Assembly: GCA_018902545.1 (NCBI GenBank)
Contig: JAHIQM010000003.1
Location: forward strand, 1-64,000
Origin: Pseudomonadota bacterium
GTDB lineage: Bacteria; Desulfobacterota; Desulfovibrionia; Desulfovibrionales; Desulfomicrobiaceae
Direction of reading: 5' to 3'
Length of the DNA stretch: 64,000 nucleotides
The notes under the pieces were generated by a model. It did no database searches. It saw only the letters and a program-made list of their open reading frames with translations, and was not told the DNA's origin. A program made the translations under genes and the position numbers. How positions within the stretch are numbered: the first letter of the stretch is position 1; each line of letters starts with the position of its first letter. Of this stretch, positions 1-64,000 are shown one piece after another.

Positions 1-114
1 AGGCTGCACTACAACTCCGTTCGCCCGCACTCAAGCCTGAACAACATGACGCCCGAACACTTCTGTCGGCAGTATGGAAAAAACTTGAACCGTGGGGAAA
101 CCCTCAAGAATTGA
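1..114 (+). CDS. IS3-family transposase OrfB, C-terminal fragment
   Basis: The reading frame entering the window encodes 37 residues with YNSVRPHSSLNNMTPEHF, the classic C-terminal signature of IS3-family DDE transposases (YNxxRPHSSLxxxTP), just after the position of the catalytic glutamate. It stops at the TGA at 112-114. The enzyme would cut and join the ends of the insertion sequence. The N-terminal part, including the D-D-E residues and any OrfA frameshift partner, is outside the window, so activity cannot be judged. Confidence 0.85.
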   Translation, partial: RLHYNSVRPHSSLNNMTPEHFCRQYGKNLNRGETLKN

Positions 115-140
115 GTGGTCCGAAGTTTCCCGGCAGGTCA
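1..140 (+). mobile_element. Right end of an IS3-family insertion sequence (partial)
   Basis: The window opens inside an insertion sequence. The transposase 3' end occupies the first 114 bases. The following 26 bases end in CCCGGCAGGTCA, which looks like the terminal inverted repeat of IS407-group IS3 elements (from memory of that group, not compared). I place the edge at 140 because the next base begins a codon run, HSVGVFHIARKL, that matches the HSxGV motif of HD phosphohydrolases. The left end lies outside the window, so target duplication cannot be checked. Confidence 0.75.
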
Positions 141-1331
141 CATTCAGTTGGCGTTTTTCATATAGCGCGAAAGCTGACAGACATCCTTCGTCGAGAACTT
201 GAAAACGATTTTGATGATTCACGCGCAGAAGTTGCGCTCATCGCCGCACTTCTCCATGATTTGGGCCATGGGCCATTTAGTCATACTTTTGAAGGTGTTC
301 AAAAATCTAGAGGCGTTGCGAAACGACATGAAAAGTGGACGGCAGACCTCATTCGAAGCCCTGAAGGAGAGATACAACCGCTTCTTGAGGCTTTTCGTGA
401 GGGGTTTGCGGAGCTTGTCGCCGGCCTCTTGGAAGCAGAGAATCCCCTTGATATTTACCATGCAGTTGTTTCAAGTTCTTTTGATGCTGATCGGCTTGAC
501 TATTTGCAACGAGACCGCTTGATGACAGGCTCGGGAGCTGGAGCCATTGACTTTGATTGGCTGGTGGACAATTTGCGTGTCGCTGACGTAAGCCTCGAAG
601 CCCCTTACGAAAACGAAGAAGATGATTTGAAGGTGCAGACATTCTGTCTTACCATGAAAGCCTTACCGGCGGCTGAACAATTTCTGCTTGCCCGGCACAC
701 CCTGCATGAACAGGTTTATTATCATAAGACGACACGTTGCGCAGAAAAAATGATTGGAAAATTGCTCCGTCGCATCGCCGAGATAGTCGAAGCAGGCACA
801 AATATCGACATCGAAACGGGTTTGACGAGCAACCATCCGCTGATCCAATTTTTCAAAGGAACTTGCGATAATGCTAACACGTATCTTAACCTTGATGATA
901 CTGTTATCCTAGGCTCTCTCTCACTAATGTCTCACGCGAATGACAACGTTATTCAAGACATATCGAAACGCATACATGATCGCCGCCTCTATAAAACTTT
1001 GGATATTGGCGAAGTTGGCGTTGACACAGGAGCACAGAGACAACGGACTCGCAATATAGAAAATCATTTTCAACAAGCGATTCAAGATGAATCAGTCATA
1101 AAAGATGATCAAGCAACGCTTACTATTTATTCTACTATTGGCGGTGATGAAGAAAAAATTCATAAGCGCCTCCACATTTTAGACGCAAGTAAGCCCAAGG
1201 AAATTAGTGAGATATCCCCAATGATAAAGGCCTTAAGCAACAAACCAATGCCAATACGATTTTTTTTCGAGAATAAAGCAGACCGTGATTTTGCGCGAAC
1301 AATTAGGAGGGAACGACATGTCAGACCGTGA
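141..1331 (+). pseudogene. HD-domain phosphohydrolase, 5' part removed by an IS insertion
   Basis: The frame encodes the body of a YwfO-like HD-superfamily metal-dependent phosphohydrolase. The first metal-ligand region HSVGV sits right at the IS junction, followed by ALLHDLGHGPFSHTFEG with the HD doublet and a later FDADRLDYLQRD, all typical of this family. Family members normally begin with about 50 residues before HSxGV (a region ending in FPGAxHxRFxHS), and these are missing: the IS edge lies immediately before the His. A TTG at 111 inside the IS could start translation in the same frame and give a 406-residue fusion, so some product is possible. The end overlaps the next gene by 14 bases, suggesting translational coupling. 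The original gene is almost certainly disrupted. Confidence 0.75.
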
Positions 1332-1836
1332 ACAACTCGTGGCGGCTATCATCGCATCCGCACCAGAGCAAAAACTGGTCAGCCGTGTCCGGTTTCAAAA
1401 AATCGCGTATTTGCTGGAACAATTGGGCTGCAATCTCGGTTTTGAATTTAGCTATCATCATTACGGGCCTTTTTCTCACGATTTGGAACGAGCAATTTTG
1501 GACGCTAAGGCATTTGGCCTTATTGAAGAAGAACTTGCTCACAGGAAAAGTGATGGCGCTAGCTATAGCATCTTTAAATTAACCGAATCGGACGCTGATG
1601 CCAACGTTCCCGATGTGCAGCATTTCAAATCTCAAATCAAACGTTTTGCTCATTCCAATGTAACTATTTTGGAGCTGGCGGCCACTGCGCATTGGCTTGC
1701 TTCTGCCGAGAAAATATCGAATTGGAAAGAGGAGATTATCAAGCGCAAAGGCATAAAAACTCAGGCTGGACGACTTGAAAAGGCTCTGGATCTTTTAAAA
1801 GAGTTAGATCTTCCGCCAGGAACTTGTTTACAATAA
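1318..1836 (+). CDS. YwgA-like protein, partner of HD phosphohydrolase
   Basis: This 172-residue cytoplasmic protein has VSRVRFQKIAYLLEQLG followed by FEFSYHHYGPFSHDLERAI. These resemble the N-terminal winged-helix-like part of YwgA-family proteins. In Bacillus, ywgA is a neighbour of the HD protein gene ywfO, and the same pair appears here (family knowledge). The ATG at 1318 is chosen because a perfect AGGAGG lies 7 bases upstream and the start overlaps the HD gene stop; a longer in-frame start at 1285 has no such site. Biochemical function is unknown. If the HD gene is broken by the IS, this gene has lost its partner. Confidence 0.7.
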   Translation: MSDREQLVAAIIASAPEQKLVSRVRFQKIAYLLEQLGCNLGFEFSYHHYGPFSHDLERAILDAKAFGLIEEELAHRKSDGASYSIFKLTESDADANVPDVQHFKSQIKRFAHSNVTILELAATAHWLASAEKISNWKEEIIKRKGIKTQAGRLEKALDLLKELDLPPGTCLQ

Positions 1837-1880
1837 GCAATTTTCTCTTCATATTCACAAGTCTATTCAGTTGGACACCA

Positions 1881-1920
1881 TATAAAAAGCCTTCATGGTG
1901 CGCCATGAGGGCTTTTTATA
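1881..1920 (+). terminator. Rho-independent terminator after the HD/YwgA pair
   Basis: AAAAAGCC and the TCATGG core pair with the mirrored arm ending GGCTTTTT, giving a stem of about 15 bp with only two mismatches and a T-run. It lies 45 bases after the YwgA-like gene and separates it from mod. The flanking A and T runs would let it work in both directions. Confidence 0.75.
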
Positions 1921-2012
1921 TATAATTTCAAATTTATGTATTCAAAATTTCACGCTCTCAAGCTACTTTACATTAATATCGAATACAGATTCCAGTATAC
2001 AGGAATATAAAT

Positions 2013-3536
2013 ATGCCGATCCTCCACTGGCTTACCCGCGAAGAAGATTTGAAAATCTCTGGCCAAGCGCCCTACCGTCTGATCGAACCCGTTGACGAGT
2101 ATTCATACGGGGACATGACTACAGGAAACATGATTATCCAGGGCGACAATCTTGATGCGCTCAAGGCTCTGCTTCCTTACTACGCTGGAAAAGCAAAATG
2201 CATATACATTGACCCTCCATACAATACAAAAAGTGCATTTCAACATTATGACGACAACCTTGAGCACACTAAATGGCTAGAAGTCATATATCCTCGCTTA
2301 GAAATCCTCAGAGATCTTTTAAAAGAGGATGGATCTATTTGGATATCGATTGACGATAACGAAGTGCACTACCTCAAAATCATTTTAGATGAAATTTTCG
2401 GAAGGAAAAACTTTATAACAAATGTAGTATGGCAAAAAAAAGTATCTCCTGCAAATGATGCACTTTGGTTTAGCGGCGATCATGAGCATCTATTAGTATA
2501 TGCTAAAAATAAAAATTTATGGCGACCGAACAGACTTGAAAAAGACGCTACACAGCAAAAATTTTATAACAATCCAGACGATGACCCTAGGGGTCCATGG
2601 AATTCTACCGCATATACATGTGCAAAAACAGCAGAGGAACGACCAAACCTCTATTATCCAATTATAAACCCTTATACTGGAAAAGAAGTCTGGCCAAAAA
2701 AAACACGCGTTTGGGCTTTTAGCCAAGATAGGCATGAGCAAAATCAGCGTGAAAAAAAAATTTACTGGGGAAAAGATGGAACAGCGAAAATGCCGCGTTT
2801 CAAAAAATTTTTAGAAGGGAGCAAAAATGTTGTTCCTAGAAGCATTTGGTCCTATCAAGATGCAGGACATACTCAAGAGTCGATGATAGAGGGTACAATT
2901 TTATTTGGTGAAAATAGATTTTCTACTCCAAAACCAGAAAAATTAATTTATAAAATATTACGAATTGCAACTTCGAATAATGACCTCATCCTTGATTCAT
3001 TTCTTGGATCAGGAACAACAGCCGCAGTAGCGCACAAGATAGGTCGACGCTATATCGGAATTGAAATGAGTATCTCCGCAGAAACTCATTGCAGCCCTCG
3101 CCTTCGCAAAGTCATCGATGGTGAACAAGGTGGCATATCAAAAATTATAAACTGGCAAGGTGGCGGCGGGTTCCGCTTCTATCGCCTAGGAACCCCTATC
3201 TTTGATGAAAACGGAAGCATTCGGAAAGGCATCACTTTCGCCCAACTCGGAGCGCATGCTTGGTTTTCCGAAACCAAAACGCCGCTCCCGAAAATTCCGG
3301 ATTCACCACTTCTCGGTATCCACGGAGATACTGCTTACTACCTACTTTTCAACGGAATCCTGAAGGACAAAAGCGTGAACGGCGGCAATGTCCTGACTTC
3401 GAAAGTCCTTGAAAGCCTACCTAGGCACGACGGGACGAAGGTTATTTATGGAGAGCGGTGCCTCTTCAGCGCCAGCCGTCTGAAAGAATGCCAGATAACC
3501 TTCAAACACACACCCTATGATATCAAAGGCCGTTAA
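2013..3536 (+). CDS. mod: Type III restriction-modification system, DNA methyltransferase (Mod)
   Basis: Mod methylates adenine in an asymmetric site and gives the type III complex its DNA specificity. Of the 507 residues, DPPYNT at about 67-72 is catalytic motif IV, and DSFLGSGTTAAVAHKIGRRYIGIEM at about 327-351 holds the AdoMet-binding motif I. DPPY before FxGxG is the beta-class order seen in type III Mod proteins. Target recognition should lie between, roughly 110-320. The tail contains the GGFRFYRLG-like segment often seen in Mod. The central part is AT-rich and carries A-tracts of 8, 8 and 9 bases (2434-2441, 2696-2703, 2752-2760). It ends 10 bases before res, so the two form an operon. 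Confidence 0.92.
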   Translation: MPILHWLTREEDLKISGQAPYRLIEPVDEYSYGDMTTGNMIIQGDNLDALKALLPYYAGKAKCIYIDPPYNTKSAFQHYDDNLEHTKWLEVIYPRLEILRDLLKEDGSIWISIDDNEVHYLKIILDEIFGRKNFITNVVWQKKVSPANDALWFSGDHEHLLVYAKNKNLWRPNRLEKDATQQKFYNNPDDDPRGPWNSTAYTCAKTAEERPNLYYPIINPYTGKEVWPKKTRVWAFSQDRHEQNQREKKIYWGKDGTAKMPRFKKFLEGSKNVVPRSIWSYQDAGHTQESMIEGTILFGENRFSTPKPEKLIYKILRIATSNNDLILDSFLGSGTTAAVAHKIGRRYIGIEMSISAETHCSPRLRKVIDGEQGGISKIINWQGGGGFRFYRLGTPIFDENGSIRKGITFAQLGAHAWFSETKTPLPKIPDSPLLGIHGDTAYYLLFNGILKDKSVNGGNVLTSKVLESLPRHDGTKVIYGERCLFSASRLKECQITFKHTPYDIKGR

Positions 3537-3546
3537 AGGAGCCTGC

Positions 3547-6207
3547 ATGTTCACCCTGAAGGATTATCAAACACGGACCCTTGAGACCCTGGAAAAGTAC
3601 CTCTCATCCGCACGAATTATCGGCCCCAAAGATGCCTTTGAACGCTTCGTCAAACACAATCCTACCGACACCAATCCGCAACGCTACCGGCACCGCTGGA
3701 GCCTCACAAACGTGCCCTATGTTTGTCTGCGCTTGCCGACAGGCGGTGGAAAAACGCTGCTGGCCTCGCACTGCGTCAAAATCGCTGGTTGCACATTCAT
3801 GGAGCAAGATTACCCCACGGTGCTCTGGCTGGTACCGACGAACACCATTCGGCAACAAACGGTGGAGGCCCTGAAAAATAATGCCCACGCATACCGAGAG
3901 GCCTTGGATACCGCCTTTGGTGTGGACCGAGTTGCGGTATTCGACATTTCAGAACTCACAAGCATTCGCCCCAAGGATTTTCAGGACAAGGCGTGCATCA
4001 TTGTCGGGACCATGCAAACCCTGCGCGTGGCCGAAACCAACAAAGAAGTCCGCAAGGTTTATGGGCACAATGAGAACTTCGAGCCCCATTTTTCAGCCTT
4101 GCCCAACACGGCCCCCGGCCTGGACCGAGACGAAACCGGCCAGGTGCTCTTCTCTTTCGTGAATATCCTGCATCAGTTGAAACCACTGGTCATTGTTGAC
4201 GAAGCCCACAAGGCAGTATCCGACCTCTCCGGTGAAATGATACAGCGCATCAATCCAGCCTGCGTCATCGAACTGACCGCCACTCCCGTCGATAGTAATG
4301 TCCTTTTTCGAGTGTTCGCTTCGGAACTCAAGGCCGAAGAAATGGTCAAACTCCCGTTCATGCTGACAGTTCACCAGGACTGGGAACAGGCGATCAACGG
4401 GGCGGTCCAGACCCGGCGCAAATTGGCGGAATTGGCTCCACAGGACACTGCGAACTATATCCGCCCGATAGTCTTGATCCAGGCAGAAAAGAAAAATCAG
4501 GAGCGCACAGTCGAGGTGGTGAAGGCGCATCTCATTGAAAACGAAGGGGTACCGGAAAGCGAGATCGTCATTGCCACCGGAGAGCAACGCGAACTCGACG
4601 GGGTCAACCTTTTCGATAAGACCTGCAAGGTAAATTACATCATCACCATCGAGGCCCTGAAAGAAGGGTGGGATTGCTCCTTTGCCTACGTTTTCTGCTC
4701 CGTGGCCAATATCCGCTCCGCAACGGATGTCGAGCAGCTTCTGGGACGCGTGATGCGCATGCCCTACGCCAAACGACGCGACATTCCCGAACTGAACAAC
4801 GCCTATGCGCACGTCATCTCACAATCATTCAACGAAGCCGCGCAAGGCATGCACACACGGCTGTTGAACATGGGATTCCATGAAGAAGAAGCGGCGGCCA
4901 ACATCCAAGAAATGCTCAAACTTCCCATGGCGGACATCAACTATTCAAAATTTCCGCTCATGAAAACGATGGGTGCAGCCCCAAGCGGAGTGCCGCCCCT
5001 CACCATGACATTACCCAAAGCCCCGGACATGGGTTCCTTGGCCGAGGAAGCCCTACAGTTTGTTTCATTTTCAAAGAACGAGGATGGAACGGTTCAGGTT
5101 GTCTGTACGGATATCATCCCGGAAGACATCGAGGCCGCCATAATCGCGGCAAACCCGAAACAGGAGGAGGTCATCCGGGCCAGGGTTGCCGTCCACCGGG
5201 CGCGGGTCCGGTCAATACAGCCACCCTCTCCTTCGCAAAAAGGAAGGCTCTTTCCCGTTCCCCAACTCATGCTGGAACTTTGGGGTTCTCTGGAACAGCC
5301 TGAACAAGAAACCATCCTTCATGCCGTGGATTGGAGCCCGCTCAAATTTTCTGTAAGCTTGGAGGCTGGGGAATTCGACTACGACGAAACAGCCCGCACC
5401 TTCCGTTTTGACCTCGAAGGCGAACAGATGAAGTACGAACTTGCGGATTCTCAGGTGCAGCTTTCATTCTTGTCCGCCCCCACTGCGATCACTGAGCAGG
5501 GCTTGGCGCAATGGCTGGACGGCCAATGCCACCGCCCGGATGTTCGCCAGGTGGACATGCTGGAGTTTTGCCGTCGATGCGTGAAATCGCTCCTAGACCG
5601 CAGCGACATCCCACTCCCCATTCTTTGGCGGGCCAGATACGCGCTTGCGGCAGCCGTGAAAGCCAAACTCGTTCGGCTACGTGAAAAATCCCTGAAAGAG
5701 GGTTTCCAACTCTTGCTTTTCGGCCCCGAGGCGAAGGTTCAAACGAGCTTCGAATATTCGCACACCTTTCCACCATCGGGCTATGCCGAAGGAATCCCTG
5801 CTTGCAACAGCTCCTACCGATTCAAAAAACACTTTTACCCTGTGATTCGAGACCTTAAGCCGTGTGGAGAAGAGTACGAGTGCGCCGTGGCTTTGGACAT
5901 GATGCCAGAGATTAAATGGTGGGTGCGCAACGTTGATCGCCAGTACGGATCATTTTGGCTTCCGACCTCTAAGGACAAGTTCTATCCAGATTTCGTTGCC
6001 CATCTTTCAGATGAACGCACTCTTGTAGTGGAATACAAGGGAGAACACCTAGCCAGTGCGGACGACGCCCAAGAAAAACAGAACATCGGCACCCTATGGG
6101 CAGGCAAAAGCGGAGGAAAAACTCTGTTCCTTATGGCAACGAAAAAAGACGGGCAAGGACGAGACGTTCACCGGCAAATACTAGATACGATCAAGAACCT
6201 TCGATAA
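3547..6207 (+). CDS. res: Type III restriction endonuclease subunit (Res)
   Basis: This 886-residue subunit is the DNA-dependent ATPase/translocase and nuclease that works with Mod. PTGGGKTLLASH is the Walker A motif, VIVDEAHKAV the DEAH box, and ELTATP motif III of the SF2 helicase core. EQLLGRVMRMP is the motif VI region. Near the C-terminus, PDFVAHLSDERTLVVEYKG has the PD-(D/E)xK nuclease pattern. The ATG at 3547 is preferred because AAAGGAG lies just upstream; an in-frame ATG at 3517 would overlap mod by 20 bases. All catalytic motifs are intact, so a working system is likely. Confidence 0.93.
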   Translation: MFTLKDYQTRTLETLEKYLSSARIIGPKDAFERFVKHNPTDTNPQRYRHRWSLTNVPYVCLRLPTGGGKTLLASHCVKIAGCTFMEQDYPTVLWLVPTNTIRQQTVEALKNNAHAYREALDTAFGVDRVAVFDISELTSIRPKDFQDKACIIVGTMQTLRVAETNKEVRKVYGHNENFEPHFSALPNTAPGLDRDETGQVLFSFVNILHQLKPLVIVDEAHKAVSDLSGEMIQRINPACVIELTATPVDSNVLFRVFASELKAEEMVKLPFMLTVHQDWEQAINGAVQTRRKLAELAPQDTANYIRPIVLIQAEKKNQERTVEVVKAHLIENEGVPESEIVIATGEQRELDGVNLFDKTCKVNYIITIEALKEGWDCSFAYVFCSVANIRSATDVEQLLGRVMRMPYAKRRDIPELNNAYAHVISQSFNEAAQGMHTRLLNMGFHEEEAAANIQEMLKLPMADINYSKFPLMKTMGAAPSGVPPLTMTLPKAPDMGSLAEEALQFVSFSKNEDGTVQVVCTDIIPEDIEAAIIAANPKQEEVIRARVAVHRARVRSIQPPSPSQKGRLFPVPQLMLELWGSLEQPEQETILHAVDWSPLKFSVSLEAGEFDYDETARTFRFDLEGEQMKYELADSQVQLSFLSAPTAITEQGLAQWLDGQCHRPDVRQVDMLEFCRRCVKSLLDRSDIPLPILWRARYALAAAVKAKLVRLREKSLKEGFQLLLFGPEAKVQTSFEYSHTFPPSGYAEGIPACNSSYRFKKHFYPVIRDLKPCGEEYECAVALDMMPEIKWWVRNVDRQYGSFWLPTSKDKFYPDFVAHLSDERTLVVEYKGEHLASADDAQEKQNIGTLWAGKSGGKTLFLMATKKDGQGRDVHRQILDTIKNLR

Positions 6208-6238
6208 TACACCGTGTAACATGTATCGCCTATAAAAA

Positions 6239-6703
6239 ATGGACCATGAATCAAGAATAAATGCAGCGCTTGGAAAAATAGTCCGAAATTTCAATTTTTT
6301 AGAAATGAATCTAGGTCTATGCTTGAGGTTTTTGGAAAATAGAAGCGATCCAAGCGCATCACACAGCTATCTTAACAAAGCAGGGATGACGCAGATCATC
6401 AAAAAGCTTAAAAAACTTCTCGATGAATGTGAGCACGTACCAGACACGCATGAATTTAATAAATGGATGATGCGTGCAGAAACGATACGCGCCTTAAGAA
6501 ACTACTACGTTCACTCGACTTGGGAGTATATCCCTCTTCGCAAGGAGGCTCCTTTAGGGTTCATGATACCTCCTTGGCGCAAAGAGAGCATTCTTGGTCG
6601 TGAAGAAGGAGTCATGCGGATAGAAGACCTTGAGGCTGATGCAAAACGCGTCGAATTAGTATTTCAAGAGTTCATGAAAATACGTAAAAAATACGGAATC
6701 TAG
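6239..6703 (+). CDS. Small HEPN-like protein, function unknown
   Basis: I do not recognise a named family. The 154 residues look helical and soluble: FLEMNLGLCLRFLENR near the N-terminus, a basic IIKKLKKLLDEC segment, then RALRNYYVHSTWEY at about 84-97. R87-N88-x3-H92 fits the R-[N/D/H]-x3-H active-site pattern of HEPN ribonuclease-type domains, a fold common in toxins and phage-defence proteins (family knowledge; the assignment is inference). It starts 31 bases after res on the same strand with no obvious terminator between, so it may be cotranscribed as an accessory of the type III system. No good ribosome site is visible before the ATG. Confidence 0.55.
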   Translation: MDHESRINAALGKIVRNFNFLEMNLGLCLRFLENRSDPSASHSYLNKAGMTQIIKKLKKLLDECEHVPDTHEFNKWMMRAETIRALRNYYVHSTWEYIPLRKEAPLGFMIPPWRKESILGREEGVMRIEDLEADAKRVELVFQEFMKIRKKYGI

Positions 6704-7265
6704 CTGTATTGCAATACAGTCCGAACAAATGAAACAAAAAAAACGTGAACAAGCAGCTCATCTTCTTGGCAATGTAATATGATTCGCGCTCGCTCTATGA
6801 TCTGGCGAGGTTCGGTTCTGCTGGCGGCCAATCGTTGAAGAATCTTGCGTTCTAGGTCCTTTGCAAAAAAACGAAGCCAATGAAGCTTAAAGTTTTTTAA
6901 AGAATCATGAAAAATATATGAATTATTATTTATTTAAATTTTCTTTATTTATATTCTGACATTACATATCATTTCAAACGAAACGACATTAACGACATAT
7001 TGTTGTCATTTACGCATGTGTTTCAAATACACACTATGCATTGGCTTTTAGTAGCGTACTTTTAAAATGTTTTAGTTTAATGTTTCTAGATGTCGTCTTT
7101 TATCCTTGAAGCTTAACGCTTCAGGGATTTTTTTAACATAAATCAATCTGTAATTTACTAAACTACTCGGCATTTTGAAATAAAAAAATTACATTTAAGC
7201 GTTAAGATAAGTTTCAGCGCATAACTTAAAGCATTAATTATCACAATTTATTGCATACTGCTTAG
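6704..7265. other. AT-rich gene-free stretch
   Basis: This 560-base stretch is strongly AT-rich and holds no credible ORF. It separates the plus-strand restriction genes from the minus-strand genes that follow. The only structure I see is a terminator-like hairpin at 7104-7134. An unannotated small RNA ending at that hairpin is possible but not shown. Confidence 0.5.
7104..7134 (+). terminator. Isolated terminator-like hairpin
   Basis: CCTTGAAGC and GCTTCAGGG form a 9-bp stem with one mismatch around the loop TTAAC, followed by a seven-base T-run. It is about 400 bases beyond the HEPN-like gene, so it may end that transcript or a short non-coding RNA. Confidence 0.55.
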
Positions 7266-7589
7266 CTATATATAATCAACTAAATAGCTTACTGCATTGC
7301 AAAGCATCCCAATACCCAAAAAACAGAACCCAGCTACAAACAGAATCACCCCTACTTTACTCTCAACTTCAATTAGATGTTTTGTAACGCCAATCACTAC
7401 AGGCTCACTCTGCACTTGTCCTTTTGCGATCAACGATAGTTGGTGAATAGATTGTTCATGAGCAACTAAACAGAAAACAACCCATTGTAGGATTGACTTG
7501 ACCCGCAACGCCAACAGGATCGATCCGATGCCAACAGACAGAGCGCCAATTATCTTGAGCAAAATTGAAAAATTTATAAATTCTTGCAT
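7266..7589 (-). CDS. Small membrane protein with two transmembrane segments
   Basis: I do not recognise this 107-residue protein. It has two hydrophobic helices, about residues 5-40 (SILLKIIGALSVGIGSILLA and onward) and about 80-105 (VGVILFVAGFCFLGIGML), joined by a soluble loop of roughly 35 residues. The ATG at 7589 is preferred to the adjacent TTG because GAGGATATC precedes it at suitable spacing. It lies downstream of a second tiny membrane protein on the same strand, inside the AT-rich part of the island. Small paired-helix membrane proteins beside nuclease-like genes can be effector subunits, but that is speculation here. Confidence 0.55.
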   Translation of the reverse strand: MQEFINFSILLKIIGALSVGIGSILLALRVKSILQWVVFCLVAHEQSIHQLSLIAKGQVQSEPVVIGVTKHLIEVESKVGVILFVAGFCFLGIGMLCNAVSYLVDYI

Positions 7590-7643
7590 CAAGATATCCT
7601 CATAATTATTAATATAAGTTAATCGAAATATTTACATTATCCC

Positions 7644-7814
7644 TCATAAAGAGGCCACAAACCCAAATATAGCCACGATACTACCCATTAAGCTACAAAT
7701 CCAATGCTCCTTTATAAGTTCTGCCAAAACAACAGGATGGTACCCGGTTTTCTCCAGCCACGATGCGTTAGTTTTAATAGTCCCATCAAGCACGCGCTCA
7801 AGTATATTTGACAT
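7644..7814 (-). CDS. Tiny protein with C-terminal membrane helix
   Basis: This 56-residue product has a polar N-terminal half (ERVLDGTIKTNASWLEKTGYHP) and a hydrophobic C-terminal helix (WICSLMGSIVAIFGFVASL), so it may be tail-anchored. I choose the ATG at 7814, with GTGGAT just upstream, over a TTG at 7832. It is 54 bases before the next membrane protein gene and probably cotranscribed. No family recognised. The small size and AT-rich setting make coding status only moderately sure. Confidence 0.4.
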   Translation of the reverse strand: MSNILERVLDGTIKTNASWLEKTGYHPVVLAELIKEHWICSLMGSIVAIFGFVASL

Positions 7815-8025
7815 CACATCCACTTTTCGCAATGTTGACTGATGAAGCTTAATGAATAATGATCTGCATATTTCGATGTGAATCTAAATTTTCAAAATCT
7901 AAACGTGCAGCTTTTCGACGTTTATACTTTGTAAGTTATTCTCCCACAAATCCCCCGGGACAGCTATATCGACAAACTTATCGATGAGTAATAAAAACTT
8001 TAAACTACTATTCTAAGTTGAATAC

Positions 8026-8811
8026 TTATTTCGCCCACTGCACACCCACCTTTTTTTCGGCAAGGCTTCGTAGACGAATAGTGAGTTCCTCGCGGAGCCT
8101 GTCTCGACCTTCGCCATTATTAAGATAAAGGGCGTATCTATGGTGCCTTAAGTCGAATGGGATATCCTCTGCGCTCTGCGTTATCGGGACAACATGCTTC
8201 CCGAGTGTGTGCGCGATCCCTGCTTCATAGAAGACATTCGGATTACGACCCGTGAAATCACATATCACGCAGTATGACCGGAAGATAAGGCTGAAAACAT
8301 CTTGAATAACTGTGGCGTCGTCCCATATGTCGTCTGCTCGGAGGCACTGAAACCCAGCAACAGAAGCGGCAGTCTTTATTGTGTCATAGACCGCAGAAAG
8401 TGATGAAGAAAATGGCATCATGACAGAAATGAGATTCGGGTCTGGGTTCTCAGCAGGGACAGCGAAAGCAGATGGCGAGAACACTATACGACGGGCACCG
8501 TTATCAAAGCTTGAGATGAATTCCCCACCTTCGGGACATGTGCGAGCGATGTAGTCCAGCATGAGGGCGTAATTCTCGGACCGCTCGTCAATCATATCCT
8601 TGAGCATCTGGAGGACATGCCCCTCGTAGTCTTCATCCCCCCAACTGAGGCTGCGAAGTAGGCGAGGATGCCTAGAAACGGCGTCAAGCATTTCGGTAAT
8701 TGCCCCAAGTTCTCTCCAATGAGACTCAGTAAAGCCCTGAACAACTTGGTTTTTGAGGGCGACAAGCTGACGTCCCGACGGACCCTGTTCTAATTGCTGT
8801 ATATTTGCCAT
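8026..8811 (-). CDS. TIR-like / nucleoside-deoxyribosyltransferase-like domain protein
   Basis: The C-terminal half of this 261-residue protein carries a recognisable pattern: ISVMMPFS, AGFQCLRADDIWDD, a DVFSLIFRSYCVICDFTGRNPNVFYEAGIAHTLGK run, and IPFDLRHHRYALY. This is the Rossmann-like fold shared by TIR-like and nucleoside 2-deoxyribosyltransferase-like proteins. The Glu in FYEAGIAH corresponds to the usual catalytic glutamate (family knowledge). Such domains often cleave NAD or nucleotides in phage defence, so an NADase or nucleotide hydrolase is plausible. The N-terminal 130 residues look helical and may be a sensor. A TTG at 8844 would extend the start by 11 residues; neither start has a strong ribosome site. 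Confidence 0.6.
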   Translation of the reverse strand: MANIQQLEQGPSGRQLVALKNQVVQGFTESHWRELGAITEMLDAVSRHPRLLRSLSWGDEDYEGHVLQMLKDMIDERSENYALMLDYIARTCPEGGEFISSFDNGARRIVFSPSAFAVPAENPDPNLISVMMPFSSSLSAVYDTIKTAASVAGFQCLRADDIWDDATVIQDVFSLIFRSYCVICDFTGRNPNVFYEAGIAHTLGKHVVPITQSAEDIPFDLRHHRYALYLNNGEGRDRLREELTIRLRSLAEKKVGVQWAK

Positions 8812-8913
8812 GTTTTTTCCATGCTTTACGCCAAGTTCAGTCAAGGAAGGCTTGAATTGTGGCTCGCCGTCGCCCTGAGTGATGAATTATGTTTGGAATG
8901 CTAGGACTTCCGA

Positions 8914-10026
8914 TTACCCATTGGGATGCTTAAAATCTTTACATCCATTAATCCGAGATATTATAAATTTTCCAAATTCTTCTGTGATTTTAACCTTATC
9001 ATTGCCTCTATTTATTGTACCCAATGTAAATCCGCCTGCATTCGTAACTGGGACATCTTTAAATTTTTTTAAATATTCATTTAGAATTTCTTGTCGCTTA
9101 ATATCATGCTTCCACCATTCTTTACCGAATTCTACTGACATATTTCTTGCTTCTACATACCACGGCCATCTTTCAAGAAACGGATCATTTTCAATATCAG
9201 TCTTCGAAACGTGATAGATACCTCCCGTAACTATATAATACGAAAGGATTGAACCAGCTCCAACTGCTGTTGTTATAATTATATCGCCTTTCATTACCCC
9301 CTTGGGTTTTTTCTTTGAAAAATGTAAATTTTGATGCAGTGCAGAAAAGTCACACTGATCAGACAATAGGATCGGGGATTTGCTATGTCCTATTGGTTTT
9401 AAAAAATATTGTGGACTAGTATTCTTTTTATTTTCTACTGAGTATATTACATCTAAAATGTTACAATGTATTTTTGGACCTTGAGTCCACTCAGGATGAT
9501 CTTTTTCATACGATTCTGCAAACTGACAAGCTTTACAAATTTGATGATATGTGACCTCCTGATATTCTATAGAATTAAATGTTTCTTTAATAATACTATC
9601 TATCACCGTATTATCATGAATTTTTAAGCTATATTCATGATTATTGAATAAACCATTACGTGTAAAGTTAGCTGAACCAACAATCATTGATCGTTTTATA
9701 CCATTTATAGCGATGTAAATTTTTCCATGAAGCTTATTATTAATATGAATTTTTATTTTAATATTCGGATAAGTATGCTTAAAATATTCAAAAAAAAATT
9801 TTAAAACTTTAGGTTTTGTAATTTGCTCTGGATCAGATGGTTTAAATGTAGTTATTAATTCGACTTCTTTTGATTCTTCAAACGAAAATTCAGAAAGCAA
9901 TTCTTGAATATTATTCGCCAGGAATGGCGAAATAATAATAAGCTTATCCGATTGAGTTTTAAACAACTTCTTTAATTCATCAAAATGGGTGACGCCCGAA
10001 TTAGAAACCATTTTTATATCTATCAT
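8914..10026 (-). CDS. Phospholipase-D-type nuclease with EVE/PUA-like C-terminus
   Basis: Residues 15-150 form a PLD-like nuclease domain: KLIIISPFL, then KLHGKIYIA with H100-x-K102 and MIVGSANFTRNGL containing the Asn of the HKD motif. This arrangement resembles NgoFVII-type restriction endonucleases (family knowledge). From about 235, MKGDIIITTAVGAGSILSYYIVTGG and DPFLERWPWYVEARNM resemble an EVE/PUA-like domain of the kind that reads modified bases; this part is inference from pattern only. With a single HKD copy the enzyme should dimerise. The gene is very AT-rich compared with the chromosome. A modification-dependent or stand-alone restriction enzyme is the best guess. Confidence 0.65.
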   Translation of the reverse strand: MIDIKMVSNSGVTHFDELKKLFKTQSDKLIIISPFLANNIQELLSEFSFEESKEVELITTFKPSDPEQITKPKVLKFFFEYFKHTYPNIKIKIHINNKLHGKIYIAINGIKRSMIVGSANFTRNGLFNNHEYSLKIHDNTVIDSIIKETFNSIEYQEVTYHQICKACQFAESYEKDHPEWTQGPKIHCNILDVIYSVENKKNTSPQYFLKPIGHSKSPILLSDQCDFSALHQNLHFSKKKPKGVMKGDIIITTAVGAGSILSYYIVTGGIYHVSKTDIENDPFLERWPWYVEARNMSVEFGKEWWKHDIKRQEILNEYLKKFKDVPVTNAGGFTLGTINRGNDKVKITEEFGKFIISRINGCKDFKHPNG

Positions 10027-10118
10027 AACCGACTGGTGTTCCTTTTAAGCATAATACTAAAAATAAGCCGTGCGGTATCTGTGTTATGCATCCAATTGGC
10101 AGACAGCTAGAGAGCCTA

Positions 10119-10943
10119 TCATGGCAGCGTAATGCCCAACGTCAAGACGGCAGCTTTCAATGCCTGATATGCTGGCTGTGCGCTAGCAATGGATTGAATT
10201 GCTATACCCAGTACGTTGAACATAGTGAAAAGTTTCGTGTTATTTGGGGTGCTAGTTGACATCTGCAACATGCACTCATCAACGATTTCAAGAAGTTCTC
10301 TTCGCTCCTGTACACCAAGCGTGGACACATTTGAGAGAACATCACGAACTTGCTGAATGGCTGAAGATAGGGATGCACGATCATCGGGGTCAAGATTCTG
10401 TATGACATTAGCGGTTACGTTAGCGCCGGTTTGAACAGAACCAACTGCCCCATAAAAATTGTAGTGTTGCATCACTGCCCCGTTAGTTTTTTCTTCATCT
10501 TTGATAGAAAGAGAATCGACGTAAAGATCAACCTCTATGTCATGTTTTTCTGTGACAGCGCGATGAGCGTCGAGAAGTGAGGCAGATATGTTAACCCCAC
10601 TCCTGTGGGTGCGATCATCAAGAGAAGTTGTTAGTTCGATCATCAACTGATCAATACGTCTATGAATTTCACCCTTCAGATTATTACGGAGACTATTGAT
10701 CATTGGTTGCCCGAAGATTCGGTGTACGCGAACCAAACTTTCCCAAGCGATAATGGCTCGCACTTCCAGTTCGCGCTCGTGCGCCTGTTGGATCTGATTA
10801 ATCCATACACTCGAATTAAGCATTCCGCGTGCAGCAGCTTGTGAGTGGACTTGGCTCAATTCAAGAGAAAACAGCTTCTTACGCTCTGCCATCATGACTT
10901 CGACAAGTTTCTCAAATCGAGCTTGCATTGTTGTGTCGAGCAT
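10119..10943 (-). CDS. Unknown protein with GAVGSVQTG motif
   Basis: I do not recognise the 274-residue protein as a named family. Residues 1-125 are helical and coiled-coil-like (LVEVMMAERKKLFSLEL, QQAHERELEVRAIIAWESL). At about 157-180, HYNFYGAVGSVQTGANVTAN is a short Gly-rich beta-type segment that I have seen in several defence-island proteins of unknown role. The rest, DRASLSSAIQQVRDVLSNV and onward, is again helical. No membrane helix or catalytic motif is visible. The start ATG has AAGGGG about 10 bases upstream. It lies 69 bases downstream of the next unknown gene on the same strand, so the two are probably one unit. Confidence 0.6.
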   Translation of the reverse strand: MLDTTMQARFEKLVEVMMAERKKLFSLELSQVHSQAAARGMLNSSVWINQIQQAHERELEVRAIIAWESLVRVHRIFGQPMINSLRNNLKGEIHRRIDQLMIELTTSLDDRTHRSGVNISASLLDAHRAVTEKHDIEVDLYVDSLSIKDEEKTNGAVMQHYNFYGAVGSVQTGANVTANVIQNLDPDDRASLSSAIQQVRDVLSNVSTLGVQERRELLEIVDECMLQMSTSTPNNTKLFTMFNVLGIAIQSIASAQPAYQALKAAVLTLGITLP

Positions 10944-11012
10944 TCGCGGGTACCCCTTGAAAATCTCAGCATGCCCTTCAACTACGGCAATGTTGCATAA
11001 GTGGAATTGCCA

Positions 11013-11438
11013 TTAGGCGAAAGGGGTTTGCTCTCCCCGTTCTTCGATGTCCGCAGATACTGTTATTGGCCTGAATCCCTTGAACTTGTACACTCTCTTT
11101 GTAATTCGCCTGCCTGCGCCAGAGGCACCAAGAGTCAGGCTTTCCTCGGACGTCTTCAAACCTAATGCTCCTTCACCTGATGAATCATAGTATTCTTCAA
11201 TTTCAACATCTTCAGCGTTGTCTATCCGACGAGCAATTGCAAGTTCTTGCTCAACTCTGGCTTTTCCTTGCAATACACGCGTCTCGATATCCTGTCGGAT
11301 GGCCTCTTCCTCAAGTTTTGCCGTCGTTACAGTCTTCGATTTGGCATCCGTCGTAAAGGACTCGATCGCTGTATCCAAAGCTTTGCGTATTAGGTAGCCA
11401 CTTGGATTAATGGCGAATTTGACGATCTCGATCGACAT
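11013..11438 (-). CDS. Unknown coiled-coil protein
   Basis: This 141-residue protein has no recognised domain. Residues 35-75 (AKLEEEAIRQDIETRVLQ and onward) should form a long charged helix or coiled coil, followed by an acidic EDVEIEEYYD stretch, a Gly/Ser-rich linker and a basic RRITKRVYKFKGFRPI segment. The start ATG has AAGGAGAG at good spacing, so it is probably a real gene. It precedes the GAVGSVQTG protein and may act with it. It is the last clear gene before the island boundary at 12046. Confidence 0.6.
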   Translation of the reverse strand: MSIEIVKFAINPSGYLIRKALDTAIESFTTDAKSKTVTTAKLEEEAIRQDIETRVLQGKARVEQELAIARRIDNAEDVEIEEYYDSSGEGALGLKTSEESLTLGASGAGRRITKRVYKFKGFRPITVSADIEERGEQTPFA

Positions 11439-11996
11439 GGTTTCTCTCCTTGTCAGGATAGTTTTAGCATCCAGATACTGCTAAAATAGCAACCCTTGTT
11501 TTTTTGGGAATTACTACTCATCCAGCTAATTATTTGTCAATGATAATAGCATTTTATTTGGGCAATTATCCGCGTTGCCTCGATCTCCGATCGGCGGTAA
11601 AGTTAAATTCGTATTCTTGCTGAAGTCAGTTTCATGTTTGGTTTGTGATCGCATCTTGAAACAAGTACACAAGCGGACCACTCCACGCATAACTGGCTGA
11701 TAAATAGCACTTTCTTTCGATGATTGGAAATGGTTTTGAAAACTGCTGTTTGAAATACGACCCAATCAACAATGCGATTGCTTTCAATCCTCCATAATGG
11801 CGGCAGTTCAGGTCCCCTGTAACTCTCCACTCGGTTCGCGTGTCCGCTATGTGTCCGTTTTCTCAACGACACCATGCTAACTCACTGATATTCCAGAACG
11901 CTATGCACACTATGCGCACAAACAAACAGTTGAGAATTCGAAGAGTTTTACTCAATAATTTTATAATGTTATATATAAATCCAGGCCGACAACTCC
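11439..11996. other. Gene-free stretch next to the island edge
   Basis: About 560 bases between the last island gene and the tRNA-Ala remnant. Short minus-strand ORFs (for example 11603-11875) have no ribosome site, no recognisable motif and overlap one another, so I do not call them. No integrase or excisionase gene is visible here. The stretch just before the attachment site is AT-rich. Confidence 0.5.
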
Positions 11997-12046
11997 CTTG
12001 AATGGCATTCAAGAGGTCCGCGGTTCGATCCCGCGTAGCTCCACCA
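11997..12046 (+). repeat. tRNA-Ala(GGC) 3' half: probable attachment site of the island
   Basis: These 50 bases match the anticodon arm, T arm and acceptor 3' strand of a bacterial tRNA-Ala: CTTGAATGGCATTCAAG with the GGC anticodon, the T arm CGCGGTTCGATCCCGCG, and TAGCTCCACCA. The 5' half (D arm and acceptor 5' strand) is absent, so it cannot make a tRNA. Integrating elements that use a tRNA 3' end leave exactly such a duplicate at their far end. The intact gene should then lie to the left, outside the window, on the same strand. Confidence 0.85.
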
Positions 12047-12088
12047 CTTAAACGCTTAAAAAACAATAGTTTACTTGAATGCCAAAAA

Positions 12089-12120
12089 CAAAAAAACCGT
12101 CATGAATGACGGCTTTTTTG
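12089..12120 (+). terminator. Bidirectional terminator after the tRNA-Ala remnant
   Basis: AAAAAACCGTCAT and ATGACGGCTTTTTT form a 7-bp GC-rich stem with A and T runs on either side. It probably was the terminator of the original tRNA-Ala transcript. It can also end transcripts from the minus-strand gene at 12280. Confidence 0.8.
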
Positions 12121-12279
12121 TTTTGTGTCCGGCAGGTCAGGAATACTCCGGCAGAAGGTTGTGAATTTCGGGATGCGTGCCGGACAAAAAAGATGGTTCA
12201 AGATTGTTCTGGCCATCTTTCTCGTCATTTTTTTCCTCAAAATCCCAAGAGATTCTGGGCCTCTGCTCGTTGTGCTGCT

Positions 12280-13992
12280 TTAGAGGGAAAAACCGGCGGC
12301 GGTGATGGCCGCCATGCCGCCCTCGACGCTGACCACATTTTTGTAGCCGTGATGGACCAGGGTGATCAGGGCCTCGTAGGCCCGGGCTCCGGTGTTGCAC
12401 ACGAGGACGACGGCTTTGTCTTCTGGCAGTTCGCTCAGGCGGTCGGCCAGTTCGCCTTGGGGAATGTTCTCCCATTGACCGGGGTGGCGGGCCAGAAGCT
12501 CCGCGGCGTCGGCCCGTTCGCGGCAGTCCAGGAAAATGCGCCCATTATTGGCCCGGTGCTCCCAGAGGGCGGCGAACTCGTCGGCCTGGATGCCGCGGTT
12601 GAGTCCGTCCAGGACGTTCTCCGCCGCAGCTCCCAGGGTGTTGAGGATGTCGAAAGCCGAGGCGAAGGGTGGGGAATAGGCCATTTCCAATCCGGCCAGG
12701 TCCCCGGCGGTGGGACCCTCCGACAACAGAGCGGCCACGGTGTTGACGCGCCCGACCAGCGCATCTCCCGCCTGGCCGAAACCCTGCATGCCAAGTACGC
12801 GCCCGGTGCTGCGCTCGACCACGAGTTCCAGACTCATGAGCCGCTTGTCCGGGTGGAAATGGGCCCGATCGAGCTGGGTGACATGCACGCAGACGGCGTC
12901 GTAGCCCGCAGCACGGGCGGCAGACAGGGTCATGCCGGTACCGGAAGCGGTAGCGTCGAAGAGGCCCACGCACCAGGAGCCCACTGCTCCCCGAAATCGC
13001 GCGGCCCCTCCCGCCAGGTTGGTGCCGATGACCCGCCCTTGGCGGTTGGCTACGGAGCCCAGAGGGAGATAGAAAGGTTTGCCCGTTAGGGCGTTCGTGA
13101 TTTCCACACAATCACCGCCTGCAAGGATGTCCGGATCGCTGGTGCGCAGGAATTCGTCCACGCGAATGCCTCCACGTTCCGAAACGTCCAGTCCGGCATC
13201 CCTTGCCAGGTCCGAATTGGGACGCACGCCGACGGAGACGATGACCAACTGCGCTTCAAGAACTCCGCTGCCCGTTGCCACGCGGGCGACCCGCCCGTCG
13301 GGACCGGCTTCGAGGGCCTGCAGCGATTCTCCCAGGCGGAACGACACACCTTTGCCCTCCATGGTGCGCTGCGCCATGCGAGCCAGATTGGTTCCGGCGA
13401 CTCCCGGCAGGACCTGGTCCCGCAGTTCCAGCACAGTGACCTCCACGCCCCACATGTCGGATAGGGCCACAGCCATTTCGAGTCCGATGAAGCCCGCGCC
13501 TACAATGACGGCTCGGCGCACACCACCCGCCGTGACCAGGTTGCGGATATCCTGGGCCGCCTCCAGACTGTGGATCGAAAAGACTCCGGGCAGCTCTGAC
13601 CCCGGCACGTTCAAGCGATTGGCCCTGCTGCCGGTAGCCAGTACCAGCTTGTCGTAGGCAATCGTTTCTTCGCGTCCGCTCGGAAGATGACGAAGGGTCA
13701 CGGTCCGGGCATTTCGGTCGATGGCCAGCGCTTCGGTCTCGGTGCGCACGTCCACGCCCTTGGTGGAGCGGAAGAAATGTTCGTCTCTGATCATGTGGAA
13801 GGCGGTGCTCCGCAGTTCGGCCACGTCGCTCACCTCCCCGGACACGAAAAAAGGGATGCCGCAGCCGCCAAAGGAGATGATTTTGGCCCGATCGACCATG
13901 GTCACCCGCCCACCGGGCTCAAGACGCTTGTAACGGGCTGCAGCCTTGGGGCCAAGAGCCACGCCGCCGATGATGACGACATGCCGGCTCAC
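12280..13992 (-). CDS. CoA-disulfide reductase-like FAD oxidoreductase with C-terminal rhodanese domain
   Basis: The 570-residue protein is a pyridine-nucleotide-disulfide oxidoreductase. VVIIGGVALGPKAAAR is the FAD dinucleotide site, FGGCGIPFFVSGEV carries the single active Cys of the CoA-disulfide reductase type (SxxxCxIPY-like), and VIVGAGFIGLEMA is the NAD(P)H site. ILAGGDCVEI is the second FAD motif. From about 475 a rhodanese domain ends with VLVCNTGARAYEA, whose Cys is the expected persulfide carrier. Fused forms reduce CoA disulfide, persulfides or sulfur (family knowledge). The GTG at 13992 overlaps the upstream Usp stop as GTGA, so the two genes are coupled. The open frame continues upstream through the Usp gene, but that extension is not coding. 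Confidence 0.85.
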   Translation of the reverse strand: MSRHVVIIGGVALGPKAAARYKRLEPGGRVTMVDRAKIISFGGCGIPFFVSGEVSDVAELRSTAFHMIRDEHFFRSTKGVDVRTETEALAIDRNARTVTLRHLPSGREETIAYDKLVLATGSRANRLNVPGSELPGVFSIHSLEAAQDIRNLVTAGGVRRAVIVGAGFIGLEMAVALSDMWGVEVTVLELRDQVLPGVAGTNLARMAQRTMEGKGVSFRLGESLQALEAGPDGRVARVATGSGVLEAQLVIVSVGVRPNSDLARDAGLDVSERGGIRVDEFLRTSDPDILAGGDCVEITNALTGKPFYLPLGSVANRQGRVIGTNLAGGAARFRGAVGSWCVGLFDATASGTGMTLSAARAAGYDAVCVHVTQLDRAHFHPDKRLMSLELVVERSTGRVLGMQGFGQAGDALVGRVNTVAALLSEGPTAGDLAGLEMAYSPPFASAFDILNTLGAAAENVLDGLNRGIQADEFAALWEHRANNGRIFLDCRERADAAELLARHPGQWENIPQGELADRLSELPEDKAVVLVCNTGARAYEALITLVHHGYKNVVSVEGGMAAITAAGFSL

Positions 13993-14906
13993 AGCGCGCC
14001 TCTGCGGGCCATTGCCGCGCCCGGTATTTTCTGCGTCGCCAAGGCCTGGGGGCCAGCCAGCAGCACCGCGTAGCGTGCGCCGTCGAGTACGCGAGCGGCC
14101 ACGGATGGCTCCGTCCCTCCCGCGACTCCGTATTCGTCCGTGGCCAGCACCACGAGATCGGCGCCGTATTCGCGGGCGTCTTTTATGATCTCTCGGGCAG
14201 GCTCGCCTTCGCGCACGCCGGTGGTTACCGGTCGGCGCAGGACGCAGCCCAGGTTGACGAGGCGCTCTGCGGCCCTGTTGATCATCTTGGACAGGGCGGA
14301 CGCTGGGGGCAGGGGAGCCCCATGGGGCAAGGCGATGGGGTGAAAGGCGCGCAAATCGGCTACGCCAGCCTCGGCCATCTGATTGGCAAGGGCCATGAGG
14401 GGTGTGGATGCATAGGAAAAGTTCGTGACCGTCAGCACGCGGCGGAAGTTTCCGTTGAAGGCGACTCCACCGGCAGGGGCGATCAGGACCGGGCAGGAAG
14501 CGTTGCGAGCCACGATGAGAGCCGCGTCGTCCATGGAATTTCCGAGTTCTTGACGACACCGTTCAGCGTCGCCGTGGCCGCCCATGACTATGAGGTCGGG
14601 TGCCATCAGGCGCAGGGCCTTCTGGACCTCCACATGCAGAAAACCGGATTCGATCATCACGTCCGCCGTGAGTCCAGCGGGCATGACCCGGCGGCAGAGA
14701 TCTTCGACGCAGTCCCGCCTTACGGCAAGATCCTCCTCGCCCGGGAGTTGCAGCACGCACGAACCCTCGCGGTTCAAGGGCGCGCTGACATGCAGGACCG
14801 CGAATCCCGCGCCATGCTTCGCGGCCAGTAGAGCCCCGAATTTGACGGCGGATTCACAGGTCTCTTCCTCTTTTCCGGTAATGCCCGCAAACACCAGTCT
14901 GAACAT
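13989..14906 (-). CDS. Tandem universal stress protein (UspA family)
   Basis: Two Usp domains lie in 305 residues. The first begins MFRLVFAGITGKEEE and contains DLIVMGGHGDAERCRQELGNS, the G-x2-G-x9-G nucleotide-binding type loop; the second has ADLVVLATDEYG without a clean loop, so ATP may bind only in the first. The ATG at 14906 is preceded by AAAGGAGGG. It is the first gene of a two-gene operon with the CoA-disulfide reductase, divergent from the sigma-54 activator at 15159. A sigma-54 promoter lies about 100 bases upstream. A role in redox or sulfur stress is inferred from the partner gene. Confidence 0.85.
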   Translation of the reverse strand: MFRLVFAGITGKEEETCESAVKFGALLAAKHGAGFAVLHVSAPLNREGSCVLQLPGEEDLAVRRDCVEDLCRRVMPAGLTADVMIESGFLHVEVQKALRLMAPDLIVMGGHGDAERCRQELGNSMDDAALIVARNASCPVLIAPAGGVAFNGNFRRVLTVTNFSYASTPLMALANQMAEAGVADLRAFHPIALPHGAPLPPASALSKMINRAAERLVNLGCVLRRPVTTGVREGEPAREIIKDAREYGADLVVLATDEYGVAGGTEPSVAARVLDGARYAVLLAGPQALATQKIPGAAMARRGAL

Positions 14907-15006
14907 GCGCCCTCCTTTCCTGCCCGTATACGGCCGTGATTACCTCGCCATATCCAATAGCTGGCGCGAGCGCTCGACCCTCGCACGTCATCCAGTCCAG
15001 TCAGCA

Positions 15007-15024
15007 AAGCATCAGCCGTGCCGT
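15007..15024 (-). promoter_or_regulatory. Sigma-54 promoter of the usp operon
   Basis: Read on the minus strand the site is CGGCACGGCTGATGCT. It has GGCACG at -24 and TGC at -12, with the required GG-N10-GC spacing, against the consensus TGGCACG-N4-TTGCW. It lies 100 bases before the Usp start and about 70 bases from the palindromic operator at 15092-15128. Confidence 0.7.
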
Positions 15025-15091
15025 ACGGAAAAAATCAATCGTTCCAGTATGATTGACTTATTCAGAGAGAGGGATAGAGCAGAGATGGGCT

Positions 15092-15128
15092 TAAAATACG
15101 CCCAAAATACGCTTTAGGGCGTATTTTA
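15092..15128. promoter_or_regulatory. Palindromic operator (enhancer) between usp operon and its activator
   Basis: TAAAATACGCCC and GGGCGTATTTTA form a perfect 12-base inverted repeat with 13 bases between, and the spacer contains a third AAAATACGC. The position upstream of a sigma-54 promoter and 31 bases before the activator gene suits an activator binding site, possibly also autoregulation. A related site occurs at 16605-16621. Confidence 0.7.
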
Positions 15129-15158
15129 TGCCCGCTTGAACCAACACGGAGACATCTC

Positions 15159-16478
15159 ATGAATTTTCTGCGCGACATTTCCTGTGAACAAATCATGGAC
15201 AGCTTGGCCGACGGCGTTTTCACCGTGGATCTGGAATGGCGCATTACCTTTTTCAACCGCGCGGCCAGCGCCATCACAGGGGTGCCGCGAGGGGAAGCCA
15301 TGGGGCGCAAGTGCTGGGAAGTGTTCCGTTCAAGCATCTGTGACGGATATTGCGCCTTGAAGGCCGCCCTTGAGGCCGGGGAGAGCCGAGGAAACCGTTC
15401 CCTTTTCTTCGTGCGGGCCGACGGGACCAAGGTGCCCATCAGCATTAGCGCCGCCCCCCTTCGCGACCGACGTGGGCGGACCGTGGGCGGGGTGGAGACG
15501 TTTCGCGATCTCTCGGCCCTGCGCATGATGCAGAAGAAGCTCGACTCCCTGTACTGCCTCGACGACATCCTGACTCGCAGCCCATCCTTCAGGCGCACTC
15601 TTGGCATTCTGCCCCAGATTGCGGCCAGTGGTTCCACTGTGCTGATCACCGGGGAGTCTGGTACTGGAAAGGAATTGGTCGCCCGTGCCATCCACAACCT
15701 GAGCCCGCGCGCCGGCAAGCCTTTCGTGGCCGTCAATTGCGGGGCCCTGCCCGAAAATCTGCTGGAAAGCGAGCTTTTCGGTCACAAGGCCGGAGCCTTC
15801 ACCGACGCCAGGCGCGACAAGCCCGGACGCTTCCAACTCGCCGACAAAGGCACCCTCTTTCTGGACGAAATCGGCGACATGCCCCTGGCCTTGCAGGTCA
15901 AGATCCTGCGCGCCCTGCAGGACAAGGTTGTCGATCCCCTTGGCGCGGTGGCGGGCGTGCCGGTCAACGTACGCATCATTGCCGCCACGAATCGAGATCT
16001 GGAGGAGATGGTCGGCCGCCAGGCCTTCCGCAGCGATCTCTACTACAGGCTGAACGTAGTGCGTCTGGTCTTGCCGCCGCTGCGCCAGAGGGCGGAGGAC
16101 GTTCCGCTCCTGGCTGGACATTTCATCGAGCGCCAGAACGCCCTGACGGGCAAGGATGTGCGCGGCCTGGCCCCCGAGGTGCTTCAGTTGCTCATGCGCC
16201 ACCCCTTTCCCGGCAATGTGCGCGAATTGGAAAACATCATCGAGTACGCGTTCATCCTCTGTCCGGGTGGGCGCATCGAACAGGAACACCTGCCCGAAGG
16301 CCTGGCCGCACGCGGGGATCAACTCCAGCAGGCATCGCTTTGCGGAACGCTTCAGGCCATCAAGTGCCGCGCTGCCGCCGAGGCGCTGGTCCGCAACGGC
16401 GGGCGCGTCATGGCCACCTGCCGGGAGCTCGGGATTTCAAAGGACACTCTGCGGCGGCTTCTGAACCGAGAGCCGTGA
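15159..16478 (+). CDS. Sigma-54-dependent activator with Cys-rich PAS domain and GAFTDA loop
   Basis: The 439 residues hold a PAS domain (10-120), an AAA+ core (about 135-370) and a Fis-type HTH (ATCRELGISKDTLRRLL). Walker A is GESGTGKE at 165-172 and Walker B FLDEIG at 234-239. The sigma-54-contact loop reads GAFTDA (212-217) rather than GAFTGA. The PAS part has Cys52, Cys61 and Cys65 in a CWEVF-x4-CDGYC pattern, which suggests redox or metal sensing (inference). It has no receiver domain. It is flanked by two sigma-54 promoters with shared operators, so it probably controls the Usp/CoA-disulfide reductase operon and the NifX-like gene. Confidence 0.9.
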   Translation: MNFLRDISCEQIMDSLADGVFTVDLEWRITFFNRAASAITGVPRGEAMGRKCWEVFRSSICDGYCALKAALEAGESRGNRSLFFVRADGTKVPISISAAPLRDRRGRTVGGVETFRDLSALRMMQKKLDSLYCLDDILTRSPSFRRTLGILPQIAASGSTVLITGESGTGKELVARAIHNLSPRAGKPFVAVNCGALPENLLESELFGHKAGAFTDARRDKPGRFQLADKGTLFLDEIGDMPLALQVKILRALQDKVVDPLGAVAGVPVNVRIIAATNRDLEEMVGRQAFRSDLYYRLNVVRLVLPPLRQRAEDVPLLAGHFIERQNALTGKDVRGLAPEVLQLLMRHPFPGNVRELENIIEYAFILCPGGRIEQEHLPEGLAARGDQLQQASLCGTLQAIKCRAAAEALVRNGGRVMATCRELGISKDTLRRLLNREP

Positions 16479-16604
16479 TGCCGAACCTTGACCCGCGCTT
16501 ATGACCAGCCGCTGAGCGTTTCTTCTCGGCCACCGTATTCTGGCTGGCGAGGGCTCCCTCATCCCGGAGTCTTGCGGGCAGTGGCCCGTCAGGATTACGG
16601 AAGT

Positions 16605-16621
16605 GGGCGTAAAATTCGCCC
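16605..16621. promoter_or_regulatory. Palindromic operator upstream of the NifX-like gene
   Basis: GGGCGTAAAATTCGCCC is a palindrome whose GGGCG/CGCCC arms match those of the operator at 15092-15128. It lies about 60 bases before the -24 element of the sigma-54 promoter at 16681, the usual place for an activator site. Confidence 0.65.
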
Positions 16622-16680
16622 ATTCGTTTCTATGCCTCCTCTCTGCATTCGCAACCTGCCGGAATGCAAGCTCATCTGCA

Positions 16681-16696
16681 TGGCATGAATTCTGCC
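16681..16696 (+). promoter_or_regulatory. Sigma-54 promoter of the NifX-like gene
   Basis: TGGCATGAATTCTGCC has GG-N10-GC spacing and six of seven bases of the -24 box TGGCACG, with TGC at -12. It lies about 55 bases before the ATG at 16749. Confidence 0.65.
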
Positions 16697-16748
16697 TAAG
16701 GGGCCTAAGGACGTAACGCGTCCTGTCCATTGCGGCGGAGAAATTACG

Positions 16749-17111
16749 ATGATCGTTTGCCTTGCTTGTTACGGCCCTCGTCTGGCCGCGTTGCTGGAAA
16801 GCGCCACGGAATTGCGTTTCAGTCAGGGCGACGCGTCCAATGGTGAGGCGCTGAGTCTGAAAGCTTCAGTGGTTGAACTGGGGCTGCCGCGCCTGCTGGA
16901 GATTCTCAGAGCGTCGGCCGCGGATCTGCTTATTTGCGGCGCGATCACCACTGAAGAGTACAAGTTCATCACCGGCGGCGGGATTCGGGTGGAGGCCTGG
17001 GTGGCCGGCACGGCCGAAGAGGTTCTACGCGCATGGCGCGCGGGTTGGCTAGCCACCAAAAGGATGCCTGGCTGCGGCGGGAACGGGACTGATCCCAGCG
17101 CAGGGCTCTGA
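16749..17111 (+). CDS. NifX/NafY-like (dinitrogenase cofactor-type) small protein
   Basis: This 120-residue protein has the layout of the NifX-type fold: a short N-terminal strand MIVCLACYGPRLA, a middle LLICGAITTEEYKFI and IRVEAWVAGTAEEVLRAW near the end. LICGAI and WVAGxxEEVL are typical of this family, which in other proteins carries iron-molybdenum cofactor precursors or metal clusters. No nitrogenase genes are nearby, so a role in nitrogen fixation is not supported. A sigma-54 promoter and an operator shared with the usp operon place it in the regulon of the activator just upstream. Confidence 0.7.
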   Translation: MIVCLACYGPRLAALLESATELRFSQGDASNGEALSLKASVVELGLPRLLEILRASAADLLICGAITTEEYKFITGGGIRVEAWVAGTAEEVLRAWRAGWLATKRMPGCGGNGTDPSAGL

Positions 17112-17733
17112 AAAGAAGTTTCTTTCAGCCAGCTGCAGGGTTTGAGCCCACTGCATCAGCAAAGGCAATGCCTCGTTGGCCATTGATCAAAATCCGGCAC
17201 CTATCGCAAATACTCCCCTATCCTAGAGTCCTGTTCTGGTTCACATGCCCCCCCCAAAAATCCCCCCTTCGATCTTGGCACCGCCGTATTGCTCTGGCAG
17301 CATCGGAGGGCTGAGGTATTATTTGAGGCGCTGCCACCCGTGTCAGCCTGTCGTAGCCAGGCGGCAATCATGTAATCGCCGTGCTGGTCGGGTGCGCGTT
17401 CTTTCTGAAAAATTTAAGTAATAAATCGAAATTATTGATAAAATTATGACTGCCTTTATATTGTACGAAAATCTTGTGAGGGGTGTGTATACAATGCAAT
17501 ATTTCCAAGGAGATAGGTGCGTATCAAATTGAGTATGGAGCATTTATGAAAATACTATTGATTAAGCATTGTAGATATGGACTATATGCAAGTAATATAA
17601 GTACTCATGTCGCTAATTTATTAATCTTCATGGCATATTTTATTACAAGGATAAAATTCGTCTTATTGCAATAGATTGTTTATGTAAATTCAGAAAATTT
17701 TGAATAAATAGATGATGCGGGCGGTGAGTCTGA
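17112..17733. other. Gene-free stretch, AT-rich in its second half
   Basis: About 620 bases without a supportable gene. GC content falls sharply from about 17400 to 17720, unlike the genes on both sides. Together with the HD-GYP remnant that follows, it looks like a decayed or rearranged segment. Confidence 0.45.
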
Positions 17734-17943
17734 TTTGTTGCGTGTGCTCACAGTGCAGCCTTGTCGTATCACAATTGTTGGGATGGAAAAGGGTATACGC
17801 AGGGCTTGCGTGGTGTGAACATACCCATTGAATCCCGGATTTTCAAACTTGTGGACGTCTTTGACGCCTTGATTTCACGAAATGCGAATAAGGACGCGTT
17901 TGCTGTGATGATGCGACGCGACTATCATGGAGAAAGAACATGA
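17734..17943 (+). pseudogene. HD-GYP phosphodiesterase, C-terminal remnant
   Basis: The frame following the TGA at 17731 encodes SYHNCWDGKGYTQGLRG, IPIESRIFKLVDVFDALISR and KDAFAVM, which clearly match the end of HD-GYP domains (HHExxDGxGYPxGLxGxxIP, then DVFDAL). In HD-GYP enzymes the segment reads HHE, whereas here it reads YHNC, so metal ligands are lost, and no HD doublet or start region exists upstream. The stop overlaps the ATG of the next gene (ATGA), so this was probably the first gene of an operon with the response regulator before it decayed. Confidence 0.75.
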
Positions 17944-18614
17944 AGAAAATTCTATTGGTTGAGGATGATCTGTTATTGCGCAAAGGCTTGAAAACAATGA
18001 TCGAGATGCGGGGCCAATTCAGTGTCGACGCGGACACGGGCAGCGGAATCGAGGCTGTCAGGCTTTTTGAGATGAGGCGCCCGGATATTGTCGTACTCGA
18101 CCTGCGTCTGCCCGATATCCCCGGCACCGAAGTGCTGCGGCAGATGAAGAAACTGGCACCGGACATCCCGGTGGTTTCGCTGACCGTATGCGAAGAGAAC
18201 GAGCTGCTTTTCCAGGCCCTCGCCCATGGCGCCAATGCCTATGTGCTCAAGGGTTCCGGGCCGGAAGAGCTTTTTTTGGGGATACACTATGCGTTGAAAA
18301 AAGAGGTATTTATCAGCCCGAAGCTGGCTCAGGTTATTGTCAGCGACTATCTTCTGGTCAACCATCATCGTAATTCACTCCCCCCGTTGCATGACCTTAC
18401 GCCGCGGGAGAAGCAGATTGTGAGACTGATTATCGAAGGAAAGAAAAGCAAGGAGATTGCGCAAATTCTTTGCATCAGCATCAAGACTGTCAATAAGCAC
18501 AGATCGAATATTCTTGTGAAGCTTGGTATCCACAACCTCGCAGAGCTTCGCCAAAGAAAGATGTATGTTTTTGGAGGAGTCACTGAGTTTGACTCGCAAA
18601 CGTCCGTGCGGTGA
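17940..18614 (+). CDS. NarL/LuxR-family response regulator
   Basis: The 224-residue protein has a receiver domain (residues 3-118) with acidic pair ED at 8-9, phosphoacceptor Asp in VVLDLRLPD, and the later Lys in VLKGSG. A LuxR-type HTH follows at about 150-210 (LTPREKQIVRLIIEGKKSKEIA, then SIKTVNKHRSNILVKLGI). It should be a DNA-binding transcription regulator switched on by phosphorylation. No kinase gene is adjacent; the only upstream partner is a broken HD-GYP fragment, so its cognate kinase is probably encoded elsewhere. Confidence 0.9.
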   Translation: MKKILLVEDDLLLRKGLKTMIEMRGQFSVDADTGSGIEAVRLFEMRRPDIVVLDLRLPDIPGTEVLRQMKKLAPDIPVVSLTVCEENELLFQALAHGANAYVLKGSGPEELFLGIHYALKKEVFISPKLAQVIVSDYLLVNHHRNSLPPLHDLTPREKQIVRLIIEGKKSKEIAQILCISIKTVNKHRSNILVKLGIHNLAELRQRKMYVFGGVTEFDSQTSVR

Positions 18615-18900
18615 ATTTTGCTTCAAAGTCTGCACTGCGATGAGCCATCATTCCCTTGAAGAAGGGCTTCCGCATTTTCTAGATAATTAAAATGATTGGA
18701 TTTATTCTGGGCGGCACAAGCCCGCTTCTCCTCGCTGGACACGCATCCTGACGTGTGAATTCATTTCGCGAGGTGGAGAACGAGCGTCATCGCATTGAAG
18801 CGCAAGGCGATGTTGCCCCTGGGTTATCGGTGCGTGGTCGCGCCAGGCTGGCCTGTTGGCATGCCTGGCGCTTGGCGTTTTGTGATCTTGAAAAGCGCGT

Positions 18901-20097
18901 CTACCGGGAAGCGTAGGATTTCAGCGCCAGAAGCCCAGTGCGGATTTCCGCCACGTCGATGCCGGAGTAGGCCAGGCGGACGAAGCGTCGCTTCTCGTCG
19001 GGCAGGGGGCGGCCAAAGTGCAAGCGGGTGCAGAGCGAGACGCCGGTCTTGACCAGGATGTCCTCGGCAAAGGCCGCGTAGTCTGCGTCAAAGCCTTTGC
19101 GCGCCATCAGGTCCGTGACCTCGGGAAAGAGGTAGAAGGTGGCCTCGGGGCAAGGGCAGTCCACCCCAGGCATGGAGTTCAGGAGTTCTACCGCAGTGTC
19201 GCGCCGTTCCTTGAGGGCAGCCAGGATGTCCCTGGGGCCGGATTGGTCGCCGGTCAGGCCTTCGAGGGCGGCGTGTTGCACGAAATGGTTGGAGCAGGAC
19301 TCGTCGTTGACGTTGAGCTTGGCAACGACATCAATGATCGCGCGTGGACCGATGGCCGCGCCCAGACGCCAGCCCGTCATGGCGAATTTTTTGGAGAAGG
19401 TGTAAAGGATCACGGTGCGTTCGGCCATGCCAGGAATGGAGGCCAGAGAGACGCTTTTCCCGCCATAGCGGATGTCGAAATACGCCTCGTCCAGCAGCAC
19501 GGCCAGGTCGTGGCGCATGGCGATTTCCGCCAGCCTTTCCCGCTCATCTGCCGAGCACTGCGCCCCCAGCGGGTTCTGCAGGTCGTTGACAATCAGCGCC
19601 CGCGTGCGAGGGGTGATCAGGCTCTCCAGATAATCCAGATCGATATGAAACCCGCTCTCATCGCGCACGTAGCGGTAAGGCACGGCGATTCCACCGTGGT
19701 ATTCGATCTGCGATTCGTAAATCGGGTAGCCCGGATTGGGATAGAGTACTTCCTCGCCGGGATTCATGCAGGTCATGATGAACTTGCCGATGACCGGCTT
19801 GCCGCCGGGCTGAACCGCCACGTTCTCCATGGTGTAGGAGGTTCCTCTGGCCGCATTCACATCCAGGGCCAGGGCATCGCGCAACTCGGGGATGCCGGGG
19901 CTCGGGCAGTAGCCGGTCTTTCCGGCGTGCATGGCGCGGCAGGCCGCGTCCATGACGTTGGCCGGAGTGGGGATGTTCATGTCGCCCAGATGAAAGGGGA
20001 AAATCTCATGTCCGGCAGCCTTGTGGGTCGCCGCGCGGGCGGCCACGGCAAAGGCGGTCTCGGTGCCCAGCCTGCTTATCCTGTCTGCGATATGCAT
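18901..20097 (-). CDS. PLP-dependent class I aminotransferase
   Basis: This 398-residue enzyme is a fold-type I aminotransferase of the aspartate/aromatic family. NDLQNPLGAQ gives the Asn region, LLDEAYFDIRYGG carries the Asp and Tyr that contact PLP, and YTFSKKFAMTGWRLG has the Schiff-base Lys in the SKxFxMxGWRxG signature. GKPVIGKFI replaces the usual glycine-rich phosphate loop. The C-terminal FVRLAYSG includes the Arg for the substrate carboxylate. It appears to be a single-gene unit; the substrate cannot be told from sequence. The hairpin repeat at 20163 lies just upstream. Confidence 0.85.
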   Translation of the reverse strand: MHIADRISRLGTETAFAVAARAATHKAAGHEIFPFHLGDMNIPTPANVMDAACRAMHAGKTGYCPSPGIPELRDALALDVNAARGTSYTMENVAVQPGGKPVIGKFIMTCMNPGEEVLYPNPGYPIYESQIEYHGGIAVPYRYVRDESGFHIDLDYLESLITPRTRALIVNDLQNPLGAQCSADERERLAEIAMRHDLAVLLDEAYFDIRYGGKSVSLASIPGMAERTVILYTFSKKFAMTGWRLGAAIGPRAIIDVVAKLNVNDESCSNHFVQHAALEGLTGDQSGPRDILAALKERRDTAVELLNSMPGVDCPCPEATFYLFPEVTDLMARKGFDADYAAFAEDILVKTGVSLCTRLHFGRPLPDEKRRFVRLAYSGIDVAEIRTGLLALKSYASR

Positions 20098-20162
20098 ATG
20101 TCAGCTCACGTGAGTTTGAATGTTGAGTGAAGCGTAAAAAAACTGGCCGACTGAAATTACGA

Positions 20163-20295
20163 ATGCCCAGGCTATCTCAAAATGGTGAGATGCGAGGAAC
20201 AAGGAAAATCCAGAGCCGAAGCGTATCTTACATACGTGAGGTTCTGGATTTTCGCAGTGACGAAGCAGATCGCCGTTTTGGGGCAGCCTGGCTAG
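20163..20295. repeat. Long imperfect inverted repeat (hairpin element)
   Basis: An outer arm GCCCAGGCTATCTCAAAATGG pairs imperfectly with CCGTTTTGGGGCAGCCTGGC at the far side. An inner arm AAAATCCAGAGCC pairs with GGTTCTGGATTTT around the centre CGTATCTTACATACG. The whole folds as one long stem of about 130 bases. It resembles dispersed intergenic hairpin elements found in deltaproteobacteria (recalled, not searched). Its right end touches the 3' end of the DEAD-box helicase gene. Confidence 0.7.
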
Positions 20296-21977
20296 CCTCT
20301 GCCTCTGGACCGACCCCTGGCAGGCTGGGCGGGACGGGAATCGGGCCGGGCTGCCTTGCCGCGAGTGTTTCCTCCGCGTTTGTCAGCCCCGGCGCGGGAA
20401 TCTTCCGTCCGATCGTTCCTTCTGCCACGTCCCTTTGAATCCGGACCCGAGCCCTTCTCGGACCCTGCCTGAGTTCTTTCGTCCCTTCTGCCGCGTCCCT
20501 TTGAATCCGGACCTGAGCCCTTCTCGGACCCCGTCTGAGTTCTCTCGTTTCGTCTGCCGCGGCCTTTGGAGCTCGGTCCAGCTTCCCCTGTCCCCGCGCC
20601 GGGCTTCTCGGTGTTTCTGCCGCGCGGTTTGGAATCTGGCCGGGAATCTTTTCCTGCCCGGGCGTCCGATTGTTCTTCCTTCGTGCCACGCGTCGAGGAC
20701 TCCGGCTTGGCGTCTTTTTTCTTGCCTCGGCCCTGGACGGGCAGCTTGGATGGGGTTTTCTTGGCCACCAGTTCCTTGATCGCCCGCGGGGCGTTGCGCT
20801 CGCTTTTCAGGTTGCCGGGGCGGTAGAGCACGAAATCCGGCAGATCGCTGTCTTCCGTAAATCCTTTGACCGCTTCCACTGGAATCTTGTTGCGCAACAG
20901 GTTTTCAATGGCCAGCAACAGGTTGTGCTCCTCGGGGCTGACCAGGGACACGGCGATGCCGCTGACGCCCGCGCGCCCCGTGCGGCCGATGCGGTGCACG
21001 TAATCTTCGGGGGAGTTCGGAATGTCGTAGTTGACCACGAAGGGCAGGTTGGAAATGTCGAGGCCGCGGGCGGCTACATCCGTGGCTACAAGGATCTGGA
21101 TTTTGCCGTCCTTGAATTCTTCGAGGGTCCTTTTTCTGAGCGATTGGCTCTTGCTTCCGTGCAGGGCTGCGACACTGATCCCGTGCGCGGCCAGTTTGTC
21201 GGTCAGCCTGTTGGCCCAGGTCCTGGTGCGGGCAAAGACCAGGATGCGTTCACCGGGCTTCTTTTCAATGAGGTGCAGGAGCAGAGGAAGCTTATTGTCC
21301 TTGTTCACCATGTGGAGCTTCTGCACGACGGCTTCCGCAGCAGCGGTGTCGGGCGTGACCTCGATGTATTCGGGCCTGACCAGCATTTTCGCGGCCAGGG
21401 CTTTTATCTGCGGCGTGTAGGTGGCGGAAAAAAGCATGGTTCTGCGCTCGGTGGGCAGGAGATCCAAAATGGCGTTGATCTCCCCGCTGAAACCCAGGTC
21501 AAGCATTCTGTCGGCTTCGTCGAAGACCAGGAATTCAATGGACGCCAGGCTCAGATGTCCCTGGTTTGCGAGATCCAGCAGGCGTCCCGGCGTGGCCACG
21601 AGAATATCGATGCCGCGCTGCAGTCGCGCGATCTGTGGTTCGATGCGCACCCCGCCAAAAGCCACGGTGCAGCGCAGGGAGACTTTGCGGGCATAGCCTT
21701 TGATACTCTCGCCGACCTGCAAGGCCAGTTCCCGCGTGGGAGTGAGGATCAAGGCGCGAGGGTGGTGGGCGTTGCCTCGCGTTAAACCCAGAATTTGGAC
21801 AATAGGCAGCCCGAAGGCATCGGTCTTGCCGGTGCCGGTCTGGGCGCGGGCCAGGATGTCGCGACCGGCAAGAATGACGGGTATGGCCTGGGCCTGGATG
21901 GCGGTGGGAGCGTCGTATCCCTTGTTTTTTATAGCTTTCAGCAGTTCGACCCGCAGGCCAAGTTGATCAAATGACAT
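20292..21977 (-). CDS. DEAD-box RNA helicase, RhlE-like, with repetitive basic tail
   Basis: Of the 561 residues the first 375 form a complete DEAD-box core: the Q motif with TAIQAQAIP, Walker A AQTGTGKT, PTRELA, FDEADRM (the DEAD box), SAT, and YVHRIGRTGRAG (motif VI). It unwinds RNA duplexes using ATP. The remaining 180 residues are a disordered Arg/Gly/Lys/Ser tail with 22-residue repeats of the type GRGRRNERTQTGSEKGSGPDSK. Such tails bind RNA and can favour condensation (family knowledge). A second DEAD-box helicase lies at 51510. The start ATG at 21977 is supported by the MSFDQLGL family start. Confidence 0.92.
   Translation of the reverse strand: MSFDQLGLRVELLKAIKNKGYDAPTAIQAQAIPVILAGRDILARAQTGTGKTDAFGLPIVQILGLTRGNAHHPRALILTPTRELALQVGESIKGYARKVSLRCTVAFGGVRIEPQIARLQRGIDILVATPGRLLDLANQGHLSLASIEFLVFDEADRMLDLGFSGEINAILDLLPTERRTMLFSATYTPQIKALAAKMLVRPEYIEVTPDTAAAEAVVQKLHMVNKDNKLPLLLHLIEKKPGERILVFARTRTWANRLTDKLAAHGISVAALHGSKSQSLRKRTLEEFKDGKIQILVATDVAARGLDISNLPFVVNYDIPNSPEDYVHRIGRTGRAGVSGIAVSLVSPEEHNLLLAIENLLRNKIPVEAVKGFTEDSDLPDFVLYRPGNLKSERNAPRAIKELVAKKTPSKLPVQGRGKKKDAKPESSTRGTKEEQSDARAGKDSRPDSKPRGRNTEKPGAGTGEAGPSSKGRGRRNERTQTGSEKGSGPDSKGRGRRDERTQAGSEKGSGPDSKGRGRRNDRTEDSRAGADKRGGNTRGKAARPDSRPAQPARGRSRGRG
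20415..20570 (-). repeat. 66-bp tandem repeat inside the helicase tail
   Basis: A 66-base unit encoding 22 residues recurs: the TTTGAATCCGGAC point occurs at 20434 and again at 20500, with a third diverged unit at each edge. The unit keeps the reading frame, so copy-number change would alter tail length without breaking the protein. Confidence 0.8.
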
Positions 21978-22328
21978 AATATTCCTTCAAAATTCTGGTG
22001 ATATAAAAGCGTGTGGGCGAACCGGGATTTCCGGGGATTGGATCAAGTCAGAAAAAGGGGCAAGAGCCTGACGACGATGTTCGCAAATCATTATCTAGTC
22101 AGTTCCGGTGAACGTGTCCACTCTGCGAAGATGCCGGAGATGGCGCCCTGCTGCGCGACATGTAATCCCGTATTTCGAAACCCTACGAAGACATTGCCGC
22201 GCGGTAGCCAACATGCTAATCAGAGATCAAATTTCCTTTATGGCAGCTCCGATTCACGTACGTTCGCATTGCGGCCTGAAATCTGGAGCCATTGTATGAA
22301 CAGGATCTTTTACACCAAGGAGTGGATC

Positions 22329-22439
22329 ATGGGCGACAAAGGCGGAAAGAAGGACAAGGACAAGCAGCAGAAGCAGAAAGCGCACAAAGAAGCCGACAAG
22401 AAAAAGGAAAAACAGGATAAGCAGGTGAAGAAAGTTTGA
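22329..22439 (+). CDS. 36-residue lysine-rich protein
   Basis: A short ORF starts MGDKGGKKDKDKQQKQ and is made almost entirely of Lys, Gln, Asp, Glu and Ala. AAGGAG lies 9 bases before the ATG and a strong hairpin follows, so the gene is real. I have seen similar tiny GDKGGKKDK proteins in other deltaproteobacteria, but no function is known to me. It should be unstructured or a single charged helix; RNA or polyphosphate binding is possible but unsupported. An in-frame extension upstream to 22011 has no coding character. Confidence 0.75.
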   Translation: MGDKGGKKDKDKQQKQKAHKEADKKKEKQDKQVKKV

Positions 22440-22515
22440 TCTGAGCTCACTTCAACGACAGTATCCGGTTTTGCCTGTGCCGCCGGAAACTGTCTGCAGC
22501 ACCCGCGGCTACGCG

Positions 22516-22543
22516 GATAAAGGGGAGAAAACTCCCCTTTATC
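22516..22543. terminator. Hairpin terminator after the Lys-rich gene
   Basis: GATAAAGGGGAG and CTCCCCTTTATC form a perfect 12-bp stem around the loop AAAA. It lies 76 bases after the small gene. The T-run is short, so efficiency is uncertain. Confidence 0.65.
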
Positions 22544-22549
22544 ATGTAA

Positions 22550-22719
22550 GACGGCACTGCAAAAAGTCGTCATCCCCTTGAAGACGGGGATTTACGCCTT
22601 TTAACTACCTGAAAAAAATGGATTTCGCGCCGTTGCCCGACATGGCCCGCCTACCCCTGCTGGGCATACGTTCGCGGGAATGACACTCAGGTTCTTTCGC
22701 GACTTTTTGCAGTGGCGTC
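22550..22719. repeat. MITE-like element with 20-bp terminal inverted repeats (copy A)
   Basis: The ends GACGGCACTGCAAAAAGTCG and CGACTTTTTGCAGTGGCGTC are inverted repeats with one mismatch over 20 bases, enclosing 130 bases with no ORF. The right 50 bases and several inner blocks recur at 45380-45475, so this is a dispersed family. It encodes no transposase and would depend on one elsewhere. Confidence 0.8.
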
Positions 22720-22730
22720 ATGTCAGAGCT

Positions 22731-24083
22731 TCATTCGAAGCATTCAAATCGATTGCGCCCCATGTTTTTTGCTTTGTACAGTGCCTGATCTGCACGAACC
22801 ATCAAGTCGGACAGGGTTTCCGTTTGTGGCCGACATTCCGCCACGCCAATGCTTGTCGTAAAACGCACTGACCGGCCATTTTCGGTGAAGAGTTCTATCG
22901 CTTCCACCTGGGCGAGGAGCCTTTCGGCGACGCTGCACGCCTTGTTCAGGTCCGTTTCCACGAGGAGCAACGCAAACTCTTCGCCGCCGATGCGGGCGCC
23001 GAGGTCTGTGCTGCGCATCTCCTTGCAACAGGTTTGGGCTACGGCCTGGATGGCGCGGTCGCCCGTGGCGTGGCCGAAGGTGTCGTTGACCGCCTTGAAA
23101 TGGTCGATGTCGAGCATGAGCAGACTCAACGTACAGCCATGGCGCTTGCAGCGGTCGATTTCCTTCTGCCCGGTGGTCAGGAAATGGCGGCGATTGGCAA
23201 TGCCGGTAAGGCTGTCGGTGGTGGCCTGGCGTTCAAGTTCCAGGCGCAACGTCCTGCGCTCGGAAATGTCCCGGGTTACGCCGTGAACTTCCACGACTCC
23301 GGTTTTGTCGTTCTTGACGTAGCGTGTGATGGCCTCGGTCCAGACGGAAGATCCATCCTTGTGCACTTGTTCGATTTCGCTTGTCAGATACGTATCCGAG
23401 TCCAGTGTTCCGGACAGAAATTTTTCGCGGTTGTCCTCGATTGTGCGCTTCAGACGCACGGCTTCTGACGGAGTCAGGGCTGCATCAAGAGGCTGAGTCA
23501 TGATTTCTTCGGGAGTGAATCCGCGCAGGCGCTCAACCGAGGGGCTGACATAGGAGAAGTGCAAGGTCTCGGTATCAAGAATCCAGACGACATCCTTCAT
23601 GGTTTCGGTCAGGTTGCGGTAATGGGCCTCGCTTTTAGTCAGGGCAGCCTGGGCGCGTTTACGGCGCTCGACTTGCCGTCGCAGTCCGGCATTGATCCGG
23701 TTCAGCTTCTCTTCTTTTTTTCTTATGGTCTGTAGAGAAGCTTCAAGCCTGGCGGTCATGGCGTTGAACGCCTTGGAAAAATCACCCATGAAATCAAGGC
23801 GCTGGCTGAAATCTCCGGACGCGATCATTTGCGTCTGCCAGGTCATGTGCTTGAGGTTCGCCTGCAGCGTCTTCAATATCCCTGCCGTGTAACCCTTGAT
23901 GCTGGTACTCGTGGCCAGGTCTCCGCTGGCGATGTTCATGATGAAACGGCGCAACTCAAGCAGTTCTTCATGCAGACGCGCAAACTCGGCTTTGGCAGCG
24001 AGGTCTGCGTGCATCCCCGGAGGCGCTTTCGCCGTCAGGGTCTTGCGTAGCAGTGCGCAGGCCTGGTCGAGTTCGGAGTTCAC
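22731..24083 (-). CDS. Diguanylate cyclase with HAMP-like, PAS and GGDEF domains
   Basis: The 450-residue protein makes cyclic di-GMP from GTP. Residues about 40-130 look like HAMP-type helical repeats without membrane helices (IASGDLATSTSI, IASGDFSQRLDF), followed by a coiled coil, a PAS domain (about 155-285) and a GGDEF domain with active-site GGEEF in ARIGGEEFALLLVE. I see no RxxD just before GGEEF, so product inhibition may be absent. The GTG at 24083 overlaps the stop of the upstream V4R gene as GTGA, so the two are translated together and the V4R protein probably feeds a signal to this enzyme. Confidence 0.88.
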   Translation of the reverse strand: MNSELDQACALLRKTLTAKAPPGMHADLAAKAEFARLHEELLELRRFIMNIASGDLATSTSIKGYTAGILKTLQANLKHMTWQTQMIASGDFSQRLDFMGDFSKAFNAMTARLEASLQTIRKKEEKLNRINAGLRRQVERRKRAQAALTKSEAHYRNLTETMKDVVWILDTETLHFSYVSPSVERLRGFTPEEIMTQPLDAALTPSEAVRLKRTIEDNREKFLSGTLDSDTYLTSEIEQVHKDGSSVWTEAITRYVKNDKTGVVEVHGVTRDISERRTLRLELERQATTDSLTGIANRRHFLTTGQKEIDRCKRHGCTLSLLMLDIDHFKAVNDTFGHATGDRAIQAVAQTCCKEMRSTDLGARIGGEEFALLLVETDLNKACSVAERLLAQVEAIELFTENGRSVRFTTSIGVAECRPQTETLSDLMVRADQALYKAKNMGRNRFECFE

Positions 24084-24604
24084 GCCTTTTCCTCGGCCTG
24101 GGCGGTGAAGCGGCAGGTTCTGTCTCCGGTGCACCAGCAGTCCACTTCCTTGACCTTGAATTTTCTCCCCGTGAAGCCCTCCATGAGTCCGGCGATGAAC
24201 CCTTCGTCATAGACGCACACTTCGTAGTCCAGTTCCGGCAGCCCCGAGCAGTCCAGATCTTCGGACATGGTGATGACGAAGGAACCCTTCTCCTCGTCCG
24301 CCGATTCCACGCGCATGATGCCGATGCCCAGTTCACGCAGGATTTCCTGCAGGGTTCGCACGAATTCGTTCAGGTCCGTGATCCCTGAGCAAAATCGGTT
24401 GTAAAACGCAGTGCCCGCAAGTTTGCCTGCCTCATAGAAGAGGGCGTCGGTCTGTGCGGTGCCGTAATGACTTTCCAGCACATCCCGGAAGGCGAACTGC
24501 ATGAGACGGTAGACCTCGATGCGCATCAGGGGCCCAAGGTTGGGGCGACCCAGTTCTATGTCACCGATTAGATCCCAGGAAAATCTGTATTTGCGGTCCG
24601 GCAT
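24080..24604 (-). CDS. V4R (4-vinyl reductase) domain sensor protein
   Basis: The C-terminal part of this 174-residue protein, YEVCVYDEGFIAGLMEGFTG followed by KVKEVDCWCTGDRTCRF, is a V4R domain with its conserved Cys triplet. V4R domains bind small molecules, in some cases metals or hydrocarbons (family knowledge). The ATG at 24604 is chosen for the GGAG just upstream and because the frame further upstream lacks coding character. No membrane segment is seen. Overlap with the diguanylate cyclase start makes a two-gene signalling operon in which this is the likely sensor. Confidence 0.8.
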   Translation of the reverse strand: MPDRKYRFSWDLIGDIELGRPNLGPLMRIEVYRLMQFAFRDVLESHYGTAQTDALFYEAGKLAGTAFYNRFCSGITDLNEFVRTLQEILRELGIGIMRVESADEEKGSFVITMSEDLDCSGLPELDYEVCVYDEGFIAGLMEGFTGRKFKVKEVDCWCTGDRTCRFTAQAEEKA

Positions 24605-24855
24605 GGGGCTCCATCGTGGGTTAGGATTTGTACAACCCAAAATGTATCTAGGTGAAGAATGAATATCAAGACGAAGATTGATGGAGCGCAATCAAAGAAA
24701 CGTCCTGGCCGGGGATTGAAGCCAGGAAACGCTAGTGCAAATGTGCATGGACTGGCCACTTTGAAGGGAGCCTGGGGTGCAAGCAAAACGCATTATTCAT
24801 CATGGTTGCGCAGCCAAAGGGGGACCTCCTTCCTCTTTGACTGCGCAGTCTGAAA

Positions 24856-25371
24856 TTACTTCTCGACCGCAATCAGGCGTCGCGCCAGTTCCGCCCTTTT
24901 TCCCTCCGGCGATCCAGCCGCACACCTTTCTTTCATCTGCATCCCACGCCGTTTGCGCAGGTCCTTGTCCGGTTCGGTGAAGACCAGGGCTTCTGCGGAG
25001 CATTCGGCCACGCAGCTAGGCTCGCCTGCGCACAAATCGCATTTGACGGCCACATTTTTCGCACCCATCCGTATCTGTCCCCAAGGGCAGGCGTCCACGC
25101 AGGCACCGCAGCCTGTGCATTTGTCTGGGTACACCAGCACGGTGCCGGATTCGTCGTGGCGGATCGCCCCTTCGGGGCAGGCAGCCAGGCAGTCGGGGTT
25201 GGCGCACTGGAAGCAGACGCTGGGCACCGATCGGCCCAGGAGTGGAAAGTTGTCCATCCCGAGGCGGGCCAGGGACGGGGCGAAGACGCCGTCGTGAGCG
25301 GCCGAGCAGGCGGCCTGACAGCGGTCGCAGCCCGTGCATTTTTCCGGCAGAGCCACCAATATTCTAGGCAT
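24856..25371 (-). CDS. Four-cluster-type ferredoxin subunit for aldehyde oxidoreductase
   Basis: This 171-residue protein is rich in Cys and carries CTGCDRCQAAC, CFQCANPDCLAACPEGAI, CTGCGACVDACPWG and CDLCAGEPSCVAEC, enough for four [4Fe-4S] clusters, in the layout of DMSO-reductase/AOR-type electron-transfer subunits. It should take electrons from the oxidoreductase encoded just upstream. Its start overlaps the end of that gene by 8 bases, so the two are coupled. No Tat or Sec signal is present, so it acts in the cytoplasm. Confidence 0.9.
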   Translation of the reverse strand: MPRILVALPEKCTGCDRCQAACSAAHDGVFAPSLARLGMDNFPLLGRSVPSVCFQCANPDCLAACPEGAIRHDESGTVLVYPDKCTGCGACVDACPWGQIRMGAKNVAVKCDLCAGEPSCVAECSAEALVFTEPDKDLRKRRGMQMKERCAAGSPEGKRAELARRLIAVEK

Positions 25372-27145
25372 GTCGCACCTCCGCGTTCGTCAATGGCAGA
25401 AGGCCCAGGGCGGCCAGGGTCGCGGGCGTCGGCACTGCGTTCGCATCCCAGCCTCGCGCCGCATAGTACAGCGATTTCATGGCTTCCAATTCATCAATGT
25501 TCAGGGTACGGCCTTCGTGCGGACCGCCGCGCAAGGCCTGGGTAAGGATCTTTCTGGGCAGGCTGTCATCGGCGGCCGTGAGCCCTTCGCGATTGTTCAG
25601 CAGACGCAGCAGATTCCAGATTCGTTCCCCGGCCCGGTCCAACTCGTCAGGGGTGACGGTTTCGCCCAGACCCGCCGAGAGCTGCCGGGCCAGGTACTCG
25701 GTGGTGATCGTGCCCCAGAAATCGCAGATGCACATGGCCCACTTGATGGCGTTGAGGTTCTGGGCTGCGACCACGTCCTTAACCAATTGCACGCCGTCAA
25801 AGGGGTTTTCGGCGAAGATGGTGAAGGCGCGAAGATGGCAGGCCCCGCGCTCGCTGGTGGCGTAGGCCAGGCCCATGCCGTGGTTGCCGCGCGGCTCGTA
25901 GGCCGGGAACTCCATGCCCTTGGATTCGACCGCCAGGTCTTCGGCCGCGTATTTTGCGGCCAGCCGTTTCACTCCCAGGGCCAGATCGCGGCCCCGGTCC
26001 GTGGACAGACGGGCCATCTCCTCCACCACGGCCAAATACTCGGGCACCTCGCCAAACCGCAGCCCGAAGTCGTGTAGTCCCTGTTCGGCCATGTCCATGG
26101 CAAGGCCGATGGTCGCGCCGCTTGAGATGGTGTCCAGGCCCAGGTCGTCGCAGAGGCGGTTGAAGCGGGCGATGCTGGCCAGATCGTTCACGCCGCAGTT
26201 GGAACCGCCAAGGCACAGGGTCTCGTATTCCGGGCCTTCGATCTCCACCCCGTCAATGCGGGTGAACTTGCCGCAGGCCATGGGGCAGGACCAGCAGGCC
26301 CGCTCTCCGGCGCGTGCCGCCTTCATGGCGTCGCTGTCCAGACCGGATTTGTCCGTGTTCACGCCGAAGCTGAAATTGCGGGTCGGATGGATGCCCATCT
26401 CGTTGGTCAGGTCGACCAGCACCGGGGTGCCGTCGGTCTTGGCCCACAGGTTGTCGGCGGTCAAAAGGGACTCGGTCTTGGCCTGGGTCATGATGGACAA
26501 AAAGCCTTTCATGTCGGCTACGCGCACCGCGCCCGTGCCCCGGCAGGCCACTGCTTTGAGGTTCTTGGAGCCGAACAGCGCCCCCGTCCCGCCTCGGCCG
26601 AGTTGGCGGTAAGCCTCGGTCCCGATGCACGAGAAGGAGACGAGGTTTTCCCCAGCCGGGCCAATGGACAGGGTCTTGGCCCCACCGGTCAGCTGTTGCA
26701 GTTTTTCCTCGGTCTCAAAGATGCCCAGGCCCCAGAGTTTCGAGGCGTCGCGCAGCTCGGCCCGGCCATCCTGGATGAAGAGGTACACCGGCTGCTCGGA
26801 CCTGCCGGTGATGACCATCCCGTCGAACCCGGCAAATTTCAGTTCGGGCCCGAAGGCCCCGCCCGCGTTGGACTCGAAGACCGTGCCGGTGTGCGGGCTC
26901 CTGGACATGAAGCAGAAGCGGGCGCTCAAGGGCACGAGGGTGCCGCAGAGCGGGCCGGTCATGATGATCACCGGATTGTCCGGGGACAGGGGATCGGTAC
27001 CGGGCGCGGAGTATTCCTGAAAATACCGCGCCGCCAGACCCCATCCACCCCAGTACTCGCGCAGCCAATCCTGGCGCAGTGGCATGGCTGTAGCTGTTCC
27101 CGCGGTCAGATCCACATGCAGAACGGAGCCGGTGTACAGATTCAT
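25364..27145 (-). CDS. Tungsten aldehyde:ferredoxin oxidoreductase (polyamine cassette)
   Basis: At 593 residues this has normal AOR length. CWSCPMAC at 284-291 gives three cluster ligands and CICDFWG near 480 the fourth; VEIEGPEYETLCLGG is the pterin-binding region signature. It oxidises aldehydes to carboxylic acids with a tungsten bis-pterin cofactor and passes electrons to ferredoxin (family knowledge). It begins 9 bases after patA with GGAGGAGAC before the ATG and overlaps its ferredoxin subunit. In this setting the natural aldehyde is probably 4-aminobutanal or a related product of PatA (inference). Confidence 0.92.
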   Translation of the reverse strand: MNLYTGSVLHVDLTAGTATAMPLRQDWLREYWGGWGLAARYFQEYSAPGTDPLSPDNPVIIMTGPLCGTLVPLSARFCFMSRSPHTGTVFESNAGGAFGPELKFAGFDGMVITGRSEQPVYLFIQDGRAELRDASKLWGLGIFETEEKLQQLTGGAKTLSIGPAGENLVSFSCIGTEAYRQLGRGGTGALFGSKNLKAVACRGTGAVRVADMKGFLSIMTQAKTESLLTADNLWAKTDGTPVLVDLTNEMGIHPTRNFSFGVNTDKSGLDSDAMKAARAGERACWSCPMACGKFTRIDGVEIEGPEYETLCLGGSNCGVNDLASIARFNRLCDDLGLDTISSGATIGLAMDMAEQGLHDFGLRFGEVPEYLAVVEEMARLSTDRGRDLALGVKRLAAKYAAEDLAVESKGMEFPAYEPRGNHGMGLAYATSERGACHLRAFTIFAENPFDGVQLVKDVVAAQNLNAIKWAMCICDFWGTITTEYLARQLSAGLGETVTPDELDRAGERIWNLLRLLNNREGLTAADDSLPRKILTQALRGGPHEGRTLNIDELEAMKSLYYAARGWDANAVPTPATLAALGLLPLTNAEVRHA

Positions 27146-27154
27146 GTCTCCTCC

Positions 27155-28507
27155 TTACACGGCGATGCTTTTGAAGGTGTCTTCCAGACGGTTCAAGACT
27201 TCGTCGATCTGTTCATATGAAATGGTCAGGGCTGGCTCGAAGCGGATGACCTTCGCGTTGGTCAGGGTTCCGGCGGTCAGCACCCGGCGGGCGAAGAGTC
27301 CTGCCGCGACCTTGTAGCCGATCTCGTCGTCCACGAAGTGCATGCCGATGAGCAGGCCCTTGCCTGTGACGCTCTCCAGGATGCCCGGATACCGGTCTTT
27401 CAGCTCGCTCAGCTTGCCCATGACATATGTGCCCTTATCTCTGGCCTGGCCGGGGGTGTCTTCGTCCAGCATGACCTCGATGTGGGCCAGAGCCGCCGCG
27501 CAGGCCAGGGGGTTGCCGCCCGTGGTCGTGGTGTGCATGAACGGATTGGGGGTCAGGCATTCCCAGACTTTGGCCTTGGCGAAAAAGGCGCTCATGGCCA
27601 CCACGCCGCCGCCCAGGGCCTTGCCGAAGCACATGATGTCCGGGGTCACGTCCCAGTGGTCCACCCCGAAGATTGTGCCCGTGCGCCCGAAGCCCGTCTG
27701 GACTTCGTCGGCGATCAGCAGCACGCCGTAGTGGTCGCAGATCTCGCGTAGGCGCGGCCAGTAGTCATCCGGTGGCACCACGGCCCCGGCCTCGCCCTGG
27801 ATGGGCTCGGCCACCACAGCGGCCACGCCTTGGCCCACGGCCTTCGCGATGGACAGGGTTCGTTCGACCTGCTCGGCGTCGCCGAACTCAACGTGGGTCA
27901 CGTTTTCCAGGAGCGGCATGGCCGGCTCGCGAAACACGGCCTTGCCCAGGAGCGAGAGCGCTCCCAGGGACTTGCCGTGGAAACCCTTCACGGTGGAGAT
28001 GAACCCGGCCTTGCCCGTGTACATCTTGGCCAGCTTCATGGCCCCGTCCACGGCCTCGGTGCCGCTGTTGGCGAAGAACCCGTTCTGGATGTCGCCGGGG
28101 GTCAAAAGGGCGATGACGCGTGCCAGTTGTGCGCGCAGAGGGTCGAGCATCTCCTGGCTGTATTGCGGAGAGCGGTCGAGCTGTGCCTTGACCGCGGCCA
28201 CGATCTTCGGGTGCCGGATGCCGGGGCTGTAGAGTCCGAAACCGCCAAGGATGTCGATGAACTCGCGGCCCAGCACGTCGCACATGACCGAACCCTGGCC
28301 CTGCCATTCGGCGTAGGCAAAATCCTGTGCCTGAGTCACGGACTTGCGGTAGCTGAGGAACCCTTTGTTGATGTGATCGCGGAAGTTATCGACGGTTTTC
28401 CTGGCGATGTCCTGCCTTTGCTCCAGGGTCAACTGGTCGTCGGGGGTGTGGATGGCTTCGAGCATGTAACGGGCTTCGGCCCGGGCCTTTGAGATGTCGC
28501 GATGCAT
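27155..28507 (-). CDS. patA: Putrescine aminotransferase-like class III aminotransferase
   Basis: The 450-residue enzyme matches E. coli PatA/YgjG along its length as I remember it: INKGFLSYRKSVT, FIDILGGFGLYSPGIRHP, FFANSGTEAVDGAMKLA, GFHGKSLGALS, LIADEVQTGFGRTG, MCFGKALGGG with the PLP Lys, and MHTTTTGGNPLACAA. It moves the amino group of putrescine or cadaverine to 2-oxoglutarate, giving an aminoaldehyde. The ATG at 28507 has GGAG in front; a TTG at 28519 would add four residues. It lies between the polyamine importer and an aldehyde oxidoreductase, which supports this substrate class. Confidence 0.87.
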   Translation of the reverse strand: MHRDISKARAEARYMLEAIHTPDDQLTLEQRQDIARKTVDNFRDHINKGFLSYRKSVTQAQDFAYAEWQGQGSVMCDVLGREFIDILGGFGLYSPGIRHPKIVAAVKAQLDRSPQYSQEMLDPLRAQLARVIALLTPGDIQNGFFANSGTEAVDGAMKLAKMYTGKAGFISTVKGFHGKSLGALSLLGKAVFREPAMPLLENVTHVEFGDAEQVERTLSIAKAVGQGVAAVVAEPIQGEAGAVVPPDDYWPRLREICDHYGVLLIADEVQTGFGRTGTIFGVDHWDVTPDIMCFGKALGGGVVAMSAFFAKAKVWECLTPNPFMHTTTTGGNPLACAAALAHIEVMLDEDTPGQARDKGTYVMGKLSELKDRYPGILESVTGKGLLIGMHFVDDEIGYKVAAGLFARRVLTAGTLTNAKVIRFEPALTISYEQIDEVLNRLEDTFKSIAV

Positions 28508-28585
28508 GATGTTCTCCAAAAAATTTGCGTACGGGCCGCACTCGTCCTGCCCGGGCGACGGAGTTTCCGGTGCGGCGGGTTGTTC

Positions 28586-28606
28586 GCGGACGGGGGTGCC
28601 GTCCGC
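28586..28606. terminator. Hairpin between potD and patA
   Basis: GCGGACGG and CCGTCCGC pair around a short GGGTG loop. There is no T-run on the minus strand, so it is more likely a processing or attenuation hairpin that lowers patA expression relative to potD than a full stop. Confidence 0.5.
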
Positions 28607-28628
28607 GCTTGTGACGTTGTCGAAAGAG

Positions 28629-29666
28629 CTAGCGGGTTTTGATCATGGTCCACATCTCGTCGTAGATGCGCGCCCCGTCGCCCAGATCATTGATGAACTG
28701 CAGTTTGCCCATGTACTCTTCCGAAGGATAGATGGCTTCATTCTGAAGGTCTTCGGGGGTGATGAACGGTTTGGCCGCGTCGTTGGGGGAGGGATAGCGG
28801 GTCCAGTTGGACAGGCCGGCCCCGACCTTGGCGTCCAGGATGTAGTTGATGAATGCGTAGGCGGCTTCCGGATGGGGAGCTTTGGACGGGATGGCCATGT
28901 TGTCCACCCAGATGACCGTGCCTTCGATCGGGTTGGCGAAGGCCACATTTTCGGGGTCTTCCTCCACGCCGCGCAGTCCGTCGCCATTATAGGTGACTGC
29001 GGCCACGGCCCCGCCGGACAGGACTTTGGCCCTGCCGCCGACTCCGCCCTCGAAACCCTGGAAATTCGGGCTCTTCTTGGTCGCGAGCATCAGTTCGATC
29101 ACTTTCTTGAGCTCTTCGGTGTCCGTGGTGTTCACGCTCATGCCGAGGTAGCACTGGGCGATGCCCAGCATTTCGCGCACCGAATCGAGCAGTACGAACG
29201 ATCCGGCGTGTTTGTCCGCGTCGAACATGGTCGCCCAGGAGATGGGTTCGGTAATCTTATTCTTGTTGTAGAGCATGCCCAGGGTGCCCCATTGATAGGC
29301 TACGGTGTGGGCGTTTCCCGGATCGTAGGGAACGTCGATGAACTTGGCGTTGAGGTTCTTCATGTTCGGGATTTTGGAGTGGTCCAGCTTCTGCAAAAGG
29401 CCCAGCTCGATCATGGCCGGTACCCCGTAGTCCGTGGGCACGACCAGGTCATACTGGCTGGCGCCTCCGGCCTGAAGCTTGGCCATCATGTCTTCCATGG
29501 TCTCGTAGTAGTCCACGCGGACCTTGATCCCGGTCTCTTTTTCGAAATTGGGAACGATCTCCGGCCCCATGTATTCGGACCAGATGTACAGGTTCAGTTC
29601 CTGGGCGGACCAGGCCGAAGCGGTGGTCAGCAGCACGAAGGCGAGAGTGAGCAGGATCTTACGCAT
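28629..29666 (-). CDS. potD: Polyamine ABC transporter, periplasmic binding protein
   Basis: This 345-residue protein has a Sec signal peptide (MRKILLTLAFVLLTTASAWSA) and mature sequence ELNLYIWSEYMGPEIVPNFEKETG, typical of PotD/PotF. Later motifs DLVVPTDYGVPAM, YQWGTLGMLYN and WVDNMAIPSKAPH include acidic and aromatic residues expected around bound putrescine or spermidine. It captures polyamine in the periplasm for PotABC. It overlaps potC by 8 bases. Whether putrescine or spermidine is preferred cannot be read reliably. Confidence 0.9.
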   Translation of the reverse strand: MRKILLTLAFVLLTTASAWSAQELNLYIWSEYMGPEIVPNFEKETGIKVRVDYYETMEDMMAKLQAGGASQYDLVVPTDYGVPAMIELGLLQKLDHSKIPNMKNLNAKFIDVPYDPGNAHTVAYQWGTLGMLYNKNKITEPISWATMFDADKHAGSFVLLDSVREMLGIAQCYLGMSVNTTDTEELKKVIELMLATKKSPNFQGFEGGVGGRAKVLSGGAVAAVTYNGDGLRGVEEDPENVAFANPIEGTVIWVDNMAIPSKAPHPEAAYAFINYILDAKVGAGLSNWTRYPSPNDAAKPFITPEDLQNEAIYPSEEYMGKLQFINDLGDGARIYDEMWTMIKTR

Positions 29667-30468
29667 GTTTTTTCTCCTTGGTGGAAGTGCGTGAAAAACG
29701 TTCGGCGATGACCACGGCCAGAATGGTGATCAGCAGAACGATGGTGGACAGGGCGTGGATGTCCGGGGTCACTCCCCGGCGGACCTGGGCATAGATGTAC
29801 AGCGGCAGGGTCATGGATGATGGTCCGGCCGTGAAGAAGCTGATGACGAAGTCATCGAGCGACATGGTGAAGGCCAGCATGGCCCCGGCCACGATGCCGG
29901 GGCGCAGGAGCGGCAGGGTCACGTGGCGCAAGAGGAAGAGGTTGTCGGCATACAGATCGCGGGCGGCCTCCTCGATTTTTGTGGAGATGGCGGCCAGGCG
30001 ACTGCCTACAACCAGGGCCACAAAGGCGATCTGAAAGGTGATGTGGCCGATGACCATGTTCAGCATGCCCGGATCAAAGACACTCGAGACGTAGCGCAGC
30101 AGGGCGAAGGCGATGACCAGGGCGGCGGCGAAGACGATCTCAGGCGTGACCACGGGCAGATGCAGGATCAGATCGAAAAAACCGGCCCAGCGCTTGCCCC
30201 ACGGGTGGCGCTTGATGCCGATGGCCACGGCCGTGCCCAGGACCGTGGAGACCATGGTCGAGACCACGGCCAGAAACAGGGTGTTGCGGGCAGCTTCCAG
30301 GACCAGGGAGTTGCTGGCCAGCTGGAAATACCAGTCCAGGGTGAAACCCTTCCAGGTCAAGCCGAAGCGCGACGCATTGATGGAGAACACGGCCACGGCG
30401 AAGAGCGGGATGTAGAGAAAGCACAAGGCTCCAATGGCTATCAGGCGGAAGAAGGGATGGATTTTCAA
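29659..30468 (-). CDS. potC: Polyamine ABC transporter permease PotC
   Basis: The 269-residue inner-membrane permease has about six helices and the EAA loop EEAARDLYADNLFLLRHVTLPLL that couples to the ATPase. The start is a TTG at 30468, inferred because AAGGAGG sits 7 bases before it and it overlaps the potB stop as TTGA; the open frame upstream of that is not coding. Its C-terminus overlaps potD. Confidence 0.88.
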   Translation of the reverse strand: MKIHPFFRLIAIGALCFLYIPLFAVAVFSINASRFGLTWKGFTLDWYFQLASNSLVLEAARNTLFLAVVSTMVSTVLGTAVAIGIKRHPWGKRWAGFFDLILHLPVVTPEIVFAAALVIAFALLRYVSSVFDPGMLNMVIGHITFQIAFVALVVGSRLAAISTKIEEAARDLYADNLFLLRHVTLPLLRPGIVAGAMLAFTMSLDDFVISFFTAGPSSMTLPLYIYAQVRRGVTPDIHALSTIVLLITILAVVIAERFSRTSTKEKKHA

Positions 30469-31370
30469 TGCACCGCCTCCTTGCCGCCGGTCTTGCGCAG
30501 CACCCAGATGCCAACGAAGGTCAGCAGCATGAGCCCGAGGCTCACGGCTGCGCCAAAGGGCCAGTCGCGGCTGGTGCCGAACTGCTGCTGGATGAGGTTG
30601 CCGACCAGCATGTATTTGGCCCCACCCAGGAAATCCGGGACCAGGAACATGCCCATGGCCGGGATGAAGGTCAGGGTCACTCCCACGGCCAGACCCGGCG
30701 TGGTCTGGGGCAGGATGGCGTGCCGGAACACGCGCCAAGAGCTGGAGTAGAGGTCGCGGGCCGCCTCGACCAGGGACCAGTCCAGCTTCTCCACGCTGGC
30801 GTAGAGCGGCATGGTCACGAAGGGCAGGAATGTGCTGACCATGCCGAGATACACGGCGAACGGCGTGGGGTAGAGCGGCGCGTCGGGGGCGATGAAACCC
30901 AGGAATGAGGCCAATCTGGCCAGGGGCATCTGCGGCGCGAGGACCAGCAGCCACGCGTAAGTGCGGATGACCAGGTTAGTCCAGAACGGGATGATGACCA
31001 GGGTCAGCCAGAAGTAGCGCTTGTGGGCCGGTTTGCAGGCAATGAAGAAACACAGGGGGTAGGACAGGAGTACGCAGATGATCGTGGTCACGGCCGCGAC
31101 CATGCAGCTGCGCCCGAGGATGATCAGGTAATCCGGGGACCAGCCGAAGGTGCCGTAACCGAGCAGACGGTAAAAATTGTTCCAGGTGAATTCCCACACG
31201 ATCTGGCCGTAGCTCCCGCGCGAGGCGAAGCCGACGGGGATGAGGGCCAGCATGGGGATGGCCAGGAAGACGAGGGTCCAGGCGATGCCCGGCGAGAGAT
31301 GGGCCAGCCCCCGCCGCAGTAGGCTGCGGGAGGTGGTCAGCTCGCCGTACCAGATGACGGGATCACTCAT
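30465..31370 (-). CDS. potB: Polyamine ABC transporter permease PotB
   Basis: This 301-residue permease has a cytoplasmic N-terminus, about six membrane helices and the EAA loop VEAARDLYSSSWRVFRHAILPQ. It forms the channel with PotC. The ATG at 31370 overlaps the end of potA by 8 bases and the gene end overlaps potC by 4, so potABCD is a tightly coupled operon. Its MSDPVIWYGEL start is chosen because the upstream frame runs antisense-like through potA. Confidence 0.88.
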   Translation of the reverse strand: MSDPVIWYGELTTSRSLLRRGLAHLSPGIAWTLVFLAIPMLALIPVGFASRGSYGQIVWEFTWNNFYRLLGYGTFGWSPDYLIILGRSCMVAAVTTIICVLLSYPLCFFIACKPAHKRYFWLTLVIIPFWTNLVIRTYAWLLVLAPQMPLARLASFLGFIAPDAPLYPTPFAVYLGMVSTFLPFVTMPLYASVEKLDWSLVEAARDLYSSSWRVFRHAILPQTTPGLAVGVTLTFIPAMGMFLVPDFLGGAKYMLVGNLIQQQFGTSRDWPFGAAVSLGLMLLTFVGIWVLRKTGGKEAVH

Positions 31371-32388
31371 GGAGCACCACCAGGGCCTCGGCCGGTAGCT
31401 CCACCCAGACCGTGTCGCCGCTGGATATGGCCCGGTGCGGGGCCGTGCGCAGGCGCAGGTTTGCCGCTTCGAGCCAGATGTCCAGGTGGTCACCGCGATA
31501 GAAGGCTTCCCGCACCCGGCTTTGTACGCCGTTGACGCTCGGGGCCTCGTCGCGCAGGCGGACACGTTCAGGGCGAATGGCCAGATAGCCCGTCTCCCAG
31601 TCCACGCCATTGACCTGCAGGAAGCCCAGTTCTGACTGGACCCCGCCCGGTGCGCGAGTGGCTTCGATGATGTTGGCTTTGCCCAGGAAATTGGCCACGA
31701 AGCGGTTGCGGGGGCGCTCGTAAATCTCCATGGGCGTGCCGACCTGCACGAACTGCCCGTTGTTCATGACCGCGATGCGGTCGGACACGGTCAGGGCTTC
31801 GTCCTGGTCGTGGGTGACAAGGATGGAGGTGATGCCCAGGCGCTGCTGCAGCTGGCGCAGCTCTTCCTGCACGGTGGTGCGCAGCTTGGCGTCGAGGGCG
31901 GACATGGGCTCGTCGAGGAGCAGGATCTCGGGCTCGTTGACCAGGGCGCGGGCCATGGCCACGCGCTGCTGCTGGCCTCCAGAGAGCTGGTCGGGCATGC
32001 GCGCGGCGAACTCGGTCATGTGCACCATGTCGAGGGCCGCATGGACCTTGGAGACGATCACCTCTTCGGGAAATTTGCGGGAGCGCAGCCCGAAGGCCAC
32101 GTTGTCGGTCACGCTCAGGTGCGGGAACAGAGCGTAGTTCTGGAAAACTGTGTTCACATTGCGCTCCCGGGCCGGCAGGGAGGTCAGGTTATTGCCCCGC
32201 AGCATGATCGTTCCGGAATCAGGCATCTCAAGCCCGGCGATGATGCGCAGCAGCGTGGTCTTGCCGCATCCCGACGGGCCCAGCAAAGTGAAGAACTCCC
32301 CTGGCCGCACCCGCACGTCCACATTGGTCAGCGCGGTGACGGAACCATAGTTCTTGTAGATGGCATAGGCCTCCAGACTGTACTCCAT
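31363..32388 (-). CDS. potA: Polyamine ABC transporter ATP-binding protein PotA
   Basis: The 341-residue ATPase has Walker A GPSGCGKTT, signature LSGGQQQRVA, Walker B ILLLDEP and the H-loop VTHDQ, followed by a C-terminal TOBE-like regulatory domain (IRPERVRL and WVELPAE). It powers import by PotBCD. AAGGAG lies before the ATG. It is the first gene of the operon and lies 75 bases behind a strong sigma-54 promoter, so expression depends on a sigma-54 activator, most likely the gene just upstream. Confidence 0.92.
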   Translation of the reverse strand: MEYSLEAYAIYKNYGSVTALTNVDVRVRPGEFFTLLGPSGCGKTTLLRIIAGLEMPDSGTIMLRGNNLTSLPARERNVNTVFQNYALFPHLSVTDNVAFGLRSRKFPEEVIVSKVHAALDMVHMTEFAARMPDQLSGGQQQRVAMARALVNEPEILLLDEPMSALDAKLRTTVQEELRQLQQRLGITSILVTHDQDEALTVSDRIAVMNNGQFVQVGTPMEIYERPRNRFVANFLGKANIIEATRAPGGVQSELGFLQVNGVDWETGYLAIRPERVRLRDEAPSVNGVQSRVREAFYRGDHLDIWLEAANLRLRTAPHRAISSGDTVWVELPAEALVVLHE

Positions 32389-32462
32389 GGGGTCTCCTTG
32401 AGATGCGCTTGGGTCTTGGGCGTTGCGGCACGTTCGCCACGCTTGCGACGTGATGTCCCTTG

Positions 32463-32478
32463 AGCAACCGATGTGCCA
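32463..32478 (-). promoter_or_regulatory. Sigma-54 promoter of the pot-patA-AOR operon
   Basis: On the minus strand the site reads TGGCACATCGGTTGCT: TGGCAC at -24 and TTGCT at -12 with exact spacing. It differs from the consensus TGGCACG-N4-TTGCW at one base. It is 75 bases before the potA start. Confidence 0.85.
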
Positions 32479-32555
32479 GACGCAAAAAACTATGGAATAT
32501 GTTGAAAAACCGGGCTGTTGGAAATGTCAGTCTTTGACATGGCCGAGCCGGTTTT

Positions 32556-32630
32556 ATTCAGAATTGAATCAATACAGATGCTAACATATTCAATTTTGGT
32601 GATTTAATGAGTTTTGATTCATGATTGAAT
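32556..32630. promoter_or_regulatory. Two ATTC-N6-GAAT operators upstream of potA
   Basis: ATTCAGAATTGAAT (32556-32569) and ATTCATGATTGAAT (32617-32630) are the same palindrome, 61 bases apart and 80-150 bases upstream of the -24 element. They suit enhancer binding by a TyrR-like activator, whose HTH family recognises palindromes with six-base spacers. The rest of the 450-base gap is AT-rich with no gene. Confidence 0.75.
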
Positions 32631-32823
32631 ATATGATTTTGTCAATTATGTCAAAATATACAGAAGGCCAGAGAGCTTGCAGGGTTCATTTGGAGTAAGG
32701 CGTGTATTGAACCAGGAAAAATGTCCTGCAAAGTGGCAAACAGCAAGGGGTCGTGAAGACAAAGGAAAGTTCGGTTTTTATTTTCCAAAAATGTAAATCG
32801 AATTGAGCCAGGAATGATCGAAT

Positions 32824-32837
32824 ATTCAGAACTGAAT
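32824..32837. promoter_or_regulatory. Third ATTC-N6-GAAT operator at the activator stop codon
   Basis: ATTCAGAACTGAAT, the same motif as at 32556, touches the last base of the activator stop codon. A similar site lies in the same place at the second activator gene (43277-43290). Confidence 0.6.
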
Positions 32838-34573
32838 CAATCCCAGCTCAAGCCGTGCTTCTGCAATCTGCGGGCGATGGTCGGCTGGCTCACGCCGAGG
32901 TATTCGGCCAGGAGGCGTTGGCTGGAGCAGACGCTCATGCCTCGGGCCAGGAGTCCGCGTTCGTGAATGAGCAGTTCCTCCTCAAGGCTTCGCAGAGGCT
33001 CTTCGGCCGCGGCAGCCTTGTCCTGGCTCTTGGACGAGCCCAGGCTCTGCGCCAGATAGTCGTCGAGCTGGTCGCCTTCGCTCATGATGACCGCCTTTTT
33101 CACAAGGCCGATGAGTTCACGCACATTGCCCGGAAAGCTGTGACTCAGCAGGCGTTTCATGCCGGAGTGGGTCATGCGTTTTGCGGTCCCGAACTCGTCG
33201 TTGAAACGGCGCAGATAAAGAGTGGCCAGCTCGAAGATGTCCTCTCCGCGTTCACGGAGCGGGGGTATTTTGAGGGTGAAGGTGTTCAGCCGGTAGAAGA
33301 GGTCTTTGCGGAACTTCTTGGCCTGAACCAGCCTTTCCAGATTGCGGTTGGTGGCGGTTATGACCGCACAGTGTACTTTCTTGGCAACTTCGCCGCCAAG
33401 GGGCAGGTAGGAGCGGTCATCGAGGCATTTCAAAAGCTTGGCCTGCACGGTGATGGGCAGTTCGCCGACCTCGTCCAGAAAGATGGTGCCCTGGCCAGCC
33501 AGCTCGAAGAGACCCGGCTTGCCGCCTCGCCTGGCTCCGGTGAAGGCCCCTTCCTCGTAGCCGAAGAGCTCGGCCTCGAACAGGTTCTCCGGCAGGGCCG
33601 CGCAGTTGACCGGGATGAAAGGCTTGTCGCGGCGCGGGCTGTGCTTGTGGATGAAGGAGGCGAGCAAGCCCTTGCCCGTGCCTGATTCGCCCAGAATGAG
33701 GGCCTCCAGGGTGTCGAGAGTGGCCATTTTGAGGGCCATGGCCAGGAGTCTGCGCATGGCCGGGGATTCGGCCACGATGCCCTTGCTCTCCAGTTCCAGC
33801 ATGGCCAGATCTTTGAGTTCATTCTGGGCCTTTTCCCGGACCCGCTCCTCGCGCAGCAGTTGCTCCTGCAGGCGATTCAGGTCCGTGACGTCGCGCTCAT
33901 TGACCACAACCATGAAGATCTGGCCCGTGGGGTCAAAGGCCGGAGTGCCCGTGACCAGCAATTTCTTGCCCGTGGCCGGGACGTGCTGCACCGCCGAGAC
34001 CTGCTCCCGCCGTTGCAGCACCTCGGTCGTGAGGGGATGGTTGATGAGGCCCAGCGCCACGAGATCGTCCACGGGCCTGCCGACCACATGCCCGGCCTTG
34101 ATGCCCTTGAATCTTTCCGAAGCGCTGTTCATGTCCAGGACCACACCGTCCGCGTCGCAGGTCCAGATGCCGTCGCTGGAGGAGTCGAACATGGCCTGAA
34201 GCTGGCGCAGCAACAGCTCCGTGGAGTTGAGATCACTGGCCGCCTTTTCCAGTTGCCAGCGCTGGTACAGGCAGGCCGTGGCTCCGATGACCCGGCCACC
34301 GGAAGTCAAGGGGGCGAGGTCGCAGAAGAGGCGGAACCCGTGCTCCACAAGGCTGTGATTGTGCTCGGCATCCTTGCTTTCTAGGCATTGGGCCAGAAGC
34401 GGCGCCAGGGCCGGAAAAAACTCGGCGCAGGGTCTGCCGGTCAGATTCCGGTCCAGCCCGAAGAGCTCGCGCGTGGTGCGGTTGACGTGCATGACGACCC
34501 CGTCAGGGTTCACGGCCACAAGTCCGTGAGTCAGGGAGTCAACCAGATCAGCGAGGAATACAGGTGCGTGCAT
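32837..34573 (-). CDS. Sigma-54 activator with two PAS domains and TyrR-like HTH (polyamine cassette)
   Basis: The protein of 578 residues has PAS domains at about 10-110 and 125-240, a short coiled coil, an AAA+ core with GESGTGKG, GAFTGA and FLDEVGE motifs intact, and a C-terminal HTH SQRLLAEYLGVSQPTIARRL of TyrR type. It should bind the ATTC-N6-GAAT sites and open sigma-54 promoters when its PAS domains sense a signal. The ATG at 34573 is preferred to one four codons upstream because AGGA is placed well for it. The pot operon starts just downstream. It is a clear paralogue of the activator at 43290. Confidence 0.88.
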   Translation of the reverse strand: MHAPVFLADLVDSLTHGLVAVNPDGVVMHVNRTTRELFGLDRNLTGRPCAEFFPALAPLLAQCLESKDAEHNHSLVEHGFRLFCDLAPLTSGGRVIGATACLYQRWQLEKAASDLNSTELLLRQLQAMFDSSSDGIWTCDADGVVLDMNSASERFKGIKAGHVVGRPVDDLVALGLINHPLTTEVLQRREQVSAVQHVPATGKKLLVTGTPAFDPTGQIFMVVVNERDVTDLNRLQEQLLREERVREKAQNELKDLAMLELESKGIVAESPAMRRLLAMALKMATLDTLEALILGESGTGKGLLASFIHKHSPRRDKPFIPVNCAALPENLFEAELFGYEEGAFTGARRGGKPGLFELAGQGTIFLDEVGELPITVQAKLLKCLDDRSYLPLGGEVAKKVHCAVITATNRNLERLVQAKKFRKDLFYRLNTFTLKIPPLRERGEDIFELATLYLRRFNDEFGTAKRMTHSGMKRLLSHSFPGNVRELIGLVKKAVIMSEGDQLDDYLAQSLGSSKSQDKAAAAEEPLRSLEEELLIHERGLLARGMSVCSSQRLLAEYLGVSQPTIARRLQKHGLSWD

Positions 34574-34618
34574 GGTGATCCTCATTTGCTGTGAAGCGCG
34601 CAGGGTGTCCCGAAAAAA

Positions 34619-34668
34619 AGGAAAACCCCACGTGTCTGCCGGGCCTTGGCTGACGCGTGGGGTTTTCC
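34619..34668. terminator. Terminator between the second AOR gene and the activator
   Basis: GGAAAACCCCACG and CGTGGGGTTTTCC form a perfect 13-bp stem with a loop of about 24 bases. The A/T tracts lie within the stem ends. It separates the GABA-type cassette from the activator of the polyamine cassette. Confidence 0.75.
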
Positions 34669-34686
34669 AGGCAAAGGGACATGGGC

Positions 34687-36450
34687 TTAGCTCGGCACGC
34701 CGGATTCGTTCCAGCCGCGCAAGGCGTAATAGTCGGCCAGCATGTAGGCCATTTCTTCGGATGAGAGGCTGTGGCCGCTGGGCAGAGCCTCTTCCAGCAG
34801 GCGCCTTGGCAGGTGGTCCTCGCCTGGCGTCTGGCCCTCCCGGATGTTGAATTCACGCACGAGGTCGCGGATGCGGCCTGCCGCGTCTCGAAGTTCGTCA
34901 ACGGAGCAGCCCGCGCCGATCATCTCGGTCATGCCCTGGCTTAAGGTCTGCCAGTCGTACATGTCGCGGTAGAAGCGGCAGAGCACCAGCGTGTCGAAAA
35001 TGGTCAGACGGTCCTCGAAATCGATGAGCATGGCGGCCTTGCCTTCCACGATGTCGGCCGGGATCATTTTCGCCAGCTCGGGCTTGTAGAAGGTGGTGCG
35101 CAGGTGGCAGGCCCCACGGTCGGAGATGGCGTAGGTCAGCCCCATACCCTTCAAGACGCGCGGGTCGTATCCGGCCGGTTCCATGCCCTTGACGTGCACG
35201 GCCAGGTCTTCCAGACCCCAGGCCTTGGCGGCAGGCACGATGCCGTCGGCCAGGACCGCGCCGATGCCTTCGCGTCGGGCGATCTGTTCGATGAGCCGGG
35301 CGACGGCGCGGGCGTTGCCGTAGTCGATGTCGAGGTCGATTTTGCCTCTTTTTGCGGCCTCGATGGCGAAGGCGCAGAGGTTTCCGGCCGTGATGGTGTC
35401 CATCCCCAGGCGGTCGCAGAGGTCGTTCAGGTAGGCGATCTCGTCCATCTCCTCGATCATGCACAGTCCGCCGAAGGAGTAGATGGTTTCGTATTCCGGG
35501 CCTTCGAGTTTGAGGCCCTTGTGGCGACCTTTGGCGAGGGTGGTCATGCGTCCGCAGGCCATGAAGCATTTGGCGCAGGCGTGGGGGGTGACGTCGTGCT
35601 CGCGGTGATAGGTTTCGCCGCTGATCTTCTCCCAGTGGTCGCAGGTCCCCTGGGTCCAGTATTTTGCCGGGAATGCCCCGGCGGTGTTCATGATGGCCAC
35701 CATCATGGTCGTTCCGTAGGCCTTGTAGGCTTTCACGCCAGCGCCTTCACGGTTCTTGAGCATGAAATTCTTTGCGAACTCGGCCACGCCGTCAGGGTTG
35801 GCGGGCTCGCGTTTGCGGTCGCCCTGAAAGACTACGGCCTTGACCATCTTGGCGGCCATGACTGTGCCTGCGCCCGAGCGGCCGGCGCAGCGCCAGTAGT
35901 CGTTGCTGATGATACCGAAGCGCACGCCCTGTTCGGCGGCGGGACCGATGACGGCCGCGCCTTTCTTGGCGTGAGGCAGCTCCGGCATGACGAAACGCTC
36001 AAGGGCCAGATCCTCGGTCTCGAAGCTGTCCTTGCCCCACAGCTCGCCCGCGTCGTGGAAGACGCAGCCATCCGGGTGCACGGTCAGGGCCGTGGGTTTG
36101 TCCGCCGCGCCGCGCAGGACGATGGCGTCAAATCCGGCCGCGTCCATGGCCTCGGGAGCCTTGCCGCCGGAGTAGGACTCGCAGTAGCGCCCCGTCAGGG
36201 GCGACTTGGTGAACACCCCGTAGCGGCTCCCTCCCCACATGCGGGTTCCGCAGAAGGGGCCCGTGGCGAAGATGAGATGATTCTCAGGAGCCATGGGGTC
36301 CACCCCGGCCGGGTTCAGGTCCATGAGCAGCTTCGTGGCCAGGCCCTTGCCGCCCATCCACGCCGTCAGCAGATCGTCGGGCAGCGTCACGATGGTGAAG
36401 GACCGGCTGGTCAGATCAACCAGCAGCATGCGATTATAAAAACCTTTCAC
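34687..36450 (-). CDS. Tungsten aldehyde:ferredoxin oxidoreductase (GABA cassette)
   Basis: This 587-residue AOR has CAKCFMAC at 292-299 with the fourth Cys in LVLCRFYRDM near 490, and LKLEGPEYETIYSFGG as pterin-region signature. It is clearly diverged from the AOR at 25364 and has no ferredoxin gene beside it, so it must use a general ferredoxin or borrow the other subunit. It closes the cassette after livF, which makes succinic semialdehyde, the GabT product, a likely substrate (inference). Confidence 0.9.
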   Translation of the reverse strand: MKGFYNRMLLVDLTSRSFTIVTLPDDLLTAWMGGKGLATKLLMDLNPAGVDPMAPENHLIFATGPFCGTRMWGGSRYGVFTKSPLTGRYCESYSGGKAPEAMDAAGFDAIVLRGAADKPTALTVHPDGCVFHDAGELWGKDSFETEDLALERFVMPELPHAKKGAAVIGPAAEQGVRFGIISNDYWRCAGRSGAGTVMAAKMVKAVVFQGDRKREPANPDGVAEFAKNFMLKNREGAGVKAYKAYGTTMMVAIMNTAGAFPAKYWTQGTCDHWEKISGETYHREHDVTPHACAKCFMACGRMTTLAKGRHKGLKLEGPEYETIYSFGGLCMIEEMDEIAYLNDLCDRLGMDTITAGNLCAFAIEAAKRGKIDLDIDYGNARAVARLIEQIARREGIGAVLADGIVPAAKAWGLEDLAVHVKGMEPAGYDPRVLKGMGLTYAISDRGACHLRTTFYKPELAKMIPADIVEGKAAMLIDFEDRLTIFDTLVLCRFYRDMYDWQTLSQGMTEMIGAGCSVDELRDAAGRIRDLVREFNIREGQTPGEDHLPRRLLEEALPSGHSLSSEEMAYMLADYYALRGWNESGVPS

Positions 36451-36485
36451 GTTCTCTCCTTACGGGTCGCGTTATGATTTGACCG

Positions 36486-36566
36486 TAGGGGCGAAAAATT
36501 GGGGGCGAAAAATTTTTCGCCCCTACACGACGGACGTATTCATCCCTACACGACGAACGTATTCAC
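36486..36566. repeat. Hairpin and 23-bp direct repeats between livF and AOR
   Basis: GTAGGGGCGAAAAATT and AATTTTTCGCCCCTAC pair as an inverted repeat. They are followed by two direct copies, 23 bases apart, of CCCTACACGACGRACGTATT (36521 and 36544), and a degenerate third. The hairpin could slow transcription from livF into the AOR gene. The arrangement resembles a dispersed intergenic repeat. Confidence 0.65.
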
Positions 36567-36593
36567 CCCTGCCCGCCGGAGGCATCCTAATCC

Positions 36594-37304
36594 CTAGATA
36601 CCCAAATATGCCGTCTTTATGTGCGGGTTGTCCATGAGCTCCTTGGCGTCGCCTTCCATGGCCACCCGGCCGTGTTCGAGCACGTAGCCGCGGTCGGACA
36701 GGCTCAAGGAATGGCGTACGTCCTGTTCGACAAGCAGCACGGTCGTGCCCAGGTCGGCGATCATGCGCACTGTGCGGAATATCTCCTGAATGAGCAGCGG
36801 GGCAAGCCCCAGGGAGGGTTCGTCGAGCATGAGCAGCTTCGGCATGGCCATGAGTCCCCGGCCGATGGCGACCATCTGCTGCTCGCCGCCGGACAGGGTC
36901 ATGGCCAGCTGCGCCGCGCGTTCCTGCAGGCGCGGGAACATCTCATAGACCTTGGCCAGGTTCTGAGGAACGTGCGGGTAGGCCCGCTTGTTGTGTCCGC
37001 CCACGATCAGGTTGTCGGCTACGCTCATGAGCGAAAACAGGCGGCGTCCTTCGGGGACATGGATCAATCCGGCCTCGACAATTTCTTCGGGCAGGCGCGT
37101 GTGCATGGGCTGGCCATCGAAGAGAATCTCGCCTCCGGCGGGCTTCAGCAGTCCGGATATGGTGCGCAGCAGGGTGGACTTGCCCGCGCCGTTGCCGCCG
37201 ATGATGGACACGACCTCTCCCTCGTTCACTGTCAGCGAGAGGTCGTAGACCACCTGTACGTCGCCGTAAAAGACGTCAATTCCGCGAATATCAAGAAGCG
37301 ACAT
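36594..37304 (-). CDS. livF: Branched-chain-type amino acid ABC transporter ATPase LivF
   Basis: This ATPase of 236 residues has Walker A GGNGAGKST, signature LSGGEQQMVAIGRGLM and Walker B LLMLDEPSLGLAP, all typical of LivF. The ATG at 37304 is used because a run of G residues lies 6-7 bases upstream; one two codons earlier is also possible. It overlaps livG and pairs with it to power LivHM. In this cassette the substrate could be GABA or another amino acid rather than leucine. Confidence 0.9.
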   Translation of the reverse strand: MSLLDIRGIDVFYGDVQVVYDLSLTVNEGEVVSIIGGNGAGKSTLLRTISGLLKPAGGEILFDGQPMHTRLPEEIVEAGLIHVPEGRRLFSLMSVADNLIVGGHNKRAYPHVPQNLAKVYEMFPRLQERAAQLAMTLSGGEQQMVAIGRGLMAMPKLLMLDEPSLGLAPLLIQEIFRTVRMIADLGTTVLLVEQDVRHSLSLSDRGYVLEHGRVAMEGDAKELMDNPHIKTAYLGI

Positions 37305-38016
37305 ATTCATCCCCCAGGTAAGCCTTGATCACGTTTTCGTCCTTGGCCACGGCCTCGGGCTTGCCTTCGCTTATCTTGCGTCCGAACTGGATGACCACCA
37401 GTTCGTCGGAGAGGGCCATGATGGCGCGCATGATGTGTTCGATGACGAAGATGGTCACGCCCGAGTCGCGCACGGTACGGAAGACATCGATCATTTCGTC
37501 CACTTCCGTGGGGCGAAGGCCCGCCATGACCTCGTCGAGGAGCAGGAGCTTGGGTTTGGTGGCCATGGCGCGTGCGATTTCGAGGCGCTTGCGGTCGGCG
37601 ATGGTCAGGGCGCCGGACTTGAAGTCCTTCTTGTGATCCAGATGCAGGGATTTGAGGATATCAAGGGCGATGGCTTCGGCCTCGTCGGTCTTGTCCGTGC
37701 GGGCGAAGGCCCCGACCATGACGTTGTAGAGCACGGTCTTGGAGGCGAAGGGTTTGACGATCTGGAAGGTCCGGGCCAGGCCTGCGCGGCACAGGTCCCA
37801 GGGTTTGGCGCCGGTGATGTTTGCGCCGTCGAACCAGATCTCGCCGCTGGTGGGCCTGTAGACTCCGGCCACGCAGTTGAAGGCCGTGGACTTGCCCGCG
37901 CCGTTGGGGCCGATGAGGCCCAGGATCTGGCCCTCGTCAATGCTCAGGCTGAGGGAATCGATGGCGCGCAGGCCGCCGAAGTCCATGCTGATGTTGCGAA
38001 GCTCCAAGAGGCTCAC
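37291..38016 (-). CDS. livG: Branched-chain-type amino acid ABC transporter ATPase LivG
   Basis: The 241-residue ATPase has Walker A GPNGAGKST and RTFQIVKPFASKTVLYNVMVG, typical of LivG. The signature position reads SGALTIADRKRLEIARAM, with IADRKR in place of LSGGQ; this degenerate form is common in LivG. Walker B is LLLLDEVMAGL. It overlaps livM and livF by a few bases each. Confidence 0.9.
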   Translation of the reverse strand: MSLLELRNISMDFGGLRAIDSLSLSIDEGQILGLIGPNGAGKSTAFNCVAGVYRPTSGEIWFDGANITGAKPWDLCRAGLARTFQIVKPFASKTVLYNVMVGAFARTDKTDEAEAIALDILKSLHLDHKKDFKSGALTIADRKRLEIARAMATKPKLLLLDEVMAGLRPTEVDEMIDVFRTVRDSGVTIFVIEHIMRAIMALSDELVVIQFGRKISEGKPEAVAKDENVIKAYLGDEYVAS

Positions 38017-39032
38017 TTTGCACCTCCGGTTTTGGTGCTGCAGATGCGGTCTTGCAGGCGGTTGAAGAGGCGCGTGAGCGGCTCGCTCAGGCCCCGCGGC
38101 TGGTAGAGCATGACCACGATGAGGATGACGCCAAGCAGGATGAGATGCATGCCGGGCAGGGTGGCGCTCAGGTAGATGCGGCTGAATTCAGTGACCGGTC
38201 GCAGCATGAGCGCGCCGATGATCGGTCCGGCCAGGGAGCCGCGTCCGCCGATGAGGGCGATGAACGCAAGTTCGAACGAGAGGTCCAGGGTCAGGACGCT
38301 CTTGGGGTAGATGAAGAGGGTCATCTGCGCCAGGAACGTCCCGGCCAGGGCGGTCAGGAAGGCGCTTAAAACCATGGCCGTGACTTTGCATTTGGCCACG
38401 TTCACGCCCAGGGCCTCGGCCGCCTCAGGCTCTTCGCCGCCCGCGCTCAAACTGTACCCGAGTTTTGAGCGGGACAGACGCCAGGTCAGGTAGACCACGC
38501 CCATGAGCATGAAGAGGATGATGTAGTAATACGGTTCCTTGGTGGCGAACTGGAAGGCCAGCAGGCTGCCTTCTCCGGCCGGCAGGGGCGGGATGTTCAG
38601 GCCGCGCGGGCCGTTCAGCTTGAAGGGACCGAGCTGGTCCACGTTCTCGACGATGACCCGCACGCCTTCGACGAAGGCCATGGTCGCCAGTGCAAAATAG
38701 GCTCCGCGCATCTTCAGCGTCGGCTTGCCGATGAGGTAGGCGACGAACCCGGCCAGGCATCCGCCGACGAGCATGCCAATCCAGGGACTGATGCCCCATT
38801 GCAGCCAGAGCACGGTGGAGGTGTAGGCCCCGATGCCGACAAAAACCGAGTGTCCAAGCGGCAGCACGCCCGCGAATCCGCCGACCAGGTTCCAGGTCGT
38901 GGTCATGTAGGCGTAGAGATAGAGCATGATCAGGATGTGCAGGTAGGTCGGGCTGCGCAGAATGAGCGGCAGCGCCAGGGCCGTGAGGACCAGGAGGGCG
39001 AGTCCGGTTTTCTTGAACGATTGGGGAGTCAT
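38013..39032 (-). CDS. livM: Branched-chain-type amino acid ABC transporter permease LivM
   Basis: This 339-residue membrane protein has about nine helices with GGFAGVLPLGHSVFVGIGAY near the N-terminus, and in the middle the EEPEAAEALGVNVAKCKV coupling loop, followed by GGRGSLAGPIIGA, all typical of LivM. The ATG at 39032 has AAGGA upstream; the longer open frame before it overlaps livH and is not coding. Confidence 0.9.
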   Translation of the reverse strand: MTPQSFKKTGLALLVLTALALPLILRSPTYLHILIMLYLYAYMTTTWNLVGGFAGVLPLGHSVFVGIGAYTSTVLWLQWGISPWIGMLVGGCLAGFVAYLIGKPTLKMRGAYFALATMAFVEGVRVIVENVDQLGPFKLNGPRGLNIPPLPAGEGSLLAFQFATKEPYYYIILFMLMGVVYLTWRLSRSKLGYSLSAGGEEPEAAEALGVNVAKCKVTAMVLSAFLTALAGTFLAQMTLFIYPKSVLTLDLSFELAFIALIGGRGSLAGPIIGALMLRPVTEFSRIYLSATLPGMHLILLGVILIVVMLYQPRGLSEPLTRLFNRLQDRICSTKTGGAK

Positions 39033-39042
39033 GAAAATATCC

Positions 39043-39936
39043 TTACCAGTCGTATTTCTGGCCGAAGAGGCCCGATGGCTTGAAGAAGAGCACCAGCAGG
39101 AAGAGGCCGTAGACAATGGCTTCTGTCCAGGTGGAGGTCATGAAATTGGGGCCGATGGATTCGATCAGTCCGATGATCACCCCGCCGAGCAGGGCGCCGG
39201 GAATGCTGCCGAGGCCGCCCAGGACCACGATGACAAAGGACTTCACGTCAAAGGGCACGCCTACGGTAGGGTAGACGTTGTAGACCGGGACCAGGACCAC
39301 GGCCGCGATGCCGGCGATGGCCGTGCCGATGCCAAAGGCCACGTTGAAGATCTTCCACTGGCTGATGCCCATGAGGCTGGCCGCGTCGCGGTCCAGGCTG
39401 GTGGCCCGGATGGCCCGTCCCATGCGCGTTTTTAGCAGGAACCAGTACAGTCCTGCGGCGGTGAGCACGGTGATGATGAAGCCGAACAGCTTGGGCGTGG
39501 AGATGAGAATCTCGCCGATCTCGATCATTTCACCCTTGAGCGGATTGGGGCTCAGCGCCCGGTAGTCGGGGCCGAAGAGGAGCAGGGCGAGGTTGTCGAG
39601 CACGTACCACACGCCTGTGGTCACGATGATGACCGTGATGGGTTCGCGCACGTCCCGCTCGGCCACGAAGATGGGCCGGATCAGCCATTGCTGCATCTGG
39701 TAGCCGAAGAAATACATGATGGGCGCAACCAGGAAGAGCGCCAGGTACGGATGCAGGCCGGTGTAGGCCACGATCCAGTAGGCCACATACATGCCGACCA
39801 TCAGAAATGAGCCGTGGGCGAAGTTGATGATCTTGAGCACGCCGAAGACCAGGGTCAGGCCCAGGGCCACAAGCCCGTAGATGGAGCCCATGAGGATGCC
39901 GTTTATGACATCTTGGAGAAGAAAAATAAGATCCAT
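39043..39936 (-). CDS. livH: Branched-chain-type amino acid ABC transporter permease LivH
   Basis: The 297-residue permease begins with MDLIFLLQDVINGILMGSIY and has GLTLVFGVLKIINFAHGSF, the hallmark LivH start, with a coupling loop MGRAIRATSLDRDAASLMGI and GGLGSIPGALLGG near the end. About eight membrane helices. It lies 70 bases after livK and 10 bases before livM. Confidence 0.92.
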   Translation of the reverse strand: MDLIFLLQDVINGILMGSIYGLVALGLTLVFGVLKIINFAHGSFLMVGMYVAYWIVAYTGLHPYLALFLVAPIMYFFGYQMQQWLIRPIFVAERDVREPITVIIVTTGVWYVLDNLALLLFGPDYRALSPNPLKGEMIEIGEILISTPKLFGFIITVLTAAGLYWFLLKTRMGRAIRATSLDRDAASLMGISQWKIFNVAFGIGTAIAGIAAVVLVPVYNVYPTVGVPFDVKSFVIVVLGGLGSIPGALLGGVIIGLIESIGPNFMTSTWTEAIVYGLFLLVLFFKPSGLFGQKYDW

Positions 39937-40006
39937 GTCCTGATCCTGTTATGGTTGTTCCGGCCGGGGGGAGCCCCGGCCGGAGGGTCAGGTTATCGAG
40001 GCAGGG

Positions 40007-41242
40007 CTATTTCTGCGGCATGGGGAAAACAGGGGTGTAGTCTGCCCGACGAGAAGTCTTGGGCCACACGGTGATGCGCTCCAGTCCCTGGCCCAGGTCG
40101 TTGATCTGCACGATGGCCAGGGCGGCGTTCTCGTTCTGCCCAGTGGCGTCGAACTTGATGGAGTCGTAGGCCACGATGGCAGCGGGACCGGTCTTGAGAT
40201 CGGTGGTGGCCAGGGCGTCGCGGATCTTGGCCGGTTCCAGGGAGCCTGCGCGTTCCAGGGCATCGGCGATGACGTACATGGCCACATAGGCGTCCACGGC
40301 CTCACCGGTCAGGTTGGAGCCGTATTTGGCCTTGTACTTGTCGTTGGTTTCCTTGGCGCCAGGCTTGTTCACGTCTGTTTCCCATTCGACGATGTCGAAC
40401 ATGAACTTGGAGTTGTCACTGGTGCCGCTGATAAAGGTCGGGTCGGCGTGACCGCCGCCGGAACCGAGGATCACCTTGGGGCTGACCTTGTAGTCGGCCA
40501 GGGTGTTGGTGATGAGCACCGCGTCGGCCGCGTTGGAGGTCAGCAGCAGGACGTCGGGCTTGGCGCGACGGATCTTGGTAACCACGGGGGTCAGGTCCGT
40601 GGCTGCGGACGGATAGGGTTCGTCGAGGACGATTTCGTAGCCGGCCTCCTCGGCCAACGTCTTCCACTGGGCAGCGAAGCCGGTGCCCCAGTCGCCGTTC
40701 TCGTAAACGAAGGCCACGGTTTTGAGTTCCGTGCCGAATTCATCCTTCATGTCTTTTAAGAACGTGAACTGGTCGCGGGTCCACCAGGAGTCCTTGGCGG
40801 CGATGCGGAAGACGTATTTGAAGCCGCGTTCGGTGATGGTGTCGCGTACGGAGACGGGCACCACGAAGGGCACGCCGTAGCGTTCGGCCACGGCCGTGGC
40901 CGGGTAGGTCACGCCGGAGTTCCAGCAGCCGGTCACGATATTGACCTTGTCGGTGTTGATGAGGCGCTCGGTCTCGGTCACGCCGACGTTGGGGTCGGAC
41001 TTGGAGTCGGCATAAATCAGTTCCAGTTTGGCACCGCCCAGTGACTTGATGCCGCCGGCGGCGTTGATCTCTTCGACAGCCATTTCACGGGCGTTCTTGC
41101 CCTGCTGGCCGACGGAGGCCGAGGGGCCGGACAGGGGTTCGACGTTGCCGATCTTGACCACGGTCTCGGCCATCGCGGACATGGACATGCCGACCAGGGC
41201 CAGCAGGGTCAGCGCGGCTGTTGCAAGGCTTTTCTTCGTCAT
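40007..41242 (-). CDS. livK: Amino acid ABC transporter periplasmic binding protein (LivK type)
   Basis: This 411-residue protein has a Sec signal peptide (MTKKSLATAALTLLALVGMSMSAMA, cleavage before ETVVKIG) and GNVEPLSGPSASVGQQGKNAREMAVEEIN, the type I binding-protein pattern. GCWNSGVTYPATAVAERYGVPFV is a typical ligand-loop region. The exact ligand cannot be read from sequence; GABA or a related amino acid is suggested by gabT just upstream. A GAGG precedes the ATG. Confidence 0.88.
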   Translation of the reverse strand: MTKKSLATAALTLLALVGMSMSAMAETVVKIGNVEPLSGPSASVGQQGKNAREMAVEEINAAGGIKSLGGAKLELIYADSKSDPNVGVTETERLINTDKVNIVTGCWNSGVTYPATAVAERYGVPFVVPVSVRDTITERGFKYVFRIAAKDSWWTRDQFTFLKDMKDEFGTELKTVAFVYENGDWGTGFAAQWKTLAEEAGYEIVLDEPYPSAATDLTPVVTKIRRAKPDVLLLTSNAADAVLITNTLADYKVSPKVILGSGGGHADPTFISGTSDNSKFMFDIVEWETDVNKPGAKETNDKYKAKYGSNLTGEAVDAYVAMYVIADALERAGSLEPAKIRDALATTDLKTGPAAIVAYDSIKFDATGQNENAALAIVQINDLGQGLERITVWPKTSRRADYTPVFPMPQK

Positions 41243-41370
41243 GGGGTTTCCTCGTTTGGCCCAAAGGGCCGGATGTTGATGTGGGGCGCACATGCGCCGA
41301 ACTCTTCCCGTATCGAATTTCCGCACGTCACCCTGAAGTCTCTCGCCTGCGTGCGGTTCAAGAAATAATT

Positions 41371-41393
41371 TCCGCCTTAAAGTTGAGGCGGGA
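41371..41393 (-). terminator. Attenuator-like hairpin after gabT
   Basis: On the minus strand CCGCCTC, the loop AACTTTAA and GGCGG are followed by AAATTATTTCTT. The stem of 6-7 bp is moderate, so gabT transcripts may partly read through into livK, which has no clear promoter of its own. Confidence 0.5.
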
Positions 41394-41397
41394 TTTG

Positions 41398-42696
41398 TTA
41401 TTTGGCGGACACAAAAGCCAGGGCTTCTTCCATGATTTCAAGGCCCTTCTCCAGTTCCGCATCGGACGTGACCAGCGGCATCAGCGTGCGGATGACGTTG
41501 CCGAAATTGCCGCAAGCTAAAAGCAGCAGGCCGTTGTCGCGGCAGCGGGCAACCATTGCCTGGGTCTTGTCGGGAGCCGGTTCCTTGGTCGTGCGGTCAT
41601 GGACCAGTTCCAGGGCCAGCATGGCGCCAAGGCCGCGCACATCGCCGATGAGGGGATAGCGCTCCTGCCAGGTGTCGAAGGCGCTGCGGGCTTTGGCGGC
41701 AAGGGCCTGGCCTTTGGCGAGGACGTGGGTTTCAAGTTCGTCGATGGCCGCCAGGGACGCGGCGCAGCAGACCGGGTTGCCGCCATAGGTGCCACCCAGA
41801 CCGCCGATCTGCGGGGCATCCAGAAGGTCGGCCCGGCCAACGATCCCGGAGATGGGCATGCCGCCGCCCATGCTTTTTGCAACCACGGTGATGTCCGGGA
41901 CTACGCCCCAGTGTTCCATGGCCAGCATGGTGCCTGTGCGTCCGAAGCCGGTCTGGACCTCGTCGGCAATGAAGAGGATGCCGTTTTCCTCGCAGAGGGC
42001 TTTAAGTTTGGGGAGGTATTCCTTGGGTGGAACAATGAATCCGCCCTCGCCGGTTATGGGCTCGATGATGACGGCGGCCAGATGCTCGGCTGCGGCGTTG
42101 CCGATGAAGCTCTTCTTGATCACGTCCACGCATTTGATGCCGCAGGACGGGTACTCGCAACCCACGGGACAGCGGTAGCAATAGGGGTAGGGCTGACGAT
42201 AGATTTCGGGGGCATAGGGGCCAAACCCCAATTTGTAAGGCTTGACCTTGCTGGTCAGGGACAGGGCCAGAAGTGTCCGGCCGTGGAAGGCTCCGTCAAA
42301 GGCCATGATGCCCTGACGGCCCGTGGCGTGGCGGGCGACCTTGATCGCGTTCTCCACTGCCTCTGCGCCGCTGTTGAACAGCGCGGCCATTTTCTCGAAA
42401 TCGCCGGGAGCAAGTTCAATGAGCTTTTCGGCCAGGGCCACATAGCCCTCGTACATGACGATATGGAAGCAGCTGTGCACGAGGTTCCCGGCCTGCGCCT
42501 TGATGGCCTCGACCACTTTGGAATTGCAGTGCCCGACGTTCATGACGCCGATACCGCCGACAAAATCGATGTACACGCGGTCTTCCACATCGGTGATCGT
42601 GGCACCGGAGGCGCTCTTGGCAAAGATGGGGGCGGTGTTGAACACGCCGCGCGGGACGGCTTTCTTCCTGCGCTCGAACAATGAGGTATTGGTCAT
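41398..42696 (-). CDS. gabT: 4-aminobutyrate aminotransferase-like class III aminotransferase
   Basis: The 432-residue enzyme has DFVGGIGVMNVGH, ALFNSGAEAVENAIKVAR, FDGAFHGRTLLALS, the Cys-rich insert YPYCYRCPVGCEYPSCG typical of GABA aminotransferases, LFIADEVQTGFGRTG and VVAKSMGGGMP with the PLP Lys. It should convert GABA plus 2-oxoglutarate to succinic semialdehyde and glutamate; close relatives act on 5-aminovalerate or other omega-amino acids. AGGAAG precedes the ATG. It is the first gene of its cassette, behind a sigma-54-like promoter. Confidence 0.85.
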   Translation of the reverse strand: MTNTSLFERRKKAVPRGVFNTAPIFAKSASGATITDVEDRVYIDFVGGIGVMNVGHCNSKVVEAIKAQAGNLVHSCFHIVMYEGYVALAEKLIELAPGDFEKMAALFNSGAEAVENAIKVARHATGRQGIMAFDGAFHGRTLLALSLTSKVKPYKLGFGPYAPEIYRQPYPYCYRCPVGCEYPSCGIKCVDVIKKSFIGNAAAEHLAAVIIEPITGEGGFIVPPKEYLPKLKALCEENGILFIADEVQTGFGRTGTMLAMEHWGVVPDITVVAKSMGGGMPISGIVGRADLLDAPQIGGLGGTYGGNPVCCAASLAAIDELETHVLAKGQALAAKARSAFDTWQERYPLIGDVRGLGAMLALELVHDRTTKEPAPDKTQAMVARCRDNGLLLLACGNFGNVIRTLMPLVTSDAELEKGLEIMEEALAFVSAK

Positions 42697-42730
42697 GGTC
42701 CACTTCCTGTTGGAGATTTTCAGCTCTTAA

Positions 42731-42746
42731 AGCAATCAATGGACCA
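42731..42746 (-). promoter_or_regulatory. Probable sigma-54 promoter of gabT
   Basis: On the minus strand TGGTCCATTGATTGCT has GG-N10-GC spacing and a perfect TTGCT at -12; the -24 box TGGTCCA has two to three mismatches to TGGCACG. It lies 35 bases before the ATG, giving a short leader of about 20 bases. Confidence 0.65.
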
Positions 42747-42807
42747 ATTTGTTAAATCATTTTATTTCAGATAATTAATTGCGAAAAGCGTGGAAAAGAA
42801 TGATTTT

Positions 42808-42825
42808 TGATTCGATAATGAATCA
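42808..42825. promoter_or_regulatory. Palindromic operator upstream of gabT
   Basis: TGATTCGATAATGAATCA is a palindrome with the same ATTC-N6-GAAT core as the potA operators and lies 62 bases upstream of the -24 element. A weaker related site is at 43135-43148. The remaining gene-free DNA up to 43276 is AT-rich with no ORF that I support. Confidence 0.75.
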
Positions 42826-43276
42826 GAATATCCTCAATTGGGTGTTCAAACAGTATGTTCAATTCAGGAGTGACGATTTTGTATTTTTTTGTCTTGAGAT
42901 CAGGGCGTAGTGTTCGAATTTGATCGAAAGTCGTCTTATTTTGAGCCTTTATGAATGGTCGTGTACGTAATATTTGCTAGATTTGTCAAAAACACGCCCT
43001 TAAGTCAGCGCTTCCAGGGGTGGTGAACCGATCGTGATCGATGGCCAGGCCGATCGCCCGAGCTATGAAAAAGGCGGGTAATGTCGGTATATTTGCGGAA
43101 GATTGGAAATAGCATCAGGTATTGATGCCAGTTGATTCATTAGTGGATCATTATCGGGATGCAGAATGTCGAGCAAGGTGAGTAGGTGAGTGTGTCGGAT
43201 GAATATGTCTAAAATAGCAGTATATTATGTGACTTTGTGTCAAAAAAGACATATGTAAAACAAGGAGTTGTTCTTG

Positions 43277-43290
43277 ATTCAAAAATAAAT
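43277..43290. promoter_or_regulatory. Degenerate ATTC-N6 operator at the second activator stop codon
   Basis: ATTCAAAAATAAAT differs by one base from ATTC-N6-GAAT and ends at the stop codon of the activator gene, mirroring the site at 32824-32837. Possibly autoregulatory or shared by both activators. Confidence 0.45.
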
Positions 43291-45011
43291 CAGCGAATTT
43301 TGTGTTTGCCCATTTTGCGCACGACCGAGGGCTGGCTGATACCCAGGTGGCGCGCGATTTCCCGCGTGTTGCCGTAGATTTTTCTGGCCCGCACAAGCAG
43401 TTCCCGCTCCACTTTCTCCACCGCCAGGGTCAGATTCAGGTCATCGTTTTGCGCTTCGCCGCTCATGGCGATGCCGAGGGCCTCGTCGATGATTCCCTCG
43501 TCGCTCATGACCACGGCCTGCTTGATCAGGTTCCTGAGTTCGCGCGCATTGCCCGGATAGGAATAACCCAGCAGAAGCTCCATGCCTTTGGGGCTGATCC
43601 GTTTCTCCGTCTGGTACTGGCCGTTGTACATGGTCAGAAATTTTTCGGTGAGTTCAAGCACGTCCTCGGGGCGGCCGCGCAGGGGCGGTATTTCCAGCGC
43701 CAGGGCGTTCAGGCGGTAGTAGAGGTCTTCGCGAAATGCCTTGGCCTTGACCTGCTCTTCGAGGTTGCGGTTGGTGGCGGCGATGATGGAGCAGCGGATC
43801 TTCTTGGGACGAGTGCCGCCGACGGGAGTAAATTCGTTGTCATCCAGGCATTTCAAAAGCTTGGCTTGCAGATGCAGCGGCGTCTCGCCGACCTCGTCCA
43901 GAAAGAAGGTTCCGTCCTGGGCAACCTCCAGAAGGCCAGCCTTGCCTTCTTTCAGGGCTCCGGTGAATGCTCCGCGTTCGTACCCGAACAGTTCGGCCTC
44001 GAACAGAGATTCGGGCAGGGCCGCGCAGTTGACGGAGATGAACGGCCTGTCCCGGCGCGCACTGTTCTGATGGATGAATTTGGCCATCATGCTTTTGCCC
44101 GTGCCGGACTCGCCCAGAATCAGGATTTTTGAGGCATTGAAGTGCGAGAGCTTCATGGCCTTGGCCACAACGCGCCGCATGCCCGGACTCTCCATGGCCA
44201 GGCCCTGGGAGTTCAGTTCGAGCATGGTCACTCCGGCAAGCTCATCCTTGACCTTGGCCTGTTCGCGCTGGGCCTGGTCCAGATCACGGCGCAGCACGTT
44301 GAGTTCGGTCAGGTCGCGTTCGTTGACCACGACCAGTGACACGTTTCCCTTTCCATCAAAGGTGGGGGTGCCGGTGACCAGCAGTTGCTTGCCCGTGCTG
44401 GTCGCGCTTTGGATGATGCTGGCCTGGGCCTTGGATTTGAGCACCATGAGCGTCACGGACTGGTCCACGAAACCGCCGGTTACGACCTCGGACATGTTTT
44501 TGCCCAGAAAATCCTCGGCCCTGATGCCGTTCAGGCGCTCGGAGGCCTTGTTGATGGACAGGATCGTGCCCGTGCCGTCGCAGACCCAGATTCCGTCGTT
44601 GGAGGCATGAAACACGGCCTGAAAGGTCTGCAGGAGCTTTTGGTGTGAGTCGAGCTTGGTGGCCAGCTCCTCGAAACGTTCGGGGCGCTGCAGGCTGACA
44701 ATGGCACCGATCAGTTTGCCGTCCAGCATGTGCGGCGTGATCTCAAAGAATAGCTTCACCCCTCGGTCCACGATCCGCCCGGTACCGTTGCGAAAGGCCT
44801 CGGTGGCAAGCGCCTTTTTGGCCAGGGGAGTTGCGATGGGCAAAAATTCAGCTGCGTCGCGCCCGATGCAGTCTGAGAAACGGCGCCCCTGGGCTTCCAG
44901 AAAGGCCCGGGCCCGTTCGTTCAGGAAAACGACCTTGCCGTCCAGATCCATGGCCACGATAGCGTAGCTGACGGAGTCGAGGACTGAATAAAGTTCGGAT
45001 ACAGAGGGCAT
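43290..45011 (-). CDS. Sigma-54 activator with two PAS domains and TyrR-like HTH (GABA cassette)
   Basis: The protein of 573 residues has two PAS domains (about 5-105 and 120-235), a linker helix, an AAA+ core with GESGTGKS, GAFTGA and FLDEVGE motifs, and the HTH NTREIARHLGISQPSVVRKM. It matches the activator at 32837 block by block, including the unusual VTGTPxFDxxGxxxxVVVNERD segment of the second PAS. The ATG at 45011 is chosen because AAGGAAATC precedes it; upstream ATGs lack a site. It should activate gabT through the operator at 42808. Signal unknown; an amino acid or aldehyde is plausible. Confidence 0.88.
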   Translation of the reverse strand: MPSVSELYSVLDSVSYAIVAMDLDGKVVFLNERARAFLEAQGRRFSDCIGRDAAEFLPIATPLAKKALATEAFRNGTGRIVDRGVKLFFEITPHMLDGKLIGAIVSLQRPERFEELATKLDSHQKLLQTFQAVFHASNDGIWVCDGTGTILSINKASERLNGIRAEDFLGKNMSEVVTGGFVDQSVTLMVLKSKAQASIIQSATSTGKQLLVTGTPTFDGKGNVSLVVVNERDLTELNVLRRDLDQAQREQAKVKDELAGVTMLELNSQGLAMESPGMRRVVAKAMKLSHFNASKILILGESGTGKSMMAKFIHQNSARRDRPFISVNCAALPESLFEAELFGYERGAFTGALKEGKAGLLEVAQDGTFFLDEVGETPLHLQAKLLKCLDDNEFTPVGGTRPKKIRCSIIAATNRNLEEQVKAKAFREDLYYRLNALALEIPPLRGRPEDVLELTEKFLTMYNGQYQTEKRISPKGMELLLGYSYPGNARELRNLIKQAVVMSDEGIIDEALGIAMSGEAQNDDLNLTLAVEKVERELLVRARKIYGNTREIARHLGISQPSVVRKMGKHKIR

Positions 45012-45134
45012 GATTTCCTTGGCTTGCTTGGTGCGGACGGCCATGCCCATACTTTGTGTCGGACAGATTCACAACCATTTGCGCTGGGGGTTGCGTAGCG
45101 GGCAGTTTTGCTGCTTCGGATCTTAATATTTTAT

Positions 45135-45163
45135 TTGACAACCAGGCCCCGCCTGTCTACTTA
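45135..45163 (+). promoter_or_regulatory. Sigma-70 promoter of tRNA-Lys
   Basis: TTGACA, a spacer of exactly 17 bases and TACTTA lie 16 bases before the tRNA 5' end, as expected for a strong stable-RNA promoter. Confidence 0.75.
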
Positions 45164-45179
45164 GTCCTTCCGTTTAGGC

Positions 45180-45255
45180 GGGCCAATAGCTCAATTGGTA
45201 GAGCATCTGACTCTTAATCAGCAGGTTCAAGGTTCGATTCCTTGTTGGCCCACCA
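45180..45255 (+). tRNA. tRNA-Lys (anticodon CTT)
   Basis: A complete 76-base cloverleaf: GGGCCAA pairs with TTGGCCC in the acceptor stem, the D arm is GCTC with GAGC, the anticodon loop is CTCTTAA with CTT, and the T arm contains GGTTCGATT. CCA is encoded. It has its own promoter and terminator. The 3' 48 bases are repeated at 51203-51250, so this is the likely integration target of the segment to its right. Confidence 0.95.
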
Positions 45256-45264
45256 CAAATATCA

Positions 45265-45302
45265 CGGAGCTACTGAAATCAATCAGTAGCTCCGTTTTTT
45301 TA
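45265..45302 (+). terminator. Terminator of tRNA-Lys
   Basis: CGGAGCTACTGA and TCAGTAGCTCCG form a perfect 12-bp stem around AATCAA followed by seven T residues, ten bases after the tRNA. Confidence 0.92.
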
Positions 45303-45379
45303 TTGTGGGACTCTGGGGGGACTTTTCGATTTCGCTCGCTCTCGCGTTACCCCCGTGAAAAAGAAGATCCATGCTTTTT

Positions 45380-45475
45380 TAACTCGCTGAAAAGAATGGA
45401 TTCATCCTGACGGGCACAAGCCTGTCTTCGCGGGAATGACCCTGAGGATCATTCGCGACTTTTTGCAGTGTCGTC
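45380..45475. repeat. MITE-like element, truncated copy B
   Basis: This stretch matches the element at 22550-22719: TTTTAACT-x2-CTGAAAA, AATGGATT, CGCGGGAATGAC and the right inverted repeat CGACTTTTTGCAGTGTCGTC (45456-45475). The left inverted repeat is missing, so it is a 5'-truncated copy. It lies just inside the tRNA-Lys end of the flanked segment. Confidence 0.75.
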
Positions 45476-45495
45476 TTGTTTTACTATTATATTTT

Positions 45496-45645
45496 TTATA
45501 TTATGCGTTTTCCTTGAATGATATTTAATAGTACAACTATTACTGCAATTACAAGTAAGACATGTATAAATGATCCGATTGTGTATCCGCTGACAATGCC
45601 TAAAAGCCATAAAATTATAAGAATCGCTGCGATAGTATATAACAT
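45496..45645 (-). CDS. Lmo0937-family small membrane protein
   Basis: A 49-residue ORF reads MLYTIAAILIILWLLGIVSG followed by YTIGSFIHVLLVIAVIVVLL and ends NIIQGKRII. Two membrane helices with the WLLGxVSxYTxGxFIHxLLVIAxxVVL pattern are those of the Lmo0937 family, widespread tiny membrane proteins often near BON and stress-type genes. GAGG lies 6 bases before the ATG. Function unknown. Confidence 0.82.
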   Translation of the reverse strand: MLYTIAAILIILWLLGIVSGYTIGSFIHVLLVIAVIVVLLNIIQGKRII

Positions 45646-45711
45646 TTCGACCTCAGTTTTGTAGTAATACTTAAAGAAAGCATGCCCGCTTATGGCGACG
45701 CGGGTCTTTAA

Positions 45712-45933
45712 TTATGAGTTTCTTTTTCCCACAATCAGCAGGGCGATTCCGCCTGCAAGAGCAATTCCTCCCATGATCGGAGGCAGCGGTATTGTCCGCG
45801 TTTTTTCAGCCGTCATCTGCAGCGGGCCGAAATCAATGACTTTTTCCTGGGTCGTGTAGGTGATTCCCTGGTAAGCAAAGGTCGCTATCCCAAGGACAAT
45901 CAGCAGAATTCCAACTATGCTTAATGGTTTCAT
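45712..45933 (-). CDS. Small two-helix membrane protein
   Basis: This 73-residue protein has a first membrane helix at 4-24 (LSIVGILLIVLGIATFAYQG), a periplasmic-type polar segment YTTQEKVIDFGPLQMTAEK and a second helix at about 52-69 (IMGGIALAGGIALLIVG) followed by basic residues. I have seen this layout in proteins of unknown function near stress-related membrane genes, but know no named role. It lies 66 bases upstream of the Lmo0937-like gene, same strand. Confidence 0.7.
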   Translation of the reverse strand: MKPLSIVGILLIVLGIATFAYQGITYTTQEKVIDFGPLQMTAEKTRTIPLPPIMGGIALAGGIALLIVGKRNS

Positions 45934-46067
45934 GACAACTCCGGTTTGTTGCGTCGTGTTGAGCGTTATTTGACGCTCATTTGGTTTTTGACTTCCTTGC
46001 CGTGACGAGGAGCAGAGGGGGGGCGGCCCCTTGCGGAGCCGCCCGGAACGGACGCGGAGAATGACGC

Positions 46068-47198
46068 CTATTTCTTCTTGAAAACGCCCTGCAGGGTGGC
46101 TGCCATGCGGCGGTTTTCGGCGCGACCGGCGTCGGTGTCATTGCTGGCGATGGGCCTGCTCTCGCCGAAGCCCACGGCGGTCAGCAACGTGCCGTTCAAG
46201 CCGAAGTTCTGGATAAGATAGTCACGCACGCTCTTGGCGCGGCGCTGGGACAGCTTCAGGTTGTACTCGTCGGAGCCCTTGGAGTCGGTATGACCGCCGA
46301 TCTCGATGACGGTGCCGGGGAGCTGCTTGGCGTAGGCGGCGAAGTCGGCCAGTTCCTGATGGTACTCGGCCTTGATGTCGGACTTGTCGAAATCGAAGTT
46401 AACCTTGATCTTCAAGACCTCGGGGATCGGGCAACCATTGGAGTCAACAGCGAGGTCGGCGGGCGTGTCTGCGCACTTGTCGATGCAGTTGTTCACGCCG
46501 TCGGCGTCGTCGTCGAGCGCGCAAGGGTCGGCCACCGGAGCGCCGGCTTTGTCATAGAAAACGTCCTTCACGAACTTCTGCAGGGCGGCGTCGTCAGCCA
46601 GTTGGGCGGCGGAGGTGCCCACGCCGCAGGAATTCAGTTTGGTGATGCCGTCGAGCAGTTCCTGGTTGCCGTTTACGGTGTCGGCGAAGCTGATGGTGTG
46701 AAAGCACACGCCGTACTTCTCGGCCAGGGCGGCTGCGACCTTGAGGGAGCCTTCACCGGAATTCTCCTGGCCGTCGGATAGAATGATCACGGCGTTGCGG
46801 CCCGTCGCAGCCTTCAGGGCGGGTTCAAGATCGTTCAGGCCTGCGCCCAGGGGCGTGGGGTTGTTGCCGATGAGGGTCGGCACCTTGGCGATGGATGCGC
46901 TGTAATCAGCGGCGGAGTAGGTTGCCAGCGCCTGGAGTTCCGTGGACGGGGCGGCGGTGTTCAGCCCGCTCTGGTAGCCGAGTTCGGGAATCATCGTGTT
47001 CATGCGTTCCAGAATGGACTTGGCCAGGGCGATTTTGCTCGTCTTGGTGCCGACATAGTTCTCGTCCATGGAACCGGAGCGGTCTACCAGGATGATGAAG
47101 TTGTCGACTTTCTTCACGTATTTTTCCGCAGCGACGGAAGCCGTAGCAGCATACGCGACCAACAAAAGGCCCAGGATCATAATCTTCGCCAATTTCAT
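46068..47198 (-). CDS. Secreted VWA-OmpA protein with calcium-binding linker
   Basis: The 376-residue protein has a signal peptide (MKLAKIMILGLLLVAYAATASVAA), a von Willebrand A domain with MIDAS motif ILVDRSGSMDE and later IILSDGQENSGEG, a thrombospondin type 3-like linker DPCALDDDADGVNNCIDKCADTPADL that should bind calcium, and a C-terminal OmpA peptidoglycan-binding domain (FDKSDIKAEY, IEIGGHTDSKGSDEYN, LSQRRAKSVRDYL). It probably sits in the periplasm or outer membrane and holds a protein partner through the VWA domain. No beta-barrel domain is present. Confidence 0.88.
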   Translation of the reverse strand: MKLAKIMILGLLLVAYAATASVAAEKYVKKVDNFIILVDRSGSMDENYVGTKTSKIALAKSILERMNTMIPELGYQSGLNTAAPSTELQALATYSAADYSASIAKVPTLIGNNPTPLGAGLNDLEPALKAATGRNAVIILSDGQENSGEGSLKVAAALAEKYGVCFHTISFADTVNGNQELLDGITKLNSCGVGTSAAQLADDAALQKFVKDVFYDKAGAPVADPCALDDDADGVNNCIDKCADTPADLAVDSNGCPIPEVLKIKVNFDFDKSDIKAEYHQELADFAAYAKQLPGTVIEIGGHTDSKGSDEYNLKLSQRRAKSVRDYLIQNFGLNGTLLTAVGFGESRPIASNDTDAGRAENRRMAATLQGVFKKK

Positions 47199-47271
47199 GC
47201 ACTTTCTCCAAAGGGTTAATATTTCTACATGTCTTGCTCAAAGAGGCAAGTGTCCGCATCGCACAAGAAGA

Positions 47272-47586
47272 TTATTTGACAACAAGATCGTTTTTTACCG
47301 ACTTCACGCCGTCGACATTTCTGGCAACCTGCCCGGCTGTATTGACGCTTTTCGTGGAATCAACAAAGCCGCTGAGTTGAACAGTGCCTTTGAATGTCAC
47401 CACGGTGATCTGCAGTGATTTCAAGGAATCTTCATCGAAGATGGCGGCCTTGACCTTGGCGGTGATGGTGGAATCGTCAACAAACTGCCCTGTGCTTTGC
47501 CTTGTATTTGAGCCGGCACAGCTCACAAGGGATGCCAGCAGCAAAGTGCAGAGAACGATCTTTAAAATATTCACGAAATGTCCCAT
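47272..47586 (-). CDS. BON-domain lipoprotein
   Basis: The 104-residue protein has a lipoprotein signal (ILKIVLCTLLLASLVSCAGS, with lipobox ASLVSC) and one BON domain, DDSTITAKVKAAIF through VQLSGFVDSTKSVNTAGQVAR and VKSVKNDLVV, as in OsmY and DolP. BON domains bind phospholipid and are common in envelope stress responses. The ATG at 47586 has GGAG upstream; the longer frame before it is not supported. Confidence 0.85.
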   Translation of the reverse strand: MGHFVNILKIVLCTLLLASLVSCAGSNTRQSTGQFVDDSTITAKVKAAIFDEDSLKSLQITVVTFKGTVQLSGFVDSTKSVNTAGQVARNVDGVKSVKNDLVVK

Positions 47587-47850
47587 GGTTTCATCTCCAT
47601 TGTCTTTGAGTAAATGTTTAAAGCGGTTCTTTAAAATACCATGCATGGGTTCTGGATTTGGATAGTCACTCGTGGATTTGCCGCGTGTCTCAGGCCTCAT
47701 TCGTTTTTTAAAATTTTTCCCGCGACTATTCCCCCGGTCTGCGGGGGAGCCGTGTGTTGGAGGGCAGACATGAGTTCTTCCAGCAGGTCATTGAATTCTT
47801 CCTGAGTTGATGATGAGCATGAGTCCCGTAAATTTTTCCTTCCTTGCCGA

Positions 47851-47892
47851 GCAAAACAGAATCGCGTTGCGCGAGCACGCGATTCTGTTTTG
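47851..47892. terminator. Bidirectional terminator
   Basis: CAAAACAGAATCGCG and CGCGATTCTGTTTTG form a 15-bp perfect stem around an 11-base loop, 58 bases beyond the glycine-zipper gene on the minus strand. The TTTTG/CAAAA ends serve either direction. Confidence 0.8.
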
Positions 47893-47950
47893 TTCGGTGA
47901 ATGGCGAGTTACTTATTGAACTTCGTGAACTTTGCGCCCTTCAGGACGCT

Positions 47951-48172
47951 TCATTTCTGATTCCCGTAAATGCCCCCTGCGACACCGCCCAGCGCGCCGC
48001 CTATCAGGGCGCCTGTTCCGAGGGAGCCTCCCGTCAAGGCGCTGATTCCAAGGCCTGCACCGGCCCCGATGGCACCGCCGGACAAGGCTCCCTGCTGCGT
48101 GCGGGACATGTTTGTGCAAGCGGAAGCGCTCAGAAGCACTAGTATCAAGAGAGAGAGAAGTAATTTTTGCAT
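47951..48172 (-). CDS. Glycine-zipper lipoprotein
   Basis: This 73-residue protein has a lipoprotein signal peptide (MQKLLLSLLILVLLSASAC, lipobox SASAC) followed by a glycine zipper: GALSGGAIGAGAGLGISALTGG and TGALIGGALGGVAGGIYG with G/A every fourth residue. Such domains insert in or pack along membranes. It starts 10 bases after the upstream gene and is probably cotranscribed with it from the sigma-54-like promoter at 48607. Confidence 0.85.
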   Translation of the reverse strand: MQKLLLSLLILVLLSASACTNMSRTQQGALSGGAIGAGAGLGISALTGGSLGTGALIGGALGGVAGGIYGNQK

Positions 48173-48182
48173 ATCGATTTCC

Positions 48183-48566
48183 TTAGTTTTTCAAGTTGGG
48201 TTTGATCACTTCATGCCACAGTACATCAAATACGAGCCTGCTTTCCTTGTCAGGATTTGATTCATAGTATGTGTCCAGCTTGGAAGCCATTTCCGCCCAG
48301 CTCATGTTGTCAAAAACCTCGATCCAGCCCTTGATAAACTTGGACGGCTCTTCCGTGCGTTTCGTCCGCATCTGGTATTCAAGGGCGATGGCTGTTCCTG
48401 CCCCGAATAAGAACGCCTTTTTTTCCGGATCGGTTGACTTCATCCATACGTATCCATCGACATCTGGCGAAGGACTAACTGTTGTGCTCTGGGCAAAGCA
48501 GCTAGTTGTGCCTGTAAAGAGAAATCCTGCAAGCAAGAAAATGGAAAGGTATCTCAAAATTTTCAT
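48183..48566 (-). CDS. Secreted protein of unknown function
   Basis: The 127-residue product begins MKILRYLSIFLLAGFLFTGTTSCFA, a Sec signal peptide, possibly lipoprotein-type with Cys at TTSC. The mature part has VDGYVWMKSTDPEKKAFLFGAGTAIALEYQ and FIKGWIEVFDNMSWAEMASKLDTYYESNPDK, which suggests a small helical periplasmic domain. I do not know the family. GAGGGGGAA lies just before the ATG at 48566, and a sigma-54-like promoter about 40 bases upstream. Confidence 0.7.
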   Translation of the reverse strand: MKILRYLSIFLLAGFLFTGTTSCFAQSTTVSPSPDVDGYVWMKSTDPEKKAFLFGAGTAIALEYQMRTKRTEEPSKFIKGWIEVFDNMSWAEMASKLDTYYESNPDKESRLVFDVLWHEVIKPNLKN

Positions 48567-48606
48567 GTTCCCCCTCTTTGTTGTTTGTTTGGCATTCAGG
48601 GCCATG

Positions 48607-48622
48607 AGCAATAAGTGTTCCG
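48607..48622 (-). promoter_or_regulatory. Probable sigma-54 promoter of the secreted-protein/glycine-zipper pair
   Basis: On the minus strand CGGAACACTTATTGCT has GG-N10-GC spacing, a perfect TTGCT at -12 and four of seven bases of the -24 box. It is 41 bases before the ATG at 48566, with a sigma-54 activator gene immediately upstream. Confidence 0.55.
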
Positions 48623-48743
48623 TTGAATCCTGATAATTTTTTATTTACTAATATGCTGAATTTGTTATAAATTTTTGAAATAAAAATGTCGCGTGCAAAT
48701 CGTTTCAGTTCATCCACCATATGATAGATTTATCGGCAATATA

Positions 48744-48893
48744 TGACAGTTTGTCCGCCGTGGGCACATCAATGGATGCGTATTCCCTTCGTCAAGGGAT
48801 TGTGATCTTTAGAGAGTAGGATGCGGGCGGGCATTGGAAATGAGCCAAAGAAAATCGTCACATTGGCGCAGGTGTCATATATGACAATTTGTC
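48744..48893. promoter_or_regulatory. Repeated TATATGACA-RTTTGTC operators
   Basis: TATATGACAGTTTGTC (ending at 48755) and TATATGACAATTTGTC (ending at 48893) are near-identical 16-base sites 138 bases apart. The second also overlaps the perfect palindrome TGTCATATATGACA (48873-48886). They lie 120-290 bases upstream of the sigma-54-like promoter and before the activator gene end at 49077, so they are candidate enhancer sites for that activator. The rest of the 48567-49076 gap has no gene. Confidence 0.6.
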
Positions 48894-49076
48894 TGTGTTG
48901 GCTGAAGCGCCGATGATCATCATGTTCCACGGATGTCTTGCTCATGCAGTCGCAAGCCGGGGAGGATGAAGTTCAGGGCGATATGACGAAGAGTGGTGGG
49001 GCAATCGAATTGGCCCGACGGCCGTCAGGCCGGATGCATGGCCAGTGCTGGCCTGAGTGAGAGCGTGCTGGGCGGG

Positions 49077-50798
49077 TTACGTGTTGCGCCGCTGAACTCC
49101 GAGCTTTCTAATGCGGGCGCGAAGCGTGCTTGGTTTGATGTTGAGGATGGCCGCAGCGCCGTATTTTCCTTCCACACGCCAATTTGTCTCTTGGAGCACA
49201 TGGCAGATGTGGTCGCGTTCAATATCCGCAAGCGCCTTCGAGCCGGATGTCTTGATGGCCTTGATCGGCGTCTCGAAATGATCCAGAATCAGCAACGAAG
49301 ACCCGGGGCTGATTATTATCGCGCGTTCGATCACGCTCTCCAGTTCTCGCACATTGCCGGGCCAGTCGTAATTTTCCAGCGCCTTGAGGGTTTCCTTGGG
49401 AATGGTCTTGATCTTTTTGCCGATCTTCTTGTTGAACTTGGCGACGAAAAAATCGACGAACAGGCGGATGTCTTCCTTGCGGGCACTGAGCGGCGGGAGC
49501 GTGATGGGGAAGACATTGAGCCTGTAATAGAGATCCTCGCGGAAGTTGCCCTTTTTGATTTCCTCTCGAAGGTTGCGGTTGCTGGCCGCGATGATCCGCA
49601 CGTCGACCTTGATGGTGCCGGGGCTTCCGAGTCGCTCGAACTCGCCGTCCTGAATCACCCGCAAGAGTTTGACCTGCAACTCTATCGGCATCTCGCCGAT
49701 TTCGTCCAAAAAGATGGTTCCTCCGTCGGCCAGCTCGAAGCGCCCCATCTGCCGGGCGCTGGCTCCGGTGAAGGCTCCCTTTTCCCGCCCGAAGAGTTCG
49801 CTTTCTATGAGGGTTGCCGGCAACGCCGAGCAGTTGATGGAGACCATCGGTCGATCCTTGCGGGGACTCCGGGCATGGATGGCCCGCGCCACGACGCCCT
49901 TGCCGCATCCTGTCTCGCCCTGGAGGAGCACGGTCGTATTCTGGGGTGCAATCAGCTCGATCTTGTCGAAAACTAGCGAGATGGCGCTGCTCTTGCCTAT
50001 GATCTCCCCAAAGTTGAAATTTCGGGCAACCTCGTGTTGCAAATAGATGTTCTCGGCCAGGAGGCGGTCCTTGAGGTTCTTGTTTTCCTTTAACGCCAGG
50101 CGCAGGGATTCTTCCGTTTCTTTGTGCATGGCGATTTCCTGCACAAGACGCTCGTTGGTCAGAAGCAATTCCTGTGTTCGATCCTCGATCTTCTGCTCAA
50201 GCAAGTTATGAGCGTTTTGCAGAGCGGTCTTGAGCTGGATCTGTTCGGTCACGTCAACGATTATGGACCGAATGACGCCGTGTATTCCTTCAATCGGATC
50301 CTTGGCGATGCTCCGCATACGGGCCAGGAACTTTTCCCCGTCCGATTTTTGCAGCCAGAGTTCGCAAATGTCGTCTCCTTCTCTGCGCAAAACATCCGCG
50401 CAGTGCTTTGAAAAAAGCTCCCGTCCATCCTCGTCGGCAATCCACAGGCTCATGGGCATGTGGAACAGGCGCTGACGTTCAATACCAAGCAGCCGTGCGC
50501 CCGGGAGGTTGGCGCTACTTACCAGTCCCTGCGAGTCAAAGGAAAAATAGCCCGAAGGGGCGAAGTCATAAAGGTCGGAGAAGGCATCGTGCGATATCTC
50601 AAGCGCGTCCTGAGCCTGGCGCAGTTCTTCGTTTTGTATCTCCAGTTCGAGCTGGTGAACTTCAAGCTCCCGCACGAGTTGTTTCATCTCGATTTCGGGC
50701 AGAGTGGGGCGAATTCCGGCGTTTTCGACGAGCAATTGTTCATCCGCGTGCTGTGTCAGAGCGGAATCGGCTTTTTTCTTTTTTTTGGGCGCGGTCAT
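49077..50798 (-). CDS. PAS-coupled sigma-54 activator
   Basis: The 573-residue protein begins with a Lys-rich tail and coiled coil, then a PAS domain (about 75-195, ending IIVDVTEQ), a second long coiled coil and an AAA+ core with GETGCGKG, GAFTGA and FLDEIGE, and a Fis-type HTH at the end (KYGAAAILNIKPSTLRARIRKLG). It has no receiver or membrane segment, so it senses a cytoplasmic signal. The HTH type (xxAAxxLxIxPSTLRxRxRKLG) is of the FhlA/NorR-like class and differs from those of the two TyrR-like activators. AAAGGAGTG precedes the ATG. The likely target is the secreted-protein operon just downstream. Confidence 0.9.
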   Translation of the reverse strand: MTAPKKKKKADSALTQHADEQLLVENAGIRPTLPEIEMKQLVRELEVHQLELEIQNEELRQAQDALEISHDAFSDLYDFAPSGYFSFDSQGLVSSANLPGARLLGIERQRLFHMPMSLWIADEDGRELFSKHCADVLRREGDDICELWLQKSDGEKFLARMRSIAKDPIEGIHGVIRSIIVDVTEQIQLKTALQNAHNLLEQKIEDRTQELLLTNERLVQEIAMHKETEESLRLALKENKNLKDRLLAENIYLQHEVARNFNFGEIIGKSSAISLVFDKIELIAPQNTTVLLQGETGCGKGVVARAIHARSPRKDRPMVSINCSALPATLIESELFGREKGAFTGASARQMGRFELADGGTIFLDEIGEMPIELQVKLLRVIQDGEFERLGSPGTIKVDVRIIAASNRNLREEIKKGNFREDLYYRLNVFPITLPPLSARKEDIRLFVDFFVAKFNKKIGKKIKTIPKETLKALENYDWPGNVRELESVIERAIIISPGSSLLILDHFETPIKAIKTSGSKALADIERDHICHVLQETNWRVEGKYGAAAILNIKPSTLRARIRKLGVQRRNT

Positions 50799-51202
50799 GA
50801 TGACACTCCTTTACCAATCCGAAGCCTTAACTGGTCATTTTCTTCGCACAGTATCTCTTAAGTTCATTGGCGGAGTTGATGCTCGTAAAGTTCATGACCA
50901 GGCCTGCGAGGACATCACTCATGGTACTTTTCCGCCCAGTCGCTGATGCCGGGGTGTACCCATATATTCGTGCCGGTCCGGTAGCCATATCCGTTCTCCA
51001 CAAAAAAAAGGTTCCGCCGTCCAGAAGAAACATCAATAGCGAATAGCGGCGGATAGAGGCCTTAACGGGCCTTGTCAATGCCGTTCTTATCCAGGCCGGT
51101 GGCCAGGATTCGCAGCTTGAATTTTCTTTATAAAATTTTGCCTGGGCATACTCGTGCCTTTTTTCAGAGTGCCTCGACGCTGTTGTGATAACCTGAAGGA
51201 GA
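50799..51202. other. Gene-poor stretch before the tRNA-Lys remnant
   Basis: About 400 bases with one weak minus-strand ORF (50827-51225) that has no ribosome site and no recognisable content, so it is not called. No integrase or transposase sequence was seen. Confidence 0.45.
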
Positions 51203-51250
51203 TGACTCTTACTCAGCAGGTTCAAGGTTCGATTCCTTGTTGGCCCACCA
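51203..51250 (+). repeat. tRNA-Lys 3' part: attachment-site copy
   Basis: These 48 bases repeat positions 45208-45255 of tRNA-Lys with one mismatch (C for A next to the anticodon) and include the T arm and the CCA end. The tRNA 5' half is missing, so it makes no tRNA. It marks the right end of a segment inserted at the tRNA-Lys 3' end. Confidence 0.88.
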
Positions 51251-51260
51251 CAAAAAAATC

Positions 51261-51292
51261 AGGCTGCTTCGTTCTCGGGGCCAGCCTTTTTG
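51261..51292 (+). terminator. Terminator after the tRNA-Lys remnant
   Basis: AGGCTG and CAGCCT pair around a 15-base loop followed by five T residues. It lies ten bases after the CCA, exactly where the intact tRNA has its terminator, and is probably the original one of the uninterrupted gene. Confidence 0.7.
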
Positions 51293-51509
51293 TTTGATTG
51301 CCCGCATTATTTCCTTTGCATTCCAGACCAAAGGGGCTTATGGCTCACCTCTCTCGCGTGAGCAGACTTGAGCCTTGAAACCTTGCGGACCCCGTCCGGC
51401 AACGGTTTGTCATCATCTCGTCTTGGAGATTTTCCATTCTTCCGGCACGTCCGGCCTTCGATTGTTCATCACGCCAGTCGTTGATTTTCCTCCAACCACA
51501 GGACCATTT

Positions 51510-52838
51510 GTGGATTTTTCCTCTTTTTCTTTTGACCAGCGTTTGAACGTTGGCATCCGTGACTGCGGCTATGTTACCCCCACCCCCATTCAAATTCAGG
51601 CCATTCCTTCGGTGCTCGCCGGCAAGGATGTCCTTGGCCTGGCTCAGACCGGCACCGGCAAGACCGCTGCCTTTGCCCTGCCGCTCTTGCAGCGCATGAT
51701 CAATAACGGGATTTCCGTGCGCGGACCGGTGCGGGTGCTTGTGCTGGCCCCGACTCGTGAGCTTGCACTGCAGATCCATGAAACTTTTATTTCCCTTGGC
51801 AAGCAGACGGGCATCCGTTCCGCTGCCGTATTCGGCGGGGTGGGCGAAACCCCGCAGGTCAAGGCCGCCAGCCAGGCAAGTGTCCTGGTGGCATGCCCCG
51901 GACGCCTGCTTGACCTCGTCAATAGGAGACTGGTCGATCTGTCGCACGTCCACGCCCTGGTTCTCGACGAGGCCGACCGCATGTTCGATATGGGCTTTTT
52001 GCCCGATCTGCGCCGCATCATGGCCAAATTGCCGGCCAAACGGCAGAATCTGCTGTTTTCCGCAACCATGCCCCCCGAGATCCGTAAGATCGCCGATCAG
52101 GTATTGGTGCAGCCCGCCGTGGTGCAGGTCTCCAACACGGCGCCGCCCGAAAAGATCCAGCACGCGCTGTATCCGGTTTCGGCCGGGCAGAAGATGGCCC
52201 TGCTTGAGGCCTATCTGGGCCGCACTCCGCATGACTGCGTGCTCATCTTCACCCGCACCAAGCATCGCGCCAAGAGCCTGGCTCGTAAGCTGGAGCAAAA
52301 AGGGATGCTCGCGACCTCGCTGCAGGGCAACCTGTCCCAGAATCGCAGGCAGGAAGCCCTGGATGGATTTCGCAGCGGCAAATACCGGATCATGGTCGCC
52401 ACGGACATCGCAGCGCGCGGCATCGACTGCGTGCGCATCTCCCATGTTGTCAATTTCGACCTGCCGGACACGGCTGAAAGCTACACCCATCGCATCGGGC
52501 GCACCGGTCGCGCCGACAAGAGCGGCCAGGCCATAACCCTGGTCGCTCCGGAAGATTCCGCTCAGGTCAACGCCATTGAGCGCATTTTGGGCGGGCGTCT
52601 GGAGCGGATACGCCTTGAGGGGTTCGCATATTCCTCCGGCGGCGACGAAGCTTCTTTTGAAGAGCCGCGTCCGGCCCGTGCTCCCGGCAGAGGTCCGGGA
52701 CGCAATGCGCCTGCGGGCAGATCCGCCCGTCCCGCGACGCGAAGCGCCTCCGATTCACGCACTCCCTCGGGTCGCTCCGGGCAGCCGCGTCGCTCAAGCT
52801 CTCCGGCGCGCGGCGTTTTCGGTGTGGCCGCATCCTGA
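51510..52838 (+). CDS. DEAD-box RNA helicase, RhlE-like
   Basis: The 442-residue protein has a full DEAD-box core: SFDQRLNVGIRDCGYVTPTPIQIQAIP (Q motif), AQTGTGKTAAF, PTRELALQ, LDEADRM, SATMPPE, and YTHRIGRTGRAD. A 60-residue basic tail (RPARAPGRGPGRNAPAGRSA and onward) follows. A GTG at 51510 is taken as start because family members begin with FSSFSF-like sequence; the longer frame from 51375 (TTG) has no ribosome site. It is a second RhlE-like helicase in the window but lacks the 22-residue repeats of the one at 20292. Confidence 0.9.
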   Translation: MDFSSFSFDQRLNVGIRDCGYVTPTPIQIQAIPSVLAGKDVLGLAQTGTGKTAAFALPLLQRMINNGISVRGPVRVLVLAPTRELALQIHETFISLGKQTGIRSAAVFGGVGETPQVKAASQASVLVACPGRLLDLVNRRLVDLSHVHALVLDEADRMFDMGFLPDLRRIMAKLPAKRQNLLFSATMPPEIRKIADQVLVQPAVVQVSNTAPPEKIQHALYPVSAGQKMALLEAYLGRTPHDCVLIFTRTKHRAKSLARKLEQKGMLATSLQGNLSQNRRQEALDGFRSGKYRIMVATDIAARGIDCVRISHVVNFDLPDTAESYTHRIGRTGRADKSGQAITLVAPEDSAQVNAIERILGGRLERIRLEGFAYSSGGDEASFEEPRPARAPGRGPGRNAPAGRSARPATRSASDSRTPSGRSGQPRRSSSPARGVFGVAAS

Positions 52839-52884
52839 TCTCGCCCGGAACATTGCCCTGACTGAAGGTTTTTTAGTTCAAATC

Positions 52885-52920
52885 AAAACCCCCTGCTCGC
52901 AGCCGCGCGCAGGGGGTTTT
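52885..52920. terminator. Terminator shared by helicase and motB
   Basis: AAAACCCCCTGC and GCAGGGGGTTTT form a 12-bp perfect stem with flanking A and T runs. It lies between two convergent genes and serves both. Confidence 0.88.
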
Positions 52921-52948
52921 GTGTTCCATCGATAAAGTGCCGGACTGC

Positions 52949-53842
52949 CTACCGGGAGGGGAGCTGCGGTGGGCCTGAAGGCGTGGGCGCGTACGTGTCG
53001 TTGAGGGGATTGACGGACAGGGGTCCGTTCTCTGTTTTGGTTCCGTTTAAATCCAAGGGAGTGAGCGTGGGGTCGTTGAAGAGCAGAATGCTGACCCTGC
53101 GGTTGCGGGGATCTTCCGGGTTTTCGCGGATGAGCGGCTGGGTGGCCGCATATCCGGCCACGCGGACCATGCGCTTGGGGTCCAGCCCGAATTCCTCCAG
53201 GATGACGCGCGCCGAAGAGGCGCGGTCCGTGGAAAGTTCCCAGTTGGTGTAACGGGAGAGGGGCCCTCCCAGGGGCACGGCGTCGGTGTGGCCTTCGACG
53301 GCGATCTGGTTAGGCAGGTCGCGCACGGTGTCGGCGATGACCCGCAGCACGTTGCGCGCGTCCCCGGTCAGCTGGGCACTGGCCGAGTCAAAAAACGGGG
53401 TCCCTTCGTCGTAGAGCATCTGGATGCGCACTCCGTTATCGAAGGTGTCGACGATGAGTTCTTCCTTATACTCCTTCAGACGCTCCTCGATCATCTTGGC
53501 CATGGCTTCCTTGAGGATTTCCTCCTGGGACTTGCCCTCGGCGAACATGCCAGCCGTTCCTTCGATGATCAGCGGCTTGAGCTGCGGATCAGCCGCGTTC
53601 TCGCCGCCAGGGCCGATGCTCATGGATGGCGGCGGTCCGTCGATGAGCGAAAATTCCTTGAAATAGATGGAGAGCTGCTCCTTCTTTTCTTCGCTGACGT
53701 TGTTCAGGAGCCACATCAGGAGGAAAAAGGCCATCATCGCGGTCACGAAGTCGGCGTAGGCGATCTTCCAGGCACCTCCGTGGTGCCCGCCATGTCCGCC
53801 CTTTTTGACTTTCTTGATGATGACGGCTTTTTTTTCAGCCAT
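52949..53842 (-). CDS. motB: Flagellar motor stator protein MotB
   Basis: The 297-residue protein has a short basic N-terminus, a single membrane helix with the proton-binding Asp in WKIAYADFVTAMMAFFLLMWLL, a plug/linker, and an OmpA-like peptidoglycan-binding domain (IAVEGHTDAVPLGG, WELSTDRASSARVIL). It anchors the stator to the cell wall. It starts 30 bases after motA. The tail is Pro-rich. Confidence 0.95.
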   Translation of the reverse strand: MAEKKAVIIKKVKKGGHGGHHGGAWKIAYADFVTAMMAFFLLMWLLNNVSEEKKEQLSIYFKEFSLIDGPPPSMSIGPGGENAADPQLKPLIIEGTAGMFAEGKSQEEILKEAMAKMIEERLKEYKEELIVDTFDNGVRIQMLYDEGTPFFDSASAQLTGDARNVLRVIADTVRDLPNQIAVEGHTDAVPLGGPLSRYTNWELSTDRASSARVILEEFGLDPKRMVRVAGYAATQPLIRENPEDPRNRRVSILLFNDPTLTPLDLNGTKTENGPLSVNPLNDTYAPTPSGPPQLPSR

Positions 53843-53872
53843 GAGTCCTGTCCCTGTTCGACCCTTGTCGGG

Positions 53873-54724
53873 TTATTTTTTGCGCACGGCGCTTTCAAGT
53901 TCTTCGAAAGTGGGGCGGGACGAGCTGGGCACGGCTCGACGCGCGGCTTCCAGGGCCAGGGCCGGAGCCCAGCCCAGGGCAAAGGACATGATGGCTGTCT
54001 TGGCCACGTTCATGAGCGTGTGTTGGTCGCGAGTTTGGTGTTCGATGTTGGTCGCGAAAGGAGCGACATAGCCGTATGCCAGCAGAATGCCGAGGAATGT
54101 GCCGACCAGGGCCGCGCCGATGTGCTTGCCGAGAATTTCCGGGGGTTCATTGATGGCGCCCATGGTGATGACGACGCCGAGTACGCAGGCCACGATGCCG
54201 AGTGCGGGCAGGGAGTCGGCGAGTTTAGAGATCGTACCCGAGGCGATGGACTCTTCCTCGTGGTGGGTGTCGATGTCGATGTCCATGAGGGTCTCGAACT
54301 CGTGCGGTTCCATGCCGGCCATGGCGTAGGTCTTGACGTTGTCACAGATGAAGTCGAGCACGTGATGGTTCTTGATGACAAAAGGATAGGGCGTGAAGAT
54401 GCTGCTCTCCATGGGCTTGTTGGCATGGCTTTCCAGGGCGATGATGCCCTCGTGCTTGGCCAGGGTAAGCAGGTCATAGAGCGCCCGCAGGAGCTGCAGG
54501 TATTCGTCTTTTCCAGGGGCCTTGGCCGTGAACACGCTGCTGAAGCCCTTGATGGTGAGCTTGATGACCTTCAGCGGAGAGGAGATGAGAAAGGTTCCGA
54601 TCGCCGCGCCGACAATGGTGACGACTTCGGCGGGTTGCCAAAGAACGCTGAAGTTGCCGTGGGCCATGGCATAGCCACCAGCGACACAGGCAGTAACAAC
54701 CAGTAATCCTATGATCGCAAACAT
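53873..54724 (-). CDS. motA: Flagellar motor stator protein MotA
   Basis: The 283-residue membrane protein has four helices and a large cytoplasmic loop. SLPALGIVACVLGVVITMGAI with its Pro is the proton-channel helix, and LGKHIGAALVGTFLGILLAYG follows, typical of MotA. It forms the stator with MotB and couples ion flow to flagellar rotation. Both genes form an operon. Confidence 0.95.
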   Translation of the reverse strand: MFAIIGLLVVTACVAGGYAMAHGNFSVLWQPAEVVTIVGAAIGTFLISSPLKVIKLTIKGFSSVFTAKAPGKDEYLQLLRALYDLLTLAKHEGIIALESHANKPMESSIFTPYPFVIKNHHVLDFICDNVKTYAMAGMEPHEFETLMDIDIDTHHEEESIASGTISKLADSLPALGIVACVLGVVITMGAINEPPEILGKHIGAALVGTFLGILLAYGYVAPFATNIEHQTRDQHTLMNVAKTAIMSFALGWAPALALEAARRAVPSSSRPTFEELESAVRKK

Positions 54725-54903
54725 CGCGTTGTAATCCGCTCCTGTCTTTGAATTGGAATTCGTCCCGGATGGTGTCGGCGGAGTGACGCCGTGTCACGCG
54801 CTAAAACACCTATCGGAAAAGAAATGAAACGTCTAATGCCAAAGCCGCCCATTGCCTTGCCGGAGCAGGACGCGCATCGAAAGATGTGGTTCAACTCGTG
54901 CGC

Positions 54904-56232
54904 TCACCTCGCCTGTGCTCGGATGGCCTCGGCCCTTTGCCGGTACATGGAGGATGCCCCTTCGTCGCCTGCGTCCTTCACGGTCATGGCCAGGGCTTCC
55001 AGGGTGTCGGCCACGATCGGCGCCGACATGCCGAACAGGCGTTCACGGATGGCCAGGGCTCGCATGAAGGCGCTTTTTGCCTGGTCCAGATTGCCGAGCT
55101 TGCGTTCGACCACGCCGAGATTGTGCAGGAGTTGCGCCACGTCGCCGTGATCCCGGCTCAGGTTGGCTTCGCTGATGGCCAGCGCGCTTTCGTACAGAGG
55201 CTTGGCCTCAGCAAAGCGCCCTTGGGCATAATGAACTGAAGCCAGATTGCCAAGGGAAATTGCGACATCAATATGATCTGCAGGCAACGCTTGTTCCTGC
55301 AGGAGCAGCACGCGACCGTAAAGCTCCCGGGCCTCATCAAGGCGGCTCTGCGCCCGCATCAGGTTGCCCAGAGCCGTCAAGGGGTGGGCCATGCGGACGC
55401 TGCCCGGACCGTATGCCCTCTCGCCGATGGCCACAGCCCTGCGGGCCAAGGGTTCGGCGTCGGCGACCATGCCCTGGGCCATAAGTACCTCTACCAGGCT
55501 GCTGAGCGTAGTGATGAGCCAGGGATGATTCGGCCCCAGGGCCTCTACCTTGATGGTCAGGGAGCGCTCCAGCAAGGTGCGGGCCTGGGAAAACCTTTTG
55601 CGAGCCTGTTCGACCCCGGCCAGGCTGTCGAGAGTGCGGGCGACTTGCGGGTGTCCTGATCCGAGCTGCTTTTCCCTGATGGACAGCGCACGCCGCAACA
55701 GCGGTTCGCCCTGTTCGAGGAGCCCCCGGCGCAGGTAGAGTTCGCCCAGGTTGCTGAGGGTGTCGGCCAGTTCGGCGTCTTCGGAGCCAAATTTAGCCTC
55801 CCGGATTTCCAGCGCCCGGATGAACGCATCCTCCGCTTCGGAAGGCTGGTTCAGATTCACATAGAGTTCGCCGAGATTGCCCAGCGTCGTGGCCACTTCC
55901 GCGTGGCTCCGGCCCAGGACCTGCTCGCGCATGGCCAGGGCTCTTTCCAGCGGATTTCTGGCCTCCTCATATCTGCCAAGGGCCGCGTAGGTGACCCCGA
56001 GGTTGTTCAGGGATGTGGCCAGTTCGGCATTGTCCCGGGGCATGAACCCCTGCGCCAGGTCGACTTCCTTGCGGGCGGTGGCCAGGGCTTGTTCGTAGGA
56101 CGCACCGGAGTAGAGGGTGATGAATTCCCTGTTGAGCCGCAGCCATTCTTCCTGAGCCGCCGAGGAATTAGCCTGATGGCCCGCGCAGGCCGGGAGCAGG
56201 AATAGGACAAGCATTGGGATCAAAGATTTCAC
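54904..56232 (-). CDS. Tetratricopeptide-repeat lipoprotein
   Basis: The 442-residue protein starts with a lipoprotein signal, VKSLIPMLVLFLLPACAG (lipobox LPAC). It continues with about eight 42-residue kinesin-light-chain-type TPRs of the pattern ELAxxLxNLGxLYxxxGxxxxAExLxxRALxIRE. The GTG at 56232 is chosen because GGAGACAAACC precedes it and gives a proper signal peptide; the open frame further upstream is not coding. It should be a scaffold on the periplasmic face of a membrane. Partner unknown. Confidence 0.85.
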   Translation of the reverse strand: MKSLIPMLVLFLLPACAGHQANSSAAQEEWLRLNREFITLYSGASYEQALATARKEVDLAQGFMPRDNAELATSLNNLGVTYAALGRYEEARNPLERALAMREQVLGRSHAEVATTLGNLGELYVNLNQPSEAEDAFIRALEIREAKFGSEDAELADTLSNLGELYLRRGLLEQGEPLLRRALSIREKQLGSGHPQVARTLDSLAGVEQARKRFSQARTLLERSLTIKVEALGPNHPWLITTLSSLVEVLMAQGMVADAEPLARRAVAIGERAYGPGSVRMAHPLTALGNLMRAQSRLDEARELYGRVLLLQEQALPADHIDVAISLGNLASVHYAQGRFAEAKPLYESALAISEANLSRDHGDVAQLLHNLGVVERKLGNLDQAKSAFMRALAIRERLFGMSAPIVADTLEALAMTVKDAGDEGASSMYRQRAEAIRAQAR

Positions 56233-56330
56233 GGTTTGTCTCCAGCAGTGTTGCGATGGTGTATTTCTATCCGGGACAGGCCCCGAGTACAATAAATTTC
56301 GTTTTCGCCAGGGGGGATGCGGGTTGCAAT

Positions 56331-57962
56331 TCAAGCCTGACCCGGCATCACGGCGCTGACGATCCAGTCGATGGAGTGGCCGGTGCGCAGGCCGGTGTCG
56401 ATGATCCAGTCCGGGGGGACCCGTTCGTTCTTGCGCGCGTTGGAGATGGCGGCGGCGGACACGCTCAGAAACGAAGCCAGTTCGCGGTCGGTGCGCGTGC
56501 CCGAGGCGAGCTTGAGTCGCTCGATGACCATGGCCGCCTTGCGCAGGCCGACCTGTTCCGTGATGTCGCGAACCACCACGTACATGCGCGGTTCGCCGTA
56601 GATGGCGTCGTTGAAGATCAGGCGAGCCAGCACCGTGGAGTAGTTTCCGGTCTGGTTGCGGATGCGGCATTCCAGATGCTGTTCGCGGCGTTCGCGCAGG
56701 ACCAGATGCGTGGCCTGGCGCACGGTGGGCAGGTCGTCGGCGTGGATGAGGTCAAGCACCGGTCGCATGTCAAGGGTATAGGCGTCGAAGGTGCGTGGCG
56801 GGCCGTATATGGATGGGCTCAAGGTCCGGGTCGAGCGGCGCAGGATGCGGCCCTGGTCATCGGTGACCACGACCACGTCCTCTTCCCTGACCCGCAACTG
56901 ATCCATGAAGGCGTTCTCCTGCAGCACCTTGGCGGAAATGTCCTGGGCAATGCCCAAGAGGCCGATGACCTCCTGGCGGTCGTCGTCAAAGATGGGGCGA
57001 CGGACGACCCTGTGCCAGACCTGCGGGTTCGCCAGATGAGGCACCGCAGGGTGAAGAAGCTCCTGCTTTTCTTCGAAGACCTTGACCGCCGCCTCGATGG
57101 GGAAGCGGGCCTGTCCGGGATCTAGAAAGTCGCACTCGGTGCGGCCGATGACCTCGGCGCGTTCGCGGCCGTATGCCTTGAGATAGGCATCGTTGGCCGC
57201 GACGATGCGCAGGTCCCGGCCGCAGACCCAGGCCAGATCCGGCAGGGCGTCGACGATGCGCGTGAATTCCGCCGCCAGTTTGGAGGTGAAGGCGAAGGGG
57301 CGCTGCTGGAAAAAGCCGCTGTAGGCGAGAATCCTGCCGTCTGCGCCCCGGATGGATTCTGCCGTGTACCACAGGGTCAGCGGCGAGCCATCCTTGCAGC
57401 GCAGGGTGACGGCCCCGTTTTCGACTTCACTGCGTTCTTTGAGCTGGTTGACGATACGCTTGCGGGAGGCGGCGGTGTAATAGAAATGCCGGGCCGGTCT
57501 GCCCACCAGTTCATCCCTGGAATATCCACAAATGGCGCAAAGCGCCTGGCTTGCAGCCTGGATGATGCCGCTTGGCAGGACCGTGAAGCCCATCTCCTGC
57601 CCGGGGCCGGTACTCCTGAAGGTTCCCCAGGCCAGGATGAGAGCGCCGTCGCCAGCTGGGACGGTGACGCATTTCCAGCTCACCAGTCGTGTTCCCGCCC
57701 CGTCGGGAAGGATGACGCGCAGCCGCGTCTCGCGAACGGGAGGAGTGCACGCGTGCAGGTCCGCGAAATCCTGAGCCCGCGTTTGGGCCTGAAGTTGCGC
57801 GGCGATGTCCTGGGGCGCAACCCCTTTGGCCGGAGCGTTTTGGATCGCGCGCAGGGCCGTGTTGGCGAAGAGCACCTTTCCCGTCCGGTCGAGAATCAGC
57901 GCCAGGTCGCTCATGCCCTCAAGGCGCGGAGTGTAGAAGTCCAGAAGCTCACTCACTTTCAC
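56331..57962 (-). CDS. Multi-PAS protein with CI-repressor-like HTH
   Basis: The 543-residue protein has PAS domains at about 5-110, 115-225, 230-345 and 350-470 (the last ending MYVVVRDITEQVG), and then a C-terminal HTH RTDRELASFLSVSAAAISNARK followed by RVPPDWIIDTGLRTGHSIDWI. That end matches the bacteriophage CI-repressor HTH pattern (ELAxFLxVSxxxISNxxKxxRVPxxWI). No membrane segment, kinase or output enzyme is present, so it is a one-component DNA-binding sensor. It lies divergent from the FadL-like porin, with a possible operator between. Confidence 0.8.
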   Translation of the reverse strand: MKVSELLDFYTPRLEGMSDLALILDRTGKVLFANTALRAIQNAPAKGVAPQDIAAQLQAQTRAQDFADLHACTPPVRETRLRVILPDGAGTRLVSWKCVTVPAGDGALILAWGTFRSTGPGQEMGFTVLPSGIIQAASQALCAICGYSRDELVGRPARHFYYTAASRKRIVNQLKERSEVENGAVTLRCKDGSPLTLWYTAESIRGADGRILAYSGFFQQRPFAFTSKLAAEFTRIVDALPDLAWVCGRDLRIVAANDAYLKAYGRERAEVIGRTECDFLDPGQARFPIEAAVKVFEEKQELLHPAVPHLANPQVWHRVVRRPIFDDDRQEVIGLLGIAQDISAKVLQENAFMDQLRVREEDVVVVTDDQGRILRRSTRTLSPSIYGPPRTFDAYTLDMRPVLDLIHADDLPTVRQATHLVLRERREQHLECRIRNQTGNYSTVLARLIFNDAIYGEPRMYVVVRDITEQVGLRKAAMVIERLKLASGTRTDRELASFLSVSAAAISNARKNERVPPDWIIDTGLRTGHSIDWIVSAVMPGQA

Positions 57963-58031
57963 GGGTTCACCGTCGCTGTATCGCTACAGAGTTTATTCAT
58001 AAAAAATGAACATAAAATTAAATGTAATTCA

Positions 58032-58059
58032 TTGACGTTTTACTTCTGCCTGCTACAGT
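58032..58059 (+). promoter_or_regulatory. Possible sigma-70 promoter of the FadL-like gene with AT-rich operator
   Basis: TTGACG, 16 bases, TACAGT lies about 50 bases before the ATG. Just upstream (57991-58035) is an AT-rich patch with TTCAT-AAAAA-ATGAA, a palindrome fitting a CI-type HTH dimer such as that of the divergent PAS protein. Confidence 0.45.
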
Positions 58060-58110
58060 CCCGGGGCCCTGTCAACGTCGGCGGGGTAAATCACTAGCGG
58101 GAGAAGAGAA

Positions 58111-59400
58111 ATGCGAAGATGGATCCTGGTGTTGTGTGTAGTGCTTTGTCCTCTGCAGGCCTTGGCTGCGGGTTATGCCGTGTATGAATGGGGAGCCAGG
58201 GGCAACGCCTTGGGCGGGGCCATGGTGGCCCGTGACGCGGACCCTTCGTCGGTGGCCTACAACCCGGCCGCGATCACCGATCTGCCCGGCAAGCAGTTCC
58301 AGATCGGGGCGACCGCCATCGCGCCCTCGGCGACCATGAACGTGAAGTCTCCGGGTCAGGAAAACATGGATTTTTCGGACACCATCTGGGGCCTCCCGAC
58401 CATGTATTACACCCACCAGCTCTCCGACAATTACTGGTTCGGACTGGGCATGTTTTCGCGGGTGGGCCTGGGCACCGAATACGAGGACGCCGATACCTGG
58501 GCCGGGCGCTACAACTGCTCCTATGCGGCCATCAAGTCCGTCTCCATCAACCCCAACCTGGCCATGAAGTTCTCCGATGCTTTTTCGTTGGCCGTGGGTG
58601 TGGAGGCGACGTATCTGGATTTTGGGTATAATACGACCATTGATGCGAATAAGGCGCTCACTCCAGCCAACCCTTCCGATGACAATGAACCCTCTACCAC
58701 TTCTACTGACATCTTGCAGGAGATTTCGACTGATGGGTGGGGGTATGGCTTCAACTTGGGCGCAAGATACCGGCCTTACGACTGGCTAGCCTTTGGCGTG
58801 TTGTGGCGTAGCGAGATTCAACTCACTGTTCATGGTGATGTGGACTTTACAAAAAAGGGCAACGTCTTGCCGTCGTCAATTTTACTGAACGATACGACAG
58901 TCTCAGGTACCGAGCCCATCCCTGAGTCTTTCACCATGGGAGTTATGGTCAAACCCATGGATCGGCTCAGTCTGGAGTTTGATGCCGTATGGACAAAATG
59001 GAGCGCCTATAAATCTTTGATCATAAAATACGGGGATCCGCTTTTCGGAGCTAAGGACGAGGTGGAGGGGATCAAGAACTGGAGCGACACGTGGAGATTT
59101 CAGTTCGGAGCCGAGTATGCCTTGACCGACAACTTCGACTTGCGTGTGGGCTACGTGTACGACCAGTCTCCGGTCAATAACGATTACGAGGACTTTGCGG
59201 TCCCCTGCACCGATCGTCAGATAGTGACCCTGGGCGCGGGCTTGAAAATAAGCGACGCCTGGGTCGTGGATGCGTCCTACGGTTACCTGTGGATGAAAGA
59301 CCGGGCTTATGAAGCCAGACCGGCGGAGGGAATTGTCGAACTGGATCGCGAAGACGCCCACGCCCATATGGCAGGACTGAGCGTGACCTACAAATTCTGA
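58111..59400 (+). CDS. FadL/OmpP1/TodX-family outer membrane transport protein
   Basis: The 429-residue protein has a signal peptide (MRRWILVLCVVLCPLQALA) and mature start AGYAVYEWGARGNALGGAMVARDADPSSVAYNPAAIT, the hallmark of the FadL family (N-terminal hatch with NPA). Alternating strands and a C-terminal Phe indicate an outer-membrane beta-barrel. It should pass long-chain fatty acids or other hydrophobic compounds. A strong terminator follows. Part of the middle (58600-58860) has lower GC than the rest, perhaps a variable surface loop. Confidence 0.9.
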   Translation: MRRWILVLCVVLCPLQALAAGYAVYEWGARGNALGGAMVARDADPSSVAYNPAAITDLPGKQFQIGATAIAPSATMNVKSPGQENMDFSDTIWGLPTMYYTHQLSDNYWFGLGMFSRVGLGTEYEDADTWAGRYNCSYAAIKSVSINPNLAMKFSDAFSLAVGVEATYLDFGYNTTIDANKALTPANPSDDNEPSTTSTDILQEISTDGWGYGFNLGARYRPYDWLAFGVLWRSEIQLTVHGDVDFTKKGNVLPSSILLNDTTVSGTEPIPESFTMGVMVKPMDRLSLEFDAVWTKWSAYKSLIIKYGDPLFGAKDEVEGIKNWSDTWRFQFGAEYALTDNFDLRVGYVYDQSPVNNDYEDFAVPCTDRQIVTLGAGLKISDAWVVDASYGYLWMKDRAYEARPAEGIVELDREDAHAHMAGLSVTYKF

Positions 59401-59426
59401 TTGTCAGGGATCTTTGGCTGCAAACG

Positions 59427-59466
59427 ACAAGGCCGCCGCGTCCGTAGTGGGCGCGGCGGCCTTGTC
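59427..59466. terminator. Terminator between fadL-like and HDOD genes
   Basis: ACAAGGCCGCCGC and GCGGCGGCCTTGT form a 13-bp stem around a 14-base loop between two convergent genes. No long T-run. Confidence 0.75.
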
Positions 59467-59483
59467 CTTGGTGGTGGGCAGGA

Positions 59484-60350
59484 TCACTGAAACATGGCGG
59501 CAATCTTTTTGAGTTGATCAGTGATGTCGGCTTTGATTTCCTCTTCGTTCACCCCGGAGAGGTCGAGAACGTTACTCTGGAGCCAATAGCCCTCGGGTAC
59601 GCCGGGCAGTGCGGCATAGCCGAATTGTTGCGTCAAATGGCGTGCGAAGCGCAACAGGGAATGCAGGCTGCGGCTGTCGGGGTCGAGGTTTGGTTCGGGT
59701 TTGTGGTAGGAGGCGATGATGTCAGGAACGAAATCCGGAAAGCTCCAGCGCTTGACCATCTCTGCGCCAAGTTCGAAGTGGTCGAATCCGTCGAAGAGTT
59801 CTTTCTCCCGCGCATAGATTTCCGGGAGTGGGCGAGACATGTCTTCGTGTATAAATTTCGCGAACTGCGTATAATAATTGATGATCAGTACCGGAATGCC
59901 GATGACATGCATGAGCCCCAGCGGGTAAGTCATGGCGACCATTTCCGTGGGCAGGGCCTTGATCTGGGGACAGTCCTGGATGAGCCGCTGCATGGTCAGG
60001 GATACGGCGAGGTTTTGTTTCCAGATCGCGCGCAGGAGCTTGTTGATTTCCGAGTTGTCGGATCTGAACGCCGATTCAAGCACAACGTGAAAGATGATTC
60101 GGCGAATTTCTTTCATTCCCAGTCGATTGATGGCTATACGCAGATTGGTGATCTCCGAGATTCCCGCATACAATGGGGAATTGGCGCAGGCCAGGATGGA
60201 GCCGAAGATGGCCGGATCCAGTTCGACGGTCCGGGCGAAGACTTCCATGTCCGGATCGGGTGAATTGAGCTGTTTCATCAGTTCCATCCCGACTGCTTTG
60301 ATGCCCGGAACATTGAAGTCGATGTGGGCAAGTCGTTTGACCGAGTGCAT
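59484..60350 (-). CDS. HDOD-domain protein
   Basis: The 288-residue protein has an HDOD domain from about 8 to 210: FNVPGIKAVGMELMKQLNSPD, VELDPAIFGSILACANSPLY, LRIAINRLGMKEIRRIIF, and MTYPLGLMHVIGIPVL, where a catalytic HD would be HD but reads L/H without the Asp. HDOD proteins are signalling or regulatory and usually lack phosphohydrolase activity. The ATG at 60350 has GGATAAGAA upstream. It is a single-gene unit. Confidence 0.85.
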   Translation of the reverse strand: MHSVKRLAHIDFNVPGIKAVGMELMKQLNSPDPDMEVFARTVELDPAIFGSILACANSPLYAGISEITNLRIAINRLGMKEIRRIIFHVVLESAFRSDNSEINKLLRAIWKQNLAVSLTMQRLIQDCPQIKALPTEMVAMTYPLGLMHVIGIPVLIINYYTQFAKFIHEDMSRPLPEIYAREKELFDGFDHFELGAEMVKRWSFPDFVPDIIASYHKPEPNLDPDSRSLHSLLRFARHLTQQFGYAALPGVPEGYWLQSNVLDLSGVNEEEIKADITDQLKKIAAMFQ

Positions 60351-60640
60351 GTTCTTATCCGGTGTTGAGGTGTCTTGAGTTGCTTTCCGATACAATGTCA
60401 GCGGCCGCGCATCAAGCCCGGATGCAAGCCGGGGAGGCGTATTTTGCAAAGATTTCTGACTTTAAAGCCCATGAGAGCAGAGTCGGCGTTTTGTCTGCGT
60501 CTCTTGAAAGTGCCCGTAGCAGAAGAAAAGGGGTGATTTCGGTCTAGACGAAGAGAAGTCGTGAATAAACCTTCTGGTTGTTGGTTTTATCCTTTTGAGG
60601 TAGGATGACTTGGGTATAAAAACAGCATCCAAGAGGGACC

Positions 60641-61564
60641 ATGACGTTTGCGCGAGTTCTGATTCTTTTTTTTCTGATCATCCTGCCCGCCTGTACGGAA
60701 AACGAACCGGTGGTGAAGGTGGACATGACCAGGGTTGAAAGCGCGGCCCCGCTTGGTCCCGCCGCAGCCATCACCTACGCCTATCTGCCGCAGTATTCCC
60801 ATTCTGTCTCGTTCGAGCGCCACCGTCGCCTGCTTGAATATCTTCGCCACAAGACCGGGTTGTCCCTGCGGCAGGTTTTTCCCAATACGTTCGCCGAACA
60901 CATCAAAATGGTGGAGCGCGGCGAGATAGATATTTCGTTCACCAATCCGTTTGTCTATATCACGCTGGCCAAACTCGGCTCCGATGCCTTCGTGCGCATC
61001 GTGGAGCCCGACGGGGGTGCCAATTTTCAGGGCCAGGTCATTGTGCGCGCGGACAATCCGGATATCAAGCGCCTCGAGGACTGCCGGGGCAAAAGGATCA
61101 TCGCCGTCGATCCCAACTCGGCCGGAGGCTTTTTGTATCCCTTCGGCCTGTTCTACGAGCATGGCATCACGCAAAAGGATTTTCAGGAAGTCGCCTTTGC
61201 CACAGGGGCTGGGGGCCGGCAGGAGGCTGTGGTGCTGGCCGTGTACACGGGTGCCTATGATGTCGGAACCATTCGCAAAGGCACCCTCGATGTGGTGCGC
61301 GACAAGATCGACTTGGAGCAGATCCGAGTACTGGCCGAAAGCCGCCCGTATCCGGGCTGGGTGTACTCGGTGCGCAAGGGCTTCGACCCGGCGAGTACGG
61401 ACAAGATCGCCAGGGCCCTGCAGGACCTCAGCATGAGCCGACGTGACGACGCCGTGGTCCTCAGCGCGGCGGGCATGATCGGCATTATCCCGACCCGGGA
61501 CGGTGATTACGACTCCATTCGGGAGTTGATCAGGCGCCTGGGCCTGAACGGTGATTTTCAATGA
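60641..61564 (+). CDS. PhnD-like substrate-binding lipoprotein (sensor input)
   Basis: The 307-residue protein has a lipoprotein signal (VLILFFLIILPACTE, lipobox ILPAC) and the phosphate/phosphonate-binding PhnD fold: YLPQYSHSVSFERHRRLLEYLRHKTG, FTNPFVYITLAK, IIAVDPNSAGGFLYPFGLF and YDVGTIRKG. It overlaps the histidine kinase gene by 4 bases (ATGA), and no ABC transporter genes are present, so it probably presents ligand to the kinase rather than feeding a transporter (inference). The ligand may be an oxyanion or other small anion. Confidence 0.85.
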   Translation: MTFARVLILFFLIILPACTENEPVVKVDMTRVESAAPLGPAAAITYAYLPQYSHSVSFERHRRLLEYLRHKTGLSLRQVFPNTFAEHIKMVERGEIDISFTNPFVYITLAKLGSDAFVRIVEPDGGANFQGQVIVRADNPDIKRLEDCRGKRIIAVDPNSAGGFLYPFGLFYEHGITQKDFQEVAFATGAGGRQEAVVLAVYTGAYDVGTIRKGTLDVVRDKIDLEQIRVLAESRPYPGWVYSVRKGFDPASTDKIARALQDLSMSRRDDAVVLSAAGMIGIIPTRDGDYDSIRELIRRLGLNGDFQ

Positions 61565-63591
61565 TTTCGTTCTTTTCCAGGCTCAAATTCGAGACCAAGC
61601 TCAACCTGGGCATTATCACCATCGTGCTCGGTATGGCTGCCGTCCTGCTTCCCACCGTTGCCAAGATGACGTCTTCGGCCCTGGTGGCGGAAAACAAGCT
61701 GCGTGGCTCCGCCCTGGCGGAAAGCCTGGCCGCGAGGGCCGTGAATCCGCTTCTGTCCCAGGACTATCTGGTGCTTCGGAACATGGTCGGCGAAGTCGGC
61801 GACGTGGTCTATGCCTTTATCCAGAACGCGGATGGTCGGATCGTTACACATTCCTTCACCAAGGGATATCCCGTCGAACTGGTGGAAGCCAACAGGGTTG
61901 GCAGCTCCGATCGGGTTCATGTCCAGCTCGTTGATACGGGAGAGATCTTCATCTACGATTTCGCAGCTCCCGTGATGGTTGCGGGGGAGCGCATCGGGAC
62001 CGTGCGTGTCGGCCTGTCCAAGTCGCGTCTGAGCGCCACTACCAAGCAGTTTGTCTCGGCCCTGGCGACCATTTTCGGTGGCGTGTTACTGGCGGCCATG
62101 GCCCTGGGCAGCATCTTCGCCCGCACGGTCACCCGGCGTCTGGCCAAGCTCCGCTCCCATGCCGAGGAACTGGTCACCGGGAGCCTGGACAATCTCTCCG
62201 TGCTCCCCGGCGAGCAATTCTGCTGGGAAGTGATGAACTGCCGGGAAAAAAGCTGTCCGGCGCATCAAGATCGACTGCGCCGGTGCTGGCTGGTCCCGAA
62301 CACCAAATGCGCCGGACATGCCTGCAAAATGGGGCCGAAGCCTTCAAGTTGCCGCGATTGTCCCGTTTTTCAGCAGAATGTGGGCGACGAGATTCAGGAC
62401 CTGGAAGAGTCCCTCGACTTCATGGCCTTCACGCTGCGTGATCATATCCGCGGGCTGCGCGCTGCGGAACAGACCCTGACCAACCAGCAGCGCCTTTTGT
62501 CCACGGTGCTGGACATGAATCCCGACTTCATCTCTTTGGTGGACACGCGCATGATCTATCAGACCTCCAACCGGGCTTTTGCCCAGAGCGTGGGCAAGAC
62601 GGTGGCGGAAATAAGGGGTCTCAACGATTTTCATCTTTTCCCGGAGGAAGAGGCGGAGCGCAGGAACCTTGAGGGGCGTGAAGTGCTCATCACCGGCGAG
62701 CGTGTGGACAGGCAGGAACGCGTTGATGGTCCTACAGGCCGCAAGTGGTTCCACGTGGTCCAGATCCCGGTGCATGATGAGTCGGGCCGCACCGTCAGCC
62801 TGCTGCGCATGGATCGCGACGTCACGGATATCAAGGGATACGAGCAACAGCTCATCCAGGCGCAGAAAATGGAGTCCATCGGCAAGTTGGCGGGGGGGGT
62901 GGCGCATGAGATCAACACGCCTCTGGGGATCATCCTCGGCTACTCCCAGCTCCTGAAGGAGGACGCGCCGTCCGGGAGTCAACTCTGCGAGGATCTGGCC
63001 ATCATCGAGAAGCAGACCAAGGTCTGCCGCAAGATCGTGGCCGATCTGCTGGGCTTTTCGCGACAGGGACAGACCGACAAGCGCGAGATGTGCTTCAACA
63101 ACTCGGTCATGGAGTCTGTGACTCTGGTCCGGCATTCTTTCGATATGGACCGGGTGCAGATCGTGACCCGGCTTGATGACAGCTTCCCCATCATTTACGG
63201 TGATCCCGAGAAGCTGAAGCAGGTATGGATAAACCTGCTCAACAACGCCAAGGACGCCATGCCCGAGAGCGGCGGGGCCATTGTCGTGGTCACCAAGCTG
63301 AAAACGCCGCTCGGCATCGTTACCCTCAATGTCGCGGACAGCGGTTCGGGCATCGACGAAGTGGCCCTGAAGAAGATTTTTGATCCGTTCTACACCACCA
63401 AGCCGGTGGACAAGGGCACGGGACTGGGCCTGTCGGTATCTTTCGGCATCGTCAAGGATCACATGGGAGACATTCGCGTGGACAGTCCGTTGCCGCATGA
63501 TTTTGAGCTCCCGCCTCTGCCCGGGGGGGCCGTGAAGGGCCCGGGAACAATCTTTACCGTGGATATTCCCCTGGATCACGGTTCCGAATAG
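61561..63591 (+). CDS. Sensor histidine kinase with Two-CW cysteine-rich domain
   Basis: The 676-residue membrane kinase has a first helix at about 14-34, a periplasmic domain (35-160), a second helix (about 165-187), a HAMP-type linker, a Cys-rich block (CWEVMNCREKSCPAHQ, RRCWLVPNTKC, SCRDCPVF at about 222-275), a PAS domain (about 315-435), and HisKA with phosphoacceptor His in GGVAHEINTPLG, and the ATPase domain (NLLNNAKDAM, GTGLGLSVS). The Cys block matches the Two-CW pattern, presumably metal or redox binding. It is coupled to the PhnD-like lipoprotein and followed by a response regulator. Confidence 0.9.
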   Translation: MISFFSRLKFETKLNLGIITIVLGMAAVLLPTVAKMTSSALVAENKLRGSALAESLAARAVNPLLSQDYLVLRNMVGEVGDVVYAFIQNADGRIVTHSFTKGYPVELVEANRVGSSDRVHVQLVDTGEIFIYDFAAPVMVAGERIGTVRVGLSKSRLSATTKQFVSALATIFGGVLLAAMALGSIFARTVTRRLAKLRSHAEELVTGSLDNLSVLPGEQFCWEVMNCREKSCPAHQDRLRRCWLVPNTKCAGHACKMGPKPSSCRDCPVFQQNVGDEIQDLEESLDFMAFTLRDHIRGLRAAEQTLTNQQRLLSTVLDMNPDFISLVDTRMIYQTSNRAFAQSVGKTVAEIRGLNDFHLFPEEEAERRNLEGREVLITGERVDRQERVDGPTGRKWFHVVQIPVHDESGRTVSLLRMDRDVTDIKGYEQQLIQAQKMESIGKLAGGVAHEINTPLGIILGYSQLLKEDAPSGSQLCEDLAIIEKQTKVCRKIVADLLGFSRQGQTDKREMCFNNSVMESVTLVRHSFDMDRVQIVTRLDDSFPIIYGDPEKLKQVWINLLNNAKDAMPESGGAIVVVTKLKTPLGIVTLNVADSGSGIDEVALKKIFDPFYTTKPVDKGTGLGLSVSFGIVKDHMGDIRVDSPLPHDFELPPLPGGAVKGPGTIFTVDIPLDHGSE

Positions 63592-63720
63592 GCTCGGTGA
63601 ACCCGTAAACGAGAGGCCGTCCGGGCGGGTTCGCCTGAGGAGCCGGGGCTCGCCCTGGCTTGGACGGATTTGCAGCGGGCACTGGGCTTACAGACAAGAA
63701 ACTACCGCAAGGAGAGATGC

Positions 63721-64000
63721 ATGGCATCGATTATTGTTCTGGACGACGTCTCCGACGCAGGCGTGCTGGTGAAAAGGATTCTGGAGCGTCAGGGGCACAA
63801 GGTCACGGCGTTTACCGAGGAGGAGGATGCGATCCGGCACGCGGCCAAGGGGGGCACCGATCTTGCGATCCTGGACATCAAGCTGAAACGGATGACCGGA
63901 GTCGAGGTGCTGGCGGAGATGAAGAAGATCGCCCCCGGAATAAAGGTCATCATGCTGACGGGCTATCCCACCCTGGAGACGGCCAGGGAATCCCTCAAAC
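63721..64000 (+). CDS. Response regulator receiver domain (cut by window end)
   Basis: The first 93 residues form a receiver domain: IIVLDDVSDAG with acidic residues, phosphoacceptor Asp in LAILDIKLKRMTG, and the Thr in VIMLTGYP. AAGGAGAG lies before the ATG. The position 130 bases after the histidine kinase makes it the likely partner. The output domain lies outside the window. Confidence 0.88.
   Translation, partial: MASIIVLDDVSDAGVLVKRILERQGHKVTAFTEEEDAIRHAAKGGTDLAILDIKLKRMTGVEVLAEMKKIAPGIKVIMLTGYPTLETARESLK

Follow-up and report, generated by a model that had tools for sequence, protein, structure and literature searches.

A predicted PLD nuclease with a probable EVE-like domain: a candidate single-chain restriction enzyme from a Desulfomicrobiaceae bacterium

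Can one polypeptide chain both select invading DNA and cut it? This question is raised by a gene in a window of 64,000 nucleotides, the whole stretch of DNA analysed here, from a bacterium of the family Desulfomicrobiaceae (GenBank assembly GCA_018902545.1, contig JAHIQM010000003.1, positions 1 to 64,000). An earlier note on the window had read the frame at 8914-10026 as an NgoFVII-type HKD nuclease followed by an EVE/PUA-like reader, together forming a modification-dependent restriction enzyme of uncommon architecture. The limits of the frame are exact: it lies on the minus strand, starts with ATG and encodes 370 amino acids. We refer to its product as P0001. The following features of the window are used below:

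8914..10026, minus strand: whole gene, PLD nuclease plus putative EVE-like domain (P0001; ATG start, 370 aa, ORF list)
9550..9957, minus strand: BfiI/NgoFVII-type PLD nuclease domain, aa 24-159 (PF09565 and PF13091)
9634..9729, minus strand: catalytic stretch H100-x-K102 ... N120 ... E131 (alignment to 2c1l)
8953..9414, minus strand: predicted EVE-like (PUA superfamily) domain, aa 205-358, approximate extent (hhalign global alignment)
9139..9309, minus strand: part of the EVE-like match with the strongest support, aa 240-296 (hhalign local P 1.5e-5, probability 79%)
8995..9039, minus strand: family-specific motif AGGxxLGxxNxGxDK, aa 330-344 (kept in three of three members)
8026-8844, minus strand: AbiJ_NTD5 gene directly downstream of the PLD-EVE gene (PF18865, 90.3 bits)

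The nuclease domain

The N-terminal half of P0001 is recognised by two Pfam families, PF09565 (RE_NgoFVII; 38.3 bits, cut-off 23.8) and PF13091 (33.8 bits, cut-off 27). Among solved structures BfiI (2c1l) was the best match, with an E-value of 8.6e-4 over residues 90-141. The catalytic residues of BfiI are H105, K107, N125 and E136 (PMC4081073, in the passages used here), and they align in 2c1l to H100, K102, N120 and E131 of P0001, which bears out the earlier identification of an HKD nuclease. The H-x-K, N and E residues are kept in all three members of the family that we found, namely P0001, a Priestia protein (P0002, WP_241097389.1) and a third member from another class. P0002 matches PF09565 with 45.8 bits; the third member stays below the cut-off of this model with 19.7 bits and exceeds that of PF13091 (31.9 bits, cut-off 27). 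Given the PLD match and the four retained catalytic residues, a BfiI-like metal-independent nuclease is to be expected, and we predict with high confidence that P0001 is active as a PLD nuclease.

Like P0001, BfiI carries its PLD domain with the H-x-K, N and E residues at the N-terminus, and both BfiI and NgoFVII are described as having a DNA-binding C-terminus (passages of PMC4081073). The B3-like C-terminus of BfiI reads unmodified sequence (PMC4081073, same passages), unlike the reader that we propose for P0001. NgoFVII differs from P0001 in its C-terminal family, which P0001 does not match: none of 118 genomes, that of P0001 included, has a match to RE_NgoFVII_C (PF20731). A zinc ribbon in the linker between the two halves (Pfam PF09855, E 0.15) was considered and rejected; of the paired cysteines near residues 165-168, one is left in the third member and none in Priestia.

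The C-terminal domain and its similarity to EVE proteins

Family searches with the C-terminal half returned little. When residues 191-370 were scanned alone, Pfam gave no match up to E 10, PF01878 (EVE) included, and the PF01878 match listed for the same genome belongs to a different gene, on C14. For the same residues PADLOC had no match and NCBIfam had one only, AzuC, far below its cut-off. Searches of the C-terminal half against the PDB yielded nothing meaningful (best E 0.092 by sequence and 1.2 with a two-row profile), and those against PHROGs yielded weak matches of unknown function or to tail fibres. AlphaFold models built without an alignment were poor, with a pLDDT of 32.4 for the whole of P0001 and 38.5 for the C-terminal domain. 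P0001 is thus not filed as a Pfam EVE member because it falls short of the PF01878 cut-off, and it is not filed as an NgoFVII enzyme because its C-terminal domain is different.

The two motifs on which the EVE reading had been based are both present in the conserved part of this region: GDIIITT occupies residues 247-253 and ERWPWYVEA residues 285-293, both within the core of aa 240-296. P0001 and the Priestia relative share RWPW, GDIII, AVG, AGG, TLG and DK unchanged, and the third member also keeps RWPW, GD and AVG. The order of the motifs is that of the EVE proteins 2p5d and 1wmm/2hd9.

A profile comparison of the C-terminal alignment was more informative. EVE domains were collected with PF01878, which matched in 14 of 148 genomes. 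The canonical EVE profile yielded no clear signal (P 0.039-0.07). A narrower UPF0310-type profile of six rows was built from MJECL36 (2p5d), a Thermococcus relative, PH1033 (1wmm, 2hd9), the viral-contig sequence L054 and two bridge sequences, L049 and L050. The narrowing followed the observation of a resemblance of L050, and a modest selection effect on the match has to be allowed for. Against this profile, the two-row alignment headed by P0001 scored 37.2 in hhalign local mode (P 1.5e-5, probability 79%), the same alignment headed by the Priestia row 30.8 (P 2.1e-4) and the three-member alignment 37.7 (P 1.5e-5). Column shuffling never came up to the observed score, either in 150 shuffles (maximum 23.0) or in 200 (maximum 19.8). 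Lower scores were also obtained with the alignment reversed (15.5), with the PLD half of these proteins (11.7) and with ASCH controls (12.4-19.1). Three NgoFVII-type C-termini from the phylum reached 8.0-9.4 in hhalign when compared with the C-terminal alignment (P 0.72-0.89).

The strength of the match depends on how it is set up. In global mode with P0001 first, positions 7-160 aligned to 1-144 of the MJECL36-headed profile and covered the whole domain (P 0.0026); when the Priestia row headed the alignment, the global match failed (P 0.38). As single sequences against the UPF0310-type profile, P0001 gave P 0.14, the Priestia protein 2.7e-5 and the third member 9.8e-4. Omission of either L050 or L049 weakened the match to about P 1e-4, omission of both to 0.003 and omission of both together with the viral-contig row to 0.0098, whereas P remained at 2.1e-5 without the three archaeal rows. 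With the UPF0310 profile in HMMER, the Priestia protein was the best non-EVE frame among 3957 (13.3 bits, E 0.012) and P0001 was absent from the matches at E 1. Overall, the comparison gives a moderate signal, and it suggests a similarity of the C-terminal half to EVE beyond chance and beyond that seen with other folds. An EVE/PUA-like fold is likely on these grounds, an estimate that allows for the weaker match obtained when the two rows change places. The EVE/PUA-like domain proposed in the earlier note thus gains a profile match above all controls, but the match is moderate, depends partly on bridge sequences and is not accompanied by a Pfam EVE match. As a proposal about architecture the note was good and went beyond what family searches give. 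MJECL36 and PH1033 resemble the C-terminus of P0001 in profile and motif order and differ from P0001 in being small one-domain proteins.

Does the domain retain the cytosine pocket of other EVE proteins? We provisionally equate the UPF0310 position after 'SKI' with the pocket aromatic Y82/W82. In the merged alignments this position is Ile in all three members, and it lies beside gaps, where its placing is uncertain. The tryptophan of UPF0310 position W22 is likewise absent, again in a region beside gaps. In this uncertain alignment P0001 therefore keeps neither of the two UPF0310 aromatics and has Ile where VcaM4I has W82. The EVE domain of VcaM4I is described as holding flipped 5mC or 5hmC mainly via P24, W82 and Y130, and W26 and Y82 are the residues first stressed in 2eve (passages of PMC7897488). 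Since the region lies beside gaps, we treat the apparent lack of the pocket aromatic as a reason for caution, short of a refutation.

Relatives and genomic setting

P0001 belongs to a lineage that is rare in the plasmid, phage and genome sets searched, where three members were found. A single one of 72,556 plasmid records matched P0001, that of Priestia megaterium pBP01R2b (34.8% identity over 96%), and P0002 as query found only itself among the plasmids. None of 50,697 phage records matched P0001, and none matched P0002. Within its class, P0001 had matches in 9 of 348 genomes, at full length only in its own, where it is the sole match; in the other eight the match was confined to the PLD region or extended little beyond it, and frames from three of these eight had no similar C-terminus. 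The C-terminal profile (A2) detected one of 395 genomes in the phylum, the P0001 genome itself, and a single one among 277 genomes from a different class of the same phylum. In the third member, 178 of 318 aligned residues are identical to P0001 (56%), and the frame is shifted near its end. Genome contigs scanned with P0001 and with A2 contained no relative; viral contigs contained no member of the PLD-EVE family and one EVE domain, L054, which was used in the profile.

PF09565 matched in 59 of 395 genomes of the phylum, the P0001 genome included, and loci of this kind were searched for other PLD-EVE fusions. The set comprised 37 loci, 29 new and 8 earlier, and a PLD frame could be extracted from 28, which were scanned; the other nine gave no PLD frame, and some frames were cut by locus ends. 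The best of these frames reached 9.7 bits with a mixed EVE profile (E 0.0013 in this small set), 6.2 bits with the UPF0310 profile and 1.7 bits with the PLD-EVE family profile, matches that we judged too weak.

In the window, the PLD-EVE gene lies in a stretch of low GC content (27-38% in 500-base windows across the gene, as against 54-68% from about 12.25 to 17 kb) that also holds a type III Mod and Res pair at 2013-6207. The methyltransferase gene of this pair, at 2013-3536, has its own Res gene after it. No methyltransferase match was obtained in the three scanned genes flanking the PLD-EVE gene, and as far as these genes extend it has no cognate methyltransferase adjoining it, a criterion of type IV enzymes. 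The downstream gene at 8026-8844 encodes an AbiJ_NTD5 domain, then a stretch matching the PADLOC TIR effector model (E 1.8e-9), and is likely a separate gene of the abortive-infection type. The two genes upstream, at 10119-10943 and 11013-11438 (minus strand), have no clear family match; the PADLOC PDC-M14B matches of the former are weak (best E 0.0014). At 111-1836 (plus strand) an HD-domain gene precedes a relative of the DarG C-terminal part (NCBIfam E 9e-12, PADLOC E 1.1e-13); these are perhaps a small two-gene system. At the jump in GC content, positions 11997-12046 (plus strand) correspond to the 3' part of a tRNA-Ala(GGC) with CCA, followed by a terminator-like stretch. The shared sequence extends to about 12131, with 91% and 83% identity to two intact tRNA-Ala loci on other contigs. 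The tRNA fragment has the appearance of the attachment-site end of the island.

In Priestia (L002 6001-11388), the start of an SbcD-like gene lies 15 bases beyond the PLD-EVE gene, and an SbcC-like gene comes next, with LmuB (Lamassu) and PbeC matches in PADLOC; the three are perhaps a defence unit. The neighbour on the opposite flank, an HNH-like gene, is divergent and carries the annotation of a restriction endonuclease. PADLOC mREase_IV recognises its nuclease portion (24.5 bits), Pfam 'Pua-like' scores 23.5 at its N-terminus against a cut-off of 27, and its HNH matches likewise fall slightly short of the cut-off. The third locus has an HNH_2 gene (41.1 bits, cut-off 21) some 1.3 kb upstream of the PLD-EVE member. 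Both relatives thus have an HNH-type nuclease gene nearby, one of them of type IV character. The HNH_2 protein (L133 4677-5972) also contains DUF5655, and its middle part 'EKDFPWSCYIQPYS' resembles an EVE stretch by eye. In a profile test for an EVE-like part, the HNH neighbour in Priestia gave none (P 0.19-0.37) and that at the third locus gave a weak one (best P 0.0054). No SbcCD-like match was found by Pfam among 8 other genes of the window or 4 neighbours at the third locus, and no gene family common to all three neighbourhoods was seen.

A putative restriction enzyme and the mark that it may read

The combination of a PLD nuclease and an EVE domain in one chain has been published before as a prediction. 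Bell et al. (2020, BMC Biol 18:159, PMC7641849) describe EVE fusions to PLDc nucleases as 'numerous' and discuss them among predicted modification-dependent restriction enzymes; these have the same domain pair in one chain as P0001, and the passages of the paper drawn on here report no tested PLDc-EVE protein. The fusion as such is therefore not novel, although the P0001 lineage is rare in the sets searched. No paper on a tested PLD-EVE enzyme was found in the open-access literature. The PLD-wH endonucleases Aba4572I and CbaI are likewise single chains of a PLD nuclease and a reader, a role that in P0001 is predicted; their reader is unlike that of P0001 in being a winged helix for 6mA, their toxicity in E. 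coli is Dam-dependent, and the proteins could not be purified (Front Microbiol 2024, passages of PMC11037411). VcaM4I joins an EVE domain, a sensor of 5mC/5hmC, to a nuclease in one chain, much as is predicted for P0001, and differs in its HNH nuclease and the N-terminal position of EVE (NAR 2021, passages of PMC7897488). It looks as if P0001 works like the PLD-EVE and PLD-wH systems. In the literature found, single-chain modification-dependent PLD enzymes are mostly predictions, and the three-member family offers an intact, testable example with a reader domain that the family models searched do not recognise.

P0001, encoded in an apparently foreign DNA island, is probably a phage-defence enzyme. 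In the mechanism that we propose, two N-terminal PLD domains would pair to form one metal-independent active site, as in the BfiI dimer, and DNA strands would be cut through a phospho-histidine intermediate, again by analogy with BfiI. The C-terminal EVE-like domain would act as the sensor that chooses the DNA to be cut, most likely by accepting a modified base flipped into its pocket, as VcaM4I does, and would direct an otherwise non-specific nuclease against invading DNA. This reading is drawn from the two-domain chain, the catalytic residues, the EVE profile match, the defence-gene setting and the HNH-type neighbours of the relatives; for the explanation as a whole we see the case as evenly balanced.

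Three other explanations have to be weighed against it. P0001 could be a PLD endonuclease of the ordinary type II-like or solitary kind, with a C-terminus that binds a specific sequence, as the B3-like domain of BfiI does, and takes no account of modification. The PLD family and the N-to-C order are those of BfiI and the pocket aromatic is not conserved, as this would lead one to expect, but the C-terminus matches neither RE_NgoFVII_C nor the three NgoFVII-type C-termini, and the three flanking genes scanned have no methyltransferase match, the methyltransferase gene at 2013-3536 being followed by a Res gene of its own; we regard this possibility as rather unlikely. The Priestia locus raises the idea that the protein is instead the nuclease subunit of a multi-gene defence system, switched on by partners and not by a DNA mark that it reads itself; in Priestia the partners would be the SbcD- and SbcC-like products of the genes that come next. 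Several PADLOC systems do include PLD proteins. However, the SbcCD-like genes are confined to Priestia among the neighbours scanned and the three neighbourhoods lack a common gene family, which makes this reading, including its partners, improbable. Finally, the frameshift in the third member would fit a PLD protein that has decayed or is inactive and that sits in the island with no part in defence, but the copy in the window is open over its full length with intact catalytic residues, and we consider decay very unlikely.

If P0001 is the single-chain restriction enzyme outlined above, which mark would it read? That its cleavage depends on DNA modification at all is in our judgement about as probable as the opposite, and a modified-cytosine-dependent enzyme is a hypothesis at this stage; that 5mC or 5hmC is the mark is doubtful. 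The host genome has three PF00145 C5-cytosine methyltransferase genes, and the Priestia plasmid has a C5 cytosine methyltransferase gene about 4.2 kb from the PLD-EVE gene. Because cleavage at every 5mC would endanger such hosts, these genes argue against indiscriminate cutting at 5mC; a context-dependent or hypermodification-dependent enzyme would not pose this threat. Alternatively, though we think it rather unlikely, RWPW and AGGxxLGxxNxGxDK may be the signature of an EVE-like subfamily in its own right, in which the usual cytosine pocket is gone and the C-terminal domain reads another mark, such as an unusual or bulky base of phage DNA or a 4mC or 6mA context. A recognised 5mC or 5hmC would fill in an expected combination, whereas a new mark would provide an additional tool for mapping modified DNA. 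A subfamily that reads another mark could coexist with several C5 methyltransferases and leave the DNA of its host uncut.
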